Assembly (NCBI RefSeq): GCF_001675285.1
Contig: NZ_LSGQ01000003.1
Span: 62,001-126,000 of the forward strand
From: Elizabethkingia miricola
GTDB lineage: Bacteria; Bacteroidota; Bacteroidia; Flavobacteriales; Weeksellaceae
Length of the DNA: 64,000 nt
Reading direction: 5' to 3'
Position 1 is the stretch's first letter. Every line of letters starts with the position of its first letter. Below, in pieces: positions 1 to 64,000 of this stretch. The notes below the pieces were generated by a model. It worked only from the letters and a program-made list of their open reading frames with translations. It made no database searches and was not told where the DNA came from. A program made the translations under genes and the position numbers.

Positions 1-888
1 AGTCGCTTTAACCGCCAATATCAAATTGTGCACGTAAGCCACCAATTCTCATCCTACTTTCATAAAAATCATAAGTTTGGGGTTAAAATAGTAACACTTC
101 ATGATTTGAATTTCTTACATGAAAATTTTGATGAAAAAAGAAAACGAAAGTATATTAATAAAGTTAATAATAATCTCCGGTATGCCGATTATGTCGTGTG
201 CATATCAAATTTTGTGAAAAATGATTTTATACAAAATCAACAACTTTTTGATTTGAGAAAGTTAAAAGGCGTTACTACTATCTATAACGGCTTGGCGTTT
301 CCTGATAAAAATAACAAATATTCAATTGATTATGACTCGCGCTTCTCAATGCTACGAGATAAAAAATATATTATTAATATAGGTGTTTTATTTCCTAAAA
401 AGAATCAGTTGGCAATTATTCGAATGCTTGAATATATAGATATCGATCTGGTTCTGGTAGCATCTGATGCTAAACAGGATTATGAGGCAAAGATTAATAA
501 TGAAATTAAGAGGCTTAAACTTGAAGACAGAGTACATATTTTTCGAAATGTAACAGAAGAAGAAAAAAATATCCTTATTGAGAATTGTGCAGGCTTGTGT
601 CAACCTTCTCTTGCCGAAGGATTTGGTATTCCTCCAATTGAAGCTATGTACTTTGGCAGACCTGTTTTTCTTTCGAAGCTAACATGTCTCCCTGAAGTTG
701 GAGGAGAACATGCTTTCTATTTTGATGATTTTGATGCAAAAAATATGGCTAAAACTATAGAATTGGGGTTAGAGAAATATGAAACCCAGCCAGATTTGCA
801 ACAGCAAATTATTGACTGGGCTTTACAATTTGATTATAAGATTACAGCTCGAAAATATCTTGACCTGTACCAGGAGCTATTGAATTAA
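1..888 (+). CDS. Glycosyltransferase family 1/4 (GT-B), 5'-truncated by window edge
   Basis: The reading frame is open from base 1 ([10 protein letters not shown] precedes a GTG at 28), so the true start lies outside the window and about 295 C-terminal residues are present. The C-terminal GT-B Rossmann half is complete. EGFGIPPIE at codons 206-214 is the E-x7-E signature of GT4 retaining transferases that bind nucleotide-sugar donors, and it is followed by GRPVFLS and LPEVGG as in mannosyl- and glucosyltransferases. By family, it would add a sugar to a lipid-linked or LPS glycan at the cytoplasmic face of the inner membrane; donor and acceptor cannot be read from sequence. The gene looks more AT-rich than the housekeeping genes that follow, as is usual for polysaccharide loci. 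Its stop overlaps the convergent rocD stop by 3 bases. Confidence 0.85.
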
Positions 889-2120
889 AACTCCAAAATC
901 GTTTTCTCAATAATTTTCACACAATCAAGTAATTGCTCTTCAGTAATTACTAATGGAGGTGCCAGGCGGATAATATTACCATGAGTTGGCTTAGCCAATA
1001 ACCCATTTTCTTTAAGTGCTAAACATAAGTTCCATGCTGTAGAACTGTCCGGTGTATCATTGATAAGAATGGCATTTAATAATCCTTTTCCTCTTACTTT
1101 AGTAATCAGATCAGTTTTCTCTATTAGTTTTTCAATTTCACTTCTGAATAGATTCCCCAATTCTTCGGCTCTCTCGGATAATTTCTCGTCTTGTACAACA
1201 TCCAAAGCTGCCATTGCTACAGCACATGCCAGAGGGTTTCCTCCAAAAGTAGATCCGTGCTGCCCAGGCTTGATAACATCCATAATATTGTTGTTTGCTA
1301 AAACAGCAGATACAGGATACATCCCTCCGGACAAAGCTTTACCCAAGATAAGAATGTCTGGCTGAACATTTTCATGGTGACATGCTATTAATTTACCAGT
1401 TCTGGCAATTCCTGTTTGTACTTCATCTGCTATGAAAAGAACATTGTATTTTTTACAAAGTTCAGATGATTGCTTCAGGAATCCCTCATTAGGAACATAT
1501 ACACCAGCTTCACCCTGAATAGGCTCAACAAGAAAAGCTGCAATATTTCCTGCTTCTTTGCTTAGAACTTCTTCTAATGCAGCAATGTCGTTATAAGGAA
1601 TACGAATAAAACCAGGAGTGAAAGGACCATAATTTTGATTTGCATCCGGATCATTGGAAAACGATACAATAGTTGTTGTTCTTCCGTGGAAGTTATTTTC
1701 ACATACAATGATTTTCGCAGCATTTTCAGCAATACCTTTTACTTCGTAGCTCCATTTTCTTGCCAGTTTTACTGCGGTTTCAACAGCTTCGGCTCCGGAG
1801 TTCATTGGTAAAACTTTGTCGAAACCTAAAAGAGATGTTATCTTTTGCTCGTATTCTCCCAGTTTCGAGTTATAAAAGGCTCTTGAAGTTAATGCCAATT
1901 TGCCTGCCTGATCAACAAGCGCCTCTACAATTTTGGGATGAGAGTGTCCTTGGTTAACAGCAGAATATGCAGAAAGAAAATCATAGTATTTTTTGCCTTC
2001 TACATCCCATACGAATACACCTTCTCCTTTGTCTAAAACAACAGGTAATGGGTGGTAATTGTGTGCTCCGTGTTTCTCTTCAAGTTCAATGAAATATTCT
2101 GAATTTTTAGTTTCTGACAT
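885..2120 (-). CDS. rocD: Ornithine--oxo-acid aminotransferase
   Basis: Class-III PLP-dependent aminotransferase of 411 residues, the normal length for ornithine delta-aminotransferase. It converts L-ornithine and 2-oxoglutarate to glutamate-5-semialdehyde and glutamate in the cytosol, linking arginine/ornithine breakdown to proline and glutamate. Visible landmarks are [10 protein letters not shown] (107-116, phosphate-binding loop), DEVQTG (232-237, the Asp that contacts the PLP nitrogen), the Schiff-base lysine K261 in LGKALSGG, and [10 protein letters not shown] (289-298). The YSAVNQGH segment near 52-59 fits OAT better than acetylornithine or GABA aminotransferases. It is transcribed alone, convergent with the glycosyltransferase. 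Acetylornithine aminotransferase is the main alternative, judged less likely. Confidence 0.93.
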
Positions 2121-2242
2121 AATATTTAAAGTTTGAATGACGAATTTACGGTTTCTATTTCGCCTTCACAAATTCGGTTTTTAGTATATAAAATGCATGA
2201 TTATTTGGTGAATCGAGCAGATTTTGTATTTAATTCTGATGT

Positions 2243-2275
2243 AAACAAAAATGGCAGGAACTAATTCCTGCCATT
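2243..2275 (-). terminator. Intrinsic terminator of accB-accC
   Basis: A perfect 11-bp stem (2250-2260 with 2265-2275, loop CTAA) lies 26 bases past the accC stop. On the minus strand it runs into TTTTTGTTT. A T-rich stretch also follows on the plus strand, so it may work both ways. Confidence 0.85.
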
Positions 2276-2300
2276 CTTTATTTTGTATGTATATATCACT

Positions 2301-3659
2301 TTAGAAGTGATTTTCATAATTTTTATCCATTACAAAGCTCTCCATAAACTTTGTTGTATAATTTCCGGCAATGAAGTCTTCATTATCCAAAAGTTGTCTG
2401 TGGAATGGAATAGTCGTTTTTACTCCTTCAATATAAAACTCCTCTAATGCTCTTCTCATTTTTGCAATAGCTTCTTCACGCGTTTGTGCAGTTGTAATAA
2501 GCTTAGCAATCATAGAGTCATAGTTTGGTGGAATTGCATATCCGGAATAAACATGAGTATCTACTCTTACGCCGTGTCCGCCAGGAATATTTAATCCTTT
2601 TATAACACCTGGAGAAGGACGGAAATCCGCATATGGATCCTCTGCATTAATTCTACACTCTATAGCATGAAGCTTAGGATAGTGATTAATACCGGAAATT
2701 GGAGTTCCTGCAGCTAGTAAGATTTGCTCTCTGATAAGGTCATAATCAATTACCTGCTCTGTAATAGGATGCTCTACCTGAATACGGGTATTCATTTCCA
2801 TAAAATAGAAATTTCTGTGCTTATCTACAAGGAATTCAATAGTCCCAACACCTTCATATCCGATGTATTCTGCTGCTTTAACAGCTGCGTTACCCATTTC
2901 TTCACGAAGCTCAGGAGTCATGAATGGAGATGGAGTTTCCTCAATTAGTTTCTGGTTTCTTCTCTGGATAGAGCAGTCTCTTTCAGAAAGGTGACATGCT
3001 CTCCCGTTTTGATCTCCAGCAACCTGAATTTCAATATGGCGAGGCTCTTCAATAAGCTTTTCCATATACATACCTCCGTTTCCGAAAGCAGCAACAGCTT
3101 CCTGAATTGCAGAATCCCAATGATCTTTAAGGTCTTCTTCTTTCCAGACAGCACGCATCCCTTTACCACCACCACCTGCAGTAGCTTTAATCATTACCGG
3201 ATAACCAATTTCTTTAGCAATCTTTACAGCATGCTCATAAGAATCGATAAGTCCGTCGGATCCTGGAACACATGGGATACCCGCAGCTTTCATTGTAGCT
3301 TTAGCTGTAGCTTTATCTCCCATTTTTTCAATTTGCTCCGGAGTAGCTCCGATAAATTTAATACCGTTCTTCTGGCAGATTCTGGAGAAATTAGCATTCT
3401 CGGAAAGGAATCCATAACCAGGGTGAATGGCATCTGCATTAGTAATTTCTGCTGCAGCAATAATATTAGGAATCTTTAGGTAAGAATCTTTACTTGGTGC
3501 AGGTCCTATGCATACAGCTTCATCTGCGAAACGCACATGTAAGCTGTCTTTATCTGCTGTACTGTATACAGCAACAGTCTTAATTCCCATTTCTTTTGCA
3601 GAACGCAAAATACGCATGGCAATCTCACCTCTATTGGCAATTAATATCTTTTTGAACAT
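2301..3659 (-). CDS. accC: Biotin carboxylase subunit of acetyl-CoA carboxylase
   Basis: A 452-residue ATP-grasp enzyme that carboxylates the biotin on AccB using ATP and bicarbonate, the first half-reaction of acetyl-CoA carboxylase in fatty-acid synthesis. The N-terminal [11 protein letters not shown], the glycine-rich ATP loop GGGGKGMR (162-169), and [12 protein letters not shown] (287-298, metal- and bicarbonate-binding) are all present, and the length matches the family. It lies 90 bases downstream of accB in the same orientation, and a strong terminator follows. A related biotin carboxylase of a propionyl- or methylcrotonyl-CoA carboxylase would be longer and usually fused to the carrier domain, so ACC is the best reading. 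Confidence 0.96.
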
Positions 3660-3749
3660 TGTTTCGAAATTTTAAATTTTAAATTCTGAATCTTAAATTA
3701 TTTTAAATACAAAAGCATCTAAAATTTATAATTTTTAATCTAAAATTCC

Positions 3750-4226
3750 TTAAGAAGGATCTACTAAGAATAAAGGTTGGTCGTATTCAACTGGAGACGC
3801 GTCATCAACAAGGATTTTTACAATTTTACCGCTTATTTCTGATTCAATCTGGTTGAATAATTTCATTGCTTCGATAACGCAAACTGTATCTCCTGAAGAG
3901 ATAGTATCACCTACATTTACGAACACATCTTTATCCGGAGATGGTTTTCTGTAGAAAGTTCCGATCATCGGAGATTTCACAGCTACATATTTGCTGTCAT
4001 CATTATCAGCAGCTGGTGTTGTAGCTTGTGGAGCAGATGTTACAGGTGCAGTAGCCTGAGGAGCTGTTTGTTGGAAAACTGGCTGTTGAGGGATGTAAGT
4101 AACACCTTCTGCAGCAGCGCTTGGAGTTTTGATGTTGATTTCAAAATCCTTTGTTTTATACTTTACTTCAGACACTCCGGCCTTAGCAACAAACCTGATC
4201 AGGTTCTGTATATCTTTAATATCCAT
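3750..4226 (-). CDS. accB: Biotin carboxyl carrier protein of acetyl-CoA carboxylase
   Basis: A 158-residue carrier that shuttles carboxybiotin between AccC and the carboxyltransferase. An N-terminal helix (1-30) and an Ala/Pro/Gln-rich flexible linker (about 37-75) precede the C-terminal biotinyl domain (79-156). The acceptor is K122 in EAMKL; the family usually shows EAMKM, and Leu after the lysine is an accepted variant. The 'thumb' region before it is present. The gene has its own promoter (TATATTTG at 4254-4247) and is separated from the upstream rpmF by a hairpin terminator, so accBC is probably an independent unit. Confidence 0.95.
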   Translation of the reverse strand: MDIKDIQNLIRFVAKAGVSEVKYKTKDFEINIKTPSAAAEGVTYIPQQPVFQQTAPQATAPVTSAPQATTPAADNDDSKYVAVKSPMIGTFYRKPSPDKDVFVNVGDTISSGDTVCVIEAMKLFNQIESEISGKIVKILVDDASPVEYDQPLFLVDPS

Positions 4227-4246
4227 AAAAATAGTTTTTTAGGGGT

Positions 4247-4254
4247 CAAATATA
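4247..4254 (-). promoter_or_regulatory. accB promoter, -7 element TATATTTG
   Basis: Reads TATATTTG on the minus strand, a full match to the Bacteroidota -7 consensus TAnnTTTG. It lies 20 bases before the accB ATG and just downstream of the rpmF terminator. Confidence 0.6.
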
Positions 4255-4260
4255 CGAAAT

Positions 4261-4302
4261 AACAACAAAAAACCATTCAATTTCATAGAAATCGAATGGT
4301 TT
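4261..4302 (-). terminator. Intrinsic terminator after rpmF
   Basis: A 15-bp stem (4270-4284 with 4288-4302) has one mismatch and a 3-base loop. On the minus strand it is followed by TTTTTTGTTGTT. It separates the pdxA-DUF177-rpmF unit from accBC. Confidence 0.8.
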
Positions 4303-4330
4303 TTGTATAAATTTCAGAGAAAACCGGGTA

Positions 4331-4534
4331 TTAGTTTTCTTCTGTAGTTTCAACTTGTTTTTCAAGTACAACTTTACCTCTGTAGTAAAGTTTACCTTCA
4401 TGCCAGTGTGCTCTGTGATAAAGGTGAAGTTCTCCAGTTGTAGCGTCTTTAGCTAACTGTGGAGCTACAGCTTTGTAGTGAGTTCTTCTTTTATCTCTTC
4501 TAGTAGCAGACTGTCTTCTTTTAGGATGTGCCAT
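4331..4534 (-). CDS. rpmF: 50S ribosomal protein L32 (cysteine-free form)
   Basis: A 67-residue basic protein beginning [20 protein letters not shown], the characteristic L32 N-terminus. It is a structural component of the large ribosomal subunit. The four cysteines that hold zinc in the C+ form of L32 are missing; His-rich residues ([10 protein letters not shown]) stand in that region, so this is the zinc-independent C- type. It follows DUF177 by 38 bases, the classic yceD-rpmF pairing. The fabH gene that often follows rpmF is not here. Confidence 0.95.
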
Positions 4535-4572
4535 TGTCTGATATTTTTAATATTTTTTAATTCTTGTTTTAG

Positions 4573-5112
4573 TTAATTTTTGCCCTTTAATTTATTAAGT
4601 GCTGCCCATCTTGGATCAATATCACCTTCTTCATTTTCTTCTGCCTGATCCTCTTCAACTTCTTTCGGGCTGTATTGGTCCAGAGCTTCCAAATCTTCTT
4701 CTGTTAAATTAGGAGAAAGTTTCTTCATCGGTATTGCTAATACTACAGCTTCAAATATAAGTTGTGAAATATTGAACTCATATTCATTCTGTGGGATTAC
4801 AATAACCTCTTCATTGCTATCGTCATATTCTTCTCCGAATTTTACCAATACTTTTATATCATTATGTATTGGGTGACTAAATTCTTCATTGCTGATGTCG
4901 CAGGTTAACTGAACTGTTCCTTCAACTTTAATTTCAAATTCTAAAAAAGTTGAGTGTTTGTCTAACTGTGCTTTCACTTCAAGATCAGCCTTGTCAAACT
5001 CTTGTTCAGTATCAAATAAATTAAAGAACTCCTGTTTTACATCAAAAATAAACTCGTGTTTACCGTTTTTTAAACCTGTAAATGCGATATTGTAGTTTCT
5101 GATTTTCTCCAT
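4573..5112 (-). CDS. YceD/DUF177 family protein
   Basis: A DUF177 (YceD) protein of 179 residues when started at the ATG at 5112. A longer frame begins at a TTG (5127) that overlaps a good -7 promoter element, so I prefer the ATG. DUF177 proteins sit upstream of rpmF across bacteria and are linked to 23S rRNA accumulation in plants and E. coli. Seen here are a mixed N-terminal domain with a CDISNEEF segment and a very acidic C-terminus (EDLEALDQ to EENEEGD) ending in DPRWAALNKLKG, typical of the family. It is probably cytosolic and ribosome-assembly related. Confidence 0.85.
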   Translation of the reverse strand: MEKIRNYNIAFTGLKNGKHEFIFDVKQEFFNLFDTEQEFDKADLEVKAQLDKHSTFLEFEIKVEGTVQLTCDISNEEFSHPIHNDIKVLVKFGEEYDDSNEEVIVIPQNEYEFNISQLIFEAVVLAIPMKKLSPNLTEEDLEALDQYSPKEVEEDQAEENEEGDIDPRWAALNKLKGKN

Positions 5113-5124
5113 AAAAATGGTTTG

Positions 5125-5132
5125 CAAAAATA
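5125..5132 (-). promoter_or_regulatory. DUF177-rpmF promoter, -7 element TATTTTTG
   Basis: TATTTTTG on the minus strand matches TAnnTTTG and lies 12 bases before the DUF177 ATG at 5112, implying a very short leader. It would allow DUF177-rpmF transcription independent of pdxA. Confidence 0.5.
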
Positions 5133-5160
5133 AATTAAATAATTGAGATTACAAAGTAAA

Positions 5161-6249
5161 TTATTCATTTTCTTCAGGTAAGTCTTCATCTACTCCGTTG
5201 GCATCGAAGGTTTTCTTCGGCTGTAACTTGTTTTGAAGTAATTCCTGATATTCTCTTCTGTTCTGGAAAATTTTTATTCCGGAAAAAATAGCTTCTTCAA
5301 AAGATTGTGCATCGGCAATATTTTTTCCTGCAATATCATAAGCCGTTCCATGATCAGGTGACGTTCTTATAAAAGGAAGACCAGCACTATAATTTACTCC
5401 TTCTTCATAGGAAATAGTCTTGAATGGAGTAAGTCCTTGGTCATGATACATGGCCAGAACAGCATCGTAGGCTTTGTACTTTTCAGGTTGGAAAAAGCTA
5501 TCTGCAGGGAAAGGTCCAAAAGCCAGAACTCCTTCATCAAATAACTTGTTGATAGCAGGGGTGATAATTTCTATTTCCTCCTGGCCTATGCTGCCGCCAT
5601 CTCCTGCATGTGGGTTTAGTCCTAAGATAGCAATTTTGGGTTTCTGGATACAGAAATCCTCGCGTAATGTCTGATCCAGTGTTCGGACTTGTTTTACAAT
5701 TCTTTCTTTGGTAATCTTAGAAGCAACTTCTGCAACAGGAATATGATGTGTAGATACAGCAACTTTTAAGTCTTCGGTTACCATAAACATCAATGCTTTC
5801 TGCTTGAACTTAGCTTCCAGATATTCAGTATGTCCTGTATAATTAAATCCTTGTTTTAGCATTTCATCCTTATTAATAGGTGCTGTAACCAGAACGTCAA
5901 TTTCACCTTTCATCAGGGCTTCGGTTGCTGCTTCCAGAGACTGAATTGCCAGGGCAGTGGATTCTTCAGTGGGTTTACCAAATTCAATGTTTACATTGTC
6001 TTTCCACAGGTTTAGAATATTAATTTCGCCATGCTTTAGCTGCGATAATTGTTGTATCAGGTGGTAGTTCTGATTGACTTTGAAAACGTTTTTCTGGTAG
6101 GAGAATAGTTTCCCGGAACCAAATATAACCGGAGTGAAAAAATCCAGTATAGATTTTTCTTTCAATGTTTTAATGATGATTTCCGGTCCAATGCCGTTAA
6201 AATCCCCTATAGAGATTCCTACACGTATTTTATGATGCTTAGCGCTCAT
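5161..6249 (-). CDS. pdxA: 4-hydroxythreonine-4-phosphate dehydrogenase
   Basis: A 362-residue NAD-dependent enzyme of the DXP-dependent pyridoxal phosphate pathway, oxidising 4-phosphohydroxy-L-threonine to the unstable amino ketone used by PdxJ. Family marks are GISIGDFNGIGPE (11-23), VTAPINK (121-127), TGHTEYL with metal ligand H140, NPHAGDGG (212-219), MYHDQGLTPFK with ligand H269, and LPFIRTSPDHG (291-301). The length is slightly above the usual 330 because of an acidic C-terminal tail. It starts 43 bases from the divergent ribE, and their promoters interleave. Confidence 0.95.
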   Translation of the reverse strand: MSAKHHKIRVGISIGDFNGIGPEIIIKTLKEKSILDFFTPVIFGSGKLFSYQKNVFKVNQNYHLIQQLSQLKHGEINILNLWKDNVNIEFGKPTEESTALAIQSLEAATEALMKGEIDVLVTAPINKDEMLKQGFNYTGHTEYLEAKFKQKALMFMVTEDLKVAVSTHHIPVAEVASKITKERIVKQVRTLDQTLREDFCIQKPKIAILGLNPHAGDGGSIGQEEIEIITPAINKLFDEGVLAFGPFPADSFFQPEKYKAYDAVLAMYHDQGLTPFKTISYEEGVNYSAGLPFIRTSPDHGTAYDIAGKNIADAQSFEEAIFSGIKIFQNRREYQELLQNKLQPKKTFDANGVDEDLPEENE

Positions 6250-6256
6250 TTTTTGC

Positions 6257-6278
6257 TATCTTTGAAGATACAAATTTA
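6257..6278. promoter_or_regulatory. Overlapping divergent pdxA / ribE promoters
   Basis: TATCTTTG at 6257-6264 (plus, for ribE) and TAAATTTG at 6278-6271 (minus, for pdxA) both fit TAnnTTTG and overlap head to head in the 43-bp gap. The plus element is part of a small palindrome, TATCTT-TG-AAGATA (6257-6270). Each polymerase footprint would cover the other element. Confidence 0.6.
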
Positions 6279-6292
6279 ATATTTTTAAATCA

Positions 6293-6874
6293 ATGTTTAC
6301 GGGAATAATTGAAGCGATAGGAAAAGTAGAAAATATCGTTCATGAAGACGCTAATGTTCACTTTACAATAAATAGCCCTTTTACAGGGGAACTGAAAATA
6401 GATCAGAGCGTTGCTCATAACGGTTGCTGCCTGACTGTAGTAGCGATAAAAGATAGTGAGTATGTTGTAACAGCGATAAAAGAAACGCTGGATGTAACAG
6501 CTTTAGACGAACTGAAAGTTGGGAATCTGGTAAATTTAGAGCGTTGTATGATTATGAATAGTCGTTTAGACGGACATATTGTACAGGGACATGTTGATCA
6601 GACAGGCTATCTGGATACTATAGAAAATCAGGACGGGAGCTATCTGCTTACCTTTAAATACGATGAAAGGGATTTTACAACAGTTAACAAAGGTTCCATT
6701 ACTGTAAATGGTATTAGCCTGACAGTAGTAAACAGCCAGAAAGGTCAGTTTTCTGTAGCGTTGATACCTTATACGTGGGAACATACTAATATGCACCAGT
6801 TAAATATTGGGGATAAGGTGAATTTAGAATTTGATATTATTGGCAAGTATGTTGCCAAGCTTATGAATAAATAA
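6293..6874 (+). CDS. ribE: Riboflavin synthase, alpha subunit
   Basis: A 193-residue protein made of two lumazine-binding barrels. It dismutates two 6,7-dimethyl-8-ribityllumazine molecules into riboflavin and a pyrimidinedione. The invariant N-terminus MFTGIIEAIGKVE is intact. NGCCLTVV and LDGHIVQGHVD fall in or after the first barrel, and VNGISLTVV with IPYTWEHT in the second. The other riboflavin genes are not in the window, and no FMN riboswitch precedes it: the 5' leader is only about 20-25 bases. Confidence 0.95.
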   Translation: MFTGIIEAIGKVENIVHEDANVHFTINSPFTGELKIDQSVAHNGCCLTVVAIKDSEYVVTAIKETLDVTALDELKVGNLVNLERCMIMNSRLDGHIVQGHVDQTGYLDTIENQDGSYLLTFKYDERDFTTVNKGSITVNGISLTVVNSQKGQFSVALIPYTWEHTNMHQLNIGDKVNLEFDIIGKYVAKLMNK

Positions 6875-6877
6875 TAT

Positions 6878-8335
6878 ATGGCTCTAGGTCAGAGAGGAAT
6901 AAGTCTTCAACTTAAAATTTTTTCGGGGTTAATATTAGTGTCTCTGCTATGTGTTGCAGGGACAACTCTTATTTCTTATCTGGTGATCAGAAGAGTGGCA
7001 CAGGTTCAGAATGAAACCTCGCTTCAGAATAAATCTCTGGCACTTACTACAGCATTAGATTACGCAATTGTCCATTCGCATGTTACTAAAGAGAATATTG
7101 CGACCGAACTTCGTTACAAACTGATGGAGATATCGGATATCAATGGACTATTAGATATTATATTATATGACAGTAAAGGAAATTTTCTGGTTTCTAACAG
7201 GGATGCGGCACTGATAAAACAGAAAAGAATCCCTTCGGAAGTACTTAATAAAATTCTGCGTAGTGAAGGCGGAGCACTGGATTTTAGATTTTATGACGAT
7301 AAAAGTAATGCTACAATTACATCTTCATACAGAATCCTTAGGGATGATCCGAGTCTTGATTCCGAACCATTGGCAATTGCTTATTTTCCATCATATTATT
7401 TTAACAATCAATATGTAGATATATTCAATAAGCACCTTCAGTTTATTGTTTTAGTTAATGTGTTTGCAGTGTTGCTAAGTATATTTATCAGCTGGAGAAT
7501 TTCCAAAAATATCACCAAGACTATCACATCAATTTCATCTAAGATAAGCGATGAAGGAAGAGATCTTAAGCCTATAAAGTATTCCAGTAGGGATGAGTTA
7601 AGTGTTCTGGTTAGAGCTTATAACAGAATGATTTATCAGCTTCGGGAGCAGACACAGCTCAAAGCTCAGGTTGAAAGAGAAAAGGCGTGGCGGGAAATGG
7701 CTAAGCAGGTTGCACATGAGGTGAAAAATCCTTTGACTCCTATGAAGTTAACTATTCAGAATTTCGAGAGGAAATTTGATCCTCAGGATCCTGAAATAGA
7801 AAATAAAGTACATAAGATGAGCAAGGTAGTGGTAGAACAGATTGATCTTATTGCAGAAGTTGCCAGTGCATTTTCTGAATTTGCCAAGCTGCCTGAAAAA
7901 GAAGATACTATTCTTAATCTTAACGAGGAGATTAAGAAAATCGTTGATATATTCGATAAGAACGATATTTTTATACATTCAAATAAGGATAATATCATGC
8001 TGAAATTTGATAAAATCTATATCAGCCGTATCATGACGAACCTTATTACCAACGCGCAACAGGCAGGAGTCTACGGAAGAAGGCCTATCATAAATATCGA
8101 TTTGGAGCAATTTAATAAGAAGGTAACCATTAAGGTAGAAGATAATGGAAGTGGAATCGAAAAAGAAAAGCTTGAACAGATTTTTGAACCTAATTTTACA
8201 ACTAAAAGTAGTGGGATGGGGCTTGGGCTTACAATGGTCCGTAAGATGATTGATGAATACAGAGGGACTATATCTGTGAAATCTGAATTCGGAAAAGGAA
8301 CACAGTTTACCATTAGCTTACCAGTCGGAATTTAA
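6878..8335 (+). CDS. Orphan sensor histidine kinase, NtrY-like
   Basis: A 485-residue membrane kinase that follows ribE by 3 bases. TM1 is at about 13-36, then a periplasmic sensor region (about 37-187), TM2 (about 188-206), a HAMP linker (207-260), and the HisKA dimerisation domain with phospho-acceptor H280 in AHEVKNPLTP. The HATPase domain follows, with N-box NLITNAQQAG, G1 VEDNGSGI and G2 GMGLGLTMV. The EVKNPLTP H-box is typical of the NtrY/nitrogen-regulator class. No response regulator is adjacent, so the partner must be encoded elsewhere. What it senses is unknown. Confidence 0.88.
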   Translation: MALGQRGISLQLKIFSGLILVSLLCVAGTTLISYLVIRRVAQVQNETSLQNKSLALTTALDYAIVHSHVTKENIATELRYKLMEISDINGLLDIILYDSKGNFLVSNRDAALIKQKRIPSEVLNKILRSEGGALDFRFYDDKSNATITSSYRILRDDPSLDSEPLAIAYFPSYYFNNQYVDIFNKHLQFIVLVNVFAVLLSIFISWRISKNITKTITSISSKISDEGRDLKPIKYSSRDELSVLVRAYNRMIYQLREQTQLKAQVEREKAWREMAKQVAHEVKNPLTPMKLTIQNFERKFDPQDPEIENKVHKMSKVVVEQIDLIAEVASAFSEFAKLPEKEDTILNLNEEIKKIVDIFDKNDIFIHSNKDNIMLKFDKIYISRIMTNLITNAQQAGVYGRRPIINIDLEQFNKKVTIKVEDNGSGIEKEKLEQIFEPNFTTKSSGMGLGLTMVRKMIDEYRGTISVKSEFGKGTQFTISLPVGI

Positions 8336-9024
8336 TGAAGCCTTTTGTTTTTAAACAATTTGAAATTCTTCAGGATAAAGAAGTTTTCCGTGTAGGTACC
8401 GATGGGGTTGTACTTGGAGCTTTATGTAATGGTGAGAAAGCTATTCATGCTTTAGAAGTAGGCTGTGGAACCGGACTCATTTCTCTTATGCTGGCGCAGC
8501 GATTTCCATCAGTTAGACTTGATGCTTTAGATATCAATGCTAAAGCGGTAGGAATCGCAGGACAAAATTTTAGTAATTCTCCTTTTGCTGACAGGCTGAA
8601 TGTTATTGAAATCAATTATAATGACTTTGTATCTGCTGATAAATACGATCTTATTGTAAGCAATCCGCCTTATTTTGAATCAGACTCTTCTAAAGATCTT
8701 ATCGCAAGGCATCAGGTACTATTGTCCTTTCAGGAGCTCATATGTAAAAGCGCTGTGCTTATTTCAGATTCTGGGATTTTATCTGTTATTATTCCGAGTG
8801 ATGATGCTGAAAGTTTTATAAGTATTGCTGAAGATAATGACTTACATCTTATTCGTAAAATTGATATTTATGGAATAAAAGGTGGAAAGTTGAAAAGAAA
8901 TATTCTGGAGTTTTCCAGAAAACCATCAGGGCTGGTTTTGGAAAAACTTGTTCTGGAAAAAGAAAAAAGAATTTATTCGGATGAGTATAGAGAGTTAACG
9001 AAAGACTTTCATCCGATGTTTTAA
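8335..9024 (+). CDS. trmN6: tRNA1(Val) (adenine(37)-N6)-methyltransferase
   Basis: A 229-residue class-I SAM-dependent methyltransferase of the YfiC/TrmN6 family, which makes m6A37 in tRNA-Val(UAC). The N-terminal FKQFEILQD and VGTDGVVLGAL fit this family. EVGCGTG (41-47) is the SAM-binding loop and NPPYF (110-114) is the N6-adenine methyltransferase catalytic motif. The start codon overlaps the kinase stop by one base, so the two are co-translated; a clear terminator follows at 9031. The family call rests on overall layout, and another small-substrate or RNA N6-methyltransferase is possible. Confidence 0.85.
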   Translation: MKPFVFKQFEILQDKEVFRVGTDGVVLGALCNGEKAIHALEVGCGTGLISLMLAQRFPSVRLDALDINAKAVGIAGQNFSNSPFADRLNVIEINYNDFVSADKYDLIVSNPPYFESDSSKDLIARHQVLLSFQELICKSAVLISDSGILSVIIPSDDAESFISIAEDNDLHLIRKIDIYGIKGGKLKRNILEFSRKPSGLVLEKLVLEKEKRIYSDEYRELTKDFHPMF

Positions 9025-9030
9025 AAAAAG

Positions 9031-9060
9031 TCCCGCTTAATATTACTAAGCGGGATTTTT
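9031..9060 (+). terminator. Intrinsic terminator after trmN6
   Basis: Stem TCCCGCTTA/TAAGCGGGA (9031-9039 with 9047-9055) is followed by TTTTT. It ends the ribE-kinase-trmN6 unit and faces the convergent ftsE. Confidence 0.88.
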
Positions 9061-9081
9061 ACATTATTTATATCATTTATC

Positions 9082-9792
9082 TTATTCGAAAAGTTCTGCA
9101 GTATTCATTACTGTTACCTTGCCGTCTTCACAACGGATAGCTTCGGCAGGATAGTTCTGAATCATGTGATAGTCGTGTGTGGCCATTAGTACGGCACAGT
9201 TACGCTCTTTTGAGATATTGGTTAATAATAGCATAATCTCATTAGATGTTTCCGGGTCAAGGTTTCCGGTAGGTTCATCAGCAAGGATTAGTTCAGGGTG
9301 ATTCAGCAGGGCTCTGGCGATTGCAATACGCTGTTGCTCTCCTCCTGAAAGCTCGTGAGGCATTTTGTGCTTTTTAGTCTTCATGCCTACACTGTTTAGT
9401 ACTTCGTCTATACGGTCCGTGATTAATCTTTTATCTTTCCAGCCGGTTGCCTGAAGTACAAAAATCAGGTTCTTCTCAATAGTTCTGTCAGTAAGTAACT
9501 GGAAATCCTGGAATACAATACCCAGCTTTCTTCTTAAAGGTGGTATGTCGGATGTTCTTAATTTAGATAAATCAAAACCAACAACCTCTCCAATACCTTG
9601 TCTTAGTGGAAGATCTCCGTAAAGAACCTTTAAAAGTGAACTTTTACCGGAACCTGTTTTTCCAATAAGGTAGCAGAATCTTCCTTTCTTAATGTTAAGG
9701 TTAACATCTGAAAGAACTGTGAAGTTTTTCTGAATTATTTTGGCATTTTGAAGAATGATGACATCATCACCATGCTCGTGTTTATGTGGCAT
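9082..9792 (-). CDS. ftsE: FtsE-type cell-division ABC ATP-binding protein
   Basis: An ABC ATPase of 236 residues from the ATG at 9792; a TTG ten codons upstream is a weaker alternative start. Walker A GKTGSGKS (about 44-51), signature LSGGEQQR, Walker B LILADEPTGNLD and the H-loop ATHDYH are intact. ADEPTGNLDPETS is typical of FtsE/LolD/MacB ATPases, and the absence of an adjacent MacB-like permease favours FtsE. FtsE with FtsX activates periplasmic peptidoglycan hydrolases at the division site. FtsX is not next door, which is common in Flavobacteriia. The N-terminus is His-rich (PHKHEHGDD). Confidence 0.82.
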   Translation of the reverse strand: MPHKHEHGDDVIILQNAKIIQKNFTVLSDVNLNIKKGRFCYLIGKTGSGKSSLLKVLYGDLPLRQGIGEVVGFDLSKLRTSDIPPLRRKLGIVFQDFQLLTDRTIEKNLIFVLQATGWKDKRLITDRIDEVLNSVGMKTKKHKMPHELSGGEQQRIAIARALLNHPELILADEPTGNLDPETSNEIMLLLTNISKERNCAVLMATHDYHMIQNYPAEAIRCEDGKVTVMNTAELFE

Positions 9793-9900
9793 ATCTTTAC
9801 TTTTAACAATTGAAATCAGCAACTGGTACTGATTTTAAAGGCTAAAAATACAAAAAACTTTTTTAGAATAAATGAGTTTTTGTATAAATCAGAGTATAAA

Positions 9901-9940
9901 CAAATAAAAATGCCTGAAGTACAGAATACCTCAAGCATTT
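9901..9940 (-). terminator. Intrinsic terminator after rpmH
   Basis: A 14-bp stem (9908-9921 with 9927-9940) has two positions that become G-U wobbles only in minus-strand RNA, followed by TTTTTATTTG. This points to a terminator for rpmH rather than a plus-strand signal. Confidence 0.75.
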
Positions 9941-9963
9941 TAAAATCTATAATAATACAGAAA

Positions 9964-10119
9964 TTATCTCTTAGCTCTAGACGCGCTAACAGTCAATCTC
10001 TTTCTGCCTTTAGCTCTTCTTGCAGCCAAAACTCTTCTACCATTTGGCGTTGACATTCTTTCTCTGAAACCGTGTTTGTTTCTTTTCTTTCTTTCTGATG
10101 GCTGGAATGTTCTTTTCAT
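9964..10119 (-). CDS. rpmH: 50S ribosomal protein L34
   Basis: A 51-residue very basic protein: [18 protein letters not shown] at the start, then [20 protein letters not shown], matching L34 along its whole length. It is a structural protein of the large ribosomal subunit. Here it stands alone, not beside dnaA or rnpA, with its own terminator at 9901-9940. ATG at 10119, TAA at 9964-9966. Confidence 0.96.
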
Positions 10120-10236
10120 TACCTAAGTATATTTATAGTTAGTAATATTTCTATTGTATATTTTCAGACTGCAAATTTATGTATTTTTTATTAACCTGCA
10201 AAAATATTTTTATTTTTTATTAGAGATTGCAGTTAA

Positions 10237-10244
10237 TATCTTTG
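10237..10244 (+). promoter_or_regulatory. Promoter of the DHH phosphoesterase gene, -7 TATCTTTG
   Basis: TATCTTTG matches TAnnTTTG and lies 25 bases before the ATG at 10270. No good -33 TTTG is seen at 19-base spacing. Confidence 0.6.
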
Positions 10245-10269
10245 CAGGATTATATTTTAAAGACCGTCT

Positions 10270-11274
10270 ATGTTTTCAAACCAGGAACTTTCCGAAATAA
10301 AAAAACTACTTCAACCTGATAAAGAGATTGTTATTGTCACTCATTATAACCCGGATGGAGATGCTATTGGTTCTAGTCTTGGGCTGAAACATGCACTGAA
10401 AAATCTTGGAATTGACGCTACAGTGGTCGTTCCAAATGACTTTCCAAAGTTTTTAAAATGGATGCCGGAAGCCAAGCAGGTTATGGTGTCAGAATTCAAA
10501 AGAAAAAAAGTTGCAGAAATATTTCATAATGCAGACGTAATTTTTTGTTTAGACTTCAATACACTTTCCAGAATTGGATTTATTGGTGAATGGATCGCCA
10601 GATCATCTGCTGTGAAAATACTTATTGACCACCATCAGATGCCTGAGGAATTCGATTATGTTTATTCAGATACTTCAATCCCGGCGACTTGTCAGATGGT
10701 TTATCATTTTTTAGAAGCCTTAGGATTGGATAAGTGTATTTCTGAAGACAGCGCGAGGTGTCTTTATACAGGTATAATGACTGATACTGGTGGATTCCGT
10801 TTCCGTTCTACAAGCGCAACTACTCACAGAATTGTTGCCAATCTTATAGAGAAAGGAGCAGACCCGGCACAGATTACCTCAGATACCTGGGATACCAATA
10901 CAGTAAGCCGTTTGCACTTGCTCTCTTTAGTTTTGAGCAGAATAGAAGTTGTAAAAGATGGGACGGTTGCAATTTTGTGGTTAAAGCGTGAGGAAATGGA
11001 GCGTTTTGGTTTTGAAAAAGGAGCAACAGAAGGTTTTGTAAATTATGGGCTAAGTGTATTAGGTGTAAAAATGTCTGCCTTTTTTATGGAAGATATCCAG
11101 GATGATTTTATTAAGATATCCTTCCGCTCCAAAGACGATTTGGATGTAAACCTGTTTTCCAGAAGCTATTTTAGCGGTGGTGGCCATATTAATGCAGCTG
11201 GAGGACGCTCTGAATTATCAATAGAAGATACTTTAGAACGCTTTAAAAATATTATCGAAAAAGAAGATTTCTAA
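10270..11274 (+). CDS. DHH/DHHA1 phosphoesterase, NrnA-like oligoribonuclease/pAp phosphatase
   Basis: A 334-residue DHH-superfamily enzyme. The metal-binding motifs are NPDGDAIGSS (27-36), CLDFN (93-97) and DHH (120-122), with the DHHA1 substrate-binding signature GGGHINAAGG near residue 305. NrnA enzymes degrade nanoRNAs of 2-5 nt and dephosphorylate 3'-phosphoadenosine 5'-phosphate in the cytosol, and Bacteroidota lack the E. coli-type Orn, so this is the likely final step of RNA decay. A single-domain cyclic-di-AMP phosphodiesterase (Pde2/DhhP-like) is the alternative, and the two activities often occur in one protein. Confidence 0.85.
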   Translation: MFSNQELSEIKKLLQPDKEIVIVTHYNPDGDAIGSSLGLKHALKNLGIDATVVVPNDFPKFLKWMPEAKQVMVSEFKRKKVAEIFHNADVIFCLDFNTLSRIGFIGEWIARSSAVKILIDHHQMPEEFDYVYSDTSIPATCQMVYHFLEALGLDKCISEDSARCLYTGIMTDTGGFRFRSTSATTHRIVANLIEKGADPAQITSDTWDTNTVSRLHLLSLVLSRIEVVKDGTVAILWLKREEMERFGFEKGATEGFVNYGLSVLGVKMSAFFMEDIQDDFIKISFRSKDDLDVNLFSRSYFSGGGHINAAGGRSELSIEDTLERFKNIIEKEDF

Positions 11275-11305
11275 GTCTTGTTAAAGATACGTTAAAGAGG
11301 AGATG

Positions 11306-11340
11306 TGATAAGTTAATGATTCCTTAAAATTAACTTATCA
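11306..11340. repeat. 11-bp perfect inverted repeat upstream of the Oar-like receptor
   Basis: TGATAAGTTAA (11306-11316) and TTAACTTATCA (11330-11340) are exact reverse complements separated by 13 bases. No T-run follows on the plus strand, so it is not a clear terminator. It lies just upstream of the receptor promoter and could be an operator. Confidence 0.6.
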
Positions 11341-11359
11341 TTCCCGCAAAACGCGTGGG

Positions 11360-11388
11360 GTACTTTTGTCCGGATTATATAAAAGTAC
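11360..11388 (+). promoter_or_regulatory. Oar-like receptor promoter inside an 8-bp inverted repeat
   Basis: The -7 element TACTTTTG (11361-11368) overlaps the left arm of GTACTTTT...AAAAGTAC (11360-11367 with 11381-11388). The right arm ends two bases before the ATG at 11391. The geometry would allow a regulator, or RNA structure in the leader, to affect expression. Confidence 0.5.
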
Positions 11389-11390
11389 CT

Positions 11391-14300
11391 ATGAAACGTA
11401 TTAATGTAGCTTTTGCATTTATGCTGCTAAGCTTCGGAAGCATGAGTGTATATGCACAAACAACGCAAGCTTCAATCCTGGGGCGGGTAACGAGTCAGAG
11501 CAATGCGCCGCAGACAAAAGCAACTGTCAAGATTCTTAATGAGTCTACTGGCTTTTCTACAGAAACAATAACTAACTCTAACGGCGAATATATATTTAAA
11601 GAAATTCCTCTAGGTGGTCCTTACAAGGTTTTTGTAAACGGACATGAAAGAAAAGAAGGCTACAACGTTAATTTTGGTGATCAGCTTACTGTAAATATTA
11701 ATCTTGCAGATTCTGATGAAAAGAATATTAAAGAAGTTGTCATTACCGGGAACCTGAAAAATAAAGTAGGTAATCTTGGTTCGGCGACTGCAATTACTGC
11801 CAAAAACATAAGTGTACTACCTGTTAACGGTAGAAATTTTACTAACCTTACAGAGCTTTCTCCATTAAGTGGTAAAAATGGAAACCTATCGGGGCAGTTA
11901 GGTTCTTCAACAAATTATACAATAGACGGTATGACAGCTAAAAACCCTACTTCAGCAGGAGCAACAACCAGCAGAAGTGGTGCGCCATATTCTATCTCTA
12001 TTGAAGCAGTCCGTGAATTTAAAATTACAACAAACCAATACGATGTTACACTAGGTAGAAGCGGAGGAGGAACGATAAGCGCTGTTACCAAATCGGGTAC
12101 TAATACATTTACCGGAAGCGTATTCGAATATCAGAGAGCAGGATGGCTTACCAGTGGTTATGACATCAGAGGAAACAGAGTGAAAAATGATTACTCAACC
12201 TATCAATTTGGGTTCTCATTGGGAGGTCCGATTATTAAGAATAAATTACATTTCTTCATGGCGTGGGATCATCAATTAGATAGTAAACCTCTTATTATTG
12301 CCGATGTGCAAACCAGAGAAGATGCGCTTCGTTTCAATGTGACAAATGAGAGGTTAAATAAAGTTCTGGAAATTGGAAGAAATAAATACGGTGTAGGGAA
12401 TACACCTCAGTTTGGAACGTTTGACAGAACAAGGAATTCAGATGCCGGTTTTCTTCGTTTAGACTGGCAAATTAGTCCAAAACATTTATTGACGTTAAGG
12501 AATAACTTTACGTATGACTTTAATAAGAATGGGCTTGCAGATAATACCAACATTAACTTCTATGAATCCTATGGTAATGACAAGAACTGGGATAATAGTT
12601 TATTGTTAACCTTAAGATCTAATTTTAGTCCTTCAATAACCAATGAATTAAAATTCCAGCATTTATATACTTTCCAGAATAGTTATCAGAATGATGAACT
12701 AGGGCGTACAGTTCCGCGTGGTATTGTGGAGCGTGTAAGTTCTGATGTTGAAGGACAGAAAGGTTCTCTTTTTACCAATATTCAGTTTGGGGGACATAGA
12801 TTTGGACAGGAATCTTTTAAAAATAATGTATTCCAGTTGGTAAATAACCTTTACTATAACACCGATAAAGTAAAGTATACGTTTGGTGTGGATCTCATGT
12901 ATACACGTGCTAAATCTGTTTACGGAAGTGAAGTCAACGGCAGATTCCATTTTGATGGCATTAAAAATTTCGAGGATATGACTCCCTATAGATTCTACAG
13001 GGAAGTACCGTTGTTGGATGATCCGTCTGTAAAGTCCAGTATCTGGAATTTAGGATTCTATGGTCAAATGATGGCAAAGATTGCGACAGGGCTTAATTTC
13101 ACGGCTGGGTTAAGATTTGATTATGGTGGTTATCCTAAAACAGAACTTAATCAGAAACTGTATGATGAAATGGGGATCAGAACAGATAACAAGATTAAAT
13201 CTTTCGTTATTCAGCCAAGAGTTCAGTTCGACTGGGATATTAATGACAATCATAAAGATTTCGTCAAACTTGGAGGTGGGATATTCTCGTCGGATATCAA
13301 CAATTATATGTTGATCAATAACTTGTACTTTGACGGAAGACATTCTGCAACAGTTGATGTTGATTTAACAAAAACTTTTCCACGATTTAACCCGGATTTT
13401 TTAAGTTACAGAAAGGATTATTCAACAGTTCCTTCATTTGTGCAAGATCAAGTGCCAACGATTAATTATACAGGGAAAGATGCTAAAATTCCTATCATCT
13501 ATAAAGCTAATATTTCCTATAGCCACTTCTTTACCGAAAGATTCCGTGTAGGACTTGCTGCTTATGCTGCATTTGGAAGAAATAACTATTTCTACTATGA
13601 CAGAAATATGGAAGAGAAGCCATTCTTTACATTAGCTAATGAGGATAACAGAGGTGTTTTTGTACCTGTTAATAGTATTAACACATCGAACGGGAATTCT
13701 AACTGGTTGGATGGACGTGTCAATAAAAACTTCGGAAGGGTATTGGAGCTTGTTAGTGATGGTAAGGTAAACCAATATTCCGTAGTTTTTGATACCAGCT
13801 TCAAATATTTTAAAGATGGAGAAATCACAGCAAGCTATACATGGGCAGATATTAAAGACAATACTTCTTACAATGGTAATGTAGCAAACTCTGCAACTCT
13901 TTCTACAATGGTAAGCAGTGATCCAAGAGATCTTAGAATGGGGTATTCTGATAACCAGTTCAGACATAAAGTGGTTGTATACGGTAACTCTCCAACTTTT
14001 GAAGGATTTGTTATTGGGGTTAGATATGCCGGAATTGGCGGAACCCGATTCTCGATGACAGCAGGAGGGAACATCAATGGAGATTTTGTAAACGGTAATG
14101 ATCTTGCTTATGTATTCCCTAATCTTACTGCTTCATTATTAAGTGATCCGGAAGTGGGGAAAGCACTTAAAAACTATATCAGCGAGTACAATGGTAAAAT
14201 AGCTGAAAGAAATGGCGGTATAAATAGCTTCTATGGAATCTGGGATCTGAGAATAGCCAAGAAACTTAAATTTGAAAAAGTAGGAAATCTTGAATTCTCT

Positions 14301-14498
14301 GTAGATATATTCAATGTTGCAAACTTACTAAACAAAGAGTGGGGAGTAAACAAATCATATGGAAATACAAGTTTGTATAAGATTAAGAATTTTGACCCTA
14401 ATACTAAACAATTCGTATATGAATTGAATACAAAAGGTCTTCCGCCATTATCGGGTAATCCATATCAGATTCAGATTGGAGTAAGATATTCTTTCTAA
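11391..14498 (+). CDS. TonB-dependent outer-membrane receptor, Oar-like, with CarboxypepD_reg domain
   Basis: A 1035-residue outer-membrane protein. I start it at ATG 11391 because MKRINVAFAFMLLSFGSMSVYAQ is a clean signal peptide; the frame is open 12 codons further upstream, but those look non-coding. A carboxypeptidase-regulatory-like Ig fold (about 25-105) is followed by a plug domain with YTIDGMTAKNP and YDVTLGRSGGGTISAVTKSG, then a long beta-barrel ending in the aromatic IQIGVRYSF. The layout matches Oar proteins of Myxococcus and Bacteroidota rather than SusC. It presumably imports a substrate or displays adhesion functions using the TonB complex encoded at 26681-29627. No SusD partner follows. 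Substrate unknown. Confidence 0.88.
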   Translation: MKRINVAFAFMLLSFGSMSVYAQTTQASILGRVTSQSNAPQTKATVKILNESTGFSTETITNSNGEYIFKEIPLGGPYKVFVNGHERKEGYNVNFGDQLTVNINLADSDEKNIKEVVITGNLKNKVGNLGSATAITAKNISVLPVNGRNFTNLTELSPLSGKNGNLSGQLGSSTNYTIDGMTAKNPTSAGATTSRSGAPYSISIEAVREFKITTNQYDVTLGRSGGGTISAVTKSGTNTFTGSVFEYQRAGWLTSGYDIRGNRVKNDYSTYQFGFSLGGPIIKNKLHFFMAWDHQLDSKPLIIADVQTREDALRFNVTNERLNKVLEIGRNKYGVGNTPQFGTFDRTRNSDAGFLRLDWQISPKHLLTLRNNFTYDFNKNGLADNTNINFYESYGNDKNWDNSLLLTLRSNFSPSITNELKFQHLYTFQNSYQNDELGRTVPRGIVERVSSDVEGQKGSLFTNIQFGGHRFGQESFKNNVFQLVNNLYYNTDKVKYTFGVDLMYTRAKSVYGSEVNGRFHFDGIKNFEDMTPYRFYREVPLLDDPSVKSSIWNLGFYGQMMAKIATGLNFTAGLRFDYGGYPKTELNQKLYDEMGIRTDNKIKSFVIQPRVQFDWDINDNHKDFVKLGGGIFSSDINNYMLINNLYFDGRHSATVDVDLTKTFPRFNPDFLSYRKDYSTVPSFVQDQVPTINYTGKDAKIPIIYKANISYSHFFTERFRVGLAAYAAFGRNNYFYYDRNMEEKPFFTLANEDNRGVFVPVNSINTSNGNSNWLDGRVNKNFGRVLELVSDGKVNQYSVVFDTSFKYFKDGEITASYTWADIKDNTSYNGNVANSATLSTMVSSDPRDLRMGYSDNQFRHKVVVYGNSPTFEGFVIGVRYAGIGGTRFSMTAGGNINGDFVNGNDLAYVFPNLTASLLSDPEVGKALKNYISEYNGKIAERNGGINSFYGIWDLRIAKKLKFEKVGNLEFSVDIFNVANLLNKEWGVNKSYGNTSLYKIKNFDPNTKQFVYELNTKGLPPLSGNPYQIQIGVRYSF

Positions 14499-14531
14499 AA
14501 GTTTTTTATAATTCATATTTATTAGTTCAGG

Positions 14532-14563
14532 AAAGAGACCGGAATTTTCCGGTCTCTTTTTGT
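14532..14563 (+). terminator. Intrinsic terminator after the Oar-like receptor
   Basis: A perfect 13-bp stem (14532-14544 with 14547-14559) is followed by TTTTTGTT. It sits between convergent genes and may serve both. Confidence 0.85.
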
Positions 14564-14566
14564 TAT

Positions 14567-15334
14567 TTAAGGTTCGTCGCAGTCGGCTTTTAGTTTGGAA
14601 AATATTTTATCAAAACTTGTGAAAGTTTTTCCGTCTTCATCTATAGCGGGTCTAAAGCTATTGTTAGCACAATTATGAAATCCTATTCCAAGAAGATCAA
14701 TCAAGGCATAATCATCCTTCTGTGGTGTTTTTAATTTATTATTGAATTCTGCGATTATTCTTTTGGGATCATAATTGAGTTTACTTTGTGCTTCAATATG
14801 AATTTTCCATGCATCATACATTTTCTGCTTGTCAGGAGAAGTTACAGCATCAACATAGCTTTTACAGGTTTCATAAAATTTGCTCTTTTTCAGGATGGAA
14901 GGGTCTGAGTATGCCAAAAGGAGAGTTTTGTTCAGAAGGTATTCACCCTCGAAAGCCTGGATTGTTTCTTCACGCAGCTTTTTCCATATAGGAGCATCTA
15001 TTATCTTCAGACTGTATAAGTCCTTTTTCTTTTCTTGGTACTGCTGTTCCAATTGTTCCAGATACTTTGTTTTATTTTTACGGACATCTTCCAGATCCGA
15101 AAGCTTGAAAACGGTATGGCTATCAAAATGAACTCCACTGTATTTATATAGGAGTTTATGGACGCCGTCAATTTCTTCTTTTTTGTATTTTGTAGGATCG
15201 TAATAGCCTTTATTGTCGCAATTAAAAGTTTGATAAGAATAAAGAACCAGATTGCTTTTCTTCTGGGGGAGTTTTTTCTGGCTCCAGCCTATTGCAAATA
15301 CTCCCAGACAAATACTCAGAATAATTTTTTTCAT
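14567..15334 (-). CDS. Secreted protein of unknown function
   Basis: A 255-residue protein I do not recognise. MKKIILSICLGVFAIGWSQ is a signal peptide with a probable cleavage after WSQ, so the protein is exported. The mature part is charged and largely helical, with a coiled-coil-like stretch (about 95-120, EQLEQQYQEKKKDL), and four cysteines (NCDN, ETCKS, HNCANN, ADCDE) that could form two disulfides in the periplasm. It lies 10 bases downstream of the alpha/beta hydrolase gene in the same orientation, so the two may be co-transcribed. Function not inferred. Confidence 0.7.
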   Translation of the reverse strand: MKKIILSICLGVFAIGWSQKKLPQKKSNLVLYSYQTFNCDNKGYYDPTKYKKEEIDGVHKLLYKYSGVHFDSHTVFKLSDLEDVRKNKTKYLEQLEQQYQEKKKDLYSLKIIDAPIWKKLREETIQAFEGEYLLNKTLLLAYSDPSILKKSKFYETCKSYVDAVTSPDKQKMYDAWKIHIEAQSKLNYDPKRIIAEFNNKLKTPQKDDYALIDLLGIGFHNCANNSFRPAIDEDGKTFTSFDKIFSKLKADCDEP

Positions 15335-15344
15335 TTATGTAATT

Positions 15345-16100
15345 TTATAGTAATTCGGTTTTAATAATTTCGGTGCAGATGGTAGGTTTTTCCCAGTGTC
15401 CATTGTGTCCGCAGTCTAAAGTGTATGCTTTTATATTATTCCTGTCCGGAAGATTTTCCATAACCTGTACGCTATTCACCGCATTATCAAAACGTCCCGA
15501 AAGGATCAGGATTTTTGCATCCAATGTTTCCAGAATATGTCTTTTGTCTGTACGTTCAATCATTCCTTTTACTGAAGCAAGTGCGCCTTCGCGTGGTGTA
15601 TCCAGGGCAACTTGTTTGGCATAGTCAATCTTATCGCGAAGCTGTTCTTTTTCATACGGATTAAACAAATTTGGAACACCTGCAGCTACATATTTATTGT
15701 ATTCCTCCATAATTATACGGAAGGATTTTCTTCGGGTATTTTTCTTTTCTTCAGTGTCCGGGAAGTAGGTAGAGAAGAAGAGTGTTATTGATTGTAAATC
15801 TTCAGGATACATTTCTGCGTACGCCAGAGAAACATAGCCACCCATGGAATGTCCCAGTAAATGTATTTTACCATTGACAAGATCTTTTAATGTGTTTTTA
15901 ACTTCTGCAGCCATCAGTTCCATGGTCTGCACTTCTGCGATGGTTTCTGACTTCCCATGACCTGGCAAATCTATTCGCACTACTCTAAAATGTTTTTCCA
16001 GTTCAGGAAGCATGTCATACCATACTTCGGTACTCTCCATAACACCATGAAGTAAGACTAAAGTCTGATTGCTATCTCCGGATATTTCGTAATGAAGCAT
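15345..16100 (-). CDS. Alpha/beta-fold hydrolase
   Basis: A 251-residue alpha/beta hydrolase without a signal peptide, so probably cytosolic. HGVMES (18-23) forms the oxyanion loop, DLPGHGKS (44-51) is typical of the family, the nucleophile is S85 in GHSMGG, and the acid and base are about D205 (SGRFDNAV) and H232 or H235 (CGHNGHWEKP). Related proteins include esterases, haloperoxidases and MhpC/BioH-type C-C bond hydrolases. The substrate cannot be told from sequence. Confidence 0.85.
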   Translation of the reverse strand: MLHYEISGDSNQTLVLLHGVMESTEVWYDMLPELEKHFRVVRIDLPGHGKSETIAEVQTMELMAAEVKNTLKDLVNGKIHLLGHSMGGYVSLAYAEMYPEDLQSITLFFSTYFPDTEEKKNTRRKSFRIIMEEYNKYVAAGVPNLFNPYEKEQLRDKIDYAKQVALDTPREGALASVKGMIERTDKRHILETLDAKILILSGRFDNAVNSVQVMENLPDRNNIKAYTLDCGHNGHWEKPTICTEIIKTELL

Positions 16101-16184
16101 TATAAATTCTTTTTTACGAAAATACGACTTTAGTCCGGGAACAAAAAGCTGACATATGTTTTGGGAGTAAGTATAGAGGTGAAT

Positions 16185-16213
16185 AAAAAAGCGGCCGGAA
16201 AATTTCCGGCCGC
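16185..16213 (-). terminator. Intrinsic terminator after dsbD
   Basis: GC-rich stem GCGGCCGGAAA/TTTCCGGCCGC between 16191 and 16213. On the minus strand it is followed by TTTTTTATT, 22 bases after the dsbD stop. Confidence 0.88.
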
Positions 16214-16234
16214 CTTTAGCATTCTAATGCTATA

Positions 16235-18286
16235 TTATTTATTCTTTTTGTAGTAGTTAATTCCACACTCCAGGAATTTCTTAAAGTCTTCTTTAGGCAT
16301 ATATCCTGAAACAGGTGCGTTTATAACTTTCTGGTCAGGTGTTACTAACACATAATGCGGCTGAGAGTTATTATTGAAGTTTACCTGCTGGAACATAGAC
16401 CATTTGTCTCCAATTGTCTTAATCTTCTTTTTCTGGCCATTCCCCATATCTATGGATGTTTGCTGGTCAGCAGGAAGTTCTTCTTTGTCATCTACATAGA
16501 CAGATGCCAGGATAACTTCGTTCTGTATAATTGGCAGAATGTCTGCTTCGCTCCACACAAATTCTTCCATTTTACGGCAGTTTTCACAACCGTATCCAGT
16601 GAAGTCAATCAGTACAGGCTTGCCTTCTTTCTTTGCCAATTCTATTGCTTTGAAGTAATCATGCTCTGGTTTTAGTCCCAGAATGCCATCTTTTTCACTT
16701 TTGTAAAGACTCACATTCATCGGAGGCAAAATACCGCTTAATGTTGCCAGTCTTGGTTTTTCAGAAGGAAGTAAGCCCGGAATCAAATAGAGAATAAACC
16801 CTATTCCCAGTACACCTAATATTTTTCTGGTAACGGATATTTTTGGATTTTTATCATCGTGCGGGAATCTTATTTTTCCGAATAAGTACAATACTAATCC
16901 AATCGTGATGAGAATCCATAGTCCTATAAATATTTCTCTTTTCAAAAGGAATGTTTTAGAAACCAGGTCTGCTTTGGAAAGGAATTTTAATGCTAGCGCA
17001 ACTTCTATAAAGCCTAATACAACTTTCACAGTATTCATCCACCCTCCGGATTTTGGTAATGACTGTAATGCTTGCGGGAATAATGCCAGTAATCCGAAAA
17101 CAATAGCCCATGCCAGACCAAATCCACCTAAAGCAAAAGTCAATAATACCGGAATATTTTTAGCGCTGGAAGCAACACCTCCCAATAAGCTCCCCAGAAT
17201 AGGACCAGTACATGAGAATGAAACAATAACCAATGTAAGGGCCATGAAGAATATACCGATTAAACCTCCGGCTTCCTCTGCCTTTGCAGATTTGTTAGCA
17301 ATCCAGTTTGGCAGTGTGATCTCGTAGTATCCGAAGAAACTCAGTGCAAAGAATAAGAATATTGCAAAGAAGAATAGGTTCAGCCATATATTGGTAGAAA
17401 TATCATTGAAAATATTTCCGCTGATACCGTCCAGAATATAAAATGGAATACTCAATGCCACGAAAATAAGCAGAATGAAAAGTCCATAAATAATGGCATT
17501 TCTTTTTCCCTTCGCCTTGTTAGCTGCTCCTTTTGTAAAGAAAGAAACAGTAAGCGGGATCATTGGGAATACACATGGCGTAAGAAGAGCAATAAGACCT
17601 CCTAGAAAACCAAGAACAAATACCAATCCGTTGCCGGAATCCTCTTTTACCTGCTCTGTTCCACAATCTACCAAAGGTTTTCTGAAATCCAGGCTATTTA
17701 CTCTGACTCCGTCTGTACTTACAGGCATTTTTACTTCTACATCGGCAGTAGTTCCGGTTTCGGTAATTGTTGTGGTTTCAGGCATTGTATCCTGTGCTTT
17801 AACCTCTTCTTTTTCTTCAGCTTTAGCTTCTCCGGTTGCTGCAACCTCTTTCTCGAATTCTAGCGTATTCGGAGCAAGACAAACACGGTCATTACATGTC
17901 TGGAAGGTAATTTCTGCAACTACTTTAGCCGCTTTCTTAGGATCTTTTAATTTGAACTTCTGAATAAATTTAGCAGAATTGGAATAGTATACAATCTGAG
18001 CTCCGAAAGCCTCGCTAAATTCTTCAATTTTTTTGCCACCTTCACGGAAGCCACCAATGGTTTGTATGTCCTTGGAGGTCACTTTCATTTCGGTAGGAAT
18101 ACCACTGTCCGGTGGTAAATCTTTGGAATAAATATGCCATCCACTCTCCATTTTAGCAGTTAATACCGCTTCATACTCACTATCACTAACCTTGTTTAGT
18201 TGGTAGGTCCATTTTACTACATCTTTAATCTGGGCACTAAAGCCAGTATATACGAATAGTAAAAATAGCCAAAGCCATTTTTTCAT
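16235..18286 (-). CDS. dsbD: Thiol:disulfide interchange protein DsbD
   Basis: A 683-residue three-part inner-membrane protein that moves electrons from cytosolic thioredoxin to periplasmic thiol proteins. A signal peptide (1-18) and an N-terminal DsbD-alpha domain with the cysteine pair C131/C136 (TCNDRVCLAP) are followed by eight predicted membrane segments carrying TPCVFPMIPLTVSFF and SCTGPILG, whose cysteines relay the electrons. A C-terminal thioredoxin-like domain has C567-x-x-C570 (GCENCRK). All three cysteine pairs are intact. The start overlaps the tilS stop by 4 bases, so translation is probably coupled. The low-complexity TTTITETGTT stretch near 170-185 is a linker. Confidence 0.94.
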   Translation of the reverse strand: MKKWLWLFLLFVYTGFSAQIKDVVKWTYQLNKVSDSEYEAVLTAKMESGWHIYSKDLPPDSGIPTEMKVTSKDIQTIGGFREGGKKIEEFSEAFGAQIVYYSNSAKFIQKFKLKDPKKAAKVVAEITFQTCNDRVCLAPNTLEFEKEVAATGEAKAEEKEEVKAQDTMPETTTITETGTTADVEVKMPVSTDGVRVNSLDFRKPLVDCGTEQVKEDSGNGLVFVLGFLGGLIALLTPCVFPMIPLTVSFFTKGAANKAKGKRNAIIYGLFILLIFVALSIPFYILDGISGNIFNDISTNIWLNLFFFAIFLFFALSFFGYYEITLPNWIANKSAKAEEAGGLIGIFFMALTLVIVSFSCTGPILGSLLGGVASSAKNIPVLLTFALGGFGLAWAIVFGLLALFPQALQSLPKSGGWMNTVKVVLGFIEVALALKFLSKADLVSKTFLLKREIFIGLWILITIGLVLYLFGKIRFPHDDKNPKISVTRKILGVLGIGFILYLIPGLLPSEKPRLATLSGILPPMNVSLYKSEKDGILGLKPEHDYFKAIELAKKEGKPVLIDFTGYGCENCRKMEEFVWSEADILPIIQNEVILASVYVDDKEELPADQQTSIDMGNGQKKKIKTIGDKWSMFQQVNFNNNSQPHYVLVTPDQKVINAPVSGYMPKEDFKKFLECGINYYKKNK

Positions 18287-19584
18287 AAATACAAATATAT
18301 TTTTGGGTTATTGTTTTCTGGCAGAAATCTTCCGTCTTGTCGATAATTGATGATTCCAACGACATTTTCCTCCGAATCTGAAAGTAGCCAGACTTTTTGC
18401 CTTGCTAAAATAGAGATTTTTTCGTCTTTAAAGAATTTTGAGACTAACTTTTTGCCTTTCATTCCTTTAGGGTGAAAAAAATCTCCGCTTTTTGCTTTGC
18501 GTAATTTTAGGGGTAAAGCGACCTTTTGAAGATCTATTTCCCAATAAGGTTTCTGATTTAGTTTGTTTTCAGAAAGTAACATTTTTTCAGGAATGCTAAT
18601 CGGTTCGTCAGGAATCAAAATTATTTCCTGCTCTGTTTCTTCCTCGGAAATATTTCTAGGAGTTATAATAAGCTGGTTCCGGTGAATAAAGAGATTGAGT
18701 GTATTTCTTTTAAACTGGCTTCCTGAAGCTGCTTCAAAAATCTTTTGTTGCTCAACAGGATTGGTAAAACCATATTTTTTCAGAACTTCATAACGAACAA
18801 AATCCGACTGAGAAGCCAATTTTTCTTTATCCAGAATAAGTTCACCATCTGTTTCAGAGATAATGATATCATCCAGTATTTTTTGCAGTTGTTCCTCTAT
18901 AAAGTTTTTTGCCTGATTGAGAAAAGAGATGCTTTTATCGAAATTCTCCCAAAAATGAGGATTTGTTTTCTCCATTTCAGGGGAGATGTCATGCCGGATT
19001 TGGTTCCGGAGATAGTCTCTGCTCAGATTTGTATGATCCTCCCGGAAACTAACCCCATTTTCCTTCGCAAATTTATAGATATCTGTTTTTGTTATATGGA
19101 GTAGAGGGCGGAGTATTTTGTTGCTGTTTTCCGGAATACCGCTTAGACCTGTGATGCCAGATGCTTTAGAAAGGTTGATAATGAAGGTTTCTAACTGATC
19201 ATTCAGATGGTGCCCCATTACAATAAAATCTAACTGTTGTTCCTCTAAAAGGCCGAAGAAAAAGTGATAACGTATTTCCCTGGCCCATAATTCTATTGAA
19301 TTCTCAGGTTTGTTGTCTTTCTCAGATACATCATATGTGTGAAGAATAATATTGTGCTGTAAGCAAAAATCTTCAACGACCTGCTGATCAAGATTAGAGT
19401 CTTCTCCACGCAAATGATAATTGACATGAGCAGCTTCAAAAGAAATTCCTGCTTTCAAAAATAAATCCGCAAGAACCATGCTGTCTGCTCCGCCACTTAG
19501 AGCAAGCAGAAACGACTGATTCTCTGTAGTATTGTGAAGGCTTTGTAAGTGTTCTTTCAGGTATGTAGATGTTAGCTGGGGCAT
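18283..19584 (-). CDS. tilS: tRNA(Ile)-lysidine synthase
   Basis: A PP-loop ATPase of 433 residues from ATG 19584. The frame extends 26 codons further upstream to 19662 with a hydrophobic, unlikely N-terminus, so I take the internal ATG. TilS puts lysine on C34 of tRNA-Ile(CAU), changing its decoding from Met to Ile, and is essential. SGGADS (30-35) is the ATP pyrophosphatase loop. HVNYHLRGEDS, VMGHHLNDQLETF and GLSGIPE follow as in the family, and the C-terminal TilS domain with FHPKGMKGKKLVSKFFKDEKI is present. It is the first gene of the tilS-dsbD pair. Confidence 0.94.
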   Translation of the reverse strand: MPQLTSTYLKEHLQSLHNTTENQSFLLALSGGADSMVLADLFLKAGISFEAAHVNYHLRGEDSNLDQQVVEDFCLQHNIILHTYDVSEKDNKPENSIELWAREIRYHFFFGLLEEQQLDFIVMGHHLNDQLETFIINLSKASGITGLSGIPENSNKILRPLLHITKTDIYKFAKENGVSFREDHTNLSRDYLRNQIRHDISPEMEKTNPHFWENFDKSISFLNQAKNFIEEQLQKILDDIIISETDGELILDKEKLASQSDFVRYEVLKKYGFTNPVEQQKIFEAASGSQFKRNTLNLFIHRNQLIITPRNISEEETEQEIILIPDEPISIPEKMLLSENKLNQKPYWEIDLQKVALPLKLRKAKSGDFFHPKGMKGKKLVSKFFKDEKISILARQKVWLLSDSEENVVGIINYRQDGRFLPENNNPKIYLYL

Positions 19585-19717
19585 ATACAGGTTTAAACAA
19601 CAAAGGTAGGATTTTGCTAGTTGCAAAAATAATCTGAAATTTGTTAAATAGTTTTTACCCATTCGTCTTAATTGTATTACGGATAAAAGCTATTATTAAC
19701 CTGTATATAAGAAGAAA

Positions 19718-20365
19718 ATGGCTTTATTTGAAGAAAAATTCCCGGAAATAGAAAGGTATCTGGAAGATAATGCTTCTGCAGAACCCGATATCCTGAAACG
19801 ACTGAGAAAAGAAACTTTTCAGAAAACAACACAGCCGCATATGATTTCCGGCTATCTTCAGGGACGTTTTTTAAGTATATTATCACATATTCTGAACCCT
19901 AAGAATGTTTTGGAAATCGGAACTTTTACCGGATATGCAACATTGAGTATGGCGGAAGGGCTGGCTGAAGACGGAAAGATTTACACGCTGGATAAAAATG
20001 AAGATCTGGCTTACCTGCCTCAAAAATATTTTGATGAAAGTGAATACAGTGCTCGGATCGAATTTATTTTAGGAGATGCTAAAGAAGAAATTAAAAAATT
20101 AGATGTAACTTTTGATTTAGTATTTATAGATGCTGACAAAGAAAATTATGCAGCTTATATAGAACTTATAAAACCAAAACTCCGAAAAGGAGGGGTAGTG
20201 CTTATAGATAATGTACTATGGTACGGAAAGGTAATAGAAGAAAATCCTAAAGATAAATCTACCCAACAGATTAAAATGGTTAATAAAATTGTAACAGAAG
20301 ACCCGGATTTCGAAAATGTAATTCTACCTTTGCGGGACGGTGTACATTTAATTAGAAAAAAATAA
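19718..20365 (+). CDS. Class I SAM-dependent O-methyltransferase
   Basis: A 215-residue enzyme of the caffeoyl-CoA/catechol O-methyltransferase family (Methyltransf_3). VLEIGTFTGYATLSMAEGL is the SAM-binding motif I, VFIDADKENYAAYIE contains the metal-binding Asp, and GGVVLIDNVLWYGKV the second acidic site. Enzymes of this family methylate catechol-type hydroxyls with Mg2+; the bacterial substrate is unknown, and some homologues modify the wobble uridine of tRNA (TrmR, mo5U34). The last base overlaps the next gene's ATG, so it heads a translationally coupled run. Confidence 0.88.
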   Translation: MALFEEKFPEIERYLEDNASAEPDILKRLRKETFQKTTQPHMISGYLQGRFLSILSHILNPKNVLEIGTFTGYATLSMAEGLAEDGKIYTLDKNEDLAYLPQKYFDESEYSARIEFILGDAKEEIKKLDVTFDLVFIDADKENYAAYIELIKPKLRKGGVVLIDNVLWYGKVIEENPKDKSTQQIKMVNKIVTEDPDFENVILPLRDGVHLIRKK

Positions 20366-21084
20366 TGGATAAAGGAGTTTGTAACGTATCTGTAGCTCCG
20401 GTGCGAGCTGATAAAACAGATAAAGCGGAGATTGTTACAGAGATGCTGTATGGAGAGAGTGCGGATATACTGGAAGTAATAAATAACTGGACCAGAATCA
20501 AGATGCACTATGATGGCTATGAAGGCTGGATTGACACCAAGCAGATTACTTTGGTAACAGATGATTTTCTGACAAAAAGAAAAACCCATCTCGTTACAGA
20601 ACCTTTCCAATCCCGTGTAATGGAGAGTGGGAAAATGTTGTTGTCTATGGGTTCAGAAGTTTCTTTTGAAACTGTACATGCACAACGTGGCGCAACAATA
20701 CGCCAGAGTATTGTAGAAACAGCTAAAGAATTTCTAAATGTTCCATATCTGTGGGGTGGTAAGAGTTTCTTTGGAGTCGATTGTTCCGGATTTACACAGC
20801 TAGTGTTAAAAGTACACGATATAAAATATCCCCGTGATGCTTATCAGCAGGGAGAAGTAGGAGAACCATTAAGCTTCATAGAAGAAGCACAACCAGGAGA
20901 TCTTGCCTTCTTTGAAAACTCTGAAGGGCGTATTATTCACGTTGGTTTTATGCTTGAGAATAATCAGATTATTCATGCACATGGTAAAGTGCGTATTGAT
21001 ACCTTGGATTCATCAGGTATCTTTAATAAAGAACTAAATAAACATACTCACAAACTTAGATTTATCCGAAATATTCTTGGATAA
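20365..21084 (+). CDS. NlpC/P60 (C40) peptidase with bacterial SH3 domain
   Basis: A 239-residue cysteine peptidase. An N-terminal SH3b domain (about 4-65, with NNWTRIKMHYDGYEGWI) precedes the catalytic NlpC/P60 domain (about 112-235), with nucleophile C140 in GVDCSGF, H192 in IIHVGF and a third polar residue at H204/H206. There is no signal peptide or lipobox, so it is likely cytosolic, like the dipeptidyl-peptidase VI/YkfC enzymes that cut L-Ala-D-Glu from recycled cell-wall peptides after the fourth bond. YLWGGKS is the conserved fold marker. It is coupled to the upstream methyltransferase by a one-base overlap. Confidence 0.9.
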   Translation: MDKGVCNVSVAPVRADKTDKAEIVTEMLYGESADILEVINNWTRIKMHYDGYEGWIDTKQITLVTDDFLTKRKTHLVTEPFQSRVMESGKMLLSMGSEVSFETVHAQRGATIRQSIVETAKEFLNVPYLWGGKSFFGVDCSGFTQLVLKVHDIKYPRDAYQQGEVGEPLSFIEEAQPGDLAFFENSEGRIIHVGFMLENNQIIHAHGKVRIDTLDSSGIFNKELNKHTHKLRFIRNILG

Positions 21085-21101
21085 TCTATAAACCTAAAGC
21101 G

Positions 21102-21452
21102 ATGTCTAAAGCCCAACAATTTGCCAAAGTATGGATTGAAGCATGGAATTCTCATGATCTGGATGTTATTCTGAGTCATTATTCAGAAGATATAGAGATT
21201 ACAACACCTATGATTAAGATGGCACTGGGAGAAGGTGATGGAAGCCTGAAGGGTAAGGGTGCTGTTGCTGATTACTGGAGAAGAGCGCTGGATAAAATGC
21301 CGGATTTGCATTTCGAGCTTTATGATGTAACGGAAGGAGTTAATTCTGTTGCGCTTTATTATAAATCAGTAATGGATAAAAAAGCTGTTGAAGTGATGTT
21401 TTTTAATGAAGAAGGTAAGGTGAATAAAATGTTTGCACACTATACTGTTTAG
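21102..21452 (+). CDS. SnoaL-like / NTF2-fold protein
   Basis: A 116-residue single-domain NTF2-like protein (SnoaL type), with WIEAWNSHDLDVILSHYSEDIEITTP at the start and LHFELYDVTEGVNSVALYYKS in the sheet. These small alpha+beta cones are isomerases, cyclases or ligand-binding proteins; the active-site residues are too variable to name a reaction here. It follows the NlpC gene by 17 bases in an apparent operon. Confidence 0.8.
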   Translation: MSKAQQFAKVWIEAWNSHDLDVILSHYSEDIEITTPMIKMALGEGDGSLKGKGAVADYWRRALDKMPDLHFELYDVTEGVNSVALYYKSVMDKKAVEVMFFNEEGKVNKMFAHYTV

Positions 21453-21477
21453 AATAAATTCAGTTTCCGGATAAAGA

Positions 21478-22716
21478 ATGTTTTTTTTATACGATATATC
21501 TATCTCGCTAATGGCCTTCGGGATGAAGATTGCTTCACTTTTTAATGAGAAAGTGAAGAAAGGTGTGGTCGGGAGAAGAGATTCCCTGAAAAATATTCAA
21601 CAGGCATTTGCTAAAGATGATAAAGTTATCTGGATGCATGCTGCCAGTCTAGGCGAATACGAACAAGGGCTTCCTGTTCTTGAAAGATTAAAAACCAAGT
21701 ATCCTGATTATAAAATTCTCGTTAGTTTTTTTTCTCCATCGGGTTATGAAAACGTAGTGAAGAAAAAGCATATTGCTGATGCTATCTGCTACCTTCCATT
21801 TGACAAAAAAAATACAATCCAGCGGTTTGTAAATTCATTTCAGACGGTTATTTTTTTTACGGTAAAATATGATTTCTGGTATCGATTGCTGGAAGTATTA
21901 CATCAAAAGAATATACCAATTTATGTGGTTTCAGCTTTGTTTTATGAAAAACAAAAGTTCTTTACATCCGGAGGACGATTTTTGGTGGAACAGCTCCGGA
22001 AAAATGTCAATATCTTTTTTCACCAAACAGAGCATTCACTGAAGCTTGCAGAATCAATAGGGCTTACCAATTCTTTGTATACAGGAGATACAAGGTATGA
22101 CAGAGTAAAGCAAAATGTAAAGAACTTTACAGAGGTCCCGCTTATTCAAAGTTTTATTCAGAACAAACCAGTCTTAGTTATCGGTAGTTCCTGGGAAGCT
22201 GAAGAAAATTTGGTTGAAAAATTTATTAATGAGAATGCCGACACAAAAATAATTCTGGCCCCTCATGATCTGAAACGTATTCCACAGATTAAGCAACGTT
22301 TTGGTGATAAGGCCGTTTTGTATAGCAGTTTAGAAAGTACCCAATTATCAGCTTTAGATTATCAGTTATTAATTATTGACAATATAGGAATGTTGTCCCG
22401 TCTTTATCATTATGCAGATGTTGCTGTGGTGGGTGGTGGTTTTCATACTTCAGGTTTGCACAATATATTGGAAGCAGCTGCTTACGCTGTACCTGTAATT
22501 TTTGGAAATCGGTATAAGAAAAATCCTGAAGCCGATGCTTTGATCGATGCCGGTGCTGCGAAAAGTTTTTCCGATGAAAGTGATGCTGTTGCGTTTCTTC
22601 TTCAATTATTCCGGGACGAAGAAAAAAGAAAAAAAATGGCTTCTATAGCTGGTAAATTTATTGCAGATCAGCCAGATGCGGCTGCTATTATCCTTGATAA
22701 TATTCATTGTAACTAA
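21478..22716 (+). CDS. waaA: 3-deoxy-D-manno-octulosonic acid transferase
   Basis: A 412-residue GT-B enzyme that transfers Kdo from CMP-Kdo to lipid A precursor at the inner-membrane face. An N-terminal hydrophobic anchor, KGVVGRRD (28-35), the catalytic base E60 in ASLGEYEQG, and VVGGGFHTSGLHNILEAAAYAVPVIFG in the nucleotide-binding half define the family. It pairs functionally with lpxB in this window. Mono- versus di-functional Kdo addition cannot be told from sequence. It is separated by 25 bases from the SnoaL-like gene. A repeat element begins directly after the stop. Confidence 0.93.
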   Translation: MFFLYDISISLMAFGMKIASLFNEKVKKGVVGRRDSLKNIQQAFAKDDKVIWMHAASLGEYEQGLPVLERLKTKYPDYKILVSFFSPSGYENVVKKKHIADAICYLPFDKKNTIQRFVNSFQTVIFFTVKYDFWYRLLEVLHQKNIPIYVVSALFYEKQKFFTSGGRFLVEQLRKNVNIFFHQTEHSLKLAESIGLTNSLYTGDTRYDRVKQNVKNFTEVPLIQSFIQNKPVLVIGSSWEAEENLVEKFINENADTKIILAPHDLKRIPQIKQRFGDKAVLYSSLESTQLSALDYQLLIIDNIGMLSRLYHYADVAVVGGGFHTSGLHNILEAAAYAVPVIFGNRYKKNPEADALIDAGAAKSFSDESDAVAFLLQLFRDEEKRKKMASIAGKFIADQPDAAAIILDNIHCN

Positions 22717-22885
22717 GAGGCTGTTTAAATTTTGATTAAAAATAATATTAGACTTCGATAGTTCGTCATGCTCACTATAAACTCAACTCAGTCTGACACT
22801 CCTAAAATGAAGATATCTTGAACATGTAATGTCACTCTGAGCCTGTCGAAGAGTATTAACACTAAGATTTAAACAAACCCTAAAT
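22717..22885. repeat. Nested inverted-repeat (MITE-like) element
   Basis: Three inverted repeats are nested within one another. Outer arms: TGTTTAAAT (22722-22730) and ATTTAAACA (22867-22875). Middle: CTTCGATAG (22753-22761) and CTGTCGAAG (22843-22851), with one mismatch. Inner: CTCAGTCTGACACT (22787-22800) and AATGTCACTCTGAG (22828-22841), imperfect. The whole could fold into one long imperfect hairpin. There is no open reading frame. GTCACTCTGAGCCTGTCGAA resembles dispersed repeats seen in many bacterial genomes. It begins immediately after the waaA stop. Confidence 0.6.
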
Positions 22886-22966
22886 ACTTATATACTATTT
22901 ATGAAAAAGTTGGAATGAATATATCTTTTTATTTAATTTCACGACATAGAGAAATATTAATATCAG

Positions 22967-23425
22967 ATGAGTATGAAACTAAAACTATTCTTTTTATTTA
23001 TTGCTGCTTTTTTAGCAATCGGATCATGTAGTTCCCGGGATAATGATAACAATTACCTTGTGGTTGAGCCTTCAGAGGTTTATGGGAATTGGAGGCTTGA
23101 ATCTCTTACTATTGAGGGAAATGGGCAGAAAAAGGTTTTTAATGACGAATGCTTCCGCAGATCTACAATTTTATTTAATGGTGCAGATGGTAAGGGTGTA
23201 GAGCGTAGTTACGAAAGTATTTCAACACCAGGTACCTGTAAAGATTCCGGAAATCTTAACTTTACATTTAGTGTAGAAAGGGGTACAATTTATCAGACTT
23301 ATACAAACGGGCAAAAAGATGAAGCAAGAGTAGAAGAAGTAACAAATACAACGCTTGTGGTTTCACAAAATAGAACCGTTGATAACATAAAGGTAAAGGC
23401 TACGATAAAGTATATCAAGGCATAA
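22967..23425 (+). CDS. Lipocalin-like lipoprotein of unknown function
   Basis: A 152-residue lipoprotein. The signal sequence ends in the lipobox AIGSC, acylated at C21 (C19 if the second ATG at 22973 is used). The mature part (VYGNWRLESLTIEGNG, later TFSVERGTIYQTYTNG) looks like the small beta-barrel 'lipocalin-like' domains that are very common in Flavobacteriia, with two further cysteines that may pair. It is anchored in the inner or outer membrane facing the periplasm. It is transcribed alone, with a strong terminator after it. No function can be assigned. Confidence 0.75.
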   Translation: MSMKLKLFFLFIAAFLAIGSCSSRDNDNNYLVVEPSEVYGNWRLESLTIEGNGQKKVFNDECFRRSTILFNGADGKGVERSYESISTPGTCKDSGNLNFTFSVERGTIYQTYTNGQKDEARVEEVTNTTLVVSQNRTVDNIKVKATIKYIKA

Positions 23426-23455
23426 CAAAAAAATAAAGTCAATATAATTTAATAG

Positions 23456-23490
23456 ATCTCCACAAGCTTTTGTGGAGATTATTGTTTTTT
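23456..23490 (+). terminator. Intrinsic terminator after the lipoprotein gene
   Basis: ATCTCCACAA/TTGTGGAGAT stem (23456-23465 with 23470-23479) with a GCTT loop, followed by ATTGTTTTTT. Confidence 0.85.
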
Positions 23491-23496
23491 ATATTG

Positions 23497-23504
23497 TACT
23501 TTTG
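23497..23504 (+). promoter_or_regulatory. leuS promoter, -7 element TACTTTTG
   Basis: Matches TAnnTTTG, lies right after the preceding terminator and 36 bases before the GTG start of leuS. Confidence 0.55.
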
Positions 23505-23540
23505 TGAAAATCTAATTTTAATAAAAAATAATTTTATAAA

Positions 23541-26360
23541 GTGTATTACGATCATAACCAGATTGAAAACAAATGGCAGCATTATTGGGCCGAAAATGAA
23601 ACTTATAAAACCGATGCGAAATCTACAAAGCCTAAATATTACGTACTCGATATGTTCCCTTATCCATCAGGAGCAGGACTGCATGTGGGGCATCCGCTGG
23701 GCTATATCGCTTCGGATATTGTAAGCCGTTACAAAAGACATCAGGGATTTAGTGTCCTGCATCCTATTGGTTATGACAGTTTCGGATTACCTGCAGAACA
23801 ATATGCAATTCAGACAGGGCAGCATCCGGCTATTACAACAGAAGAAAATATTAACCGCTATGAGAAACAGCTGAAAAGAATTGGTTTCTCATTCGACTGG
23901 TCCAGACAATTCCGTACTTCAGATGCTAGTTATTACAAATTTACACAGTGGATCTTTATAGAATTATTCCATTCGTGGTATAATAATGATACCGATAAAG
24001 CTGAAGCTATTGATACTTTAATAAAGCATCTTTCTGAAAAAGGAACAGAAGGTTTAAATGCAGTTCAGACTGAGAAATTGGAATTTTCAGCTGCTGAATG
24101 GAATGCAAAGTCAGAGAAAGAACAACAGGAGATTTTATTAAACTACCGTTTGGCTTTCCGTGCAGAGACTACTGTAAACTGGTGCCCGGGACTAGGAACT
24201 GTACTGGCAAATGATGAGGTTATCAATGGTAAATCTGAGCGCGGAGGTTTCCCGGTGTATCAGAAAAAAATGATGCAGTGGAGTATGAGAATTACGGCTT
24301 ACTCTGAAAGACTATTACAAGGATTAAAAACATTAGACTGGCCACAGCCGTTGAAAGACGCTCAGGAATACTGGATTGGTAAATCTCAGGGAGCAGAAGT
24401 TAACTTTGGTCTTGAAAATTCTGATGTACAGATAAAAGTGTTTACAACACGACCTGATACTATTTTTGGTTCTACTTTTATGGTATTGGCACCAGAAAGT
24501 CCATTGGTACAAGAGATTGTAACGGCTGAGCAGAAAGAAGAAGTACAAAATTACATAGAGCAGACTTCTCTAAAATCAGAAAGAGACCGTATGGCAGATG
24601 TGAAAACTGTTTCGGGAGCCTTTACAGGAGTTTATGCAATTAATCCGTTTACCGGGAAGAAAATGCCGGTTTATATTTCCGACTATGTATTAATGGGTTA
24701 CGGAACGGGAGCTGTAATGGCTGTTCCTGCACATGACGAGAGAGATCACCGTTTTGCAAAGAAATTCGGGTTAGAAATTACCGAAGTGGTTGAAGGAGGG
24801 GAGAATGTTCAGGAAGAACCATTCATTGCTAAAGATGGTATTTGTATCAATTCAGATTTTCTAAATGGCCTGAAATATGAAGAGGCAAAAGCAAAAGCTA
24901 TTGCTGAAGTTGTTAGCCGTGGTTTAGGAAATGCTACAACCAATTACCGTCAGAGAGATGCTATCTTCTCCCGTCAGAGATATTGGGGCGAACCGGTACC
25001 TGTATATTATAAGGATGATGTTCCTTATACTTTGCCTGCTTCTGCATTACCATTGGAATTACCAGAAGTAGAAAAATATTTGCCAACTGAAGATGGAGAT
25101 CCACCATTAGGAAACGCTAAAGATTACGGATGGGACGAAGCTAATCAGAAAATTGTAGCGACTGACCTTATCGATAATAAAACAATCTTCCCATTAGAGC
25201 TGAGCACAATGCCAGGTTGGGCTGGTAGCTCATGGTATTTCCTACGTTATATGGATGCTCACAATGACTCCTACTTTGCAGATAAAGAAATGACAGATTA
25301 CTGGGGGCAGGTAGACTTATATATAGGTGGTAGTGAACATGCTACTGGTCACCTATTGTATTCCCGTTTCTGGAATAAGTTTTTAAAGGATCGTAATTAT
25401 ATAGAACAAGAGGAACCTTTCCAAAAGTTGATCAATCAGGGGATGATCTTAGGGATGAGTGCTTTTGTATTCAGAATTGACGGAACAAATCAGTTTGTTT
25501 CAAAGAGCCTTGCTAAAGATTATGTTACTCAGAAAATCCATGTTGATGTATCTTTATTAAAAGGAGCAACAGATGAACTGGATACTGAGGCTTTCAAAAG
25601 TTGGAGACCCGAGTTTAAAGATGCTGAGTTTATTTTAGAAGAAGGAGATAAATACGTTACCGAGCGTGAGGTAGAAAAAATGTCCAAGTCTAAGTTCAAT
25701 GTTGTGAATCCTGATGATATTTGTGATGAATACGGTGCAGACTGTCTTCGTTTGTATGAAATGTTCTTAGGTCCGTTAGAGCAATCCAAGCCGTGGAATA
25801 CACAAGGACTTAGTGGTGTTTATGGTTTCTTAAAGCGTTTGTGGAATTTATACTTCAATGCCAATGATGAGTTTGAAGTTACAGATGAAGAACCAACAAA
25901 AGAAGAATACAGAGTTCTGCATACTCTGATCCAGAAAGTTCTTTTTGATATCGAGAACTTCTCATTCAACACCTCTGTAAGCTCGTTCATGATTGCAGTG
26001 AATGAACTGACTAAATTAAAGACAAACAAAAGACAAATATTAGAGCCTTTGGCTGTTATTATTTCTCCTTATGCTCCACACATTACAGAAGAGATATGGT
26101 CTCTTTTAGGGAAAAAAGAAAGTATAGAATATGCTCCTTTCCCGGTGTTTAATTCACAGTATTTGGAGTTGGATGAGATAGAATATCCGGTAAGCTTTAA
26201 TGGTAAAATGCGTTTTAAGGCAGCATTATCGGCAAACCTTACACCGAAAGAAGTGGAAGAAGCAGTGCTGAAACTTGACAAAACAATTGAAATCTTAAAC
26301 GGGGCAATACCTAAGAAAATCATTGTTGTGCCTAAAAAAATTGTTAATTTCGTTATTTAG
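23541..26360 (+). CDS. leuS: Leucyl-tRNA synthetase
   Basis: A 939-residue class Ia synthetase that charges tRNA-Leu. The start is GTG at 23541: an in-frame stop lies at 23529 and there is no ATG between, while YYDHNQIENKWQHYW is the normal family N-terminus. HVGH (48-51) is the HIGH motif, KMSKS is at 713-717, and the CP1 editing domain with TTRPDTIFGSTF and MAVPAHDERDHRFA is present, so mischarged tRNA can be hydrolysed. GSEHATGHLLYSRFW is also typical. The length is at the upper end for bacteria, as usual in Flavobacteriia. Transcribed alone. Confidence 0.97.
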   Translation: MYYDHNQIENKWQHYWAENETYKTDAKSTKPKYYVLDMFPYPSGAGLHVGHPLGYIASDIVSRYKRHQGFSVLHPIGYDSFGLPAEQYAIQTGQHPAITTEENINRYEKQLKRIGFSFDWSRQFRTSDASYYKFTQWIFIELFHSWYNNDTDKAEAIDTLIKHLSEKGTEGLNAVQTEKLEFSAAEWNAKSEKEQQEILLNYRLAFRAETTVNWCPGLGTVLANDEVINGKSERGGFPVYQKKMMQWSMRITAYSERLLQGLKTLDWPQPLKDAQEYWIGKSQGAEVNFGLENSDVQIKVFTTRPDTIFGSTFMVLAPESPLVQEIVTAEQKEEVQNYIEQTSLKSERDRMADVKTVSGAFTGVYAINPFTGKKMPVYISDYVLMGYGTGAVMAVPAHDERDHRFAKKFGLEITEVVEGGENVQEEPFIAKDGICINSDFLNGLKYEEAKAKAIAEVVSRGLGNATTNYRQRDAIFSRQRYWGEPVPVYYKDDVPYTLPASALPLELPEVEKYLPTEDGDPPLGNAKDYGWDEANQKIVATDLIDNKTIFPLELSTMPGWAGSSWYFLRYMDAHNDSYFADKEMTDYWGQVDLYIGGSEHATGHLLYSRFWNKFLKDRNYIEQEEPFQKLINQGMILGMSAFVFRIDGTNQFVSKSLAKDYVTQKIHVDVSLLKGATDELDTEAFKSWRPEFKDAEFILEEGDKYVTEREVEKMSKSKFNVVNPDDICDEYGADCLRLYEMFLGPLEQSKPWNTQGLSGVYGFLKRLWNLYFNANDEFEVTDEEPTKEEYRVLHTLIQKVLFDIENFSFNTSVSSFMIAVNELTKLKTNKRQILEPLAVIISPYAPHITEEIWSLLGKKESIEYAPFPVFNSQYLELDEIEYPVSFNGKMRFKAALSANLTPKEVEEAVLKLDKTIEILNGAIPKKIIVVPKKIVNFVI

Positions 26361-26680
26361 TTCATTAAATTTTGGTATATTTATCATTTATACGATAAAA
26401 TATGTTGTATGAAAAATAACACAAAAGTGAATAAAAATTAACATTGGCTAATTGATAAAAAATAAGGAGGTTTATTTTTGATTTTTAAACGATTCTTTGT
26501 TATTTAACAAATTCAGTTCCGATTTTGGAACAATGGATTATCTGAGAAAAACAAAAATAGTTTGTGAAAAATGACAAAAATCATCATTATTGAAATTGCG
26601 TCTTGCATTTTCCAATAAAATGACTTTAATTTACAACCTCAAAAATTTGAAGAAATAAACAATAAATAATTTAGATTAAT
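26361..26680 (+). other. Non-coding gap upstream of the TonB operon
   Basis: 320 bases without a plausible gene on either strand. Two promoter candidates for the exbB operon are visible: ATTG-N18-TATTTTTG (26451-26480), and a weaker TTG-N21-TAATTTAC (26603-26634) close to the gene. A short hairpin GTTCC/GGAAC lies near 26516-26531. Nothing else is recognised. Confidence 0.5.
26451..26480 (+). promoter_or_regulatory. Candidate promoter of the exbB-exbD-exbD-tonB operon
   Basis: ATTG at 26451-26454, 18 bases, then TATTTTTG (26473-26480), a match to TAnnTTTG with a near-consensus -33 box. It implies a leader of roughly 190 bases. A second, weaker site lies at 26627-26634. Confidence 0.5.
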
Positions 26681-27553
26681 ATGGAAATGAATGTTTCAAA
26701 CACAGAGCACGAAGTTGTTGCTAAAAAGAAGGGAGGTTTAAATCCTGCGATTGTAATCCCTATTTTATTTGTAATTGGTATTGCAATTTATTTATTCGTA
26801 TTCGGTAACCCGAGTAACTTTAAGAAAAACCCTGCTTTAGATGGAGTAGCGTCTGTAGCCCTTGCGGATATTAAATCCACAGAACTTCACCCGGCTGAAG
26901 GAAAGCCAATGGGTATCGTTTACATGGGTGGTCCAATCGTACCTATTCTTCTTACTTTCATGATTACAGTAGTTGTTTTCTCTTTCGAAAGATATTTCGT
27001 TCTTAAGAAAGCTTCTGGTAGCGGTAACTTAGATAACTTTGTTAACACAGTTAGAGGATACCTTAACAGAAACGAAATCAACGCTGCATTAGAAGAGTGC
27101 GACAGACAACAAGGTTCTGTAGGTAACGTTGTAAAAGAAGGTCTTACAACTTACAAAGCTCTTGAGCATGATAATACAATGAACAAAGAGCAAAAGTTAG
27201 TAGCTTTAGGGAAATCTCTAGAAGAAGCTACAACTCTTGAAATGCCAATGCTTGAAAAGAACATGATGATTCTTTCTACATTAGGTACAGTTGCAACGTT
27301 AGTAGCACTTTTAGGTACGGTAATCGGGATGATTAAAGCGTTCTCTGCTTTAGGTTCTGGTGGTGGTACTCCTGACTCTGCTGCATTATCAGTAGGTATC
27401 TCTGAAGCACTTATCAACACGGCTTTAGGTATTGGTACTTCTGCTGTTGCAATTATTCTTTATAATTTCTTTACTTCTAAGATCGATGGATTAACTTATA
27501 AGATTGACGAAATCGGAATGAGCATCCAACAATCTTTTGCTGAGCATAACTAA
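26681..27553 (+). CDS. exbB: ExbB/TolQ/MotA-type proton channel subunit
   Basis: A 290-residue inner-membrane protein of the MotA/TolQ/ExbB family, the stator that couples proton flow to TonB movement. Membrane spans are at about 21-42 and 83-105, with two more around 196-220 and 247-268. The last two contain the conserved LSTLGTVATLVALLGTVIGMIKAF and the SEALINTALGIGTSAVAI proton-path segment. The N-terminal extension (about 80 residues before the second span) is longer than in E. coli ExbB and typical of Bacteroidota. It heads an operon with two exbD genes and tonB. Confidence 0.92.
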   Translation: MEMNVSNTEHEVVAKKKGGLNPAIVIPILFVIGIAIYLFVFGNPSNFKKNPALDGVASVALADIKSTELHPAEGKPMGIVYMGGPIVPILLTFMITVVVFSFERYFVLKKASGSGNLDNFVNTVRGYLNRNEINAALEECDRQQGSVGNVVKEGLTTYKALEHDNTMNKEQKLVALGKSLEEATTLEMPMLEKNMMILSTLGTVATLVALLGTVIGMIKAFSALGSGGGTPDSAALSVGISEALINTALGIGTSAVAIILYNFFTSKIDGLTYKIDEIGMSIQQSFAEHN

Positions 27554-27609
27554 TCAGGACAGAATATAATATTCTGTTTAACAATAAATAAATTATAAAG
27601 AATTAAGAA

Positions 27610-28206
27610 ATGGCGAGAGTTAAACCAAAACGACATGGTGTAGTTACCGATATGACGGCAATGACGGATGTTGCTTTCCTACTTCTTACGTTCTTCATTC
27701 TGACAGCGCAGTTCAAGAAGCCAGATGCTGAGGCTATTACAACGCCTTCATCTATTTCTACAACTTCGTTAGACGATACTAATTTAATGACGATTAGTAT
27801 TACTCCGGATGGAAGGTATTTCTTTACACCTATTGATAATAATTCTGAGAAAGTTCAGGTATTAGATAAAATGGCAGGGCAGTACAGAATTGGATTTTCT
27901 GCTGCTGAGAAAAGTGAATTTCTTAAGTTGCCAATGGTAGGTGCCTCTATGGCGCAGATGAAAAGTTATCTTAACTTGCCGGATGCTCAGAGGGCGAATG
28001 TAAAGGGTGCTACAATTCCAATGGATAGTGTGAATAAAGAACTAGTAGATTGGGTAAAATATAGTTTGGAAGTAAATCCTGATGCCAGACTTGCAATTAA
28101 AGGTGATGCAAAAGCGCAGTACCCTAAATTCAAGGCTCTATTTGAAGGATTGAAAGATATTAAGTTTTATAAATTCGTTCTGATTACTTCTTCTGAAAAT
28201 CAGTAA
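27610..28206 (+). CDS. exbD: ExbD/TolR-type biopolymer transport protein (first copy)
   Basis: A 198-residue single-span protein. A short basic N-terminus is followed by VTDMTAMTDVAFLLLTFFILTAQF, in which the aspartate of MTDVAFLL near residue 20 is the proton-carrying residue conserved in ExbD/TolR/MotB. The rest is periplasmic, with an ExbD fold plus an insertion (about 75-140) not found in the second copy. It works with ExbB as the TonB-energising motor. Confidence 0.9.
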   Translation: MARVKPKRHGVVTDMTAMTDVAFLLLTFFILTAQFKKPDAEAITTPSSISTTSLDDTNLMTISITPDGRYFFTPIDNNSEKVQVLDKMAGQYRIGFSAAEKSEFLKLPMVGASMAQMKSYLNLPDAQRANVKGATIPMDSVNKELVDWVKYSLEVNPDARLAIKGDAKAQYPKFKALFEGLKDIKFYKFVLITSSENQ

Positions 28207-28218
28207 AAAATATTCAAC

Positions 28219-28761
28219 ATGGCAGAAGTACAAGTACAGGATAAAGGAGGCAAGGACGGCAAAGTCCGCTCCAAGAAAGTAAATGTAAGGGTCGACATGA
28301 CCCCGATGGTAGACTTAGGTTTTCTTCTGATTACATTCTTCATGTTAGCAACTACTTTAAGTAAGCCTAACACGATGGATATGAAGTTGCCTGCGAAGCC
28401 AGATAAAAATCAACCGGTAGATGTTCCTCAGATTGACCTAACAAACTCAATCACATTCTTACTAGGAAAAGATGATAAAGTATATTATCACCAGTTAGAC
28501 CAAACAGGTTTAACAGATCCAAGTAAGCTTCAGGAAACTACATTTGATAAAAATGGTATTGAGAAGGTGATTGATGATGCTAAAAGAAAAGCTCGTAAAC
28601 CAGATATTTTTACTGTAATTATTAAGCCTACAGATGACTCTAACTACAAAAATTTTGTAGACTTGTTAGATGAAATGGCAATTACTAAGAGTGAAAGATA
28701 CGGTATTGGTGAAGTGAAGCCTTGGGAGCAGAAAATCTATGATCAGAAAATAGGTAAGTAA
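28219..28761 (+). CDS. exbD: ExbD/TolR-type biopolymer transport protein (second copy)
   Basis: A 180-residue paralogue of the preceding gene, starting 12 bases after it. Its basic N-terminus and membrane span VDMTPMVDLGFLLITFFMLATTL again carry the key Asp (MVDLGFLL). The periplasmic domain differs from that of copy one, suggesting a heteromeric ExbD pair as is normal in Bacteroidota TonB operons. Confidence 0.9.
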   Translation: MAEVQVQDKGGKDGKVRSKKVNVRVDMTPMVDLGFLLITFFMLATTLSKPNTMDMKLPAKPDKNQPVDVPQIDLTNSITFLLGKDDKVYYHQLDQTGLTDPSKLQETTFDKNGIEKVIDDAKRKARKPDIFTVIIKPTDDSNYKNFVDLLDEMAITKSERYGIGEVKPWEQKIYDQKIGK

Positions 28762-28790
28762 TTACCTTTTTTAACAAAAATAATTTAATT

Positions 28791-29627
28791 ATGTCAGTAG
28801 ATAATATTAATGCAACTTACGGTAAACCAGCAGAGCTGGATGAAATCGTATTTGAGCATAGAAATAAAGAGTACGGGGCGTATGATCTGAGAAAAAGTTA
28901 CAGACCTATACTGACAAGATCTTTACTAGTAGGTTCAGCATTATTTCTTTTTGCTGTACTTGCACCTTTAGTTTATCTAAAGATAAAAGAAGGGCAACAG
29001 AAAGAAGAGACTAAAGTGTCAGTGGACTTAACAGATATTAAAGATATCCCACCACCGGTAGAAGAAAAAGAACTTCCGCCACCGCCACCACCGCCACCAG
29101 TTGAGCCTCCTAAGCAAGAGATTGTAAGGGATATGATTCCGGAGCCGAAACCAAATCCTAAAGTGGAAGAACCACCTAAGAAAATTGAAGAGGTAAAAGA
29201 AACTACAATTGGTACAACAAACCAGGAAGGTGAGAAAATTGCTAAATACACTCCACCACCGCCACCAGCTAGTACAGGTGCAGGTAAGAATGTTGAAGCT
29301 CCTAAGCCAGTAGGTAACGAAATCGTTGACCGAGTTGACCAGGAAGCAGCATTTGCAGGGGGTATTGAGAAATTTAGAAATTTATTTACAAGTAATTTCG
29401 ATAACTCTTCTGTAGAAGGTGAAGGTACATTGAAAACTACAGTTACTTTCGTTGTAGAAAGAGATGGTTCTCTTTCTGACGTTAAAGCTTCAGGACCTAA
29501 TTCTGACTTTAACAGAGAGGCTGAAAGAACAATTAGATCAATCAAAGGGAAATGGAGCCCAGGTAAGCTTAACGGTGATCCTGTAAGATCCAGATTCAGA
29601 TTCCCGGTTACAATGAACTTCGAATAA
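28791..29627 (+). CDS. tonB: TonB energy transducer
   Basis: A 278-residue TonB. The cytosolic N-terminus contains EHRNKEYGAYDLRKSY, a Bacteroidota TonB hallmark. One membrane span (about 47-66) is followed by a Pro-rich periplasmic spacer (about 85-165, with PPPPPPPPVEPP and PPPPPASTG), and the C-terminal TonB domain (about 195-278) with TLKTTVTFVVERDGSL and RSIKGKWSPGKLNGDPV. It transfers proton-motive force to outer-membrane receptors, which here could include the Oar-like (11391) and SusC (35674) proteins. It is the last gene before a strong terminator. Confidence 0.94.
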   Translation: MSVDNINATYGKPAELDEIVFEHRNKEYGAYDLRKSYRPILTRSLLVGSALFLFAVLAPLVYLKIKEGQQKEETKVSVDLTDIKDIPPPVEEKELPPPPPPPPVEPPKQEIVRDMIPEPKPNPKVEEPPKKIEEVKETTIGTTNQEGEKIAKYTPPPPPASTGAGKNVEAPKPVGNEIVDRVDQEAAFAGGIEKFRNLFTSNFDNSSVEGEGTLKTTVTFVVERDGSLSDVKASGPNSDFNREAERTIRSIKGKWSPGKLNGDPVRSRFRFPVTMNFE

Positions 29628-29646
29628 GTTTATACCTAAATAAAAA

Positions 29647-29677
29647 AAGAGAAGCTATTGCAGCTTCTCTTTTTTTT
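29647..29677 (+). terminator. Intrinsic terminator after tonB
   Basis: AAGAGAAGCT/AGCTTCTCTT stem (29647-29656 with 29662-29671) followed by eight or more T. Confidence 0.88.
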
Positions 29678-29678
29678 G

Positions 29679-29686
29679 TATTTTTG
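29679..29686 (+). promoter_or_regulatory. Promoter of the 29692 gene, -7 element TATTTTTG
   Basis: TATTTTTG matches TAnnTTTG and ends only 5 bases before the ATG at 29692, so the transcript would start at or next to the start codon (leaderless). The T-rich tail of the preceding terminator makes a chance match possible. Confidence 0.4.
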
Positions 29687-29691
29687 TTTCC

Positions 29692-29886
29692 ATGACGTTT
29701 AATTTGTTATCAATTGTTGCGGGAATTTGTTATATCACATTGGGTATTTTTGTGATTATGTATAAATTTTTCATTGTAGAATTAGGAGAAGCTGCTGCAT
29801 ATCCGCTGGGTGGGCTACTTATCATATATGGTATTTTCAGACTGATAAGAGTCGTAAATAAATTCAGAAAGAGAAATGAAGAATAG
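29692..29886 (+). CDS. Small two-span membrane protein, unknown function
   Basis: A 64-residue protein with two hydrophobic segments (about 3-25 and 36-53) and a basic C-terminal tail (RVVNKFRKRNEE), predicted as an inner-membrane hairpin with the tail inside. I recognise no family. Its last 11 bases overlap the start of the PstS-like gene, and in-frame coding with the overlap supports it being real and co-translated. Confidence 0.7.
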   Translation: MTFNLLSIVAGICYITLGIFVIMYKFFIVELGEAAAYPLGGLLIIYGIFRLIRVVNKFRKRNEE

Positions 29887-30736
29887 CCTTTTTTTATTAG
29901 TATTATTAATCATATTAGGATCATGTAATAATGATAAAAAAAATGATTATGCTACAGGCAGTGTAGTTATGGCTACAGATCCTTCTTTCTATAATGTTGC
30001 AGATGCGCTTTCTTACCGCTATATGAAAGTATATCCGGATGCAAAGATCGAGCTGAAACAAATGAAAGAAAAGGAAGCTCTAAAAGCTTTAATTGATAAT
30101 AAAGTTTCTACTATTGTAATGTCCCGTGAACTAACGGAGACAGAAAAACAAAGTTTTCTTAGCAACATCAAATTAAAAGCTGTTCCGGCATATTTTGCTG
30201 CTGATGCTTTAGTCTTTGTTGTTCCAAAGGAATCTTCAATAGAAAAAATTTCGGTAGATGATGTTGCAAAGATGTTGACTGACGAAAAAAGAACTTTAAT
30301 CTTTGACGGGGCAAATACGAGTAATACAGATTATATTGCTGAAAAACTTAAAATTGATCCTGCTAAAATGCAGTATTCTTCGTTAAAGTCCAATGAAGAA
30401 ATTATTGAAAATCTGACTAAATTCCCTGGTCATATTGGGGTAATTAGTCTTAATACAATTAGCCGCCCTTATGATGAAAAGGCTAAAGAATTAAGATCAA
30501 AAATTAAAATACTTAATATTACAGATGCAAAAGGAGAATTTGCTCCTAGCAGAGAGAATCTGAGGTATCAGAAATATCCATTTACACGTATATTATATTT
30601 CCTTACCAATGAAGGTAATTTCGGAGTTGGGAATGGGTTTATAAGATACTCCTGCAGTCAGGTTGGTCAGCTTATTGTTGATAAGAATGGACTGCAGCCT
30701 TATCTACTGTACAAGAGAATGGTAGAAATAAAGTAA
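29876..30736 (+). CDS. PstS-like substrate-binding lipoprotein
   Basis: A 286-residue periplasmic-binding-protein fold, anchored as a lipoprotein (signal ends ILGSC, C17). The VVMATDPSF, MSRELTETEK, VFVVPKES and GVGNGFIRYSCSQVGQLIV segments match the PBP_like_2/PstS superfamily that binds phosphate or other anions. No pstC, pstA or pstB is adjacent. Instead it sits after the TonB operon and before a TPR protein. It may capture an anion for another system or act in signalling; phosphate specificity is not proven because the canonical phosphate-contact residues are hard to place by eye. Confidence 0.78.
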   Translation: MKNSLFLLVLLIILGSCNNDKKNDYATGSVVMATDPSFYNVADALSYRYMKVYPDAKIELKQMKEKEALKALIDNKVSTIVMSRELTETEKQSFLSNIKLKAVPAYFAADALVFVVPKESSIEKISVDDVAKMLTDEKRTLIFDGANTSNTDYIAEKLKIDPAKMQYSSLKSNEEIIENLTKFPGHIGVISLNTISRPYDEKAKELRSKIKILNITDAKGEFAPSRENLRYQKYPFTRILYFLTNEGNFGVGNGFIRYSCSQVGQLIVDKNGLQPYLLYKRMVEIK

Positions 30737-30828
30737 ATATTAGTATTTTTTTAACATTAGTTCCGCAATATATGGAATAGTAATTGTGTTTATATTTAAG
30801 AAGAATAATTAATAAAAATAGAATAATT

Positions 30829-32478
30829 ATGAAAGAGAGATTTGGATTATCAAAGAAAATAGTGTTAGGTGCAGCTGCTTTTTTTGCCATGAATATGGTA
30901 GGAGCACAGACAGTTGCGGAAGGAATTAATGATATTGACGGCTATAAATTTGGTAAAGCTAAAGAAGTCTACACAGCACTAGTAAACAAAGAACCTTCAG
31001 ACGCTAACTATTTCTATTTAGGAAATGCTTATTTAGTTCAGTCTGAACCAGATTTTGAAAAAGCAGCAGAATACTTTAGTAAAGGTGTTGCTTTAGATGC
31101 AAAGAAATCATTCTTCAGCAGAATTGGTCAGGCATCAGTTAAATTAGGAAAAGGAGATAAAGCAGGAGCTATTGCAGAACTTAACCAGGTTGCTAAAGAC
31201 TCCAGAGAAAAAGATCCTGAAGTATTATACAGAATTGGTGAAGCTTTAGCGCTTTATCCTAACCATAACGATCCTAAACTATCGATCGAATATCTTAATA
31301 AAGCAGTTAATCTTGCTGAGAAAAAAGGAGTTCCTGAGTATTACTACTATACTCTGGGAGACGCTAACCGTTTGAACAAAAACTGGGGTGAAGCAATGAA
31401 TGCTTATGACAGAGCATTGGAAGTTGCTAAAAACAAAGCTGCAGTATATACAAGAATCGGTACATTATGGACTTCTGCAAAACAGTGGGAAAGAGCTAAA
31501 GATAATATCGATAAAGCGATCCAGGCAGATGCAAACTATGCACCAGCATACAAAGCAAGAGGTGGATTCAACATCGTATACCAAAAATATGATCAGGCTG
31601 CATTGGATTACAAGAAATATTTAGATCTTGCAGATTCAGATCCTAATACAGTCTTAGATTATGCTAAATTAGCTTTCCTTGCGAAAGACTACACTAATGC
31701 AGGATCTGCTTTAGATTCTGTTTTCGATAAAATTGATGACCCTATTAAATACAGAATTAAAGCTTACTTACAGTACCAAGCTAAAGATTACGCAGGAGCA
31801 AAAACAAGTTTAGAAACGTTCCTAAGCAAAGCTGAAAAATCCAGAATCCTTCCGAGTGATTCAGGTTTAGAAGGTTTAATCTTAGCGGCTATCGGTAAAG
31901 AGAAGAAAGATGCAGCAATGTTACAACAAGCACAACAAAAAGTTGCTGTTGCTAAAGCTGCAAAAGACGAAACTTTCGACTGGGATGCTGAACTAGCTTC
32001 TGCTAGTGGTACAGCACCAAAAGTAGCTTCTGGTGAAGGTGGTCCTTCAAATGCTGCAATTGATGCATTGAAAAAGCAAGTAGCAGCTGATCCTAAAAAC
32101 ACGGATTTACTTTATAAATTGGCAAATGAATACCAAGGTGTTCAAAACTGGGGTGGAGCAGCTTCTGCATGGTCTCAGATGGCAAATGTGTTACAAACAT
32201 GGGAGCCTGCTTACTACAGCTTAGGTTATGCATTACAGAAAAGTGGTGACGCAGCAGGAGCAATCGCTGCATACCAGAAATATGTTGATGTATTGGCAGC
32301 TAAACCAGCAGCAGATCAAGCTAAAGGAAAAGAGTTATTGGCTAACTCATACTACAACATGGCAAGCTTAACAGCAAACGCTGACAAAGCAAAAGCATTA
32401 GAGTATGTAACTAAAGCTCTTGAAGCTAACCCTGCAGACGCAGATGCTGCAAAACTAAAAGAAAAGTTGAGCAAATAA
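30829..32478 (+). CDS. Exported TPR-repeat protein
   Basis: A 549-residue protein from ATG 30829; the frame also opens 15 codons earlier, but MKERFGLSKKIVLGAAAFFAMNMVGAQ is a clear signal peptide starting here. The mature chain is almost all tetratricopeptide-like helices: repeated segments such as ANYFYLGNAYLVQSEPDFEKA, PEYYYYTLGDANRLNKNWGEA, APAYKARGGFNIVYQKYDQAA and PAYYSLGYALQKSGDAAGA. TPR arrays mediate protein-protein contacts. In the periplasm, next to the TonB system and PstS-like protein, it may be a scaffold. It is Ala/Lys-rich in the middle (about 380-425), a linker between two TPR blocks. Confidence 0.85.
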   Translation: MKERFGLSKKIVLGAAAFFAMNMVGAQTVAEGINDIDGYKFGKAKEVYTALVNKEPSDANYFYLGNAYLVQSEPDFEKAAEYFSKGVALDAKKSFFSRIGQASVKLGKGDKAGAIAELNQVAKDSREKDPEVLYRIGEALALYPNHNDPKLSIEYLNKAVNLAEKKGVPEYYYYTLGDANRLNKNWGEAMNAYDRALEVAKNKAAVYTRIGTLWTSAKQWERAKDNIDKAIQADANYAPAYKARGGFNIVYQKYDQAALDYKKYLDLADSDPNTVLDYAKLAFLAKDYTNAGSALDSVFDKIDDPIKYRIKAYLQYQAKDYAGAKTSLETFLSKAEKSRILPSDSGLEGLILAAIGKEKKDAAMLQQAQQKVAVAKAAKDETFDWDAELASASGTAPKVASGEGGPSNAAIDALKKQVAADPKNTDLLYKLANEYQGVQNWGGAASAWSQMANVLQTWEPAYYSLGYALQKSGDAAGAIAAYQKYVDVLAAKPAADQAKGKELLANSYYNMASLTANADKAKALEYVTKALEANPADADAAKLKEKLSK

Positions 32479-32505
32479 TTTCTATTAGAAGAAATGAAAA
32501 TATCA

Positions 32506-32540
32506 AAAACTTCTGGTCCCACGGATCAGAAGTTTTTTTT
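32506..32540 (+). terminator. Intrinsic terminator after the TPR gene
   Basis: A 14-bp stem with one G-U (32506-32519 with 32523-32536), loop CAC, followed by a run of eight T. Confidence 0.88.
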
Positions 32541-32551
32541 AATTTTAGATC

Positions 32552-33280
32552 ATGGTAAAGAAAGTAGATATATTGGCTATAGGAGCTCACCCTGATGATG
32601 TTGAGCTAAGCTGTAGCGGAACTCTGGCCAAACTTATTTCTGAAGGAAAAAAAGTGGCTATTGTAGATCTGACACAAGGAGAGTTGGGAACAAGAGGAAC
32701 TTCGGAAATCAGGCATCAGGAAGCGACAGAAGCGGCAAGAATCTTAGGGGTCGAATACCGGGAGAATCTGAAGCTGAAAGACGGCTTTTTGGTAAACTCA
32801 GAAGAGTATCAGCTTCGTATTGTGGAAGCTATTCGCAAATACCAACCGGAAATAGTGCTTTGTAATGCACTGGACGATCGACACCCGGATCATGCTAAAG
32901 GAGCTAAGCTGGTATCAGATGCATGTTTCCTATCCGGATTGAGAAGAGTTGAAACATCTATAGACGGCCAAGAGCAGGCAGCGTGGAGACCTAAACATGT
33001 TTTCCATTATATTCAATGGAAAGATCTTCAGCCGGATTTTGTTGTAGATATTACCGGATTTTTGGATAAAAAAATTGAATGTTGTGCAGCATATTCATCA
33101 CAATTTTATGATCCAAACTCTAAAGAACCTGTTACACCTATTGCTACAAAGGATTTTTATGAGAGCATTACATACAGAGCTCAAAATTTGGGTAGACAGA
33201 GCGGTGTAGAGTTTGCAGAAGGTTTTAATACAGCAAAATTAATTGCATTGAAAAATTTTGACGGAATTATTTGCCAGTAA
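32552..33280 (+). CDS. bshB1: Bacillithiol biosynthesis deacetylase
   Basis: A 242-residue zinc-dependent LmbE/PIG-L deacetylase that removes acetate from GlcNAc-malate, the second step of bacillithiol synthesis. AHPDDVELSCSG (12-23) supplies zinc ligands H13 and D16 and the catalytic D15. TQGELGTRGT (41-50) is typical of BshB1, and DDRHPDHAKGA contains the third ligand (H114 or H111). The family call is strong because the DILAIGAHPDDVE and TRGTSEIR blocks are near-invariant. It implies the organism uses bacillithiol as its low-molecular-weight thiol. bshA and bshC are not in the window. Confidence 0.93.
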   Translation: MVKKVDILAIGAHPDDVELSCSGTLAKLISEGKKVAIVDLTQGELGTRGTSEIRHQEATEAARILGVEYRENLKLKDGFLVNSEEYQLRIVEAIRKYQPEIVLCNALDDRHPDHAKGAKLVSDACFLSGLRRVETSIDGQEQAAWRPKHVFHYIQWKDLQPDFVVDITGFLDKKIECCAAYSSQFYDPNSKEPVTPIATKDFYESITYRAQNLGRQSGVEFAEGFNTAKLIALKNFDGIICQ

Positions 33281-33300
33281 CGAATAATAGTGTATCTTTG
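33270..33300 (+). promoter_or_regulatory. tRNA-His promoter (TTTG-N19-TATCTTTG)
   Basis: TTTG at 33270-33273, exactly 19 bases, then TATCTTTG at 33293-33300: a complete match to the Bacteroidota -33/-7 consensus. The predicted start is about 8-12 bases on, just before the tRNA. The -33 box lies inside the end of bshB1. Confidence 0.8.
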
Positions 33301-33318
33301 CACACACAAAACCAAAAC

Positions 33319-33393
<75 letters not shown>

Positions 33394-33400
33394 CAAAATA

Positions 33401-33428
33401 AAAGCTGTCATTTATGACGGCTTTTTTT
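33401..33428 (+). terminator. Intrinsic terminator after tRNA-His
   Basis: AAAGCTGTCA/TGACGGCTTT stem (33401-33410 with 33415-33424) with one T-G pair and loop TTTA, then T-run. Confidence 0.85.
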
Positions 33429-33463
33429 ATGTTTGAAAGTATCTGTTTTCATTTATAAAACTG

Positions 33464-33479
33464 ATTAGAATTTTCTAAT
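33464..33479. promoter_or_regulatory. Operator-like inverted repeat upstream of the response regulator
   Basis: ATTAGAA (33464-33470), two bases, then TTCTAAT (33473-33479). It lies about 35 bases upstream of the -7 element of the response-regulator gene. The same half-sites occur upstream of susC at 35574-35600. Confidence 0.45.
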
Positions 33480-33506
33480 AACCATTTATTCTCAGCACTT
33501 TTCTGC

Positions 33507-33514
33507 TAAATTTG
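33507..33514 (+). promoter_or_regulatory. Response-regulator promoter, -7 element TAAATTTG
   Basis: Matches TAnnTTTG and lies 17 bases before the ATG at 33532. Confidence 0.55.
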
Positions 33515-33531
33515 GAGAAAATTGTCATATT

Positions 33532-34206
33532 ATGAATATTCTGCTGATAGAAGACGAAGCTGGTGTTTCCAATTTTATTAAAAAAGGACTGGAAGAAAGT
33601 CAGCACCATGTAATCCTGGCATACGAAGGTGCTATGGGGCTTCAGCTAGCTATGGAGCAGGATTTTGATTTGATTATTTTAGATGTAATCCTTCCACAGG
33701 TGAATGGCTTTGAAATATGCTCGGAAATAAAGCGTTTTAAGCCGGAAATTCCGGTTTTAATGCTGACGGCACTCTCTACCATACAAGACAAGCTAAAAGG
33801 CTTTGATAAGGGCGCAGATGACTATCTTACCAAACCATTTCATTTCGAAGAGTTACTGGCGAGGATTAATGCGCTAAGCCGAAGAAATCAGAATAGCCTT
33901 CCGGTACTAACCTATACTGCAGATGATCTTGTAATGGATTGCTATAAGAAAGTTGTAAAAAGGGCAGGGCAGGAGATTACGCTGACGGTAAAAGAATATG
34001 CCTTGTTAGAATATCTTCTGGTAAATAAAAACAGGGTTATTAACCGTGCAAAAATTGCAGAAGCAGTTTGGGGGATTGGCTTTAACAGAGGGACTAATCT
34101 TATAGATGTCTATATTAACTATGTAAGGACAAAAGTAGATAAAGGCTTTTCAAAGCAACTGATACATACTGTAGTCGGAATGGGTTATATACTGAAAGAC
34201 GAATAG
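33532..34206 (+). CDS. OmpR/PhoB-family response regulator
   Basis: A 224-residue two-component regulator. The receiver domain (1-118) has acidic pocket E7/D8, phosphorylation site D51 (LIILDVILP), T79 and K101 (TKPFHFEEL). A winged-helix DNA-binding domain (about 127-222) ends IHTVVGMGYILKD, as in OmpR/PhoB proteins; CopR/CusR-like regulators share this form. Its kinase begins one base after the stop (34208), and a SusC/SusD pair follows. An inverted repeat found in front of both this gene and susC suggests autoregulation plus control of susCD. Confidence 0.93.
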   Translation: MNILLIEDEAGVSNFIKKGLEESQHHVILAYEGAMGLQLAMEQDFDLIILDVILPQVNGFEICSEIKRFKPEIPVLMLTALSTIQDKLKGFDKGADDYLTKPFHFEELLARINALSRRNQNSLPVLTYTADDLVMDCYKKVVKRAGQEITLTVKEYALLEYLLVNKNRVINRAKIAEAVWGIGFNRGTNLIDVYINYVRTKVDKGFSKQLIHTVVGMGYILKDE

Positions 34207-34207
34207 T

Positions 34208-35563
34208 ATGAAACTACAAAGACGTTTATCTTTAATTTTTACAGGCTTATTTGCCGTACTGCTGATAGCAGTGCTTACTTCTGTTTATTTTATTGTAGCA
34301 CAGGACTGGCAGAATAATTTCCGAAAGCAGTTAGAAGACCGAGCTTATACTGTAGGGCATAATTACCTGGCCCAAGATAACTTCTCTAAAGTGGAGTTTG
34401 ATGAAGTACTTCGTAAGCTCCCCAGAACACTGCCCAAAGAAAAAATAAGAATTTATGATACCAGCTTTAACCCGGTTTTCATAAAGGAAAATACAACGAC
34501 ATGGGATGGGAAAATTCTGCAACAGGTAGCTCAGAAGAAAACTCTTTTTTATAAAAATGATCATAAATATGTTATCGGTATCTACTACGTAGATAATTCC
34601 GGAGATTATATTGTAATGGCTGAAGCAGAAAATGCTTCCGGGGAAAAGTCTCTGCAGGAACTTCGAAATGTAATGATTATAAGCCTTGTGATAGCCTTGG
34701 GTATCTGTATAGTACTTGGAGAATGGTTCTCATATCTTTGTCTGAAACCTATTAAGAGGATTAACCACAGAATGGAAAAGATTCAGGCAAGCAGCCTGGA
34801 TTATAGAATTCCTGTAGAAAAAGGAAGTAAAAATGAAATTACAGTTCTTAGCTCTACAATTAATGATCTTTTACAAAGACTTCAAAACTCATTTGAAAGC
34901 CAGCAGTCATTTGTTTCCAATGCTTCTCACGAATTAAAAACGCCTATTGCTTCCTTATTGGGAAATGCTGAAATAGCATTGCGAAAAGACCGGGAGACCG
35001 AGGAGTATAAAGAAATTCTGGAAGGAGTCCACCGTGATGCTACCCGTATGGACAGTATTGTAAGCGATTTGCTTATGTTGTCACAGTTGGAGCATTCTTC
35101 ATATCCTTTATATAAAATGGCTCTGGAAGAATTTATCTGGAAAGTTACAGATCAATATATGGAAGATACTTCCGGTACACGTCTGAATATTGAAATTGAA
35201 AATCCGGATAAATTCCAAACGACATTTATAAATATTAATTCAGGCTTAATGGAAATTGCCATTAGCAATCTTATCTCTAATGCATATAAATTTTCACAGA
35301 AAGAAGTAGAAATGAGAATTCGTATTAATAAAGATGCTGTTCTAATATCAATTGTCGATCAGGGAATAGGAATTGCACCGCAGGATATAGAAAAAATTAC
35401 CCGTCCGTTTTACCGAAGTCAGAACGCCTATGGTATTAAGGGCTTTGGTCTGGGCTTATCATTATCATCCAAAATCATAGAACAAAATAAAAGTAAACTA
35501 TCATTTCAGTCTGTATTAGGAATTGGGACTACTTCTATAGTTGAAATACCTGTTGTGCCATAA
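34208..35563 (+). CDS. Sensor histidine kinase
   Basis: A 451-residue classical membrane kinase. TM1 is at 8-31, followed by a periplasmic sensor domain of about 120 residues (32-152), TM2 at 153-175, a HAMP domain (about 176-228), HisKA with H241 in SNASHELKTPIASL, and HATPase with N-box SNLISNAYKFS, G1 VDQGIGIA, F-box PFYRSQN and G2 GFGLGLSLS. It partners the regulator encoded immediately upstream. The periplasmic domain carries a run (RTLPKEKIRIYDTSFNPVF) common in Bacteroidota kinases of unknown ligand. The signal may be a substrate of the adjacent SusC/SusD system, but nothing in sequence proves it. Confidence 0.93.
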   Translation: MKLQRRLSLIFTGLFAVLLIAVLTSVYFIVAQDWQNNFRKQLEDRAYTVGHNYLAQDNFSKVEFDEVLRKLPRTLPKEKIRIYDTSFNPVFIKENTTTWDGKILQQVAQKKTLFYKNDHKYVIGIYYVDNSGDYIVMAEAENASGEKSLQELRNVMIISLVIALGICIVLGEWFSYLCLKPIKRINHRMEKIQASSLDYRIPVEKGSKNEITVLSSTINDLLQRLQNSFESQQSFVSNASHELKTPIASLLGNAEIALRKDRETEEYKEILEGVHRDATRMDSIVSDLLMLSQLEHSSYPLYKMALEEFIWKVTDQYMEDTSGTRLNIEIENPDKFQTTFININSGLMEIAISNLISNAYKFSQKEVEMRIRINKDAVLISIVDQGIGIAPQDIEKITRPFYRSQNAYGIKGFGLGLSLSSKIIEQNKSKLSFQSVLGIGTTSIVEIPVVP

Positions 35564-35573
35564 TGAACAAGTT

Positions 35574-35633
35574 ATTAGAAATTTTTAATGACTTTCTAAT
35601 TGGTCTTTAATATTGTTTTAAAATCTTCCTAAT
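35574..35633. promoter_or_regulatory. Operator-like repeats upstream of susC
   Basis: ATTAGAAA (35574-35581) and TTTCTAAT (35593-35600) form an inverted repeat with an 11-base spacer. A further half-site, TTCCTAAT (35626-35633), lies 33 bases (about three helical turns) after TTTCTAAT and ends 10 bases before the -7 box. Confidence 0.45.
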
Positions 35634-35643
35634 CCCCCATATT

Positions 35644-35651
35644 TACTTTTG
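35644..35651 (+). promoter_or_regulatory. susC promoter, -7 element TACTTTTG
   Basis: Matches TAnnTTTG and lies 22 bases before the ATG at 35674. There is no recognisable -33 box at 19 bases, as expected for an activator-dependent promoter. Confidence 0.55.
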
Positions 35652-35673
35652 CTCTGTAAAAAAGTAATTAAAT

Positions 35674-38600
35674 ATGTTCGGAAACAGGAAAATGATTCTG
35701 GCCGCGGTTTTCTTTCTCGGAATAACTGCAACACTAAAGGCTCAGGAATCTGTACATGATATTATTGTGCGGGATAAAACCACTCAGCAGCCTTTATCCA
35801 ATGTAAGTATTAAAGATACAGCGACAGGAAAGGAGATAGTAACGGACGGAGACGGGAAGGTAGCTATTGAAGTTAAAGCAGACCCGCGGACCTATGTTAT
35901 TTCATTAGAAGGTTATATTGCTCAGGATATTGCTTTAAGTGCTGGCAAGCTACCGGACAGTGTATATCTGTCACCCGAAACAAAACAACTGGAAGGTGTT
36001 GTATTAACCGGGTATACAAGGCAGTCCAAGGCTAAGACGACAGGTTCCGTGTCCAGTATAAAGGCAGAAGTTATTGCAAAGACTCCGGTTGCTTCGTTAG
36101 ATCAGGCGTTGCAGGGGCAGGTTCCGGGATTGTATGTGGCTTCTCCTTCCGGGCAGCCGGGAGCAATGGGGAGGGTAACAATCCGAGGGATAGGTTCTGT
36201 GCAGGATGATAAAACAAATCCATTATATATACTGGACGGAGTGCCTATCAGTCCGGAAGTTTTTGCGGTACTTAACCCCTTAGACTATGAGGATATCGTA
36301 GTACTAAAAGATGCATCTGCTACTGCGCAATATGGTTCGAGAGGAGCAAATGGTGTAATACAGATTACTTCTAAAAAAGGAAAAAACAATGATAAAGGGC
36401 ACTCTCAGTTTTTTTATCAGAATCAATTCGGAATATCTTCTGTAAATAATCAAAAATGGGATATGATGAACAGTTCCCAAAGATTAGAATTTGAAGAAAT
36501 TCTGCAAGACCCTAATTTCCCTGGTTGGGCATATTCCAGAAAAAATCCATATAAGATTGTCAACGGGCAGAAAATTGCAAAAACAGAATCCGATTATACA
36601 GAAGGTGATCAGAAGTTGGCAGATTTGCGGGCAACAAATACAAACTGGAGAAAGCTGCTTTTAAGAAACGGAGTCACCAATTCCCATTATCTAAGTATGG
36701 GTGGTGGTGACCAAAAGACCAATCATTATTCATCGCTTTCCTATTTTAAGCAAGAGGGTGTATTGCCAAACTCCGGAGTTGAAAGATTTAACATTAATAG
36801 TGGAGTGAATCATAAGAGTGGACGTTTTACTTCCTCTTTTAATCTTAATTTAACCGGAGGGCAGACACAACTTTCTGAATCCGATTTTGATGTAAGCGAA
36901 ACCAATCCTGTGGCATCTCTGTATTTTGCAATGCCATATGAAAAACCATATGATAAGGATGGGAATCTTACACCAGGTGTAAACCGGTTTGGCGCAAATG
37001 CTTTGACCATGTACCAGGATATAAGCCGGAAAGAGAAGCAACTTCAGGGAGTCTTGTCGTCTAACCTTTCATTTGAAATTACCAAAAATCTGAAATTGAC
37101 CAGTACATTGGGGGTGAACCATCAGCAAACGAGATTTACGAGAATTATAAAACCGGATACATACTTCGGAAGTATGGTAGATCCTGGTGAGCAGGGGCTC
37201 TATGAAAGGATTAATACACAGAAAACTTCCTACATGGCCAATTTTGGGTTTAATTATAAAAAGAGATGGGGCTCCAATGAAGTCGAGGCGATTGCCCTTG
37301 CTGAGTTCAATAAATATAGTACTAACTATGATGGTTTTACTGGTTATGGACTTATACCCGGACTGGAAAATACGCCGGGGGGAATTACACCCGGAACACC
37401 AGACAATAATTTTATTCCAAAAATAAGTGGTGGTGCTTCCGAAAATATATTGGTATCACAATTAGGAATGCTTAGATATTCTTATGCAAACAGATTTACT
37501 TTATCCGCTAGTCTCAGACGTGATGGATCCTCCAGAGTTCCTTTAGAAAACAGGTATAAATATTTTTACGCTTTCGGGGCAACCTGGAACATGAAGAATG
37601 AAGAATTCCTGAAGAATTGGGATGCTTTAAGTACACTTAGATTAAGATTAAGCCATGGATTAACAGGAAATGCGGGCGGCTTTGCAAGTGATTTTGGTTA
37701 TCGCCAGCTATACAAGCCTCAGCATTATAATGGTTATACAGCTTTTGTCCCAATATCTCCGGGTAACCCCAATTATAACTGGGAGATGAATAAGATATCG
37801 GATGTAGGGTTAGAATTCGGATTATTTAAAAACAGAATTATTGGAGAAGTTGATCTTTATAACAGAATAACAAGCGATTTGTTTATCAACCGTAGTCTGT
37901 CTATGACATCTGGTTTCGAGTCTATTGCAGACAATATGGGTAAAATCAGAAACAGAGGAGTAGAGTTTCGTTTGTCCGGAGACATATTCAGAAACGATAA
38001 TTTTAGCTGGAATCTGGGGCTTAATCTGGCCTACAATCAGAACAGAATCCTGAGCCTGGGATCCGAAGATGAAATTGTTACAGAAAATTATTCCATACAC
38101 AAAGTAGGCTCAGCTCTTGGGCATTTTTATATGGTAAGATGGGCCGGAGTAGATGCTGCTACCGGAGCGCCATTGTATTATGATAAAAGTGGTGCTGTAA
38201 CCAAAGAATATAATCCGGAAAATGCTGTAATGGTAAAAGGATCCTATGATCCACCAATTAAGGGAGGAATAACAACGTCATTTACTTATAAAAATCTTCA
38301 GGTTAATGCCTTATTTACTTTTGTGAAAGGAATGTACAGACTCAACACTGCCGAGTTGTACAGAACTTCAGCCGATCCTAACTATAGAATTTATAATCAG
38401 TCCGCTGATATGCTGAATATGTGGCAGAAGCCAGGGGACGTAAGCCAGAATCCGGGAGCTCAGTATGCAAGATATATGACAGATCGGGAATTGCAATCTG
38501 CGGATTATATAAAGCTGAGAAATGTTAGTATCAATTATAAACTGAAAGATCTAGGCAGTCTGAATAAAGTCTTTAAAGAGGTTAACATTTTTGCTCAGGG

Positions 38601-38721
38601 ACAAAACTTGTTGACTTGGACAAAATGGAAAGGGCAGGATCCGGAAGATGATAACAACTGGTATCAGTATGAATATCCTTTGCCAAGAACAATTACATTA
38701 GGCTTTAATGTTTTATTTTAA
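35674..38721 (+). CDS. SusC/RagA-family TonB-linked outer-membrane protein
   Basis: A 1015-residue outer-membrane transporter. After a signal peptide (about 1-23, ending LKAQ) come a CarboxypepD_reg-like domain (about 27-100), a plug with the SusC signatures GVVLTGYTRQ, NPLYILDGVP and VLKDASATAQYGSRGANGV, and a beta-barrel with PRTITLGFNVLF at the C-terminus. SusC proteins form a lidded import channel with SusD, here the next gene, 10 bases on. The pair usually takes up glycans, peptides or other oligomers driven by TonB. No glycoside hydrolase, peptidase or other degradative gene accompanies it, so the substrate cannot be guessed. Confidence 0.93.
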   Translation: MFGNRKMILAAVFFLGITATLKAQESVHDIIVRDKTTQQPLSNVSIKDTATGKEIVTDGDGKVAIEVKADPRTYVISLEGYIAQDIALSAGKLPDSVYLSPETKQLEGVVLTGYTRQSKAKTTGSVSSIKAEVIAKTPVASLDQALQGQVPGLYVASPSGQPGAMGRVTIRGIGSVQDDKTNPLYILDGVPISPEVFAVLNPLDYEDIVVLKDASATAQYGSRGANGVIQITSKKGKNNDKGHSQFFYQNQFGISSVNNQKWDMMNSSQRLEFEEILQDPNFPGWAYSRKNPYKIVNGQKIAKTESDYTEGDQKLADLRATNTNWRKLLLRNGVTNSHYLSMGGGDQKTNHYSSLSYFKQEGVLPNSGVERFNINSGVNHKSGRFTSSFNLNLTGGQTQLSESDFDVSETNPVASLYFAMPYEKPYDKDGNLTPGVNRFGANALTMYQDISRKEKQLQGVLSSNLSFEITKNLKLTSTLGVNHQQTRFTRIIKPDTYFGSMVDPGEQGLYERINTQKTSYMANFGFNYKKRWGSNEVEAIALAEFNKYSTNYDGFTGYGLIPGLENTPGGITPGTPDNNFIPKISGGASENILVSQLGMLRYSYANRFTLSASLRRDGSSRVPLENRYKYFYAFGATWNMKNEEFLKNWDALSTLRLRLSHGLTGNAGGFASDFGYRQLYKPQHYNGYTAFVPISPGNPNYNWEMNKISDVGLEFGLFKNRIIGEVDLYNRITSDLFINRSLSMTSGFESIADNMGKIRNRGVEFRLSGDIFRNDNFSWNLGLNLAYNQNRILSLGSEDEIVTENYSIHKVGSALGHFYMVRWAGVDAATGAPLYYDKSGAVTKEYNPENAVMVKGSYDPPIKGGITTSFTYKNLQVNALFTFVKGMYRLNTAELYRTSADPNYRIYNQSADMLNMWQKPGDVSQNPGAQYARYMTDRELQSADYIKLRNVSINYKLKDLGSLNKVFKEVNIFAQGQNLLTWTKWKGQDPEDDNNWYQYEYPLPRTITLGFNVLF

Positions 38722-38731
38722 ATGATAAGAA

Positions 38732-40096
38732 ATGCGTAAAAATATATTAAAAGTAATGCTGTTTGCCTGTCTGGGTATAAGTATGGTAAGTTGTAATAAT
38801 ATGCTGGATGTAGATCCACAGGATGCTCTGGATACGGAGAAAGTTTATACCTCTGTGAGTAATTTCGAAAAAGGAGTGCTGGGTAGTTACAGCTTGTATT
38901 CTCCGGAGTATAGTGTCCTTATAGGATCTATAATGGCTGATGAATGTCGTCTGAATTCCCAGAATAATGGAGTAAATGGTTTCGGGAATTTGCTGAACCG
39001 CTGGGAGTATACTTCTGAAGACGATATTTTGCTAAAAGCATGGAAAAACTACTATGCAGATATTTATAGTATTAATCTTCTTTTGGAAAATGCGGCTAAA
39101 GTACCAGTTCGGAATGAGCAAGAGAAAGCTAAACAAAAATCTTTGGTTGCAGAGTTATATGGATTACGGGCAATGGTGCATTTTGAGCTACATCGAAATT
39201 TTGGTGCACCTGATGCTGAGGGTAATAAGGCTTTAACCATTCCATATATTACAGATACCGATGTTAATAAGAAACCTGGTAAAATCAGTCTGTCAAAATT
39301 TTATGAATATCTATGGTTGGATTTGGAAAAAGCAAAAGATGTAGATGAAACTGTAGATTTCCGAATGAATAAAAATGCGGTTACAGCTTTGGAAGCAAGA
39401 GTTGCATTGTATCAGAAAAATTATATTGTTGCTCTGGCGAAATCCACTCAGATTATTAATCAGTTTCAGCTATCAGATATAAGCCAGTATGAGAATCTTT
39501 GGAAAGATAAATCTCCTTCGGAGGTCATCTTTCGTCTGAAGAGAAGTAATGACAATAAACTGAGACCAAATACGCTATGGCAGGATTATACAGCTGGACG
39601 TAAATTCTTTCAACCTTCTTATAAATTAATGGATAGTTATACAGAATCCGATATACGCCTAAGTAATTTTAGTAAAGATGGGGATACAGAAGAAGAGTTT
39701 ATTAATAAATATCCCGGAAATGACTTTAGTGATAAGGTAAATGATGTTAAAGTTTTCCGTGCATCAGAGATGTATTTAATCCGTGCTGAAGCCAATTATT
39801 TCCTGAACAGAAATGATGCCGCCTTGCAGGATATTAATGAGTTAAGAAAGCACAGAATTAGCAATGGTGGGCAACTGAACACTATTGATCTGAATACCAT
39901 ACTAAACGAAAGATATCTCGAACTATCTTATGAAGGGCATCGCTATTATGATCTGAAAAGATTGAGGCTCCCGGTTCAGAGGTTGGAAAAAGATCTGGCT
40001 GCAGAAGGAGATCAGAGCGAACTAAGTAGTGGCAACAAAGCTTATATTTTGCCCATACCGTTGAAGGAGACTATTGTCAATCCCAATCTGAAATAA
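38732..40096 (+). CDS. SusD/RagB-family substrate-binding lipoprotein
   Basis: A 454-residue surface lipoprotein. The signal ends SMVSC with acylated C21, followed by NNMLDVDPQDALDTE, the standard SusD N-terminus. The helical TPR-like core includes AELYGLRAMVHFELHRNFG and RASEMYLIRAEANYFLN, and the C-terminal ILNERYLELSYEGHRYYDLKRL is a SusD signature. At about 450 residues it is a short member of the family (commonly 480-600), which may mean a smaller ligand. It forms a lid over the SusC channel. A terminator follows, closing the locus. Confidence 0.92.
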   Translation: MRKNILKVMLFACLGISMVSCNNMLDVDPQDALDTEKVYTSVSNFEKGVLGSYSLYSPEYSVLIGSIMADECRLNSQNNGVNGFGNLLNRWEYTSEDDILLKAWKNYYADIYSINLLLENAAKVPVRNEQEKAKQKSLVAELYGLRAMVHFELHRNFGAPDAEGNKALTIPYITDTDVNKKPGKISLSKFYEYLWLDLEKAKDVDETVDFRMNKNAVTALEARVALYQKNYIVALAKSTQIINQFQLSDISQYENLWKDKSPSEVIFRLKRSNDNKLRPNTLWQDYTAGRKFFQPSYKLMDSYTESDIRLSNFSKDGDTEEEFINKYPGNDFSDKVNDVKVFRASEMYLIRAEANYFLNRNDAALQDINELRKHRISNGGQLNTIDLNTILNERYLELSYEGHRYYDLKRLRLPVQRLEKDLAAEGDQSELSSGNKAYILPIPLKETIVNPNLK

Positions 40097-40138
40097 GAAG
40101 CTCAGTCTTCATATTTTTCAATTATACTTTTAAACAAG

Positions 40139-40170
40139 AAGAGACAGCCCACAGGCTGTCTCTTTGTTTT
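40139..40170 (+). terminator. Intrinsic terminator after susD
   Basis: AAGAGACAGCC/GGCTGTCTCTT stem (40139-40149 with 40154-40164), then TTGTTTTG. It also faces the convergent PUR gene. Confidence 0.85.
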
Positions 40171-40180
40171 GAAATTCTTT

Positions 40181-40522
40181 CTATAATTCTTCGTCAGTAT
40201 CTATTGTGAAAGAATTAGTAGTTGTTTTGTAGTCTTTGTTATGTCTTTCAGAGATAACTTCTTCTCCTTTTTCATCCAGGATGAAGTTTGTTGATTCATT
40301 GAATAATTCTGAAAAACTTTTGAAATCTTCTTTGTAAAGGTAAATTTTGTGTTTCTCGAAGCTTGCTTCTCCATTTTCTGAGAAATTCTTTTTACTCTCT
40401 GTGATTGTCAGGTAATAATCTCCTGCTTTTGTTTCTCTCACATCGAAGAAATAAGTCCTTCTACCTGCCTTTAACACTTTTGTGAAAATCTCATTCTCCT
40501 GGCGTTCCTTGTAATCGCTCAT
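40181..40522 (-). CDS. PUR-alpha-like DNA/RNA-binding protein (DUF3276)
   Basis: A 113-residue protein of the bacterial PUR-alpha-like family (DUF3276). The single repeat IFTKVLKAGRRTYFFDVRETKAGDYYLTITES is followed by HKIYLYKEDFKSFSELFNE and an acidic tail (IDTDEEL). Proteins of this family dimerise into a PUR domain and bind single-stranded nucleic acid; their role in Bacteroidota is not settled. It is transcribed alone from a promoter at 40560-40553. Confidence 0.9.
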   Translation of the reverse strand: MSDYKERQENEIFTKVLKAGRRTYFFDVRETKAGDYYLTITESKKNFSENGEASFEKHKIYLYKEDFKSFSELFNESTNFILDEKGEEVISERHNKDYKTTTNSFTIDTDEEL

Positions 40523-40552
40523 TGTTCTAACATTTTAAGATTCGTGCGTTAA

Positions 40553-40560
40553 CAAATATA
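40553..40560 (-). promoter_or_regulatory. PUR-protein promoter, -7 element TATATTTG
   Basis: TATATTTG on the minus strand matches TAnnTTTG, 30 bases before the ATG at 40522. Confidence 0.55.
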
Positions 40561-40630
40561 GAAGAATATTCTGAATATCAAAGAATTTTTATTAAATATT
40601 GTTAATTACCTTGTTATCAGTAATGAAAAA

Positions 40631-42319
40631 TTATTGAACACGTACGAAATCAGTAATTACACCATCATTTAGATGAAGAATTGCATGCGCATTTTTGGCG
40701 CTGGATTCACGGTGAGTGATGATTATGGACGTTGTTTGTTTAATTTCCTTTTCGATATTTCGTAAGATATTTTCCTCTGTTTCGGTATCTAATGCAGAAA
40801 GACTATCGTCAAAAATCAGAATTTTAGGTTTTTTAATCAATGCTCTGGCAATGCTTATCCTTTGTTTTTGTCCTCCGGACAGCATAACGCCTCTTTCCCC
40901 AACCATTGTATTGTACTGGTCTTTAAAGCCAACAATGTTTTTGTGTACATCAGCTACTTTAGCAAATTCCTCAACTAAAGCTTTTGTAGGATTGTCTATC
41001 GCAAATCCGATGTTATTCTCAATAGTATCGGAAAACAGATAACTTTCCTGAGGAATGAAGCCTATATTCTCGCGATAAACACTTAGGTTGTGCTCTTTTA
41101 GATTTTTACCATCTATCAGGATTTCTCCACTGTCCGGATCTAGTAAACGGCATAAGAGTAATGCAATAGTAGATTTACCGCTTCCCGTTTTACCCATAAT
41201 GGCTAAAGATTCTCCAGCCTTAACTTTAAAACTTACATTCTTTAAAGCCTGAATGCCTGTGTTAGGATATGTATAGCTTACATTACGGAACTCAATGTCA
41301 CCAGTAATGTTATAAAGGTCGTGGTTGCTGTTTCTGATTTCTGATTTCATCTCCAGAAACTCATTTACACGCTGCATGGAAGCTTCTGCACGCTGATTAA
41401 CAGATGTTACCCAGCCTACCATACTGAAAGGCCAGATCAGAATGTTGATGTACATGAAGAAATCGGCAATAGTCCCGACAGATGTCTTTCCACTGATGTA
41501 TTGTTCACCTCCAATATAAAGGATGGCTACATTTAGAAGTCCAATCACAAAAAGAATAATGGTGAAAAAATAGGCTTCAGTCTTCGCCAGATCCAACGCT
41601 TTTACCATGTAGTCTCCAACTTTATTGTTGTAATTCTTTTCAATATACTTTTCCTTGTTAAAGAATTTTACAACACGGATTCCTGAGAAACTATCCTGTA
41701 CAAAAGTTGAAATTGCAGATTGACTTTTCTGCATTACTTTGGACTTTTTGTTGATGATAGAACTTACCTTATATATAACAAAAGATAAAATCGGAAGAGG
41801 GATTAGTGTCCATATTGTCATGCGTACATCGGTAAGCAGCATATAAGTGGTTGTAATAATCAGTAGTACTGATAAGTTCACCACATACATTACACCCGGA
41901 CCCAAATACATACGTATAGCCACAACATCTTCACTCAGTCGGTTCATTAAATCTCCAATGGTCGTATTTTTGAAAATAGTCAGAGAGAGATTCTGATAAT
42001 GAGTGTAAATTTTATTTTTCAGCTCGTATTCGATTCTGCGGGAAGCTACGATAATAGTCTGCCTCATCATGAATGTAAAGAACCCTGATAATACAGAGCT
42101 GCCGACAATAATAGCTGCATTAATAAGTAAAGCCTTGAACAAAGAATCTTTCGATATATGTTTATTGGTCAGTACTTCTTGAATGACATTGACGGATTTC
42201 CCGATAAATTGTACTTTATAAATAGCAAAAAAATTGCTGAGTATAATGAAAAGTAATCCCCAAGCCAGTAATACACGATGTTTGTAGAAATAGGGATTAA
42301 GTGTTTTTAGTGCTTTCAA
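40631..42319 (-). CDS. ABC exporter, fused permease and ATPase
   Basis: A 562-residue half-transporter of the MsbA/MdlA (ABCB) type. The six-span membrane domain (about 15-310) is followed by the ATPase: Walker A GKTGSGKS (376-383), Q-loop FIPQESYL, signature LSGGQKQR (480-487), Walker B ILIFDD (500-505) and H-loop ITHRES. The residue after the Walker B Asp is Asp rather than Glu, as in MdlA-like subunits, so one ATP site may be degenerate. The start appears to be TTG at 42319: an in-frame stop lies just upstream without an ATG, and KALKTLNPYFYKHR is a good N-terminus. Likely a homodimer or paired with a second half-transporter elsewhere; substrate unknown. Confidence 0.88.
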   Translation of the reverse strand: MKALKTLNPYFYKHRVLLAWGLLFIILSNFFAIYKVQFIGKSVNVIQEVLTNKHISKDSLFKALLINAAIIVGSSVLSGFFTFMMRQTIIVASRRIEYELKNKIYTHYQNLSLTIFKNTTIGDLMNRLSEDVVAIRMYLGPGVMYVVNLSVLLIITTTYMLLTDVRMTIWTLIPLPILSFVIYKVSSIINKKSKVMQKSQSAISTFVQDSFSGIRVVKFFNKEKYIEKNYNNKVGDYMVKALDLAKTEAYFFTIILFVIGLLNVAILYIGGEQYISGKTSVGTIADFFMYINILIWPFSMVGWVTSVNQRAEASMQRVNEFLEMKSEIRNSNHDLYNITGDIEFRNVSYTYPNTGIQALKNVSFKVKAGESLAIMGKTGSGKSTIALLLCRLLDPDSGEILIDGKNLKEHNLSVYRENIGFIPQESYLFSDTIENNIGFAIDNPTKALVEEFAKVADVHKNIVGFKDQYNTMVGERGVMLSGGQKQRISIARALIKKPKILIFDDSLSALDTETEENILRNIEKEIKQTTSIIITHRESSAKNAHAILHLNDGVITDFVRVQ

Positions 42320-42395
42320 CTTCTGAATTTTGTTTATTTAAAAACGTTCCGTTACGAATGACAAAATTAAGGTTTTTTATGCAAAGAGAAATGCG

Positions 42396-42403
42396 TAAAT
42401 TTG
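42396..42403 (+). promoter_or_regulatory. nusB promoter, -7 element TAAATTTG
   Basis: Matches TAnnTTTG, 24 bases before the ATG at 42428. Confidence 0.55.
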
Positions 42404-42427
42404 TGCCTTAAATTTAAGTTCTTTGAA

Positions 42428-43333
42428 ATGGTAGGAAGAAGACAGCTCCGCGAAAAAGTAGTGCAAACGCTTTATGCATATCAGCAAAACCCTAAAAGTG
42501 TCGATGTAGTTCTGAAAAATATGATGAAAGAAATAAGCAAAATCTATGACTTATATGTCTATGAGCTTAACTTTTTGGTCGCAATTCATCAATTAGCTGA
42601 AGAGCAAATTGAAATCGGAAAAAGAAAATACATCAAATCTGAAGAGGAAGCTAATCCCAATCTGAAGTTTGTTGAAAATAAAATATTGCTTCAAATCATT
42701 GACAACGATGAAAGAGGAGAGTATACAGCAAACAACAAACAACTGATGTGGGACACTAATGACGACCTTGTTGTAAAAACCTACCAGAGAATAAAAGCCG
42801 GAAAACGATATAAAGATTATATGGAGTCGGCTGATAGTAGCTTTGAAGATGATCAGAAATTCATAGGAAAACTTTTTCTTCGTTATGTTGCGGAAAATGA
42901 AGATCTTCATGATTTCTTAGAAGGAAAAGAAATGGCATGGGCAGATGACATTCATATTGCGAATTCATTGATTCAGAAAACAATTGGGTTTATGAAAGCA
43001 GAGCAGGAGACTCATACTCTTATCAAGATTATTAAAAATTATGATGATGAGAGCTTTGCTAAAACATTATTAGCTCAGACTGCACTTAACTGGGACAACA
43101 CAGAGAAGAAACTAGAAGAAAGACTTCAGAACTGGGATCTGGAAAGAGTTTCTTTAATGGATAAAGTAATCCTTATTACAGCGCTTAGCGAAATGGATGA
43201 ATTTAAATTGACTCCTTCTTCAATTATTATAAACGAATATATAGAGATAGCAAAAGTATACTCTTCTGACAAATCTAATGTATTCATTAATGGTATCCTG
43301 GATAAGTATGCCAAGGACAATTCAAGAATATAG
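42428..43333 (+). CDS. nusB: Transcription antitermination factor NusB (long form)
   Basis: A 301-residue protein from ATG 42428 (MVGRRQLREKVVQTLYAYQQ); nine upstream codons are open but overlap the promoter. NusB with NusE (S10) binds boxA RNA in rRNA leaders and supports antitermination. The basic N-terminus RRQLREKVVQTLYAYQ is the NusB start, and the C-terminal region with KVILITALSEMDEF and SSIIINEYIEIAKVYSSDKSNVFINGILDK is the conserved NusB helical core. About 160 extra residues are inserted between them compared with E. coli (139 residues), a feature of the Bacteroidota form. It leads the nusB-DUF1573-yajC operon. Confidence 0.92.
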   Translation: MVGRRQLREKVVQTLYAYQQNPKSVDVVLKNMMKEISKIYDLYVYELNFLVAIHQLAEEQIEIGKRKYIKSEEEANPNLKFVENKILLQIIDNDERGEYTANNKQLMWDTNDDLVVKTYQRIKAGKRYKDYMESADSSFEDDQKFIGKLFLRYVAENEDLHDFLEGKEMAWADDIHIANSLIQKTIGFMKAEQETHTLIKIIKNYDDESFAKTLLAQTALNWDNTEKKLEERLQNWDLERVSLMDKVILITALSEMDEFKLTPSSIIINEYIEIAKVYSSDKSNVFINGILDKYAKDNSRI

Positions 43334-43353
43334 AATAAAATAATACCTTTCAC

Positions 43354-43851
43354 ATGAAAAGACTTACCTACCTACTGATGATTTCTTTTTCTGCCATGGC
43401 TGTGGTAGCATGTAAAAAAGAAGAAAAAAAACTGGTTGTTTCAGAAGATCAGTCTGCTTTAAGTACATCGGGATTACAACCCCTTGCTGCTGAACAAACA
43501 CAGGCGGATATAGTTGCAGAAGCTAAGAAGCTTCCGTTAACGACTCTGGCAATTTCAGAAAATAATTTCAACTTTGGGGATGTTAAAAAAGGGGATCATG
43601 TAGAGCATACTTATACTGTGACTAATACAGGAGATAAGCCTTTGGTAATTTCTACAGTAAAGCCTGGATGTGGTTGTACTGCTCCGGAGTATACTAAAGA
43701 CCCTATTCTTCCGGGACAAAAAGGAAAAGTGACGCTTAAGTTCGATTCAAGTTCTTTCGACGGATTACAAAACAAATATGCTGAGGTATATACCAATACG
43801 GAAAAATCTCCGGTAGTACTTACTTTTTCAGCTAATGTTTTAAACAAATAA
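43354..43851 (+). CDS. DUF1573 lipoprotein
   Basis: A 165-residue lipoprotein (signal ends VVAC, C20) with one DUF1573 domain (about 65-165): FNFGDVKKGDHVEHTYTVTNTGDKPLVIS, the CGC motif in PGCGCTAPEY and LPGQKGKVTLKFDS. DUF1573 is an Ig-like periplasmic fold of unknown role, widespread in Bacteroidota, and often lies between nusB and yajC as here (20 and 28 bases of spacing). Confidence 0.88.
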   Translation: MKRLTYLLMISFSAMAVVACKKEEKKLVVSEDQSALSTSGLQPLAAEQTQADIVAEAKKLPLTTLAISENNFNFGDVKKGDHVEHTYTVTNTGDKPLVISTVKPGCGCTAPEYTKDPILPGQKGKVTLKFDSSSFDGLQNKYAEVYTNTEKSPVVLTFSANVLNK

Positions 43852-43879
43852 TTTTTTATTAATCTATTAAACCCATAAT

Positions 43880-44290
43880 ATGCTAACAATTTTTTTACAG
43901 GCGCAACAGCAAGGTGGTGGTTCTATGATGTTCATCATGATGGCTGTAATGCTGGTTGGATTCTATTTCCTAATGCTGCGTCCGCAAATGAAAAAACAAA
44001 AACAGGAAAAGAATTTCCAGGAATCTATAAAGCCGGGAACCAGAGTTGTTACAACTTCAGGAATGCACGGTAAGATTGTAAATGTAATGGAAGACGGGGT
44101 AATCATCGAAACAATGTCTGGTAAATTAAAGTTTGAAAGAGCTGCAATTTCCAGAGAGTTTACTGAAGCTCGTTTTGGAGATAAAAAAGCACCTGCTGCT
44201 AAAGAAACTCCAAAAGAAAATAAAGTAAAAGAAGTAGCGAAGGAGGAAAAAGAAAATGTTACAGTTACTGACGAAACAGAAACTAAATAA
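43880..44290 (+). CDS. yajC: Preprotein translocase subunit YajC
   Basis: A 136-residue inner-membrane protein. One span (about 14-33, MMFIMMAVMLVGFYFLMLRP), then the conserved RPQMKKQKQEKNFQESIKPGTRVVTTSGMHGKI and VIIETMSGKLKFERAAI. The C-terminal tail (about 98-136) is highly charged and longer than in E. coli. YajC associates with SecDF and assists protein export. It ends the nusB operon before a strong terminator. Confidence 0.94.
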   Translation: MLTIFLQAQQQGGGSMMFIMMAVMLVGFYFLMLRPQMKKQKQEKNFQESIKPGTRVVTTSGMHGKIVNVMEDGVIIETMSGKLKFERAAISREFTEARFGDKKAPAAKETPKENKVKEVAKEEKENVTVTDETETK

Positions 44291-44310
44291 TTTTTTCTTT
44301 ACAGATATAA

Positions 44311-44344
44311 AAAACGCCGCAGACAAAGTCTGCGGCGTTTTTGT
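44311..44344 (+). terminator. Intrinsic terminator between yajC and pyrD
   Basis: Perfect 14-bp stem (44311-44324 with 44328-44341), GC-rich core, loop AAA, T-run on the plus strand and A-run before it, so it can end both convergent genes. Confidence 0.9.
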
Positions 44345-44351
44345 TTATTAT

Positions 44352-45287
44352 TTATAAGCTTTTCAGCTTACCTCTGAAGTCTTCTATGCTGGTATAGCCT
44401 TTCTCCTGCATAATCGCTTTTAGCTCTTCCAGTATTCTGTCGAAGGCGCCAGTACCTTCTTTCATCAGCTGGGTACCAACTTGTACCATCTGTGCACCAC
44501 AAAGTAAATGTTCAAAAGCATCTTTTCCATTTTCTACTCCTCCACATCCGATTACAGCGATATCACTGTTTAGTCTTGTATAGAAAGCTCTTACGTTCGC
44601 CAGTGCAGTTGGTTTTACATAAGCACCTCCAATTCCTCCGAATCCGTCTTTTGGCTTAATAACAACTTCTTCGTGATCTACATCTATATAAAGTCCGTTT
44701 CCGATAGAGTTGATACAGTTAACATACTGAAGTGGGAATTTATTTAGGATTTCTGCCATTTGATCGAAATGTGCAATATCAAAATATGGTGGAAGTTTTA
44801 CACCGATTGGTTTCTGGAAAAATTCAAAAGCTTTGGTTAGAACCTCCTCTGTTCTTTCGAAATCATAACCTACCTGTGGTTTCCCGGGTACATTAGGACA
44901 AGAAAGATTTAATTCAGTAATTCCTTTAAAATCGGAATCATTTATTTTCTGTAACATCTCCAGATTATCTTCCATAGACATTCCTGCAATTGAGATGAAA
45001 TTGATTTTTCCCGGATTTTCATTCTGAAAGTTAAGAGAAAAATCCAGATAGAAATCAAAACCTTTATTAGGTAATCCCATGGAGTTTATGCTTCCTAAAG
45101 GCACATCTACATATCTTGGGCTTGGATTCCCTTCTCTGAAATCTGGTGTCGCACTTTTAGTTACAAAAGCACCTGCAGAAGATCTCAGTAACTGATCCAG
45201 TTCCATTTCGTCATAACACATTACGCCGGAAGCGTTCATGAATGGATTTTCAAATTCGTAATTGGCAATTCGGGAGGTAAGATTCAT
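44352..45287 (-). CDS. pyrD: Dihydroorotate dehydrogenase, class 1A (fumarate-type)
   Basis: A 311-residue FMN enzyme of the cytosolic class 1A type, oxidising dihydroorotate to orotate with fumarate as the usual acceptor. [12 protein letters not shown]43 (VTKSAT), SINSMGLPN (66-74), and the catalytic base C130 in [14 protein letters not shown] stand at the same numbers as in the Lactococcus lactis enzyme as I remember it. [20 protein letters not shown] and the final GKLKSL are also shared. Class 1B would need a PyrK partner and class 2 has a membrane-binding N-terminus; neither is seen. It is transcribed alone between two terminators. Confidence 0.92.
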
Positions 45288-45310
45288 TTTTTACTTTTTT
45301 ATTCGTATTT

Positions 45311-45318
45311 CAAATTTA
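45311..45318 (-). promoter_or_regulatory. pyrD promoter, -7 element TAAATTTG
   Basis: TAAATTTG on the minus strand matches TAnnTTTG, 23 bases before the ATG at 45287 and just after the aspS terminator. Confidence 0.55.
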
Positions 45319-45343
45319 ACAAAAAGCGGGAGAGTATCCCGCT
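45316..45343 (-). terminator. Intrinsic terminator after aspS
   Basis: AGCGGGA/TCCCGCT stem (45325-45331 with 45337-45343) followed on the minus strand by TTTTTGTT. Confidence 0.82.
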
Positions 45344-45350
45344 TCTATTT

Positions 45351-47105
45351 TTATTCGTTAATGTTAATTGTAAGTGCTAACTCATCGAGCTGCTCATTGG
45401 CAATGGATGCCGGAGCGTCGATCATTACATCTCGACCACTGTTGTTTTTAGGGAAGGCGATATAATCTCTGATGACTTCATTTCCGTCTAATACAGCTAC
45501 AAGTCTGTCAAATCCGAAAGCTAAACCCCCGTGTGGAGGTGCTCCGTATTTGAAGGCATTCATCAAGAAGCCAAACTGTGCTTCTGCTTCTTCAGGTGTA
45601 AACCCAAGAAGGCTGAACATCTGAGCCTGAAGATCTTTATCAAAGATTCTGATAGATCCACCGCCGATTTCGTTACCATTGATAACTAAGTCGTAAGCAT
45701 TAGCTCTTGCTTTTCCTGCTTCATTTTCCAGTAAGTGTATATCTTCCGGCTTAGGAGAGGTGAAAGGGTGGTGCATTGCATGATATCTCTGTGTATCTTC
45801 ATCCCATTCTAAAAGCGGGAAATCAATAACCCAAAGTGGAGCGAATTCATTTCCTTTTCTTAATCCAAGGCGGTTACCCAATTCCATTCTCAATGCAGAT
45901 AACTGAGCTCTTACTTTGTTTTCGTTTCCGGAAAGTACAAGCATTAAGTCACCTGGCTTAGCGCCAAATTCTTCTGCAATTTTCTTTAAATCTTCTTCGT
46001 TATAGAACTTGTTAACAGAAGAAGTTACAACGCCATCAGCCTGGTATTTTATCCATACCATACCTGTAGCGCCTATCTGTGGACGTTTTACCCAATCGGT
46101 TAATTCGTCTATTTGTTTTCTCGTGTACTCTGCACAACCTTCTACATTGATACCAACAACCAGTTCTGCTTCGTCAAAGATTTTGAAATCTTTACCTTTT
46201 ACAAGGTCATTTAGTTCATGGAATTCCATTCCGAAACGGATATCCGGTTTGTCATTACCATATTTTTTCATAGCGTCTGCAAAAGTCATTCTCGGGAATT
46301 TCCCAAATTCCTGACCTGCTATATCCTTTAATAAATTCTGGGTAAGACCTTCGAAAATATTCATAACGTCTTCCTGCTCTACGAAAGCCATTTCACAGTC
46401 TATCTGAGTGAACTCCGGCTGTCTGTCGGCTCTTAGGTCTTCATCACGGAAACATTTTACAATCTGGAAGTATTTATCCATTCCGCCAACCATCAATAGT
46501 TGTTTGAAAGTCTGCGGAGATTGTGGCAGTGCATAAAACTGACCCGGATTCATTCTGCTTGGTACAACAAAGTCTCTTGCACCTTCAGGTGTGGACTTGA
46601 TAAGAACCGGTGTTTCTACTTCTATAAATCCTTGGTCAGAAAGATAATTTCTTACTTTCTGAGCCATTTTGTGACGGAAAATTAATTTTTCTTTTACCGG
46701 ATTTCTTCTGATATCCAGGTAACGGTACTTCATTCTAAGTTCTTCACCACCATCGGTTTCATCTTCAATAGTGAAAGGAGGTAGTTCGGAATTGTTCAGA
46801 ATAGTTAATTTCTCAACCAGAATTTCAATTTCTCCGGTCGGTATCTTAGGATTTTTACTAGCTCTTTCAATTACTTTTCCACTCACTTGAATTACAAATT
46901 CACGGCCCAATTTTTTTGCTTCTTCCAGTAATGCTGCGGAAGAGCGATCCTGATCAAAAACCAGCTGTGTTATTCCGTAACGATCTCGTAAATCTATCCA
47001 AATCATAAAGCCTTTATCACGGATAGTTTGTACCCATCCTGAAAGTGTTACTTCTTCGTTTAGATTCTTCAGAGATAATTCTCCGTTGGTGTGCGTTCGG
47101 AACAT
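45351..47105 (-). CDS. aspS: Aspartyl-tRNA synthetase
   Basis: A 584-residue class IIb synthetase charging tRNA-Asp. The N-terminal OB anticodon-binding domain ([24 protein letters not shown]) is followed by the catalytic core with motif 2 ([19 protein letters not shown]), a bacterial-type GAD insertion (about 290-410), and motif 3 ([14 protein letters not shown]). The length and GAD domain indicate the bacterial rather than archaeal type; whether it is discriminating depends on the Asn-charging genes elsewhere. Transcribed alone; the promoter TATCTTTG at 47180-47173 gives a leader of about 60 bases. Confidence 0.96.
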
Positions 47106-47172
47106 TTTATTGTATTTAAAATTTGATTTTGTGGTTTCACTCAGGTATTAGCCTGACAGAATTTTTCAGGTG

Positions 47173-47180
47173 CAAAGATA
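47173..47180 (-). promoter_or_regulatory. aspS promoter, -7 element TATCTTTG
   Basis: TATCTTTG on the minus strand, a full TAnnTTTG match, 67 bases before the aspS ATG and just after the S41 terminator. Confidence 0.55.
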
Positions 47181-47189
47181 CGGAATTTA

Positions 47190-47229
47190 AAGAAAAAAGC
47201 CTTTTAGAATTTTATATCCAAAAGGCTTT
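47190..47229 (-). terminator. Intrinsic terminator after the S41 peptidase
   Basis: AAAGCCTTTT/AAAAGGCTTT stem (47196-47205 with 47220-47229), 14-base loop, then TTTCTTTAAA on the minus strand. Confidence 0.75.
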
Positions 47230-47234
47230 ATTTA

Positions 47235-48761
47235 TTATTGCTTAATCCATTGAATAGCACTAAGGACTTTCTTGTCTTTTAAAAGGTCTTTGAAATTATC
47301 ACCACCCACTACTTCCACATCGGGAGGAATACTTTCTTTATATTCTTTATTGTTTCTGTCCGCTTCATAAGAACTGGATAATAAATAATAAAGATCTTCT
47401 GAGATTTTGATGCTGTTATTTGCAGAAACCAGTCCTGTTGTTTTTTCTCCGATTAGCTTTACATTCTTTTTACCAATGAAGGATATTGTAGTTGCTTCTC
47501 CGGAGCTGGCAGTTGCAGGACCGATTAGTAACGCTATTTTAATGTTTTTGGCAGGAGTACAATTGTTTTGTAGTGTAATGTATGGATTGTCATTTATCAA
47601 TAAGCTACTGTCTTTAACAGACCATGAGTTGAGTATTTTGCCATTGTCTACAAAAGAACCAGCTTTCCCGTTTCCTAATAAAGGTGCGATCCCCGAAATC
47701 ATTGGATACATATTGCCACCCGTATTTAACCGCAGATCTATAATAATTCCTTTTAAATCTTTTAGATTCAGTTTGCAAAGAGAATCTCGTAAGGCTTGGC
47801 CTAGTTTCTTAACCTGTTCTTCTTGTTCTCCATCTTTCTGAGAAGTACTCATTCCCGGAATAGAGATATAGCCAATCTTTTTTTCTAATTTTTGAATATT
47901 AATAGTGCCTTTAGATGTATTGAGTGCTTCCATTGTCTCCTGATTGACTCTGCTGTACAGGTTTACCGGATTTAGGCGGCCAACCGATACATTTTTAGAT
48001 TTTAGAAAAGAATGGTTGTCATTTAATTTGTCCAGCATTAGCGCTACGGCAGGCTTTACAGCATTAAATATATTATTGGCATTTGGGTTTAATGCTTTCT
48101 GAATTTCTGGTGTAAGCTCGCTCCAATTAACTTTGTCCTTGTATATACTATTGTTTTTAGTAGCTTCTATGATACGATTAAGTGTATCTAATGCTTCTTT
48201 CTGATCAACAGTTTTAATAATAAATTTTGCATCCTTAATATCTGTTCCGTCAATTGTTACTTTAAAGTTATCAATCCACATTTTACCACTCCCTGATAGC
48301 ATTGCGCCAATGAGGATCTGGTCTGTTGCATCGGGATTTAAAGAAAGTGTAATTTCTGCTTTTTGCCAGTCAGTTGTTCCTTTTATACCCCTGTCCTGCA
48401 TATTGTCAAAAGCTATTTTCGGATCTATACGCATCCAGAGAGCAGCTTGTCCATCTGAAATATTTTCGGTTTTAATATATCCGGAGAAAGTAATTTTTTT
48501 TCCGGTATAGTTATGTGGTAATCCTAAAGTTATGATTTTATATCCTCCGTTACCTTCAATAAGTAAAGCATTCTTGCCGTTTTGAACATTTTTGCTGTCT
48601 ATACTGGCTTTATATGAAGGGCTTCCGGAAATATACCATCCCTTTGGGAGATTATTTTCAGCTTCTTCAAAACTAAGATTTAATGGAGGGTTAATTTGAT
48701 TTTGGGCATAAGTATTCCAGCTCAGGAATAGGCAGGCCGCCAGAGCTAATAGTTTTTTCAT
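47235..48761 (-). CDS. Secreted S41-family peptidase with N-terminal carbohydrate-binding-like domain
   Basis: A 508-residue exported protein from ATG 48761; the frame runs 24 codons further up, over the HTH gene end, but MKKLLALAACLFLSWNTYAQ is a signal peptide at this start. Residues about 28-165 form a beta-sandwich resembling carbohydrate-binding or CARDB-like folds (LNLSFEEAENNLPKGW, TFSGYIKTENISDGQAALWM, MWIDNFKV). The C-terminal half is a C-terminal-processing (S41) protease with KGIIIDLRLNTGGNM, nucleophile about S420 (ATASSGEATT) and Lys about 440 (GEKTTG). It lacks an obvious PDZ domain. The target protein is unknown. It is the last gene of an operon with HTH and DUF2975 genes. Confidence 0.87.
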   Translation of the reverse strand: MKKLLALAACLFLSWNTYAQNQINPPLNLSFEEAENNLPKGWYISGSPSYKASIDSKNVQNGKNALLIEGNGGYKIITLGLPHNYTGKKITFSGYIKTENISDGQAALWMRIDPKIAFDNMQDRGIKGTTDWQKAEITLSLNPDATDQILIGAMLSGSGKMWIDNFKVTIDGTDIKDAKFIIKTVDQKEALDTLNRIIEATKNNSIYKDKVNWSELTPEIQKALNPNANNIFNAVKPAVALMLDKLNDNHSFLKSKNVSVGRLNPVNLYSRVNQETMEALNTSKGTINIQKLEKKIGYISIPGMSTSQKDGEQEEQVKKLGQALRDSLCKLNLKDLKGIIIDLRLNTGGNMYPMISGIAPLLGNGKAGSFVDNGKILNSWSVKDSSLLINDNPYITLQNNCTPAKNIKIALLIGPATASSGEATTISFIGKKNVKLIGEKTTGLVSANNSIKISEDLYYLLSSSYEADRNNKEYKESIPPDVEVVGGDNFKDLLKDKKVLSAIQWIKQ

Positions 48762-48778
48762 AATGATATTTGTTGATT

Positions 48779-48985
48779 TTAGTCTTCTGTATATTCCAAA
48801 AGGTCTCCAGGCTGACAATCTAAAGCTTTGCATAAAGCTTCTAGTGTGGAAAGTTTTATAGCCTTGGCTTTTCCTGTTTTCAGGATAGAAAGATTGGCCT
48901 GTGTAATGCCTATTTTTTCTGCAAGTTCCTGAGACTGCATTTTACGCTTTGCAAGCATTACATCTACATTAATTATGATAGGCAT
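48779..48985 (-). CDS. Small XRE-type helix-turn-helix regulator
   Basis: A 68-residue Cro/CI-like DNA-binding protein of the YozG type. The HTH lies at about 17-39 (MQSQELAEKIGITQANLSIL), followed by KAIKLSTLEALCKALDCQPGDLLEY, which is the conserved second half. It starts 3 bases after the DUF2975 gene, a pairing seen in many genomes, and probably regulates this operon. Confidence 0.92.
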   Translation of the reverse strand: MPIIINVDVMLAKRKMQSQELAEKIGITQANLSILKTGKAKAIKLSTLEALCKALDCQPGDLLEYTED

Positions 48986-48988
48986 GGT

Positions 48989-49564
48989 CTAAATGGTTAG
49001 TTCATTTTCAGATTGTAAATCATATCCCTTTTTGAAAAATGCATAAGCAAATAAGGTGATGAAAAATACAAATAGGAAAGGTATTAGATGAGAAATTATT
49101 CTTGTAACTTCATTAAGCTTGACTTCTCCAAAGAAAAAAGTATAAATGCCCCCAAGAATAATGTTAAAGCCAAGAAATAATTTTGTCCATTTTAAAAGAT
49201 TCAGGCTGAAAATATTCCCGCTGCTTAATGCTCCAAATATTTTTTTCAGACAGTAAAAATAAAATGCAAAACCAGCAAAACCAATTAAGCCTTCAAAAAA
49301 TAAACGGGAAGAAAAAACACCGCTAAAGAAGTTTAAATCGATGAAAGGATATTTTATACTGAAAGTATTTTCTTGTACCCCGGTGTATAACTTTATTCCG
49401 GTAGAAAAAGTGTTTGCCATAAGCTTGCTGTCACTAGTGTTGTTATAATAACAGATGGTATAACCTAAAAGGAAATAAATAAGGTGTACGAAAAATAAAA
49501 AAAAGATAAATGTGATGCCCCAGTTGATATATCTGGCCAATGAATTTTTGCCAATAATTTTCAT
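48989..49564 (-). CDS. DUF2975 membrane protein
   Basis: A 191-residue protein with four predicted membrane spans (about 13-34, 86-108, 126-145, 155-176), matching the DUF2975 family that is usually encoded beside a YozG-like HTH protein, as here. Role unknown; the pair is thought to be a membrane-linked regulatory module by analogy. First gene of the DUF2975-HTH-S41 operon. Confidence 0.82.
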   Translation of the reverse strand: MKIIGKNSLARYINWGITFIFFLFFVHLIYFLLGYTICYYNNTSDSKLMANTFSTGIKLYTGVQENTFSIKYPFIDLNFFSGVFSSRLFFEGLIGFAGFAFYFYCLKKIFGALSSGNIFSLNLLKWTKLFLGFNIILGGIYTFFFGEVKLNEVTRIISHLIPFLFVFFITLFAYAFFKKGYDLQSENELTI

Positions 49565-49586
49565 ATTTAATATTTTGATGATATCG

Positions 49587-49594
49587 CAAATGTA
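49587..49594 (-). promoter_or_regulatory. DUF2975-HTH-S41 promoter, -7 element TACATTTG
   Basis: TACATTTG on the minus strand matches TAnnTTTG, 22 bases before the ATG at 49564. Confidence 0.55.
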
Positions 49595-49659
49595 TAAATA
49601 TTTATCGTATTACAATAAATATTTTTTATTTAAAAATAAAAGCATGAATTGGTGTAAAT

Positions 49660-49687
49660 AAAAAAACCGGAACAAAGTCCCGGTTTT
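49660..49687 (-). terminator. Intrinsic terminator after the DUF937 gene
   Basis: AAAACCGG/CCGGTTTT stem (49663-49670 with 49680-49687), then TTTATTTA on the minus strand. Confidence 0.8.
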
Positions 49688-49707
49688 GTATATGTGTTTA
49701 GGAATAA

Positions 49708-50301
49708 TTACTTACCGAATAAACCTCCTAAAAGGCCTCCAAGGCCACCGCTTTGTCCTTGTTGTTGGTTACCTCCACCTAAAACACTTCCTAAAAGATC
49801 AGTGATTGAGTTTCCGGAAGAAGCTTGTGCTTCGTTAGTCGCATTTCCCATAATGCCTCCTAATAAATCACCAAGACCACCAGCTCCTGTATTGTTAGCT
49901 TGTTTTTGCTGTCCGATATATCCCATAATAATTGGTGCAAGCATTGCTAATGCCGGGCCTATTTTATCCATAGAGATACCTGTACTTTGAGAAAGTTGGT
50001 TCTCAACATTTTGTTTATCGCTTCCAAAAACGTGATTCAGGATAGATCCACCTTCGTCTTGTCTGTTTAGGGCCTGACTAGGATCATTTAAAATGCTTCC
50101 ATCATGATCTTTGTCCAGTGCATTATTTAGAGCCTCAGCGTCAGCTGCATTTTTAGATTTGTTTCTAAGATAAGATATTACTAAAGGAGCGGCTACTGCC
50201 AATAGTGCAATAATCTGACTTTTGCTGATTCCCATTTTATTTTCAGCTTGTTCAGCAACCTGGTTGCCGGTGTTACCTGTAATAAGGTCTAATAAACTCA
50301 T
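49708..50301 (-). CDS. DUF937 (YidB-like) protein
   Basis: A 197-residue protein from ATG 50301 (MSLLDLITGNTGNQVAEQ); the frame stays open 30 codons upstream but that part overlaps the DUF2480 gene end. DUF937 features are KMGISKSQIIALLAVAAPLVISYL and a repeat of the motif in QSTGISMDKIGPALAMLAPIIMGYI. The tail is Gly/Gln-rich (GLGGLLGGLFGK). It has no signal peptide. Function unknown; related to E. coli YidB. Confidence 0.85.
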   Translation of the reverse strand: MSLLDLITGNTGNQVAEQAENKMGISKSQIIALLAVAAPLVISYLRNKSKNAADAEALNNALDKDHDGSILNDPSQALNRQDEGGSILNHVFGSDKQNVENQLSQSTGISMDKIGPALAMLAPIIMGYIGQQKQANNTGAGGLGDLLGGIMGNATNEAQASSGNSITDLLGSVLGGGNQQQGQSGGLGGLLGGLFGK

Positions 50302-50360
50302 AGTGTTTTTATTTTGTTGTTTACTCAACGAATTTAAAAAAAATAATATGAGTTCAGCAT

Positions 50361-50873
50361 TTATTTTTTGAAAATCGGAACATTGCTGCAAGCCTCCCCA
50401 AACATCAATGACTTTACAAGAGGGCGAAGCTTTTCTACCAATTCTACATAGGCGTTTTCCGGAATGCTGAAATCAGAACATCCTTTTACCAGAACCCTTT
50501 TGTCCTGCATTTCGGAAAAATCATGTTGCTGAATCGCATCATGGAAAAGTATTAATTCCAATTCTTTTTGAGAGCCATAGACTACCTTTTTAGCAGAAGA
50601 CATTAGCTTGTCTCCAAGAAGGAAATAGGCCCATAGCGGAACAATAGCATCTACAGAACAGTAGATGTATACATAACAGTCTTTATATGGTTCTGTATCC
50701 AGATCTGAAATCATTTGGCGAAAATCCTTTTCCCTCAAAATAAGCTCCTGAAAAAGGAAATCTTTTATGTCGATTCCGACTCTTTTTCCTTTGGGTTGCA
50801 GGCTTGCCAGGTCAAAATTAACCAGACTAGTGTTCTCAGCTACTTTATTGCGAATTTCAAATTCTTCTGACAT
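50361..50873 (-). CDS. DUF2480 family protein
   Basis: A 170-residue soluble protein belonging, as I recognise it, to DUF2480, a family restricted to Bacteroidota. Typical segments are GKRVGIDIKDFLFQELILREKDFR, VYIYCSVDAIVPLWAYFL, VLVKGCSD and SLMFGEACSNVPIFKK, with cysteines in the last two blocks. Some members neighbour Fe-S-cluster (SUF) genes; that context is absent here. Function unknown. Confidence 0.85.
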   Translation of the reverse strand: MSEEFEIRNKVAENTSLVNFDLASLQPKGKRVGIDIKDFLFQELILREKDFRQMISDLDTEPYKDCYVYIYCSVDAIVPLWAYFLLGDKLMSSAKKVVYGSQKELELILFHDAIQQHDFSEMQDKRVLVKGCSDFSIPENAYVELVEKLRPLVKSLMFGEACSNVPIFKK

Positions 50874-50893
50874 TTTTTATTTTTATCTTTACA

Positions 50894-50901
50894 CAAAATT
50901 A
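50894..50901 (-). promoter_or_regulatory. DUF2480 promoter, -7 element TAATTTTG
   Basis: TAATTTTG on the minus strand matches TAnnTTTG, 20 bases before the ATG at 50873. Confidence 0.55.
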
Positions 50902-51013
50902 AGTCAAATTAATTTAGAAGAAAATAATACCAGATTTAGATACTGTCAATGAAGTATGAAGAATGCTTACAGAACGGATATCTGAATGAATAACATCTAA
51001 TAGCTGATTACCT

Positions 51014-52114
51014 TTGAAATATTACCTTATTGCCGGAGAGGCTTCCGGAGATTTACACGGTTCAAATCTTATGAAGTCCATTAAAATGAAAGATGCTGAC
51101 GCAGAATTTAGGTTCTGGGGCGGAAATTTAATGGAAGCACAAGGCGGAACATTAGTGAAGCATTACCGTGATCTGGCATTTATGGGATTTGCTGAGGTTA
51201 TTCAGAATCTTGGAACAATTCTGGGGAATATCAAGCTGTGTAAAAAAGATATTCAGGATTACAAACCCGATGTTTTGGTACTGATAGATTATCCGGGATT
51301 TAATTTACGTATTGCAAAGTTTGCAAAATCACTGGGAATAAGAGTTGTTTATTATATCTCGCCACAATTATGGGCATGGAAGGAAGGACGCGTAGAGATT
51401 ATTAAAAAGTATGTAGACGACATGCTGGTGATTCTGCCTTTCGAAAAAGATTTTTATAAAAAACACCAGGTAGATGCTCATTTTGTTGGACATCCACTAC
51501 TAGATGCTATACATAATCTGCCAGATCTGGATACACAAAAATTCAGGACTGAAAATAACCTTACAGACAAAGAGATAATTGCTTTATTGCCCGGTAGCCG
51601 AAAGCAGGAGGTGGAGAAGATGTTGGAAATTATGCTTTCTGTTCGGCCTTTCTTTCCGGACTATCAGTTTGTAATTGCAGGAGCACCTTCGTTGGAAAAA
51701 GAATTTTATGAGCAGTATGTAGACGATCAGGTTCATTTCGTTTCTAATAAAACTTATGATCTTCTTAGATCTTCCAAAGCAGCTCTGGTAACTTCGGGAA
51801 CTGCAACATTGGAAACAGCATTGCTAAATGTGCCGGAGGTAGTATGCTATCGTGGAAGTCAGATTTCTTATGAAATAGCTAAGCGACTTGTGAAGCACAT
51901 AAAATATATTTGTCTGGTTAACCTTATTATGGATAAAGAAGTGGTGAAAGAGTTGATTCAAAAAGAGCTGACCACAGAAAATCTAAAAAAAGAGCTTTCT
52001 TTAATTCTTTCCGGATCGGACAGAGAACGGATCTTGGATGAATATTATATCCTTCGCGAGAGGCTTGGCGGTGCCGGAGCTTCAGATGAAGCCGCAAATA
52101 TTATTGTTAAATAG
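51014..52114 (+). CDS. lpxB: Lipid-A-disaccharide synthase
   Basis: A 366-residue GT19 enzyme that joins UDP-2,3-diacylglucosamine and lipid X into the lipid A disaccharide at the inner membrane. YYLIAGEASGDLHGSNLM (3-20) is the family N-terminus; IDYPGFNLRIAK, YYISPQLWAWKEGRV, HFVGHPLLD and LLPGSRKQEVEKML are all conserved. The start is TTG at 51014, since no ATG lies in frame before the conserved block. It is monocistronic here, with the Kdo transferase far away at 21478. Confidence 0.95.
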   Translation: MKYYLIAGEASGDLHGSNLMKSIKMKDADAEFRFWGGNLMEAQGGTLVKHYRDLAFMGFAEVIQNLGTILGNIKLCKKDIQDYKPDVLVLIDYPGFNLRIAKFAKSLGIRVVYYISPQLWAWKEGRVEIIKKYVDDMLVILPFEKDFYKKHQVDAHFVGHPLLDAIHNLPDLDTQKFRTENNLTDKEIIALLPGSRKQEVEKMLEIMLSVRPFFPDYQFVIAGAPSLEKEFYEQYVDDQVHFVSNKTYDLLRSSKAALVTSGTATLETALLNVPEVVCYRGSQISYEIAKRLVKHIKYICLVNLIMDKEVVKELIQKELTTENLKKELSLILSGSDRERILDEYYILRERLGGAGASDEAANIIVK

Positions 52115-52209
52115 TTTTATTTTCCCATATATTTTACTTTTTATTTAAATTTTTAATTAAATTTAAGATTCAAATGTATTGAAACTAAGTTTAATTAAAA
52201 TGATTGTTA

Positions 52210-53985
52210 ATGAAAAAGCAGCCAGTTTTCTGTCTTTTCATTTCTTTCTCAATTGGAATTTTAACCGGAGATGAATTTTCTGCAGACAAAAATGCGGCTG
52301 GGTTCGTTATGCTTGTTGTTGTAGTGTGCTTCTTAATTTCTTTTTGTTTTAAAAAGGGAAAAGCTATAGCGTTTATGCTGTTCTTTATTTTTCTGGGGCA
52401 GCTTTCACATTTATTTAATGCACCGGATAAAAGCCTTTCTGACTTTAAAGGGAAGAAGGCTATTAATTTTCAGATTGTAAAAAAGCTTAATAGTACGGAA
52501 GAAAACAGACGCTATATTGTATATGTATCTGCAATCGGCGGAGAAGGAAAGTTGGTGAAGCCTTTTTATGCTGTTTATAGCCTTAAAAAGAATAGAAATC
52601 CATTAGATTTCACACATACTTATTCAGGAATTTATTATATCAATAAAATTAAACCTCCACAGAACGATTACCAGTTCAGTTATCAGAAATACATGTTGCG
52701 AAATAATGTGGCTTATCAAATCTATTCAAAAGAAGAGCCTATAGCCATAAAGAAAAATGCCTCGTTGGCATATAAAGTGAGACAGATTCGTCTTGATGTT
52801 TTACAGCATATTGATAATTCAGCACTTTCCAAGGAGTCCAGAGATTTTCTGAAAGGTATTATCCTTGCAGACAGAACTGATATGGATACTGGTGTATCAG
52901 CAGACTTCACTAAAACGGGTCTTGTTCACTTTTTAGCAATCTCCGGAACGCATATGGTGATTATTTTTTGGTTATTAATGATTGTTCTGAAAAGAAGCAT
53001 TCCGTTAAAATTCAAAAATATCACTGTCATAATAAGTTTAGTATTAATATGGATTTTTGCGGTATTCATAGATTATGGAAGCTCGGTTGTAAGATCCTGT
53101 CTTATGCTCACATTTTATTATGTTATGGTACTTTTACAACGAAAACCGGACTTATTACATTCCATGGCATTGTCTGGACTGATAATTTTGATAGCTGATA
53201 CTCAGCAATTGTTTGATATAGGTTTTCAATTAAGTTTTCTGGCGGTGTTTGGAATTTATTGGTTAAATCGACCTATCTTAAATTGTTTACCGAAAGCCCG
53301 AAATAGTGTTCATGATTTTTTTCTTCAGGTAGTTAGTATTATACTTTCTGCACAGTTAATAACCTTACCGCTTATTCTGTATTATTTCCATCAGTTTTCC
53401 TTAGTTTCTGTTATTGCAAATCTGGTTGTAGTTCCGCTATCCGAAATTATTATTGTCTTTTCCCTGTTGATGGTTTTCGTGTTGAGTTTTTTTGGAGATG
53501 TCTTTGTGATTAATTTCCTTTATGACCAGTTGATTATTCATTTATTAAAACTCATCCATTTTTTTGCTCAGGCAGATTTTTTGTTTTTTGATGATATACC
53601 AATGTCTTTATTGGAAGTTATATTGCTTTTTGTGCTTCTGTATTTGTTGAGGTTTCTGATAAAAGAAAGAAGGGATAGGAGGGTGCTTCAGTTTTGTTTT
53701 GTGGTCTGTCTTTTCTTTTTGCTGAGACTCGGATTAAATATTCATGCTTTTCATAAAGAAGAATTTTTGAGTCATCAGTATTTTAATCAGAAGATTTTTT
53801 CTGTCAGAAAAAACGCCAAAGCTGTCTTCTTTTTTGCTGATAATCTGGATAAAAATAAGATTGAAAATTACTTAGTTAAGCCTTATGTCGTTTCCCGAAG
53901 AATTAAGAATTATGAAATTATTTATTTTAACACTAAGGAATTTGATCAGTTGAAATATAGAAATGAGATAAAATCTGTTAAATAA
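52210..53985 (+). CDS. comEC: ComEC/Rec2-family DNA uptake channel
   Basis: A 591-residue polytopic membrane protein from ATG 52210. The N-terminal membrane pair and DUF4131 region (about 1-155) precede the competence domain (about 210-480) with DRTDMDTGVSADFTKTGLVHFLAISGTHMVIIFWLL, the ComEC signature, then DYGSSVVRSCLMLTFYY and FDIGFQLSFLAVFGIYWL. ComEC forms the inner-membrane pore for single-stranded DNA in natural transformation. The C-terminal metallo-beta-lactamase domain found in Bacillus-type ComEC is missing, as in most Bacteroidota versions. Confidence 0.9.
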   Translation: MKKQPVFCLFISFSIGILTGDEFSADKNAAGFVMLVVVVCFLISFCFKKGKAIAFMLFFIFLGQLSHLFNAPDKSLSDFKGKKAINFQIVKKLNSTEENRRYIVYVSAIGGEGKLVKPFYAVYSLKKNRNPLDFTHTYSGIYYINKIKPPQNDYQFSYQKYMLRNNVAYQIYSKEEPIAIKKNASLAYKVRQIRLDVLQHIDNSALSKESRDFLKGIILADRTDMDTGVSADFTKTGLVHFLAISGTHMVIIFWLLMIVLKRSIPLKFKNITVIISLVLIWIFAVFIDYGSSVVRSCLMLTFYYVMVLLQRKPDLLHSMALSGLIILIADTQQLFDIGFQLSFLAVFGIYWLNRPILNCLPKARNSVHDFFLQVVSIILSAQLITLPLILYYFHQFSLVSVIANLVVVPLSEIIIVFSLLMVFVLSFFGDVFVINFLYDQLIIHLLKLIHFFAQADFLFFDDIPMSLLEVILLFVLLYLLRFLIKERRDRRVLQFCFVVCLFFLLRLGLNIHAFHKEEFLSHQYFNQKIFSVRKNAKAVFFFADNLDKNKIENYLVKPYVVSRRIKNYEIIYFNTKEFDQLKYRNEIKSVK

Positions 53986-54057
53986 TGTTAATTATTTAGA
54001 TTCAATATAAACTAAGGTTTAATGATGAATCTCATTTACTACACGCACAAGAATTGT

Positions 54058-54065
54058 TAATTTTG
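54058..54065 (+). promoter_or_regulatory. sdhCAB promoter, -7 element TAATTTTG
   Basis: Matches TAnnTTTG, 29 bases before the sdhC ATG. Confidence 0.55.
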
Positions 54066-54094
54066 TGAAATTAGAAAAATAATATAATTAGACT

Positions 54095-54757
54095 ATGGCA
54101 GGATTGACATCTTCATCAATCGGGAGAAAATTCCTTATGGCTTTATCAGCGATGTTTTTGCTGATATTCCTTATTATGCACCTTTCTGTAAACCTTATTT
54201 CGGTTTTTAGTCAGGATGCCTTTAATGAGGCGTCTCATTTTATGGGATATAACCCGCTTGTACAGTTTTTAATGCAACCTATTTTAGGGTTTGCAGTAGT
54301 GTTTCACTTTGTAATGGGCTTTATTCTTGAGGCGAAGAATAATAAAGCACGTCCGGTAAAATACGGTTACAGCAACAATGGAGCTAATGCTACATGGGTA
54401 TCCAGAAATATGATTATTTCAGGAGCAGTAATTTTAGCTTTCTTGGCATTACACCTTTATGATTTTTGGATTCATGAAATGGATTTCAAATATGTAAAGC
54501 ATTTGTCACCAGAGCCTACGCGTTACTGGGAAGAGCTTCATCACAAATTTGCAGATCTGTGGAGAGTAGCGCTTTATGTAGTTTCATTTGTATTACTAGG
54601 TCTTCACTTATCTCATGGATTTCAGTCTTCTTTCCAATCGGTTGGGGCTAATCATCCAAAGTATTTACCAGCAATTAAAACTATCGGAAATGTTTACGCT
54701 GTAATCATTCCTTTAGGATTTATTTTTATTGCTATCTTTCATTATGTAACTCAATAA
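54095..54757 (+). CDS. sdhC: Succinate dehydrogenase/fumarate reductase cytochrome b subunit
   Basis: A 220-residue inner-membrane anchor with five predicted spans (about 14-35, 62-82, 107-126, 155-175, 198-218). Histidines such as H28 (IMHLSVN), H72 (VFHFVMG) and others in HLYDFW, LHLSHGF and IFHYV are candidates for ligating two b-type hemes. One long cytochrome b subunit without SdhD is the type B arrangement, as in Wolinella fumarate reductase and Bacillus SDH. It passes electrons between SdhB and the menaquinone pool. First gene of sdhCAB. Confidence 0.93.
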   Translation: MAGLTSSSIGRKFLMALSAMFLLIFLIMHLSVNLISVFSQDAFNEASHFMGYNPLVQFLMQPILGFAVVFHFVMGFILEAKNNKARPVKYGYSNNGANATWVSRNMIISGAVILAFLALHLYDFWIHEMDFKYVKHLSPEPTRYWEELHHKFADLWRVALYVVSFVLLGLHLSHGFQSSFQSVGANHPKYLPAIKTIGNVYAVIIPLGFIFIAIFHYVTQ

Positions 54758-54772
54758 CCAATAAATATTATT

Positions 54773-56782
54773 ATGGGTTTAGATTCTAAAATTCCAGCGG
54801 GGCCATTGGCTGACAAATGGAAAAATCATAAAGATCACATGGAACTTGTTGCGCCAAACAACAGGGACAAAATTGATATTATTGTTGTAGGAACAGGTCT
54901 TGCGGGCGGTTCTGCAGCAGCAACTTTGGCAGAACAAGGCTATAACGTAAAAGCTTTTTGTTATCAGGATTCTCCAAGAAGAGCTCACTCTATTGCAGCT
55001 CAGGGAGGTATTAACGCAGCAAAAAATTATCAGAACGATGGTGACTCTGTCTATCGTTTGTTTTATGATACTATTAAAGGTGGTGACTACCGTGCAAGAG
55101 AAGCTAACGTATATCGTTTGGCTGAGGTTTCTGGTAACATCATAGACCAGTGTGTATCTCAAGGGGTGCCATTTGGTAGAGAATATGGAGGTATGTTGGA
55201 TAACCGTTCTTTTGGTGGGGTTCAGGTAAAAAGAACTTTCTATGCAAAAGGGCAAACAGGTCAGCAGCTTCTTTTAGGTGCTTACGCAGCAATGAGCCGT
55301 CAGATTGGTAAAGGTCGTATTAAAATGTACAACCGTCACGAGATGATGGAACTTGTTATTGTAGATGGAAAAGCAAGAGGTATTATCGCAAGAAACTTGG
55401 TGACTGGAGAAATCGAAAGACATTCTGCTCACGCTGTAGTTGTTGCTTCTGGTGGTTATGGTAACGTTTATTTCCTTTCTACAAATGCAATGGGATCTAA
55501 CGTTTCTGCTGCATGGAAAATTCACAAAAAAGGTGCTTACTTCGCAAATCCTTGCTACGTTCAGATTCACCCTACTTGTATTCCGGTACACGGTACACAG
55601 CAGTCTAAACTGACGTTGATGTCTGAATCTCTAAGAAACTCAGGAAGAATCTGGGTTCCTAAAAAGATTGAAGATTCTATTGCGATCCGTGAAGGAAAGA
55701 AAAAAGCAAAAGATATTGCTGAAGAAGACAGAGATTACTATTTGGAGAGAAGATATCCTGCGTTCGGTAACTTAGTGCCGCGTGACGTTGCTTCACGTGC
55801 TGCTAAAGAAAGATGTGACGCTGGTTTCGGTATCGAAAATAATGATACTAAAGAAGGTGTATACTTAGATTTCTCTACAGAGATTATGAAGAAAGGTAAG
55901 GAATCTGCTACTGAGCAGAATATCCACAATCCTTCTTCTGCACAAATTTATTCTTTAGGTAAAGCTTGGGTTGAAGAGAAGTATGGTAACCTTTTCCAGA
56001 TGTATGAAAAAATTACTGCGGATAATCCATATGAAACTCCAATGAAGATATATCCTGCTGTACACTATACAATGGGTGGTGTATGGGTAGATTATAACCT
56101 GATGTCTACTATTCCGGGATGTTTCGTTGTAGGTGAGGCTAACTTCTCCGATCACGGTGCAAACAGACTTGGGGCTTCTGCACTTATGCAAGGTCTTGCA
56201 GATGGTTATTTTGTGTTGCCATATACAATTGCTAATTATCTTTCTGCAGATATCAGAACCGGTGCTATACCAACGAATACACCTGAATTTGATCAAGCTG
56301 AAACAGAAATTAAAAATAAAGTTGAATTCTTCCTTACCAATAAAGGAACTCATTCTGTAGATCATTTCCATAAGCAATTAGGAAACATTATGTGGAATAA
56401 AGTTGGTATGGGACGTACAGCTCAGGGGCTTCAGGAAGCGATTAAAGAAATTGAAGAAGTAAGAAAAGATTTCTGGCAGAACGTAAGAGTTCCGGGAGAT
56501 GCAGATAACCTGAATCCGGAATTAGAAAAGGCTTTCAGAGTTGCAGACTTCCTGGAACTAGGCCAGCTAATGGCAATTGATGCATTAAACAGAAATGAAT
56601 CTTGTGGAGGTCACTTCCGTGAAGAGTATTCTACACCAGATGGAGAGGCTCAGCGTGATGACGTTAACTACAAATATGTTGCTGCTTGGGAATACAAAGG
56701 AGCAGATATTAACCATGAGGTAATGCATAAAGAAGATCTTGTTTACGACAATATCGAAGTTAAAACAAGAAGTTACAAATAA
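54773..56782 (+). CDS. sdhA: Succinate dehydrogenase flavoprotein subunit
   Basis: A 669-residue catalytic subunit that oxidises succinate to fumarate at a covalent [13 protein letters not shown] (40-49) is the FAD-binding loop, H72 in [14 protein letters not shown] is the FAD-linking histidine, and [15 protein letters not shown] and [24 protein letters not shown] are active-site and FAD-contact segments. The length and the type B partner sdhC agree with the Bacillus/Wolinella class. It forms the peripheral complex with SdhB on the cytosolic face. Confidence 0.96.
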
Positions 56783-56805
56783 TCTCCAACCTTAAAATAA
56801 AAGTT

Positions 56806-57579
56806 ATGAGTGAAAAAAAAGGTCTCAATCTTACACTGAAAATTTGGAGACAAAAAAATAATAAAACAAAAGGTCAATTCGAAACCTATAAGATTTCAGA
56901 TGTATCTACAGACAGTTCATTCCTTGAAATGTTAGATATTCTGAATGAAAATTTAATCAACGAAGGAAAAGACCCTATCGCTTTCGATCACGACTGTCGT
57001 GAAGGTATTTGTGGTATGTGTTCTCTATACATTAATGGTAGAGCGCATGGTCCTGATACAGGTATTACTACTTGTCAGTTGCACATGCGTCACTTCAAAG
57101 ATGGTGAAACTATTCATATCGAACCATGGAGAAGTGCTGCTTTTCCAGTGATCAAAGACTTGGTAGTAGACCGTTCTGCATTTGACAGAGTAATGGCTGC
57201 CGGAGGTTTTATTTCTGTAAATACTTCAGGTAGAACAACTGATGCTAACAATATTCCAGTACCAAAAGAAGATGCTGATAAGGCAATGGATGCTGCAGCA
57301 TGTATCGGATGTGGAGCTTGTGTAGCAACTTGTAAAAATGGTTCTGCAATGTTATTTGTAGGAGCTAAAGTTTCTCAGTTTGCATTATTGCCACAAGGTA
57401 GAGTTGAAGCAAAACGTAGAGTACTTCACATGGTAAAACAAATGGACGAAGAAGGATTCGGTAACTGTTCTAATACAGGAGCTTGTGAGGTTGAATGTCC
57501 AAAAGGTATCTCTTTGGAGAATATTGCAAGAATGAACAGAGAATATCTAAGTGCTAACTTTACAACAGCTAATCACTAA
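56806..57579 (+). CDS. sdhB: Succinate dehydrogenase iron-sulfur subunit
   Basis: A 257-residue protein carrying three iron-sulfur clusters. The [2Fe-2S] ligands are C64, C69, C72 and C90 ([15 protein letters not shown]). A ferredoxin-like domain follows with [11 protein letters not shown] (C166, C169, C172, C176) and a second group C221, C227 and C231 for the [3Fe-4S]/[4Fe-4S] pair. It passes electrons from SdhA to the SdhC hemes. A strong terminator follows the gene. Confidence 0.96.
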
Positions 57580-57600
57580 GATTACAATCTCTTTATAAAT

Positions 57601-57628
57601 AAAAAAGCCGCTAATAAGCGGCTTTTTT
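57601..57628 (+). terminator. Intrinsic terminator after sdhB
   Basis: Perfect 12-bp stem AAAAAAGCCGCT/AGCGGCTTTTTT (57601-57612 with 57617-57628), loop AATA. Confidence 0.9.
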
Positions 57629-57752
57629 ATTTATAAACCTAATCTGTATGTTAATGTTTTAATTATTGAAATGTTAAGTTTTGTATATTTTAATTATTTA
57701 ATATTCAATAATAAATATTTATTTATAAATTAGTATTACCAAATCTAAACAT

Positions 57753-57971
57753 ATGGAAAATAAAAATTTAGAGACCAAATTGAATTTTGGCGGAAAAAAA
57801 TTATCCTCTAAAGAACTGAACAGTATCGTTGGAGGTGGACTTCTAGGTAATATCATTGGAGGTCTTGACAAAGAGTTGAGTAAAATCGAACAGGAACTGA
57901 AAAAGGTTCGTGACGGTATTATTGGTGGTATAGACAAAGTCATAGACGGCGTTATACCTCGTAAGCCTTAA
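57753..57971 (+). CDS. Double-glycine-leader peptide, candidate bacteriocin or signal
   Basis: A 72-residue protein with a bacteriocin-type leader: KLSSKELNSIVGG (16-28) fits the L-S-x-x-E-L-x-x-I-x-G-G consensus cleaved by C39 peptidase domains of ABC exporters. Cleavage after G28 would release a 44-residue core, GLLGNIIGGLDKELSKI onwards, Gly/Ile-rich and amphipathic. The segment IIGGLDK (33-39) is echoed by IIGGIDK (56-62), an internal repeat. The core has no cysteine, so it is not a lanthipeptide and has no disulfide. No transporter, immunity or modification gene is nearby. It stands alone between two terminators. Function is inference from the leader only. Confidence 0.72.
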   Translation: MENKNLETKLNFGGKKLSSKELNSIVGGGLLGNIIGGLDKELSKIEQELKKVRDGIIGGIDKVIDGVIPRKP

Positions 57972-58078
57972 TTTCGTTTTTTACCCATTTTTAATTCAGT
58001 TCCAAGACTGGAGTTACTAAATTAAAACAGCCTTTAGCTGTTGGAGGACATGAACATCTATCATCCTCGTATAAATAT

Positions 58079-58106
58079 AACCGCTGAATTCAGCGGTTTT
58101 TTCTTT
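58079..58106 (+). terminator. Palindromic terminator after the double-glycine peptide gene
   Basis: AACCGCTGAATTCAGCGGTT (58079-58098) is a perfect 20-base palindrome running into TTTTTTCTTT. It ends the peptide transcript about 110 bases after its stop. Confidence 0.85.
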
Positions 58107-58273
58107 GATAACAACGCATAATAATGTTATTTTAAATCCGGAGCTGATTGTTTTAGACAATAATGCTGTATAGAAAAACTTAATTTTAGCCTTAAAGCAC
58201 ATTGTGAAAATAGAAGTAAGCGTTAAATAATATTAAAAGATGACAAAATCAGGGATATATATGGAAAAAAGGT

Positions 58274-58281
58274 TATTTTTG
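58274..58281 (+). promoter_or_regulatory. Promoter of the TlpA-like lipoprotein gene, -7 element TATTTTTG
   Basis: TATTTTTG matches TAnnTTTG, 19 bases before the ATG at 58301. Confidence 0.55.
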
Positions 58282-58300
58282 CTTCTATTAAAATTTTGAG

Positions 58301-59812
58301 ATGAAAAAACTATTATTAATAGTATTATGCACTTTATTTATAGTGTCTTGTTCAAACAAAAAGACTGTTGTTATCTCTGGTAAAGTTATTGGAGGTTCAC
58401 CATTGGAAAGGATAGAAATTGTTGATATGTCAGGTGTTGCAACACTGCCTATCGCTAACTTTGGTGTAGATGCACAAGGTAATTTCTCTGATACGATCCA
58501 GATTCCTAAAAATGGTGTATATACACTTTCTTATGGAGGTAACTATGGTACCGTTTATTTAAAAGGTGGAGAGAATGTAAGACTTTCTGGTAACAGCGCG
58601 GCTGGTTTTCCAAAAGTATTTACTGTTGAAGGAGATTCAAAAAACAATGTGTTTTTACAAAAGACACAAACTTATTTAGATAATTATTTTTCTAAAATTC
58701 AGCAAGATATCATCACTCAGGATGAAACTAAATTCATCGATCAATTGAAAAAATTCAGATCAGACTTGAATAAAGAAATGGATAACCTGGCGAAATCTAC
58801 AGGAGCTGACAGTGATTTAGTAAAATGGAAAAAAGATGAACTAGATGTTAACCTTCTTTCTTTCTCTGGAAAATATATAGAGCTTCACGGACAGGTTACA
58901 GGAAAACCTGATTATAAAGCATCTCAGAAGCTAAAAGATTATCAGAAAGAACTGAAAGGAGATGAAGATGCTAAAATCAAAATGTATCCTTCATACAGAG
59001 GTTATATGCTAAGTACTCTTGGTCAGGATTTCCAGGCTTATGCTATGAAAAACCAAAAGCCAGATGGTACTACAACTGAAATGTTCATTAACTATATCAA
59101 GGATAAAAAAGATTATTCTCAATTGGTTAAAGACTACCTGATTTCTTTTGTTGCCGGAATGGATATGCACCCACAACAAGCTAACTCAGAAAAATTAATG
59201 AAGTTATTAAATGATAACATTAAAGATTCTGAAGTTAAAGCAGGATTGGAGAAAGTAGAAAAAGCTGTTTACGGTCTTAAAGTTGGTACAGCTGCACCGT
59301 CAGTAGACTTTATTGATGTGAGTGGTAAAAAAGTACCTTCTTCTTCATTCAACGGAAAGCCTACATTGATCATGTTCTACGCTTCTTGGAATCCATATAT
59401 TGCGGAATCTGTAGTACCAATGCTTAAGGAAGTTACTAATGCTTATAAGAGTAAAGTAAACTTTGTATTCATTGATGTGGATGATAATGCAGCTCAATTT
59501 AAGAAAACAGCTGTAGCAATGTTAAGCGGAACTGAAGGACAGAAACTATATGCAAAAGGAGGTCTTAAATCTGAAATGGCACAAAAATATGCATTATACG
59601 GATTTAAATTGCCAAGCTTTGTAATCTTAGATAAAGATGGTAAAATAGCAAGCAAGAGTTTCATGAGTATGATGGAGCCTGACTTTAAAACTGCTTTAGA
59701 TAAGGTATCCGGAATTACCGGACCAGCTATTGCTCCACCACAAATGCAAATGCAGCCTGCACCCGCACCTGTGGATTCGGCAAAAGTAAAGACAGAAGCG
59801 AAAGCTAAATAA
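58301..59812 (+). CDS. TlpA-like thioredoxin-fold lipoprotein lacking the CxxC motif
   Basis: A 503-residue lipoprotein (signal ends FIVSC, C17). A DUF4369-type beta domain (about 22-110), a helical middle (about 115-325) and a C-terminal thioredoxin fold (about 328-475) are followed by a Pro/Gln/Met-rich tail. The fold is marked by KPTLIMFYASW, VFIDVDDNA and the cis-proline LPSFVILD, but the active site reads W363-N-P-Y-I instead of W-C-x-x-C. No redox chemistry by that site is expected; a chaperone or binding role is more likely. Its stop lies 6 bases before rlmD, so the two may share a transcript. Confidence 0.82.
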   Translation: MKKLLLIVLCTLFIVSCSNKKTVVISGKVIGGSPLERIEIVDMSGVATLPIANFGVDAQGNFSDTIQIPKNGVYTLSYGGNYGTVYLKGGENVRLSGNSAAGFPKVFTVEGDSKNNVFLQKTQTYLDNYFSKIQQDIITQDETKFIDQLKKFRSDLNKEMDNLAKSTGADSDLVKWKKDELDVNLLSFSGKYIELHGQVTGKPDYKASQKLKDYQKELKGDEDAKIKMYPSYRGYMLSTLGQDFQAYAMKNQKPDGTTTEMFINYIKDKKDYSQLVKDYLISFVAGMDMHPQQANSEKLMKLLNDNIKDSEVKAGLEKVEKAVYGLKVGTAAPSVDFIDVSGKKVPSSSFNGKPTLIMFYASWNPYIAESVVPMLKEVTNAYKSKVNFVFIDVDDNAAQFKKTAVAMLSGTEGQKLYAKGGLKSEMAQKYALYGFKLPSFVILDKDGKIASKSFMSMMEPDFKTALDKVSGITGPAIAPPQMQMQPAPAPVDSAKVKTEAKAK

Positions 59813-59818
59813 TATAAG

Positions 59819-61231
59819 ATGCAGAAAAAAAAGAAGAATGTAATTCTTGAAAATATCAAACTCCTTTCAGCCGGTGCGAAAGGAGTTTCTGTTGGTAAAA
59901 CAGAGGATGGTAAAACCATTTTGGTGAGTGGGGCTGTACCTGGAGATCTGGTAAACGCCCGTATGAAAAAGTCGAAAAAGAACTATATTGAAGCTGAAGC
60001 AATAGAAATTCTGGAGGAATCTCCAGACAGAGTAGATGCGAGATGTATGCATTTCAGCGTATGTGGAGGATGTAAATGGCAGAATCTTAGTTACGAAAAG
60101 CAATTAGAGTTTAAAGAGGGTGAAGTACTGAATAACATCCGCAGAATTGGAGGTATTGACGGTTTTGAGGCATTGCCTATTCTGGGATCTGCAGAACAGT
60201 ATTTTTACAGAAATAAAATGGAATTTTCTTTCTCTAACGCACGTTGGCTTACATTGGAAGAAGTAAATTCTACCGAAGAAATAGCTGACAGAAATGCGTT
60301 AGGATTTCATATTCCGGGACAGTGGAGTAAGATTCTGGACCTGAAGGAGTGCTTCCTGCAAGAAGATCCATCCAACAATATTCGTCTAGCTGTAAAAGAA
60401 TATGCCGAGGAAAATAACCTTGAATTCTTTGATGTAAGAAATCAGGAAGGTTTTCTTCGTACGTTAATGATGCGTCAGAACTCTAAAGGAGAATGGATGG
60501 TTTTATTCCAGCTTTTTGAAGAGAACGAAACAGAACGTGTAAAGCTTCTTGATTACTTATTACAGAAGTTTCCACAAATCCATACATTGCTTTATGCTAT
60601 TAATCCAAAAGGGAATGATAGTATCTATGATCTGGATATTCAGACCTACTACGGAGAAGGATTTTTGTATGAAGAAATGGACGGGCTTAGATTTAAAATA
60701 GGGCCAAAATCATTTTTCCAGACTAACTATAAGCAGGCTTTGGAATTGTACCGTAAGACCCTTGAGTTTGCTGATCTGAAAGGAGATGAAGTTGTATACG
60801 ATCTTTATACAGGTACAGGTACTATTGCACAATATGTTGCCCGTAATGCAAAGCAAGTAATCGGTATAGAAGCGGTACAGGAGGCGATAGATGCAGCTAA
60901 AGAACATGCGGAACTGAATGGTCTTACCAATTGTACATTCTACTGTGGAGATATGAAAGATATCTTCAATCAGGAGTTTTTAGAATCTCACCCTAAAGCA
61001 GATGTTTTAATTACTGACCCTCCAAGAGACGGGATGCATGCTAAAGTTGTGGAACAGATACTTAATCTGTCGCCAGAGAAAATTGTATATGTAAGCTGTA
61101 ATTCTGCAACGCAGGCCAGAGATTTGGCTATGTTAAAAGAACATTATAACTTAGTGAAGGTTTTGCCGGTAGATATGTTCCCGCAGACCCATCACGTAGA
61201 GAATATAGCACTGCTTATTAAAAAATCATGA
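59819..61231 (+). CDS. rlmD: 23S rRNA (uracil-5-)-methyltransferase, RlmD/TrmA family
   Basis: A 470-residue SAM-dependent RNA methyltransferase. An N-terminal TRAM RNA-binding domain (about 8-65) is followed by cysteines C76, C82, C85 and C178, the expected ligands of a [4Fe-4S] cluster, and the Rossmann core with DLYTGTGTIAQYVA. ITDPPRDGMH and the catalytic nucleophile C427 in VSCNSATQARDL complete the family marks. E. coli RlmD makes m5U1939; Bacteroidota often have one or two paralogues, so RlmC or RlmCD-type specificity is possible. It overlaps the next gene by 4 bases. Confidence 0.92.
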   Translation: MQKKKKNVILENIKLLSAGAKGVSVGKTEDGKTILVSGAVPGDLVNARMKKSKKNYIEAEAIEILEESPDRVDARCMHFSVCGGCKWQNLSYEKQLEFKEGEVLNNIRRIGGIDGFEALPILGSAEQYFYRNKMEFSFSNARWLTLEEVNSTEEIADRNALGFHIPGQWSKILDLKECFLQEDPSNNIRLAVKEYAEENNLEFFDVRNQEGFLRTLMMRQNSKGEWMVLFQLFEENETERVKLLDYLLQKFPQIHTLLYAINPKGNDSIYDLDIQTYYGEGFLYEEMDGLRFKIGPKSFFQTNYKQALELYRKTLEFADLKGDEVVYDLYTGTGTIAQYVARNAKQVIGIEAVQEAIDAAKEHAELNGLTNCTFYCGDMKDIFNQEFLESHPKADVLITDPPRDGMHAKVVEQILNLSPEKIVYVSCNSATQARDLAMLKEHYNLVKVLPVDMFPQTHHVENIALLIKKS

Positions 61232-61716
61232 AGTATATAAAGTTTATATTTTGCTTTGTTCCCTTGTTACTGGCTATTGTAGCCTGTAATCAGGAAGATG
61301 ATATATGTACTGAGGGAGGTTCTCCTAAGATGAAAGTAAAGTTTAAAAGAGCTGCAGATGGTAAGCTTACCAGGATGGACAGCCTTACGGTCCGTATCTT
61401 ATGGGGGACAGATACGCTGATGGTAGCACCAAACGTTAAAGCGGTGGATTCAGTAATGATACCTCTAAAAGTTACCGGAGATGGCTTTACAGATATTCTG
61501 GTTCAGACCAATCCAAAATCAAAAACTGATATCTCTAAAATCAAAGTAAAGTATACTGAGTCTTCAGAATATGTTTCACCAGGCTGCGGAATAAGAAAAT
61601 TGTATGATAATCTTACAGTATCCCCAGTTGAAGGTCTAAATCCGGTGAAAAGTGTTGATATTAACTCTAATCAAATTCATAATGAAGTTAAGACTGTTCT
61701 ATACTTTAATTTTTAG
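61228..61716 (+). CDS. DUF6452 lipoprotein
   Basis: A 162-residue lipoprotein (signal ends AIVAC, C20). NQEDDICTEGGSPKMKVKFK starts the mature part, and the four further cysteine or charged blocks (CGIRKLYDNL near the end) match DUF6452, a Bacteroidota-only family usually placed directly after rlmD and before DUF6048, as here. Probably a periplasmic beta-rich protein. Function unknown. It starts 4 bases before the rlmD stop. Confidence 0.82.
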   Translation: MKYIKFIFCFVPLLLAIVACNQEDDICTEGGSPKMKVKFKRAADGKLTRMDSLTVRILWGTDTLMVAPNVKAVDSVMIPLKVTGDGFTDILVQTNPKSKTDISKIKVKYTESSEYVSPGCGIRKLYDNLTVSPVEGLNPVKSVDINSNQIHNEVKTVLYFNF

Positions 61717-62356
61717 TCTTTTTATTTCCTTAAGCTTTGCGCAGGAGAAGAAAAAGATAAGCAGTGATACCCTTGCTGCTAAGAAATGGAAATATAAGCC
61801 GAATGTAATGATTGGAGTAGATGTGCTTCACCTAGGACTAATGGCTTTTACCGACCAGAAATTATTCCAGGCTTTTGCTACATCACGTATACAACCAAGG
61901 CTTCACCTGGTAGCTGATGTAGGTTATGAAAAGAATAAGTACGACAAAAACGGATATGATGTATCAGCAAAAGGATTATTCGTTAAAGCCGGAACATTAT
62001 ACATGCTAAGTCCGGACCCTGAAAATAAACAAAACGGATTTTATGCCGGCGGAAAGGTTGCAGCATCTTTTTATCAGCAGGAAATGAGATCAATCCCAAC
62101 CAGAGGATTTCAGGGGCATGATTCTTATGCATCATTTCCGACATCATCTCAATCTGCTTACTGGCTGGAAGGAGCTATTGGGGGAAGGGTGGAACTTTTC
62201 CATTCTAACTTCTATATAGATGCGCAAGTACAGCCAAAATATATGATTTATACAACAAAACAAGAGAATATAACTCCAATGGTAATTCCGGGATTTGGAA
62301 CCGATGCCAATAAGTTCAAGCTTGGCTTTATGTGGAGTATAGCTTACCTGTTTTAA
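61682..62356 (+). CDS. DUF6048 outer-membrane-like protein
   Basis: A 224-residue exported protein from ATG 61682 (signal peptide MKLRLFYTLIFSLFISLSFAQ); an earlier in-frame ATG at 61652 gives a poorer N-terminus. The mature part alternates in beta-strand fashion (NVMIGVDVLHLGLMAF, FYAGGKVAASFYQQEM, FYIDAQVQPKYMIYT) and ends in an aromatic residue (WSIAYLF), so it is probably a small outer-membrane barrel, family DUF6048. It overlaps DUF6452 by 35 bases, showing tight coupling. Confidence 0.82.
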   Translation: MKLRLFYTLIFSLFISLSFAQEKKKISSDTLAAKKWKYKPNVMIGVDVLHLGLMAFTDQKLFQAFATSRIQPRLHLVADVGYEKNKYDKNGYDVSAKGLFVKAGTLYMLSPDPENKQNGFYAGGKVAASFYQQEMRSIPTRGFQGHDSYASFPTSSQSAYWLEGAIGGRVELFHSNFYIDAQVQPKYMIYTTKQENITPMVIPGFGTDANKFKLGFMWSIAYLF

Positions 62357-62384
62357 CATAAAAAGCCTCCTTTTCAGGAGGCTT
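62357..62384 (-). terminator. Hairpin between DUF6048 and coaE, terminator on the minus strand
   Basis: AAGCCTCC/GGAGGCTT stem (62363-62370 with 62377-62384). The T-run is on the minus strand only (TTTTTATG), so it acts for leftward transcripts, although it also closes the DUF6048 transcript. Confidence 0.6.
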
Positions 62385-62523
62385 CCAATCACTTATTACT
62401 TAAACATTTTAATCTACTCATCAATTGTGAGCTAAAACAAAATGCTTCCAAAAATAATAAAAAAAATAATATGAATTTTTTAATATTCAATATTATTTTA
62501 CCAAAGTTTTTTATATGTATGAA

Positions 62524-62551
62524 AATTAGAAAACCCTTGTAGAAAGGGTTT
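62524..62551 (-). terminator. Intrinsic terminator after coaE
   Basis: AAACCCTT/AAGGGTTT stem (62531-62538 with 62544-62551), 5-base loop, followed on the minus strand by TCTAATTTTC; close to the coaE stop. Confidence 0.65.
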
Positions 62552-62555
62552 AGTT

Positions 62556-63158
62556 CTAAATTTTATGCAAATCGCTAATAAGAGATGTCATAATTTTTTC
62601 GGTACTCAAACGAAGGTGCTGCATATCCGAATTATTTTCAATGACGTAATCTGCAAGCCGTATTTTCTTTCTTTCCGGCATTTGATTATCTATTACTTTT
62701 TCTACTTCACGATAGGTTTTTGAATCCCTGTCCATCACCCTTTTTATTCTTATACTTTCATCAGCTGTTACCAGCAAACTTTTGTCACACTGCAGGTTTA
62801 ATTTCAGTTCAAAAAGTAGTGCTGTTTCTTTAAAGATAATTTCACGGGATTGCCTCTTAATCCAGTCATGAAAATCTTTATTAACGGCAGGATGAATAAT
62901 TGCATTCAGTTGTTTTAGCAATTCATCATTACTGAAAACAACGGACCCAACATATTTTCGGTCATAGAGCCCATTTTCGTCATAAGCTTGTGATCCTAAT
63001 AGCCGGATAATAGCTGCTTTTAGATCATCACTTTCATTCACCAGATCTTTTGCCCTTGTATCCGAATTATAAACAGGATATCCCATTTCTTCTATGAAAC
63101 GAGCCACAGTTGTTTTTCCGGAACCAATACCGCCTGTAAGGCCAATGATTTTATGCAT
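62556..63158 (-). CDS. coaE: Dephospho-CoA kinase
   Basis: A 200-residue P-loop kinase that phosphorylates dephospho-CoA at the 3'-OH of ribose, the final step of CoA synthesis. GGIGSGKT (9-16) is the Walker A loop. YNSDTRAKDLV, NAIIHPAVNKDFHDWI and TADESIRIKRVMDRD are conserved CoaE segments. It starts 5 bases after the upstream metallo-hydrolase gene, so the two are co-transcribed. Confidence 0.95.
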   Translation of the reverse strand: MHKIIGLTGGIGSGKTTVARFIEEMGYPVYNSDTRAKDLVNESDDLKAAIIRLLGSQAYDENGLYDRKYVGSVVFSNDELLKQLNAIIHPAVNKDFHDWIKRQSREIIFKETALLFELKLNLQCDKSLLVTADESIRIKRVMDRDSKTYREVEKVIDNQMPERKKIRLADYVIENNSDMQHLRLSTEKIMTSLISDLHKI

Positions 63159-63163
63159 ATTTA

Positions 63164-64000
63164 TTAATATCCGAATATATCATTGAACTTATGAATTTCA
63201 TCTAAGCGAGGCCCTTTTTCTGTCATTTTTAGTGTTGCTAATTCATTGTGGGCATCGTGTTCGAAGAATAGAATATATTCATTATCCACAGCCTGCTTCA
63301 GGAATTTTTCTTTTTCAGATACTGTTAAAAGGGGACGCGTATCATAACCCATTACATATACTAATGGAATATGGCCTACAGTAGGAATAAGGTCTGCTGC
63401 GAAAACAATTGTTTTTTCCTGATATTTGATCACCGGTAACATTTGTTTCTCAGTATGACCGTCCACAAAAATAATATCCATTTTAAGGTCAGGCGCAAAT
63501 CCATAATTACCCGTTGTAGGTAATGGCACAAAATTAAGCTGGCCGCTTTCTTGGATAGGAAGAATGTTTTCCTTCAGGAAGCTTGCCTTCTCTCTTGGGT
63601 TGGGTTCTGTAGCCCATTCCCAATGACTTTCATTACTCCAGTATCTGGCATTTTTAAATGCAGTACGGTAGCCGCTTCTGTCATTATTCCATTCTATAGA
63701 TCCTCCACAGTGATCGAAGTGCAAATGGGTAAGAAAAACATCGGTAATATCGTCTTTAACAAAGCCATATTTAGCCAAAGATTTGTCTAAAGTAGCATCT
63801 CCCCAAAGGTCGTAATGCCCAAAGAATTTATCGTCCTGCTTATTGCCAAGACCATTATCAATAAGAATAAGGTTTTTTCCGTCTTCAATCAGCAGACAAC
63901 GCATACCGAGATCGATAAGATTTTTGCTGTCCGCAGGGTTTGTTTTTTGCCAGATAGATTTCGGAACAACACCAAACATAGCACCGCCGTCCAATTTGAA
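63164..64000 (-). CDS. Metallo-beta-lactamase-fold hydrolase, 5'-truncated by window edge
   Basis: The frame is open to the end of the window (FKLDGGAMFG reads through base 64000), so the start is outside. About 278 residues are visible. The zinc motif THLHFDHCGG (HxHxDH), ANAR-type NARYWSNESHWEW, the later histidines in FVDGHTEKQM and FEHDAHNELA, and the Asp of FAADLIPT define a glyoxalase-II or lactonase-like MBL fold. DGGAMFGVVPKSIWQK is typical of quorum-quenching lactonase-like or putative hydrolases in Bacteroidota. Substrate unknown. Upstream partner of coaE. Confidence 0.88.
   Translation of the reverse strand, partial: FKLDGGAMFGVVPKSIWQKTNPADSKNLIDLGMRCLLIEDGKNLILIDNGLGNKQDDKFFGHYDLWGDATLDKSLAKYGFVKDDITDVFLTHLHFDHCGGSIEWNNDRSGYRTAFKNARYWSNESHWEWATEPNPREKASFLKENILPIQESGQLNFVPLPTTGNYGFAPDLKMDIIFVDGHTEKQMLPVIKYQEKTIVFAADLIPTVGHIPLVYVMGYDTRPLLTVSEKEKFLKQAVDNEYILFFEHDAHNELATLKMTEKGPRLDEIHKFNDIFGY

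What the first reader, a model, noticed from the sequence alone, without database searches (positions are those of the whole stretch)
57753..57971. Orphan double-glycine-leader peptide: candidate bacteriocin or secreted signal
The 72-residue protein carries a textbook GG leader (L17-S-S-K-E-L-N-S-I-V-G-G28) followed by a 44-residue glycine/isoleucine-rich amphipathic core. Such leaders are cut by C39 domains of peptidase-containing ABC exporters. The gene sits alone between two strong terminators with no exporter, immunity or modification gene in view, so the exporter would have to be encoded elsewhere. Nothing here shows what it does: an antibacterial peptide, a pheromone or a surface-active peptide are all open.
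Basis: partly seen in the sequence, partly recalled or inferred. Interest (0 to 1): 0.75.

Follow-up and report, generated by a model that had tools for sequence, protein, structure and literature searches.

The report
Lone exported-peptide gene in Elizabethkingia
A small, real gene in a group of Elizabethkingia bacteria encodes a peptide with a standard "cut here and export" tag, and the genome carries a matching exporter elsewhere, so it is probably a secreted helical peptide of a common general kind, but what it does outside the cell is not known.

Summary
Window 57753-57971 (+) encodes a 72-residue protein whose leader L17-xxx-E21-L22-xxxx-G27-G28 fits the published consensus of peptidase-containing (C39) ABC exporters exactly. 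It is the best match in its own genome to the NCBI bacteriocin-leader model and scores far above 19,040 shuffled frames. Intact orthologues, also next to sdhB, occur in two related Elizabethkingia genomes under clear purifying selection; a fourth (YR214) has a decayed pseudogene; nothing similar was found in other genera. Two strong terminators flank the gene; no partner gene is nearby. "Orphan" is only locally true: the genome has two C39 exporters, one with HlyD and VKOR/thioredoxin partners and conserved at 98-99% in all four genomes, plus at least 25 scattered GG-leader peptides. Those all contain cysteine; this one has none, and its unrelated core is predicted as one long amphipathic helix. 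Most likely it is an unmodified substrate cut after G28 and exported by the shared exporter. Whether the 44-residue product kills, signals or coats is not shown; a membrane-active antagonist is my leading guess, weakly held. New member of a known kind; modest interest.

The parts
57753..57971 (+). GG-leader peptide gene, 72 aa, stop included
   Evidence: ORF; purifying selection 7 syn: 1 non-syn and 4: 0 against two orthologues
57753..57836 (+). Leader, residues 1-28: 14-residue N-terminal extension plus KKLSSKELNSIVGG; L(-12), E(-8), L(-7), I(-4), G(-2), G(-1)
   Evidence: TIGR01847 top own-genome match; weight matrix 22.4 bits, 0 of 19,040 shuffles; consensus from PMC6959990; predicted helix 19-27
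57837..57968 (+). Core, residues 29-72 (44 aa, no Cys, net charge +1, 4.70 kDa), predicted helix 30-67; internal repeat IIGGLDKEL / IIGGIDKVI 22 residues apart
   Evidence: Composition and hydrophobic moment, 0.0008 of 5,000 shuffles as high; AlphaFold2 block pLDDT 82-94 over residues 31-60; repeat reached by 1 of 1,500 shuffles
57601..57628 (.). Terminator after sdhB, symmetric
   Evidence: 13 bp stem, -17.5 kcal/mol, z -4.2
58079..58103 (.). Terminator after the peptide gene
   Evidence: 8 bp stem and T tract, -12.3 kcal/mol, z -5.4
57629..57752 (+). A+T-rich upstream region that should hold the gene's own promoter; a stretch of it is missing in the decayed YR214 copy
   Evidence: Alignment; no unambiguous TAnnTTTG box found; promoter position inferred from the upstream terminator

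Best explanation
It is a free-standing gene for the precursor of a small secreted peptide. The leader docks on the C39 peptidase domain of an ABC exporter encoded elsewhere on the chromosome, most likely the one at G000:C1:553859 (L011) with its nearby HlyD partner. The exporter cuts after G28 and passes the unmodified 44-residue, cysteine-free core out of the cell. Outside, the core forms one long amphipathic helix and most likely acts on membranes or surfaces, with a narrow-spectrum antagonist of related bacteria as my first guess. Shown: the gene, its selection, the leader match, and the presence and conservation of the exporter. Inferred: cleavage, export and which exporter. Conjecture: the activity. 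The confidence given is for the export route, not for the activity, which I would put at about 0.4 for antagonist.
For: Leader fits L(-12)xxxE(-8)L(-7)xxxxGG (PMC6959990), is the top TIGR01847 match of the genome and beats every shuffle in a matrix trained on this genome's own GG leaders. Two C39 exporters in the genome; the L011 one has C39, ABC membrane and ATPase domains, a nearby HlyD and a VKOR/thioredoxin protein, the peptidase Cys, His and Asp in place (read by eye), GG-leader peptides on both sides, and is 98-99% identical in three close genomes. Purifying selection. Predicted leader helix 19-27, break at GG, core helix 30-67. Little in the core to modify: one Ser, no Thr, no Cys.
Against: No direct evidence of expression, cleavage or export. 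The exporter is unlinked, and the cysteine-rich peptides next to it have a shorter leader (about 15 residues against 28). No immunity gene, low net charge and a near-invariant core do not favour a killing peptide. HMMER's composition correction removes the significance of the short leader match. YR214 keeps the exporter but has lost the peptide.
Confidence: 0.65

Rival explanations
1. Exported by the same route, but the core is a signal or a surface-active or self-assembling peptide, not a killer. The 3-4 spaced hydrophobic residues and the 22-residue repeat would let helices pack together or lie on a surface.
For: No conserved ORF that could be an immunity gene between the terminators; strong conservation of the core, only I35F in three genomes; net charge +1; one strongly amphipathic helix with an internal repeat.
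Against: No receptor or regulator gene nearby; 44 residues is long for a pheromone; restricted to a few close species and lost in one.
Confidence: 0.4
2. Substrate of the second C39 exporter, in the pinensin-like lanthipeptide cluster (L012), rather than of the L011 exporter.
For: That exporter is intact in G000 and G062.
Against: E. occulta has an intact peptide, but none of its three C39 exporters is an orthologue of it (best 38% against it); its Asp position in the peptidase domain seems to read Asn (GNPALG, by eye).
Confidence: 0.1
3. A cytoplasmic small helical protein whose GG-leader likeness is coincidental.
For: Short motif; HMMER composition correction removes the match; helical coiled-coil-like core with weak matches to VASP_tetra and to an engineered protein.
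Against: All consensus positions present and conserved; matrix score beyond 19,040 shuffles; best TIGR01847 match of the genome; genome rich in such leaders.
Confidence: 0.12

Closest known systems
NF047798 leader_Chryseo 'bacteriocin-like protein' peptides of Chryseobacterium and relatives
   Same: Similar leader end (K-[LI]-x-x-x-x-L-x-x-[IV]-x-GG); scattered single genes; same genome
   Different: No NF047798 match; leader 28 instead of about 15-18 residues; core without Cys (theirs have 4 or more) and unrelated
Class II bacteriocins (leader model TIGR01847) and class II microcins of Enterobacterales
   Same: GG leader for a C39 exporter; apparently unmodified, glycine-rich core
   Different: No linked immunity, exporter or HlyD gene; no core similarity; low charge
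TIGR04149 / PF14406 Bacteroidota RiPP precursors
   Same: Leader ending LSxxExxxxxGG with an N-terminal extension
   Different: Only E 0.5-0.8, far under the cut-offs; own-genome match 11.5 bits; no radical-SAM gene recognised nearby
Lactococcin G-beta / enterocin 1071B (NF038034)
   Same: Weak match, E 0.0068, over residues 17-36, i.e. mostly leader
   Different: 16.6 bits against a cut-off of 37; no partner peptide gene; core not similar

Membership tests
Substrate of a peptidase-containing (C39) ABC exporter | Leader L(-12)xxxE(-8)L(-7)xxxxG(-2)G(-1) | tested here: met
   L17, E21, L22, G27, G28; consensus from PMC6959990
Substrate of a peptidase-containing (C39) ABC exporter | A C39 exporter with adaptor in the same genome | tested here: met
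Substrate of a peptidase-containing (C39) ABC exporter | Cleavage after GG and export | not testable with these tools
   Needs biochemistry or mass spectrometry
Class II microcin / bacteriocin | Linked immunity gene | tested here: not met
   Between the terminators only short ORFs that do not stay open across species; neighbours are sdhB and a thioredoxin-like lipoprotein
Class II microcin / bacteriocin | Antibacterial activity | not testable with these tools
NF047798 bacteriocin-like protein | Score above 23.5 bits | tested here: not met
   Not among the 44 own-genome matches at E up to 10, nor
TIGR01847 bacteriocin leader domain | Score above 15.7 bits | tested here: inconclusive
   16.6 bits in the six-frame search but 14.7 on the whole protein: borderline
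TIGR04149 rSAM-modified RiPP | Score above 25 bits | tested here: not met
   10.3-11.5 bits

The most novel reading that the evidence does not exclude
A so far unnamed family of cysteine-free, single-helix secreted peptides in this Elizabethkingia group that shares the exporter of the many cysteine-rich GG peptides and does something other than they do, for instance self-assembly on surfaces or signalling without an immunity gene.
Probability: 0.35. Interest if true: 0.5.

Novelty: new member of a known kind. Interest (0 to 1): 0.3.

Why it matters
This genome alone carries dozens of GG-leader peptides, none of which has a tested function that I could find. This one is a clean, conserved case with a plain, probably unmodified core, so it can be synthesised and tested directly, and its decay in a neighbour makes loss visible. 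By itself it does not change any understanding of peptide export.

Tried and rejected
Homologues of the whole peptide in plasmids, phages, viral contigs and PHROGs: none. Core alone in 396 genomes of the order: only weak matches inside larger or stop-broken frames. Rfam: nothing near a gathering score; the weak matches sit on the terminators. PDB: one engineered protein, E 1.7e-4 but with no stretch passing on its own, taken as helix composition. Graspetide reading not favoured: no Thr, one Ser in the core; ATP-grasp enzymes were not searched genome-wide. A structure search was left out because a single helix matches anything. The opposite-strand ORF 57719-57943 is dismissed because changes between species are synonymous in the + frame. 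A hidden immunity gene downstream was looked for: the 61-aa minus-strand ORF 58017-58202 is frame-shifted in G062, G046 and YR214, and no other frame is kept. Literature searches for Elizabethkingia bacteriocins and Bacteroidota GG leaders gave nothing on this peptide.

Full report
What is there. The ORF 57753-57971 (+) encodes MENKNLETKLNFGGKKLSSKELNSIVGG / GLLGNIIGGLDKELSKIEQELKKVRDGIIGGIDKVIDGVIPRKP (the slash marks the predicted cut). It lies between sdhB (56806-57579) and a thioredoxin-like lipoprotein gene (58301-59812; Pfam Thioredoxin_8/AhpC-TSA). Two strong hairpin terminators bound it: 57601-57628 and 58079-58103. So it should be transcribed from its own promoter in 57629-57752; I found no unambiguous Bacteroidota -7 box.

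Whether it is a gene. The same gene occurs next to sdhB in G062 (100% protein identity) and in E. occulta G4070 = G046 (99%) and, as a decayed copy, in Elizabethkingia sp. YR214 = G074. Against E. occulta there are 7 synonymous and 1 non-synonymous differences (P 7e-4 with a neutral synonymous fraction of 0.27), against G062 4 and 0 (P 0.005). The coding part is more conserved (96.3-98.2%) than upstream (90.0-92.5%) and downstream (86.9-93.8%) DNA. In YR214 the ATG is ATA, the leader is frame-shifted, the GG pair reads VY in the remaining frame, and a stretch of the upstream region is missing. So the gene is kept in three genomes and lost in one. It was not found in the two other genomes of the genus held (G023 and G084; in G023 the interval from sdhB to the lipoprotein gene is about 1.4 kb and holds no such ORF), nor in the rest of 197 genomes of the family, nor, core alone, in 396 of the order. 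E. anophelis and E. meningoseptica could not be checked one by one; the scan of genome contigs found only E. occulta and YR214.

Whether the leader is real. The published consensus for C39 exporter substrates is L(-12)xxxE(-8)L(-7)xxxxG(-2)G(-1), with positions -10 to -4 forming a helix and position -4 giving specificity (PMC6959990). Here L17, E21, L22, I25, G27 and G28 fall on these positions, and AlphaFold2 gives a helix at 19-27, a break at the GG and a helix at 30-67 (mean pLDDT 74.8; only three near-identical sequences, so this is a weak prediction). In a six-frame search of the own genome with TIGR01847 it is the best match, 16.6 bits against the cut-off 15.7. A matrix of 20 other GG leaders from the genome gives 22.4 bits, within the range of those leaders; none of 19,040 shuffled frames reaches it. 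The HMMER version of that test depends on the composition correction, which I report as a caveat.

The exporter. The genome has two C39 ABC exporters. Exporter 1 (L011:8041-10242, G000:C1) has C39, ABC membrane and ATPase domains, a HlyD gene nearby (5878-7182) and a VKOR/thioredoxin protein (4301-5815), with Cys-rich GG peptides on both sides. The peptidase Cys and His and an Asp are present. It is 98-99% identical in G062, G046 and G074. Exporter 2 (L012:9290-11593) belongs to a lanthipeptide cluster with LanB-like N- and C-parts and LanC and a pinensin-type precursor. It is present in G062, cut short in the frame seen in G074, and has no orthologue among the three exporters of E. occulta. 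Since E. occulta keeps an intact peptide, exporter 1 is the better candidate.

The context that changes the reading. At least 25 other small genes with a GG-type leader are scattered over this genome; 15 places pass the cut-off of NF047798 'bacteriocin-like protein'. A GG-leader gene standing alone is therefore the rule here. What sets this one apart is that every other one I read has cysteines (4 or more, or 2 in the pinensin-type precursor), whereas this core has none, its leader is nearly twice as long as most, and its core resembles nothing found.

The core. It has 44 residues, net charge +1, pI about 8.3, 8 Gly and 8 Ile; the hydrophobic moment over the first 40 residues is 0.438 against a shuffle mean of 0.158 (a fraction of 0.0008 of 5,000 shuffles as high). 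An internal repeat, IIGGLDKEL and IIGGIDKVI, 22 residues apart, is reached by 1 of 1,500 shuffles. Hydrophobic residues follow a 3-4 spacing (31, 35, 38, 42, 45, 49, 52, 56, 60, 63, 67). With no Cys or Thr and one Ser it offers little for lanthionine, sactipeptide or ester-type graspetide chemistry. This suits an unmodified, membrane- or surface-active or self-packing helix. No downstream frame that could encode an immunity protein stays open across the four genomes.

Verdict. Gene and leader: confirmed. Export by a C39 exporter: probable (about 0.8), by exporter 1 in particular about 0.65. Antagonist against signal or surface role: close to even; I lean to a membrane-active antagonist because of the class II-like leader and patchy distribution, and against it stand the missing immunity gene, low charge and constant core. 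It is a new member of a known kind, of modest interest.

Noticed in passing
L011:4301-10633 (G000:C1) and scattered loci L016-L026, L059-L092: At least 25 cysteine-containing GG-leader 'bacteriocin-like' peptides in one genome, several around a C39 exporter with HlyD and a VKOR/thioredoxin protein, which suggests oxidative folding of the exported peptides.
   Followed up: partly
L012:9290-17324 (G000:C27): Pinensin-type lanthipeptide cluster: C39 exporter, split LanB, LanC and a precursor matching NF038180; the exporter's Asp position in the peptidase domain seems to read Asn, and the exporter frame is short in G074 (L111).
   Followed up: partly
L006:1483-1698 (Elizabethkingia sp. YR214): Pseudogene of the target peptide: start codon lost, leader frame-shifted, GG replaced, upstream stretch deleted, while the L011-type exporter stays intact.
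   Followed up: yes
L033:2200-3770 (G023): The interval from sdhB to the lipoprotein gene is about 1.4 kb here, without the peptide and without any clear gene.
   Followed up: partly
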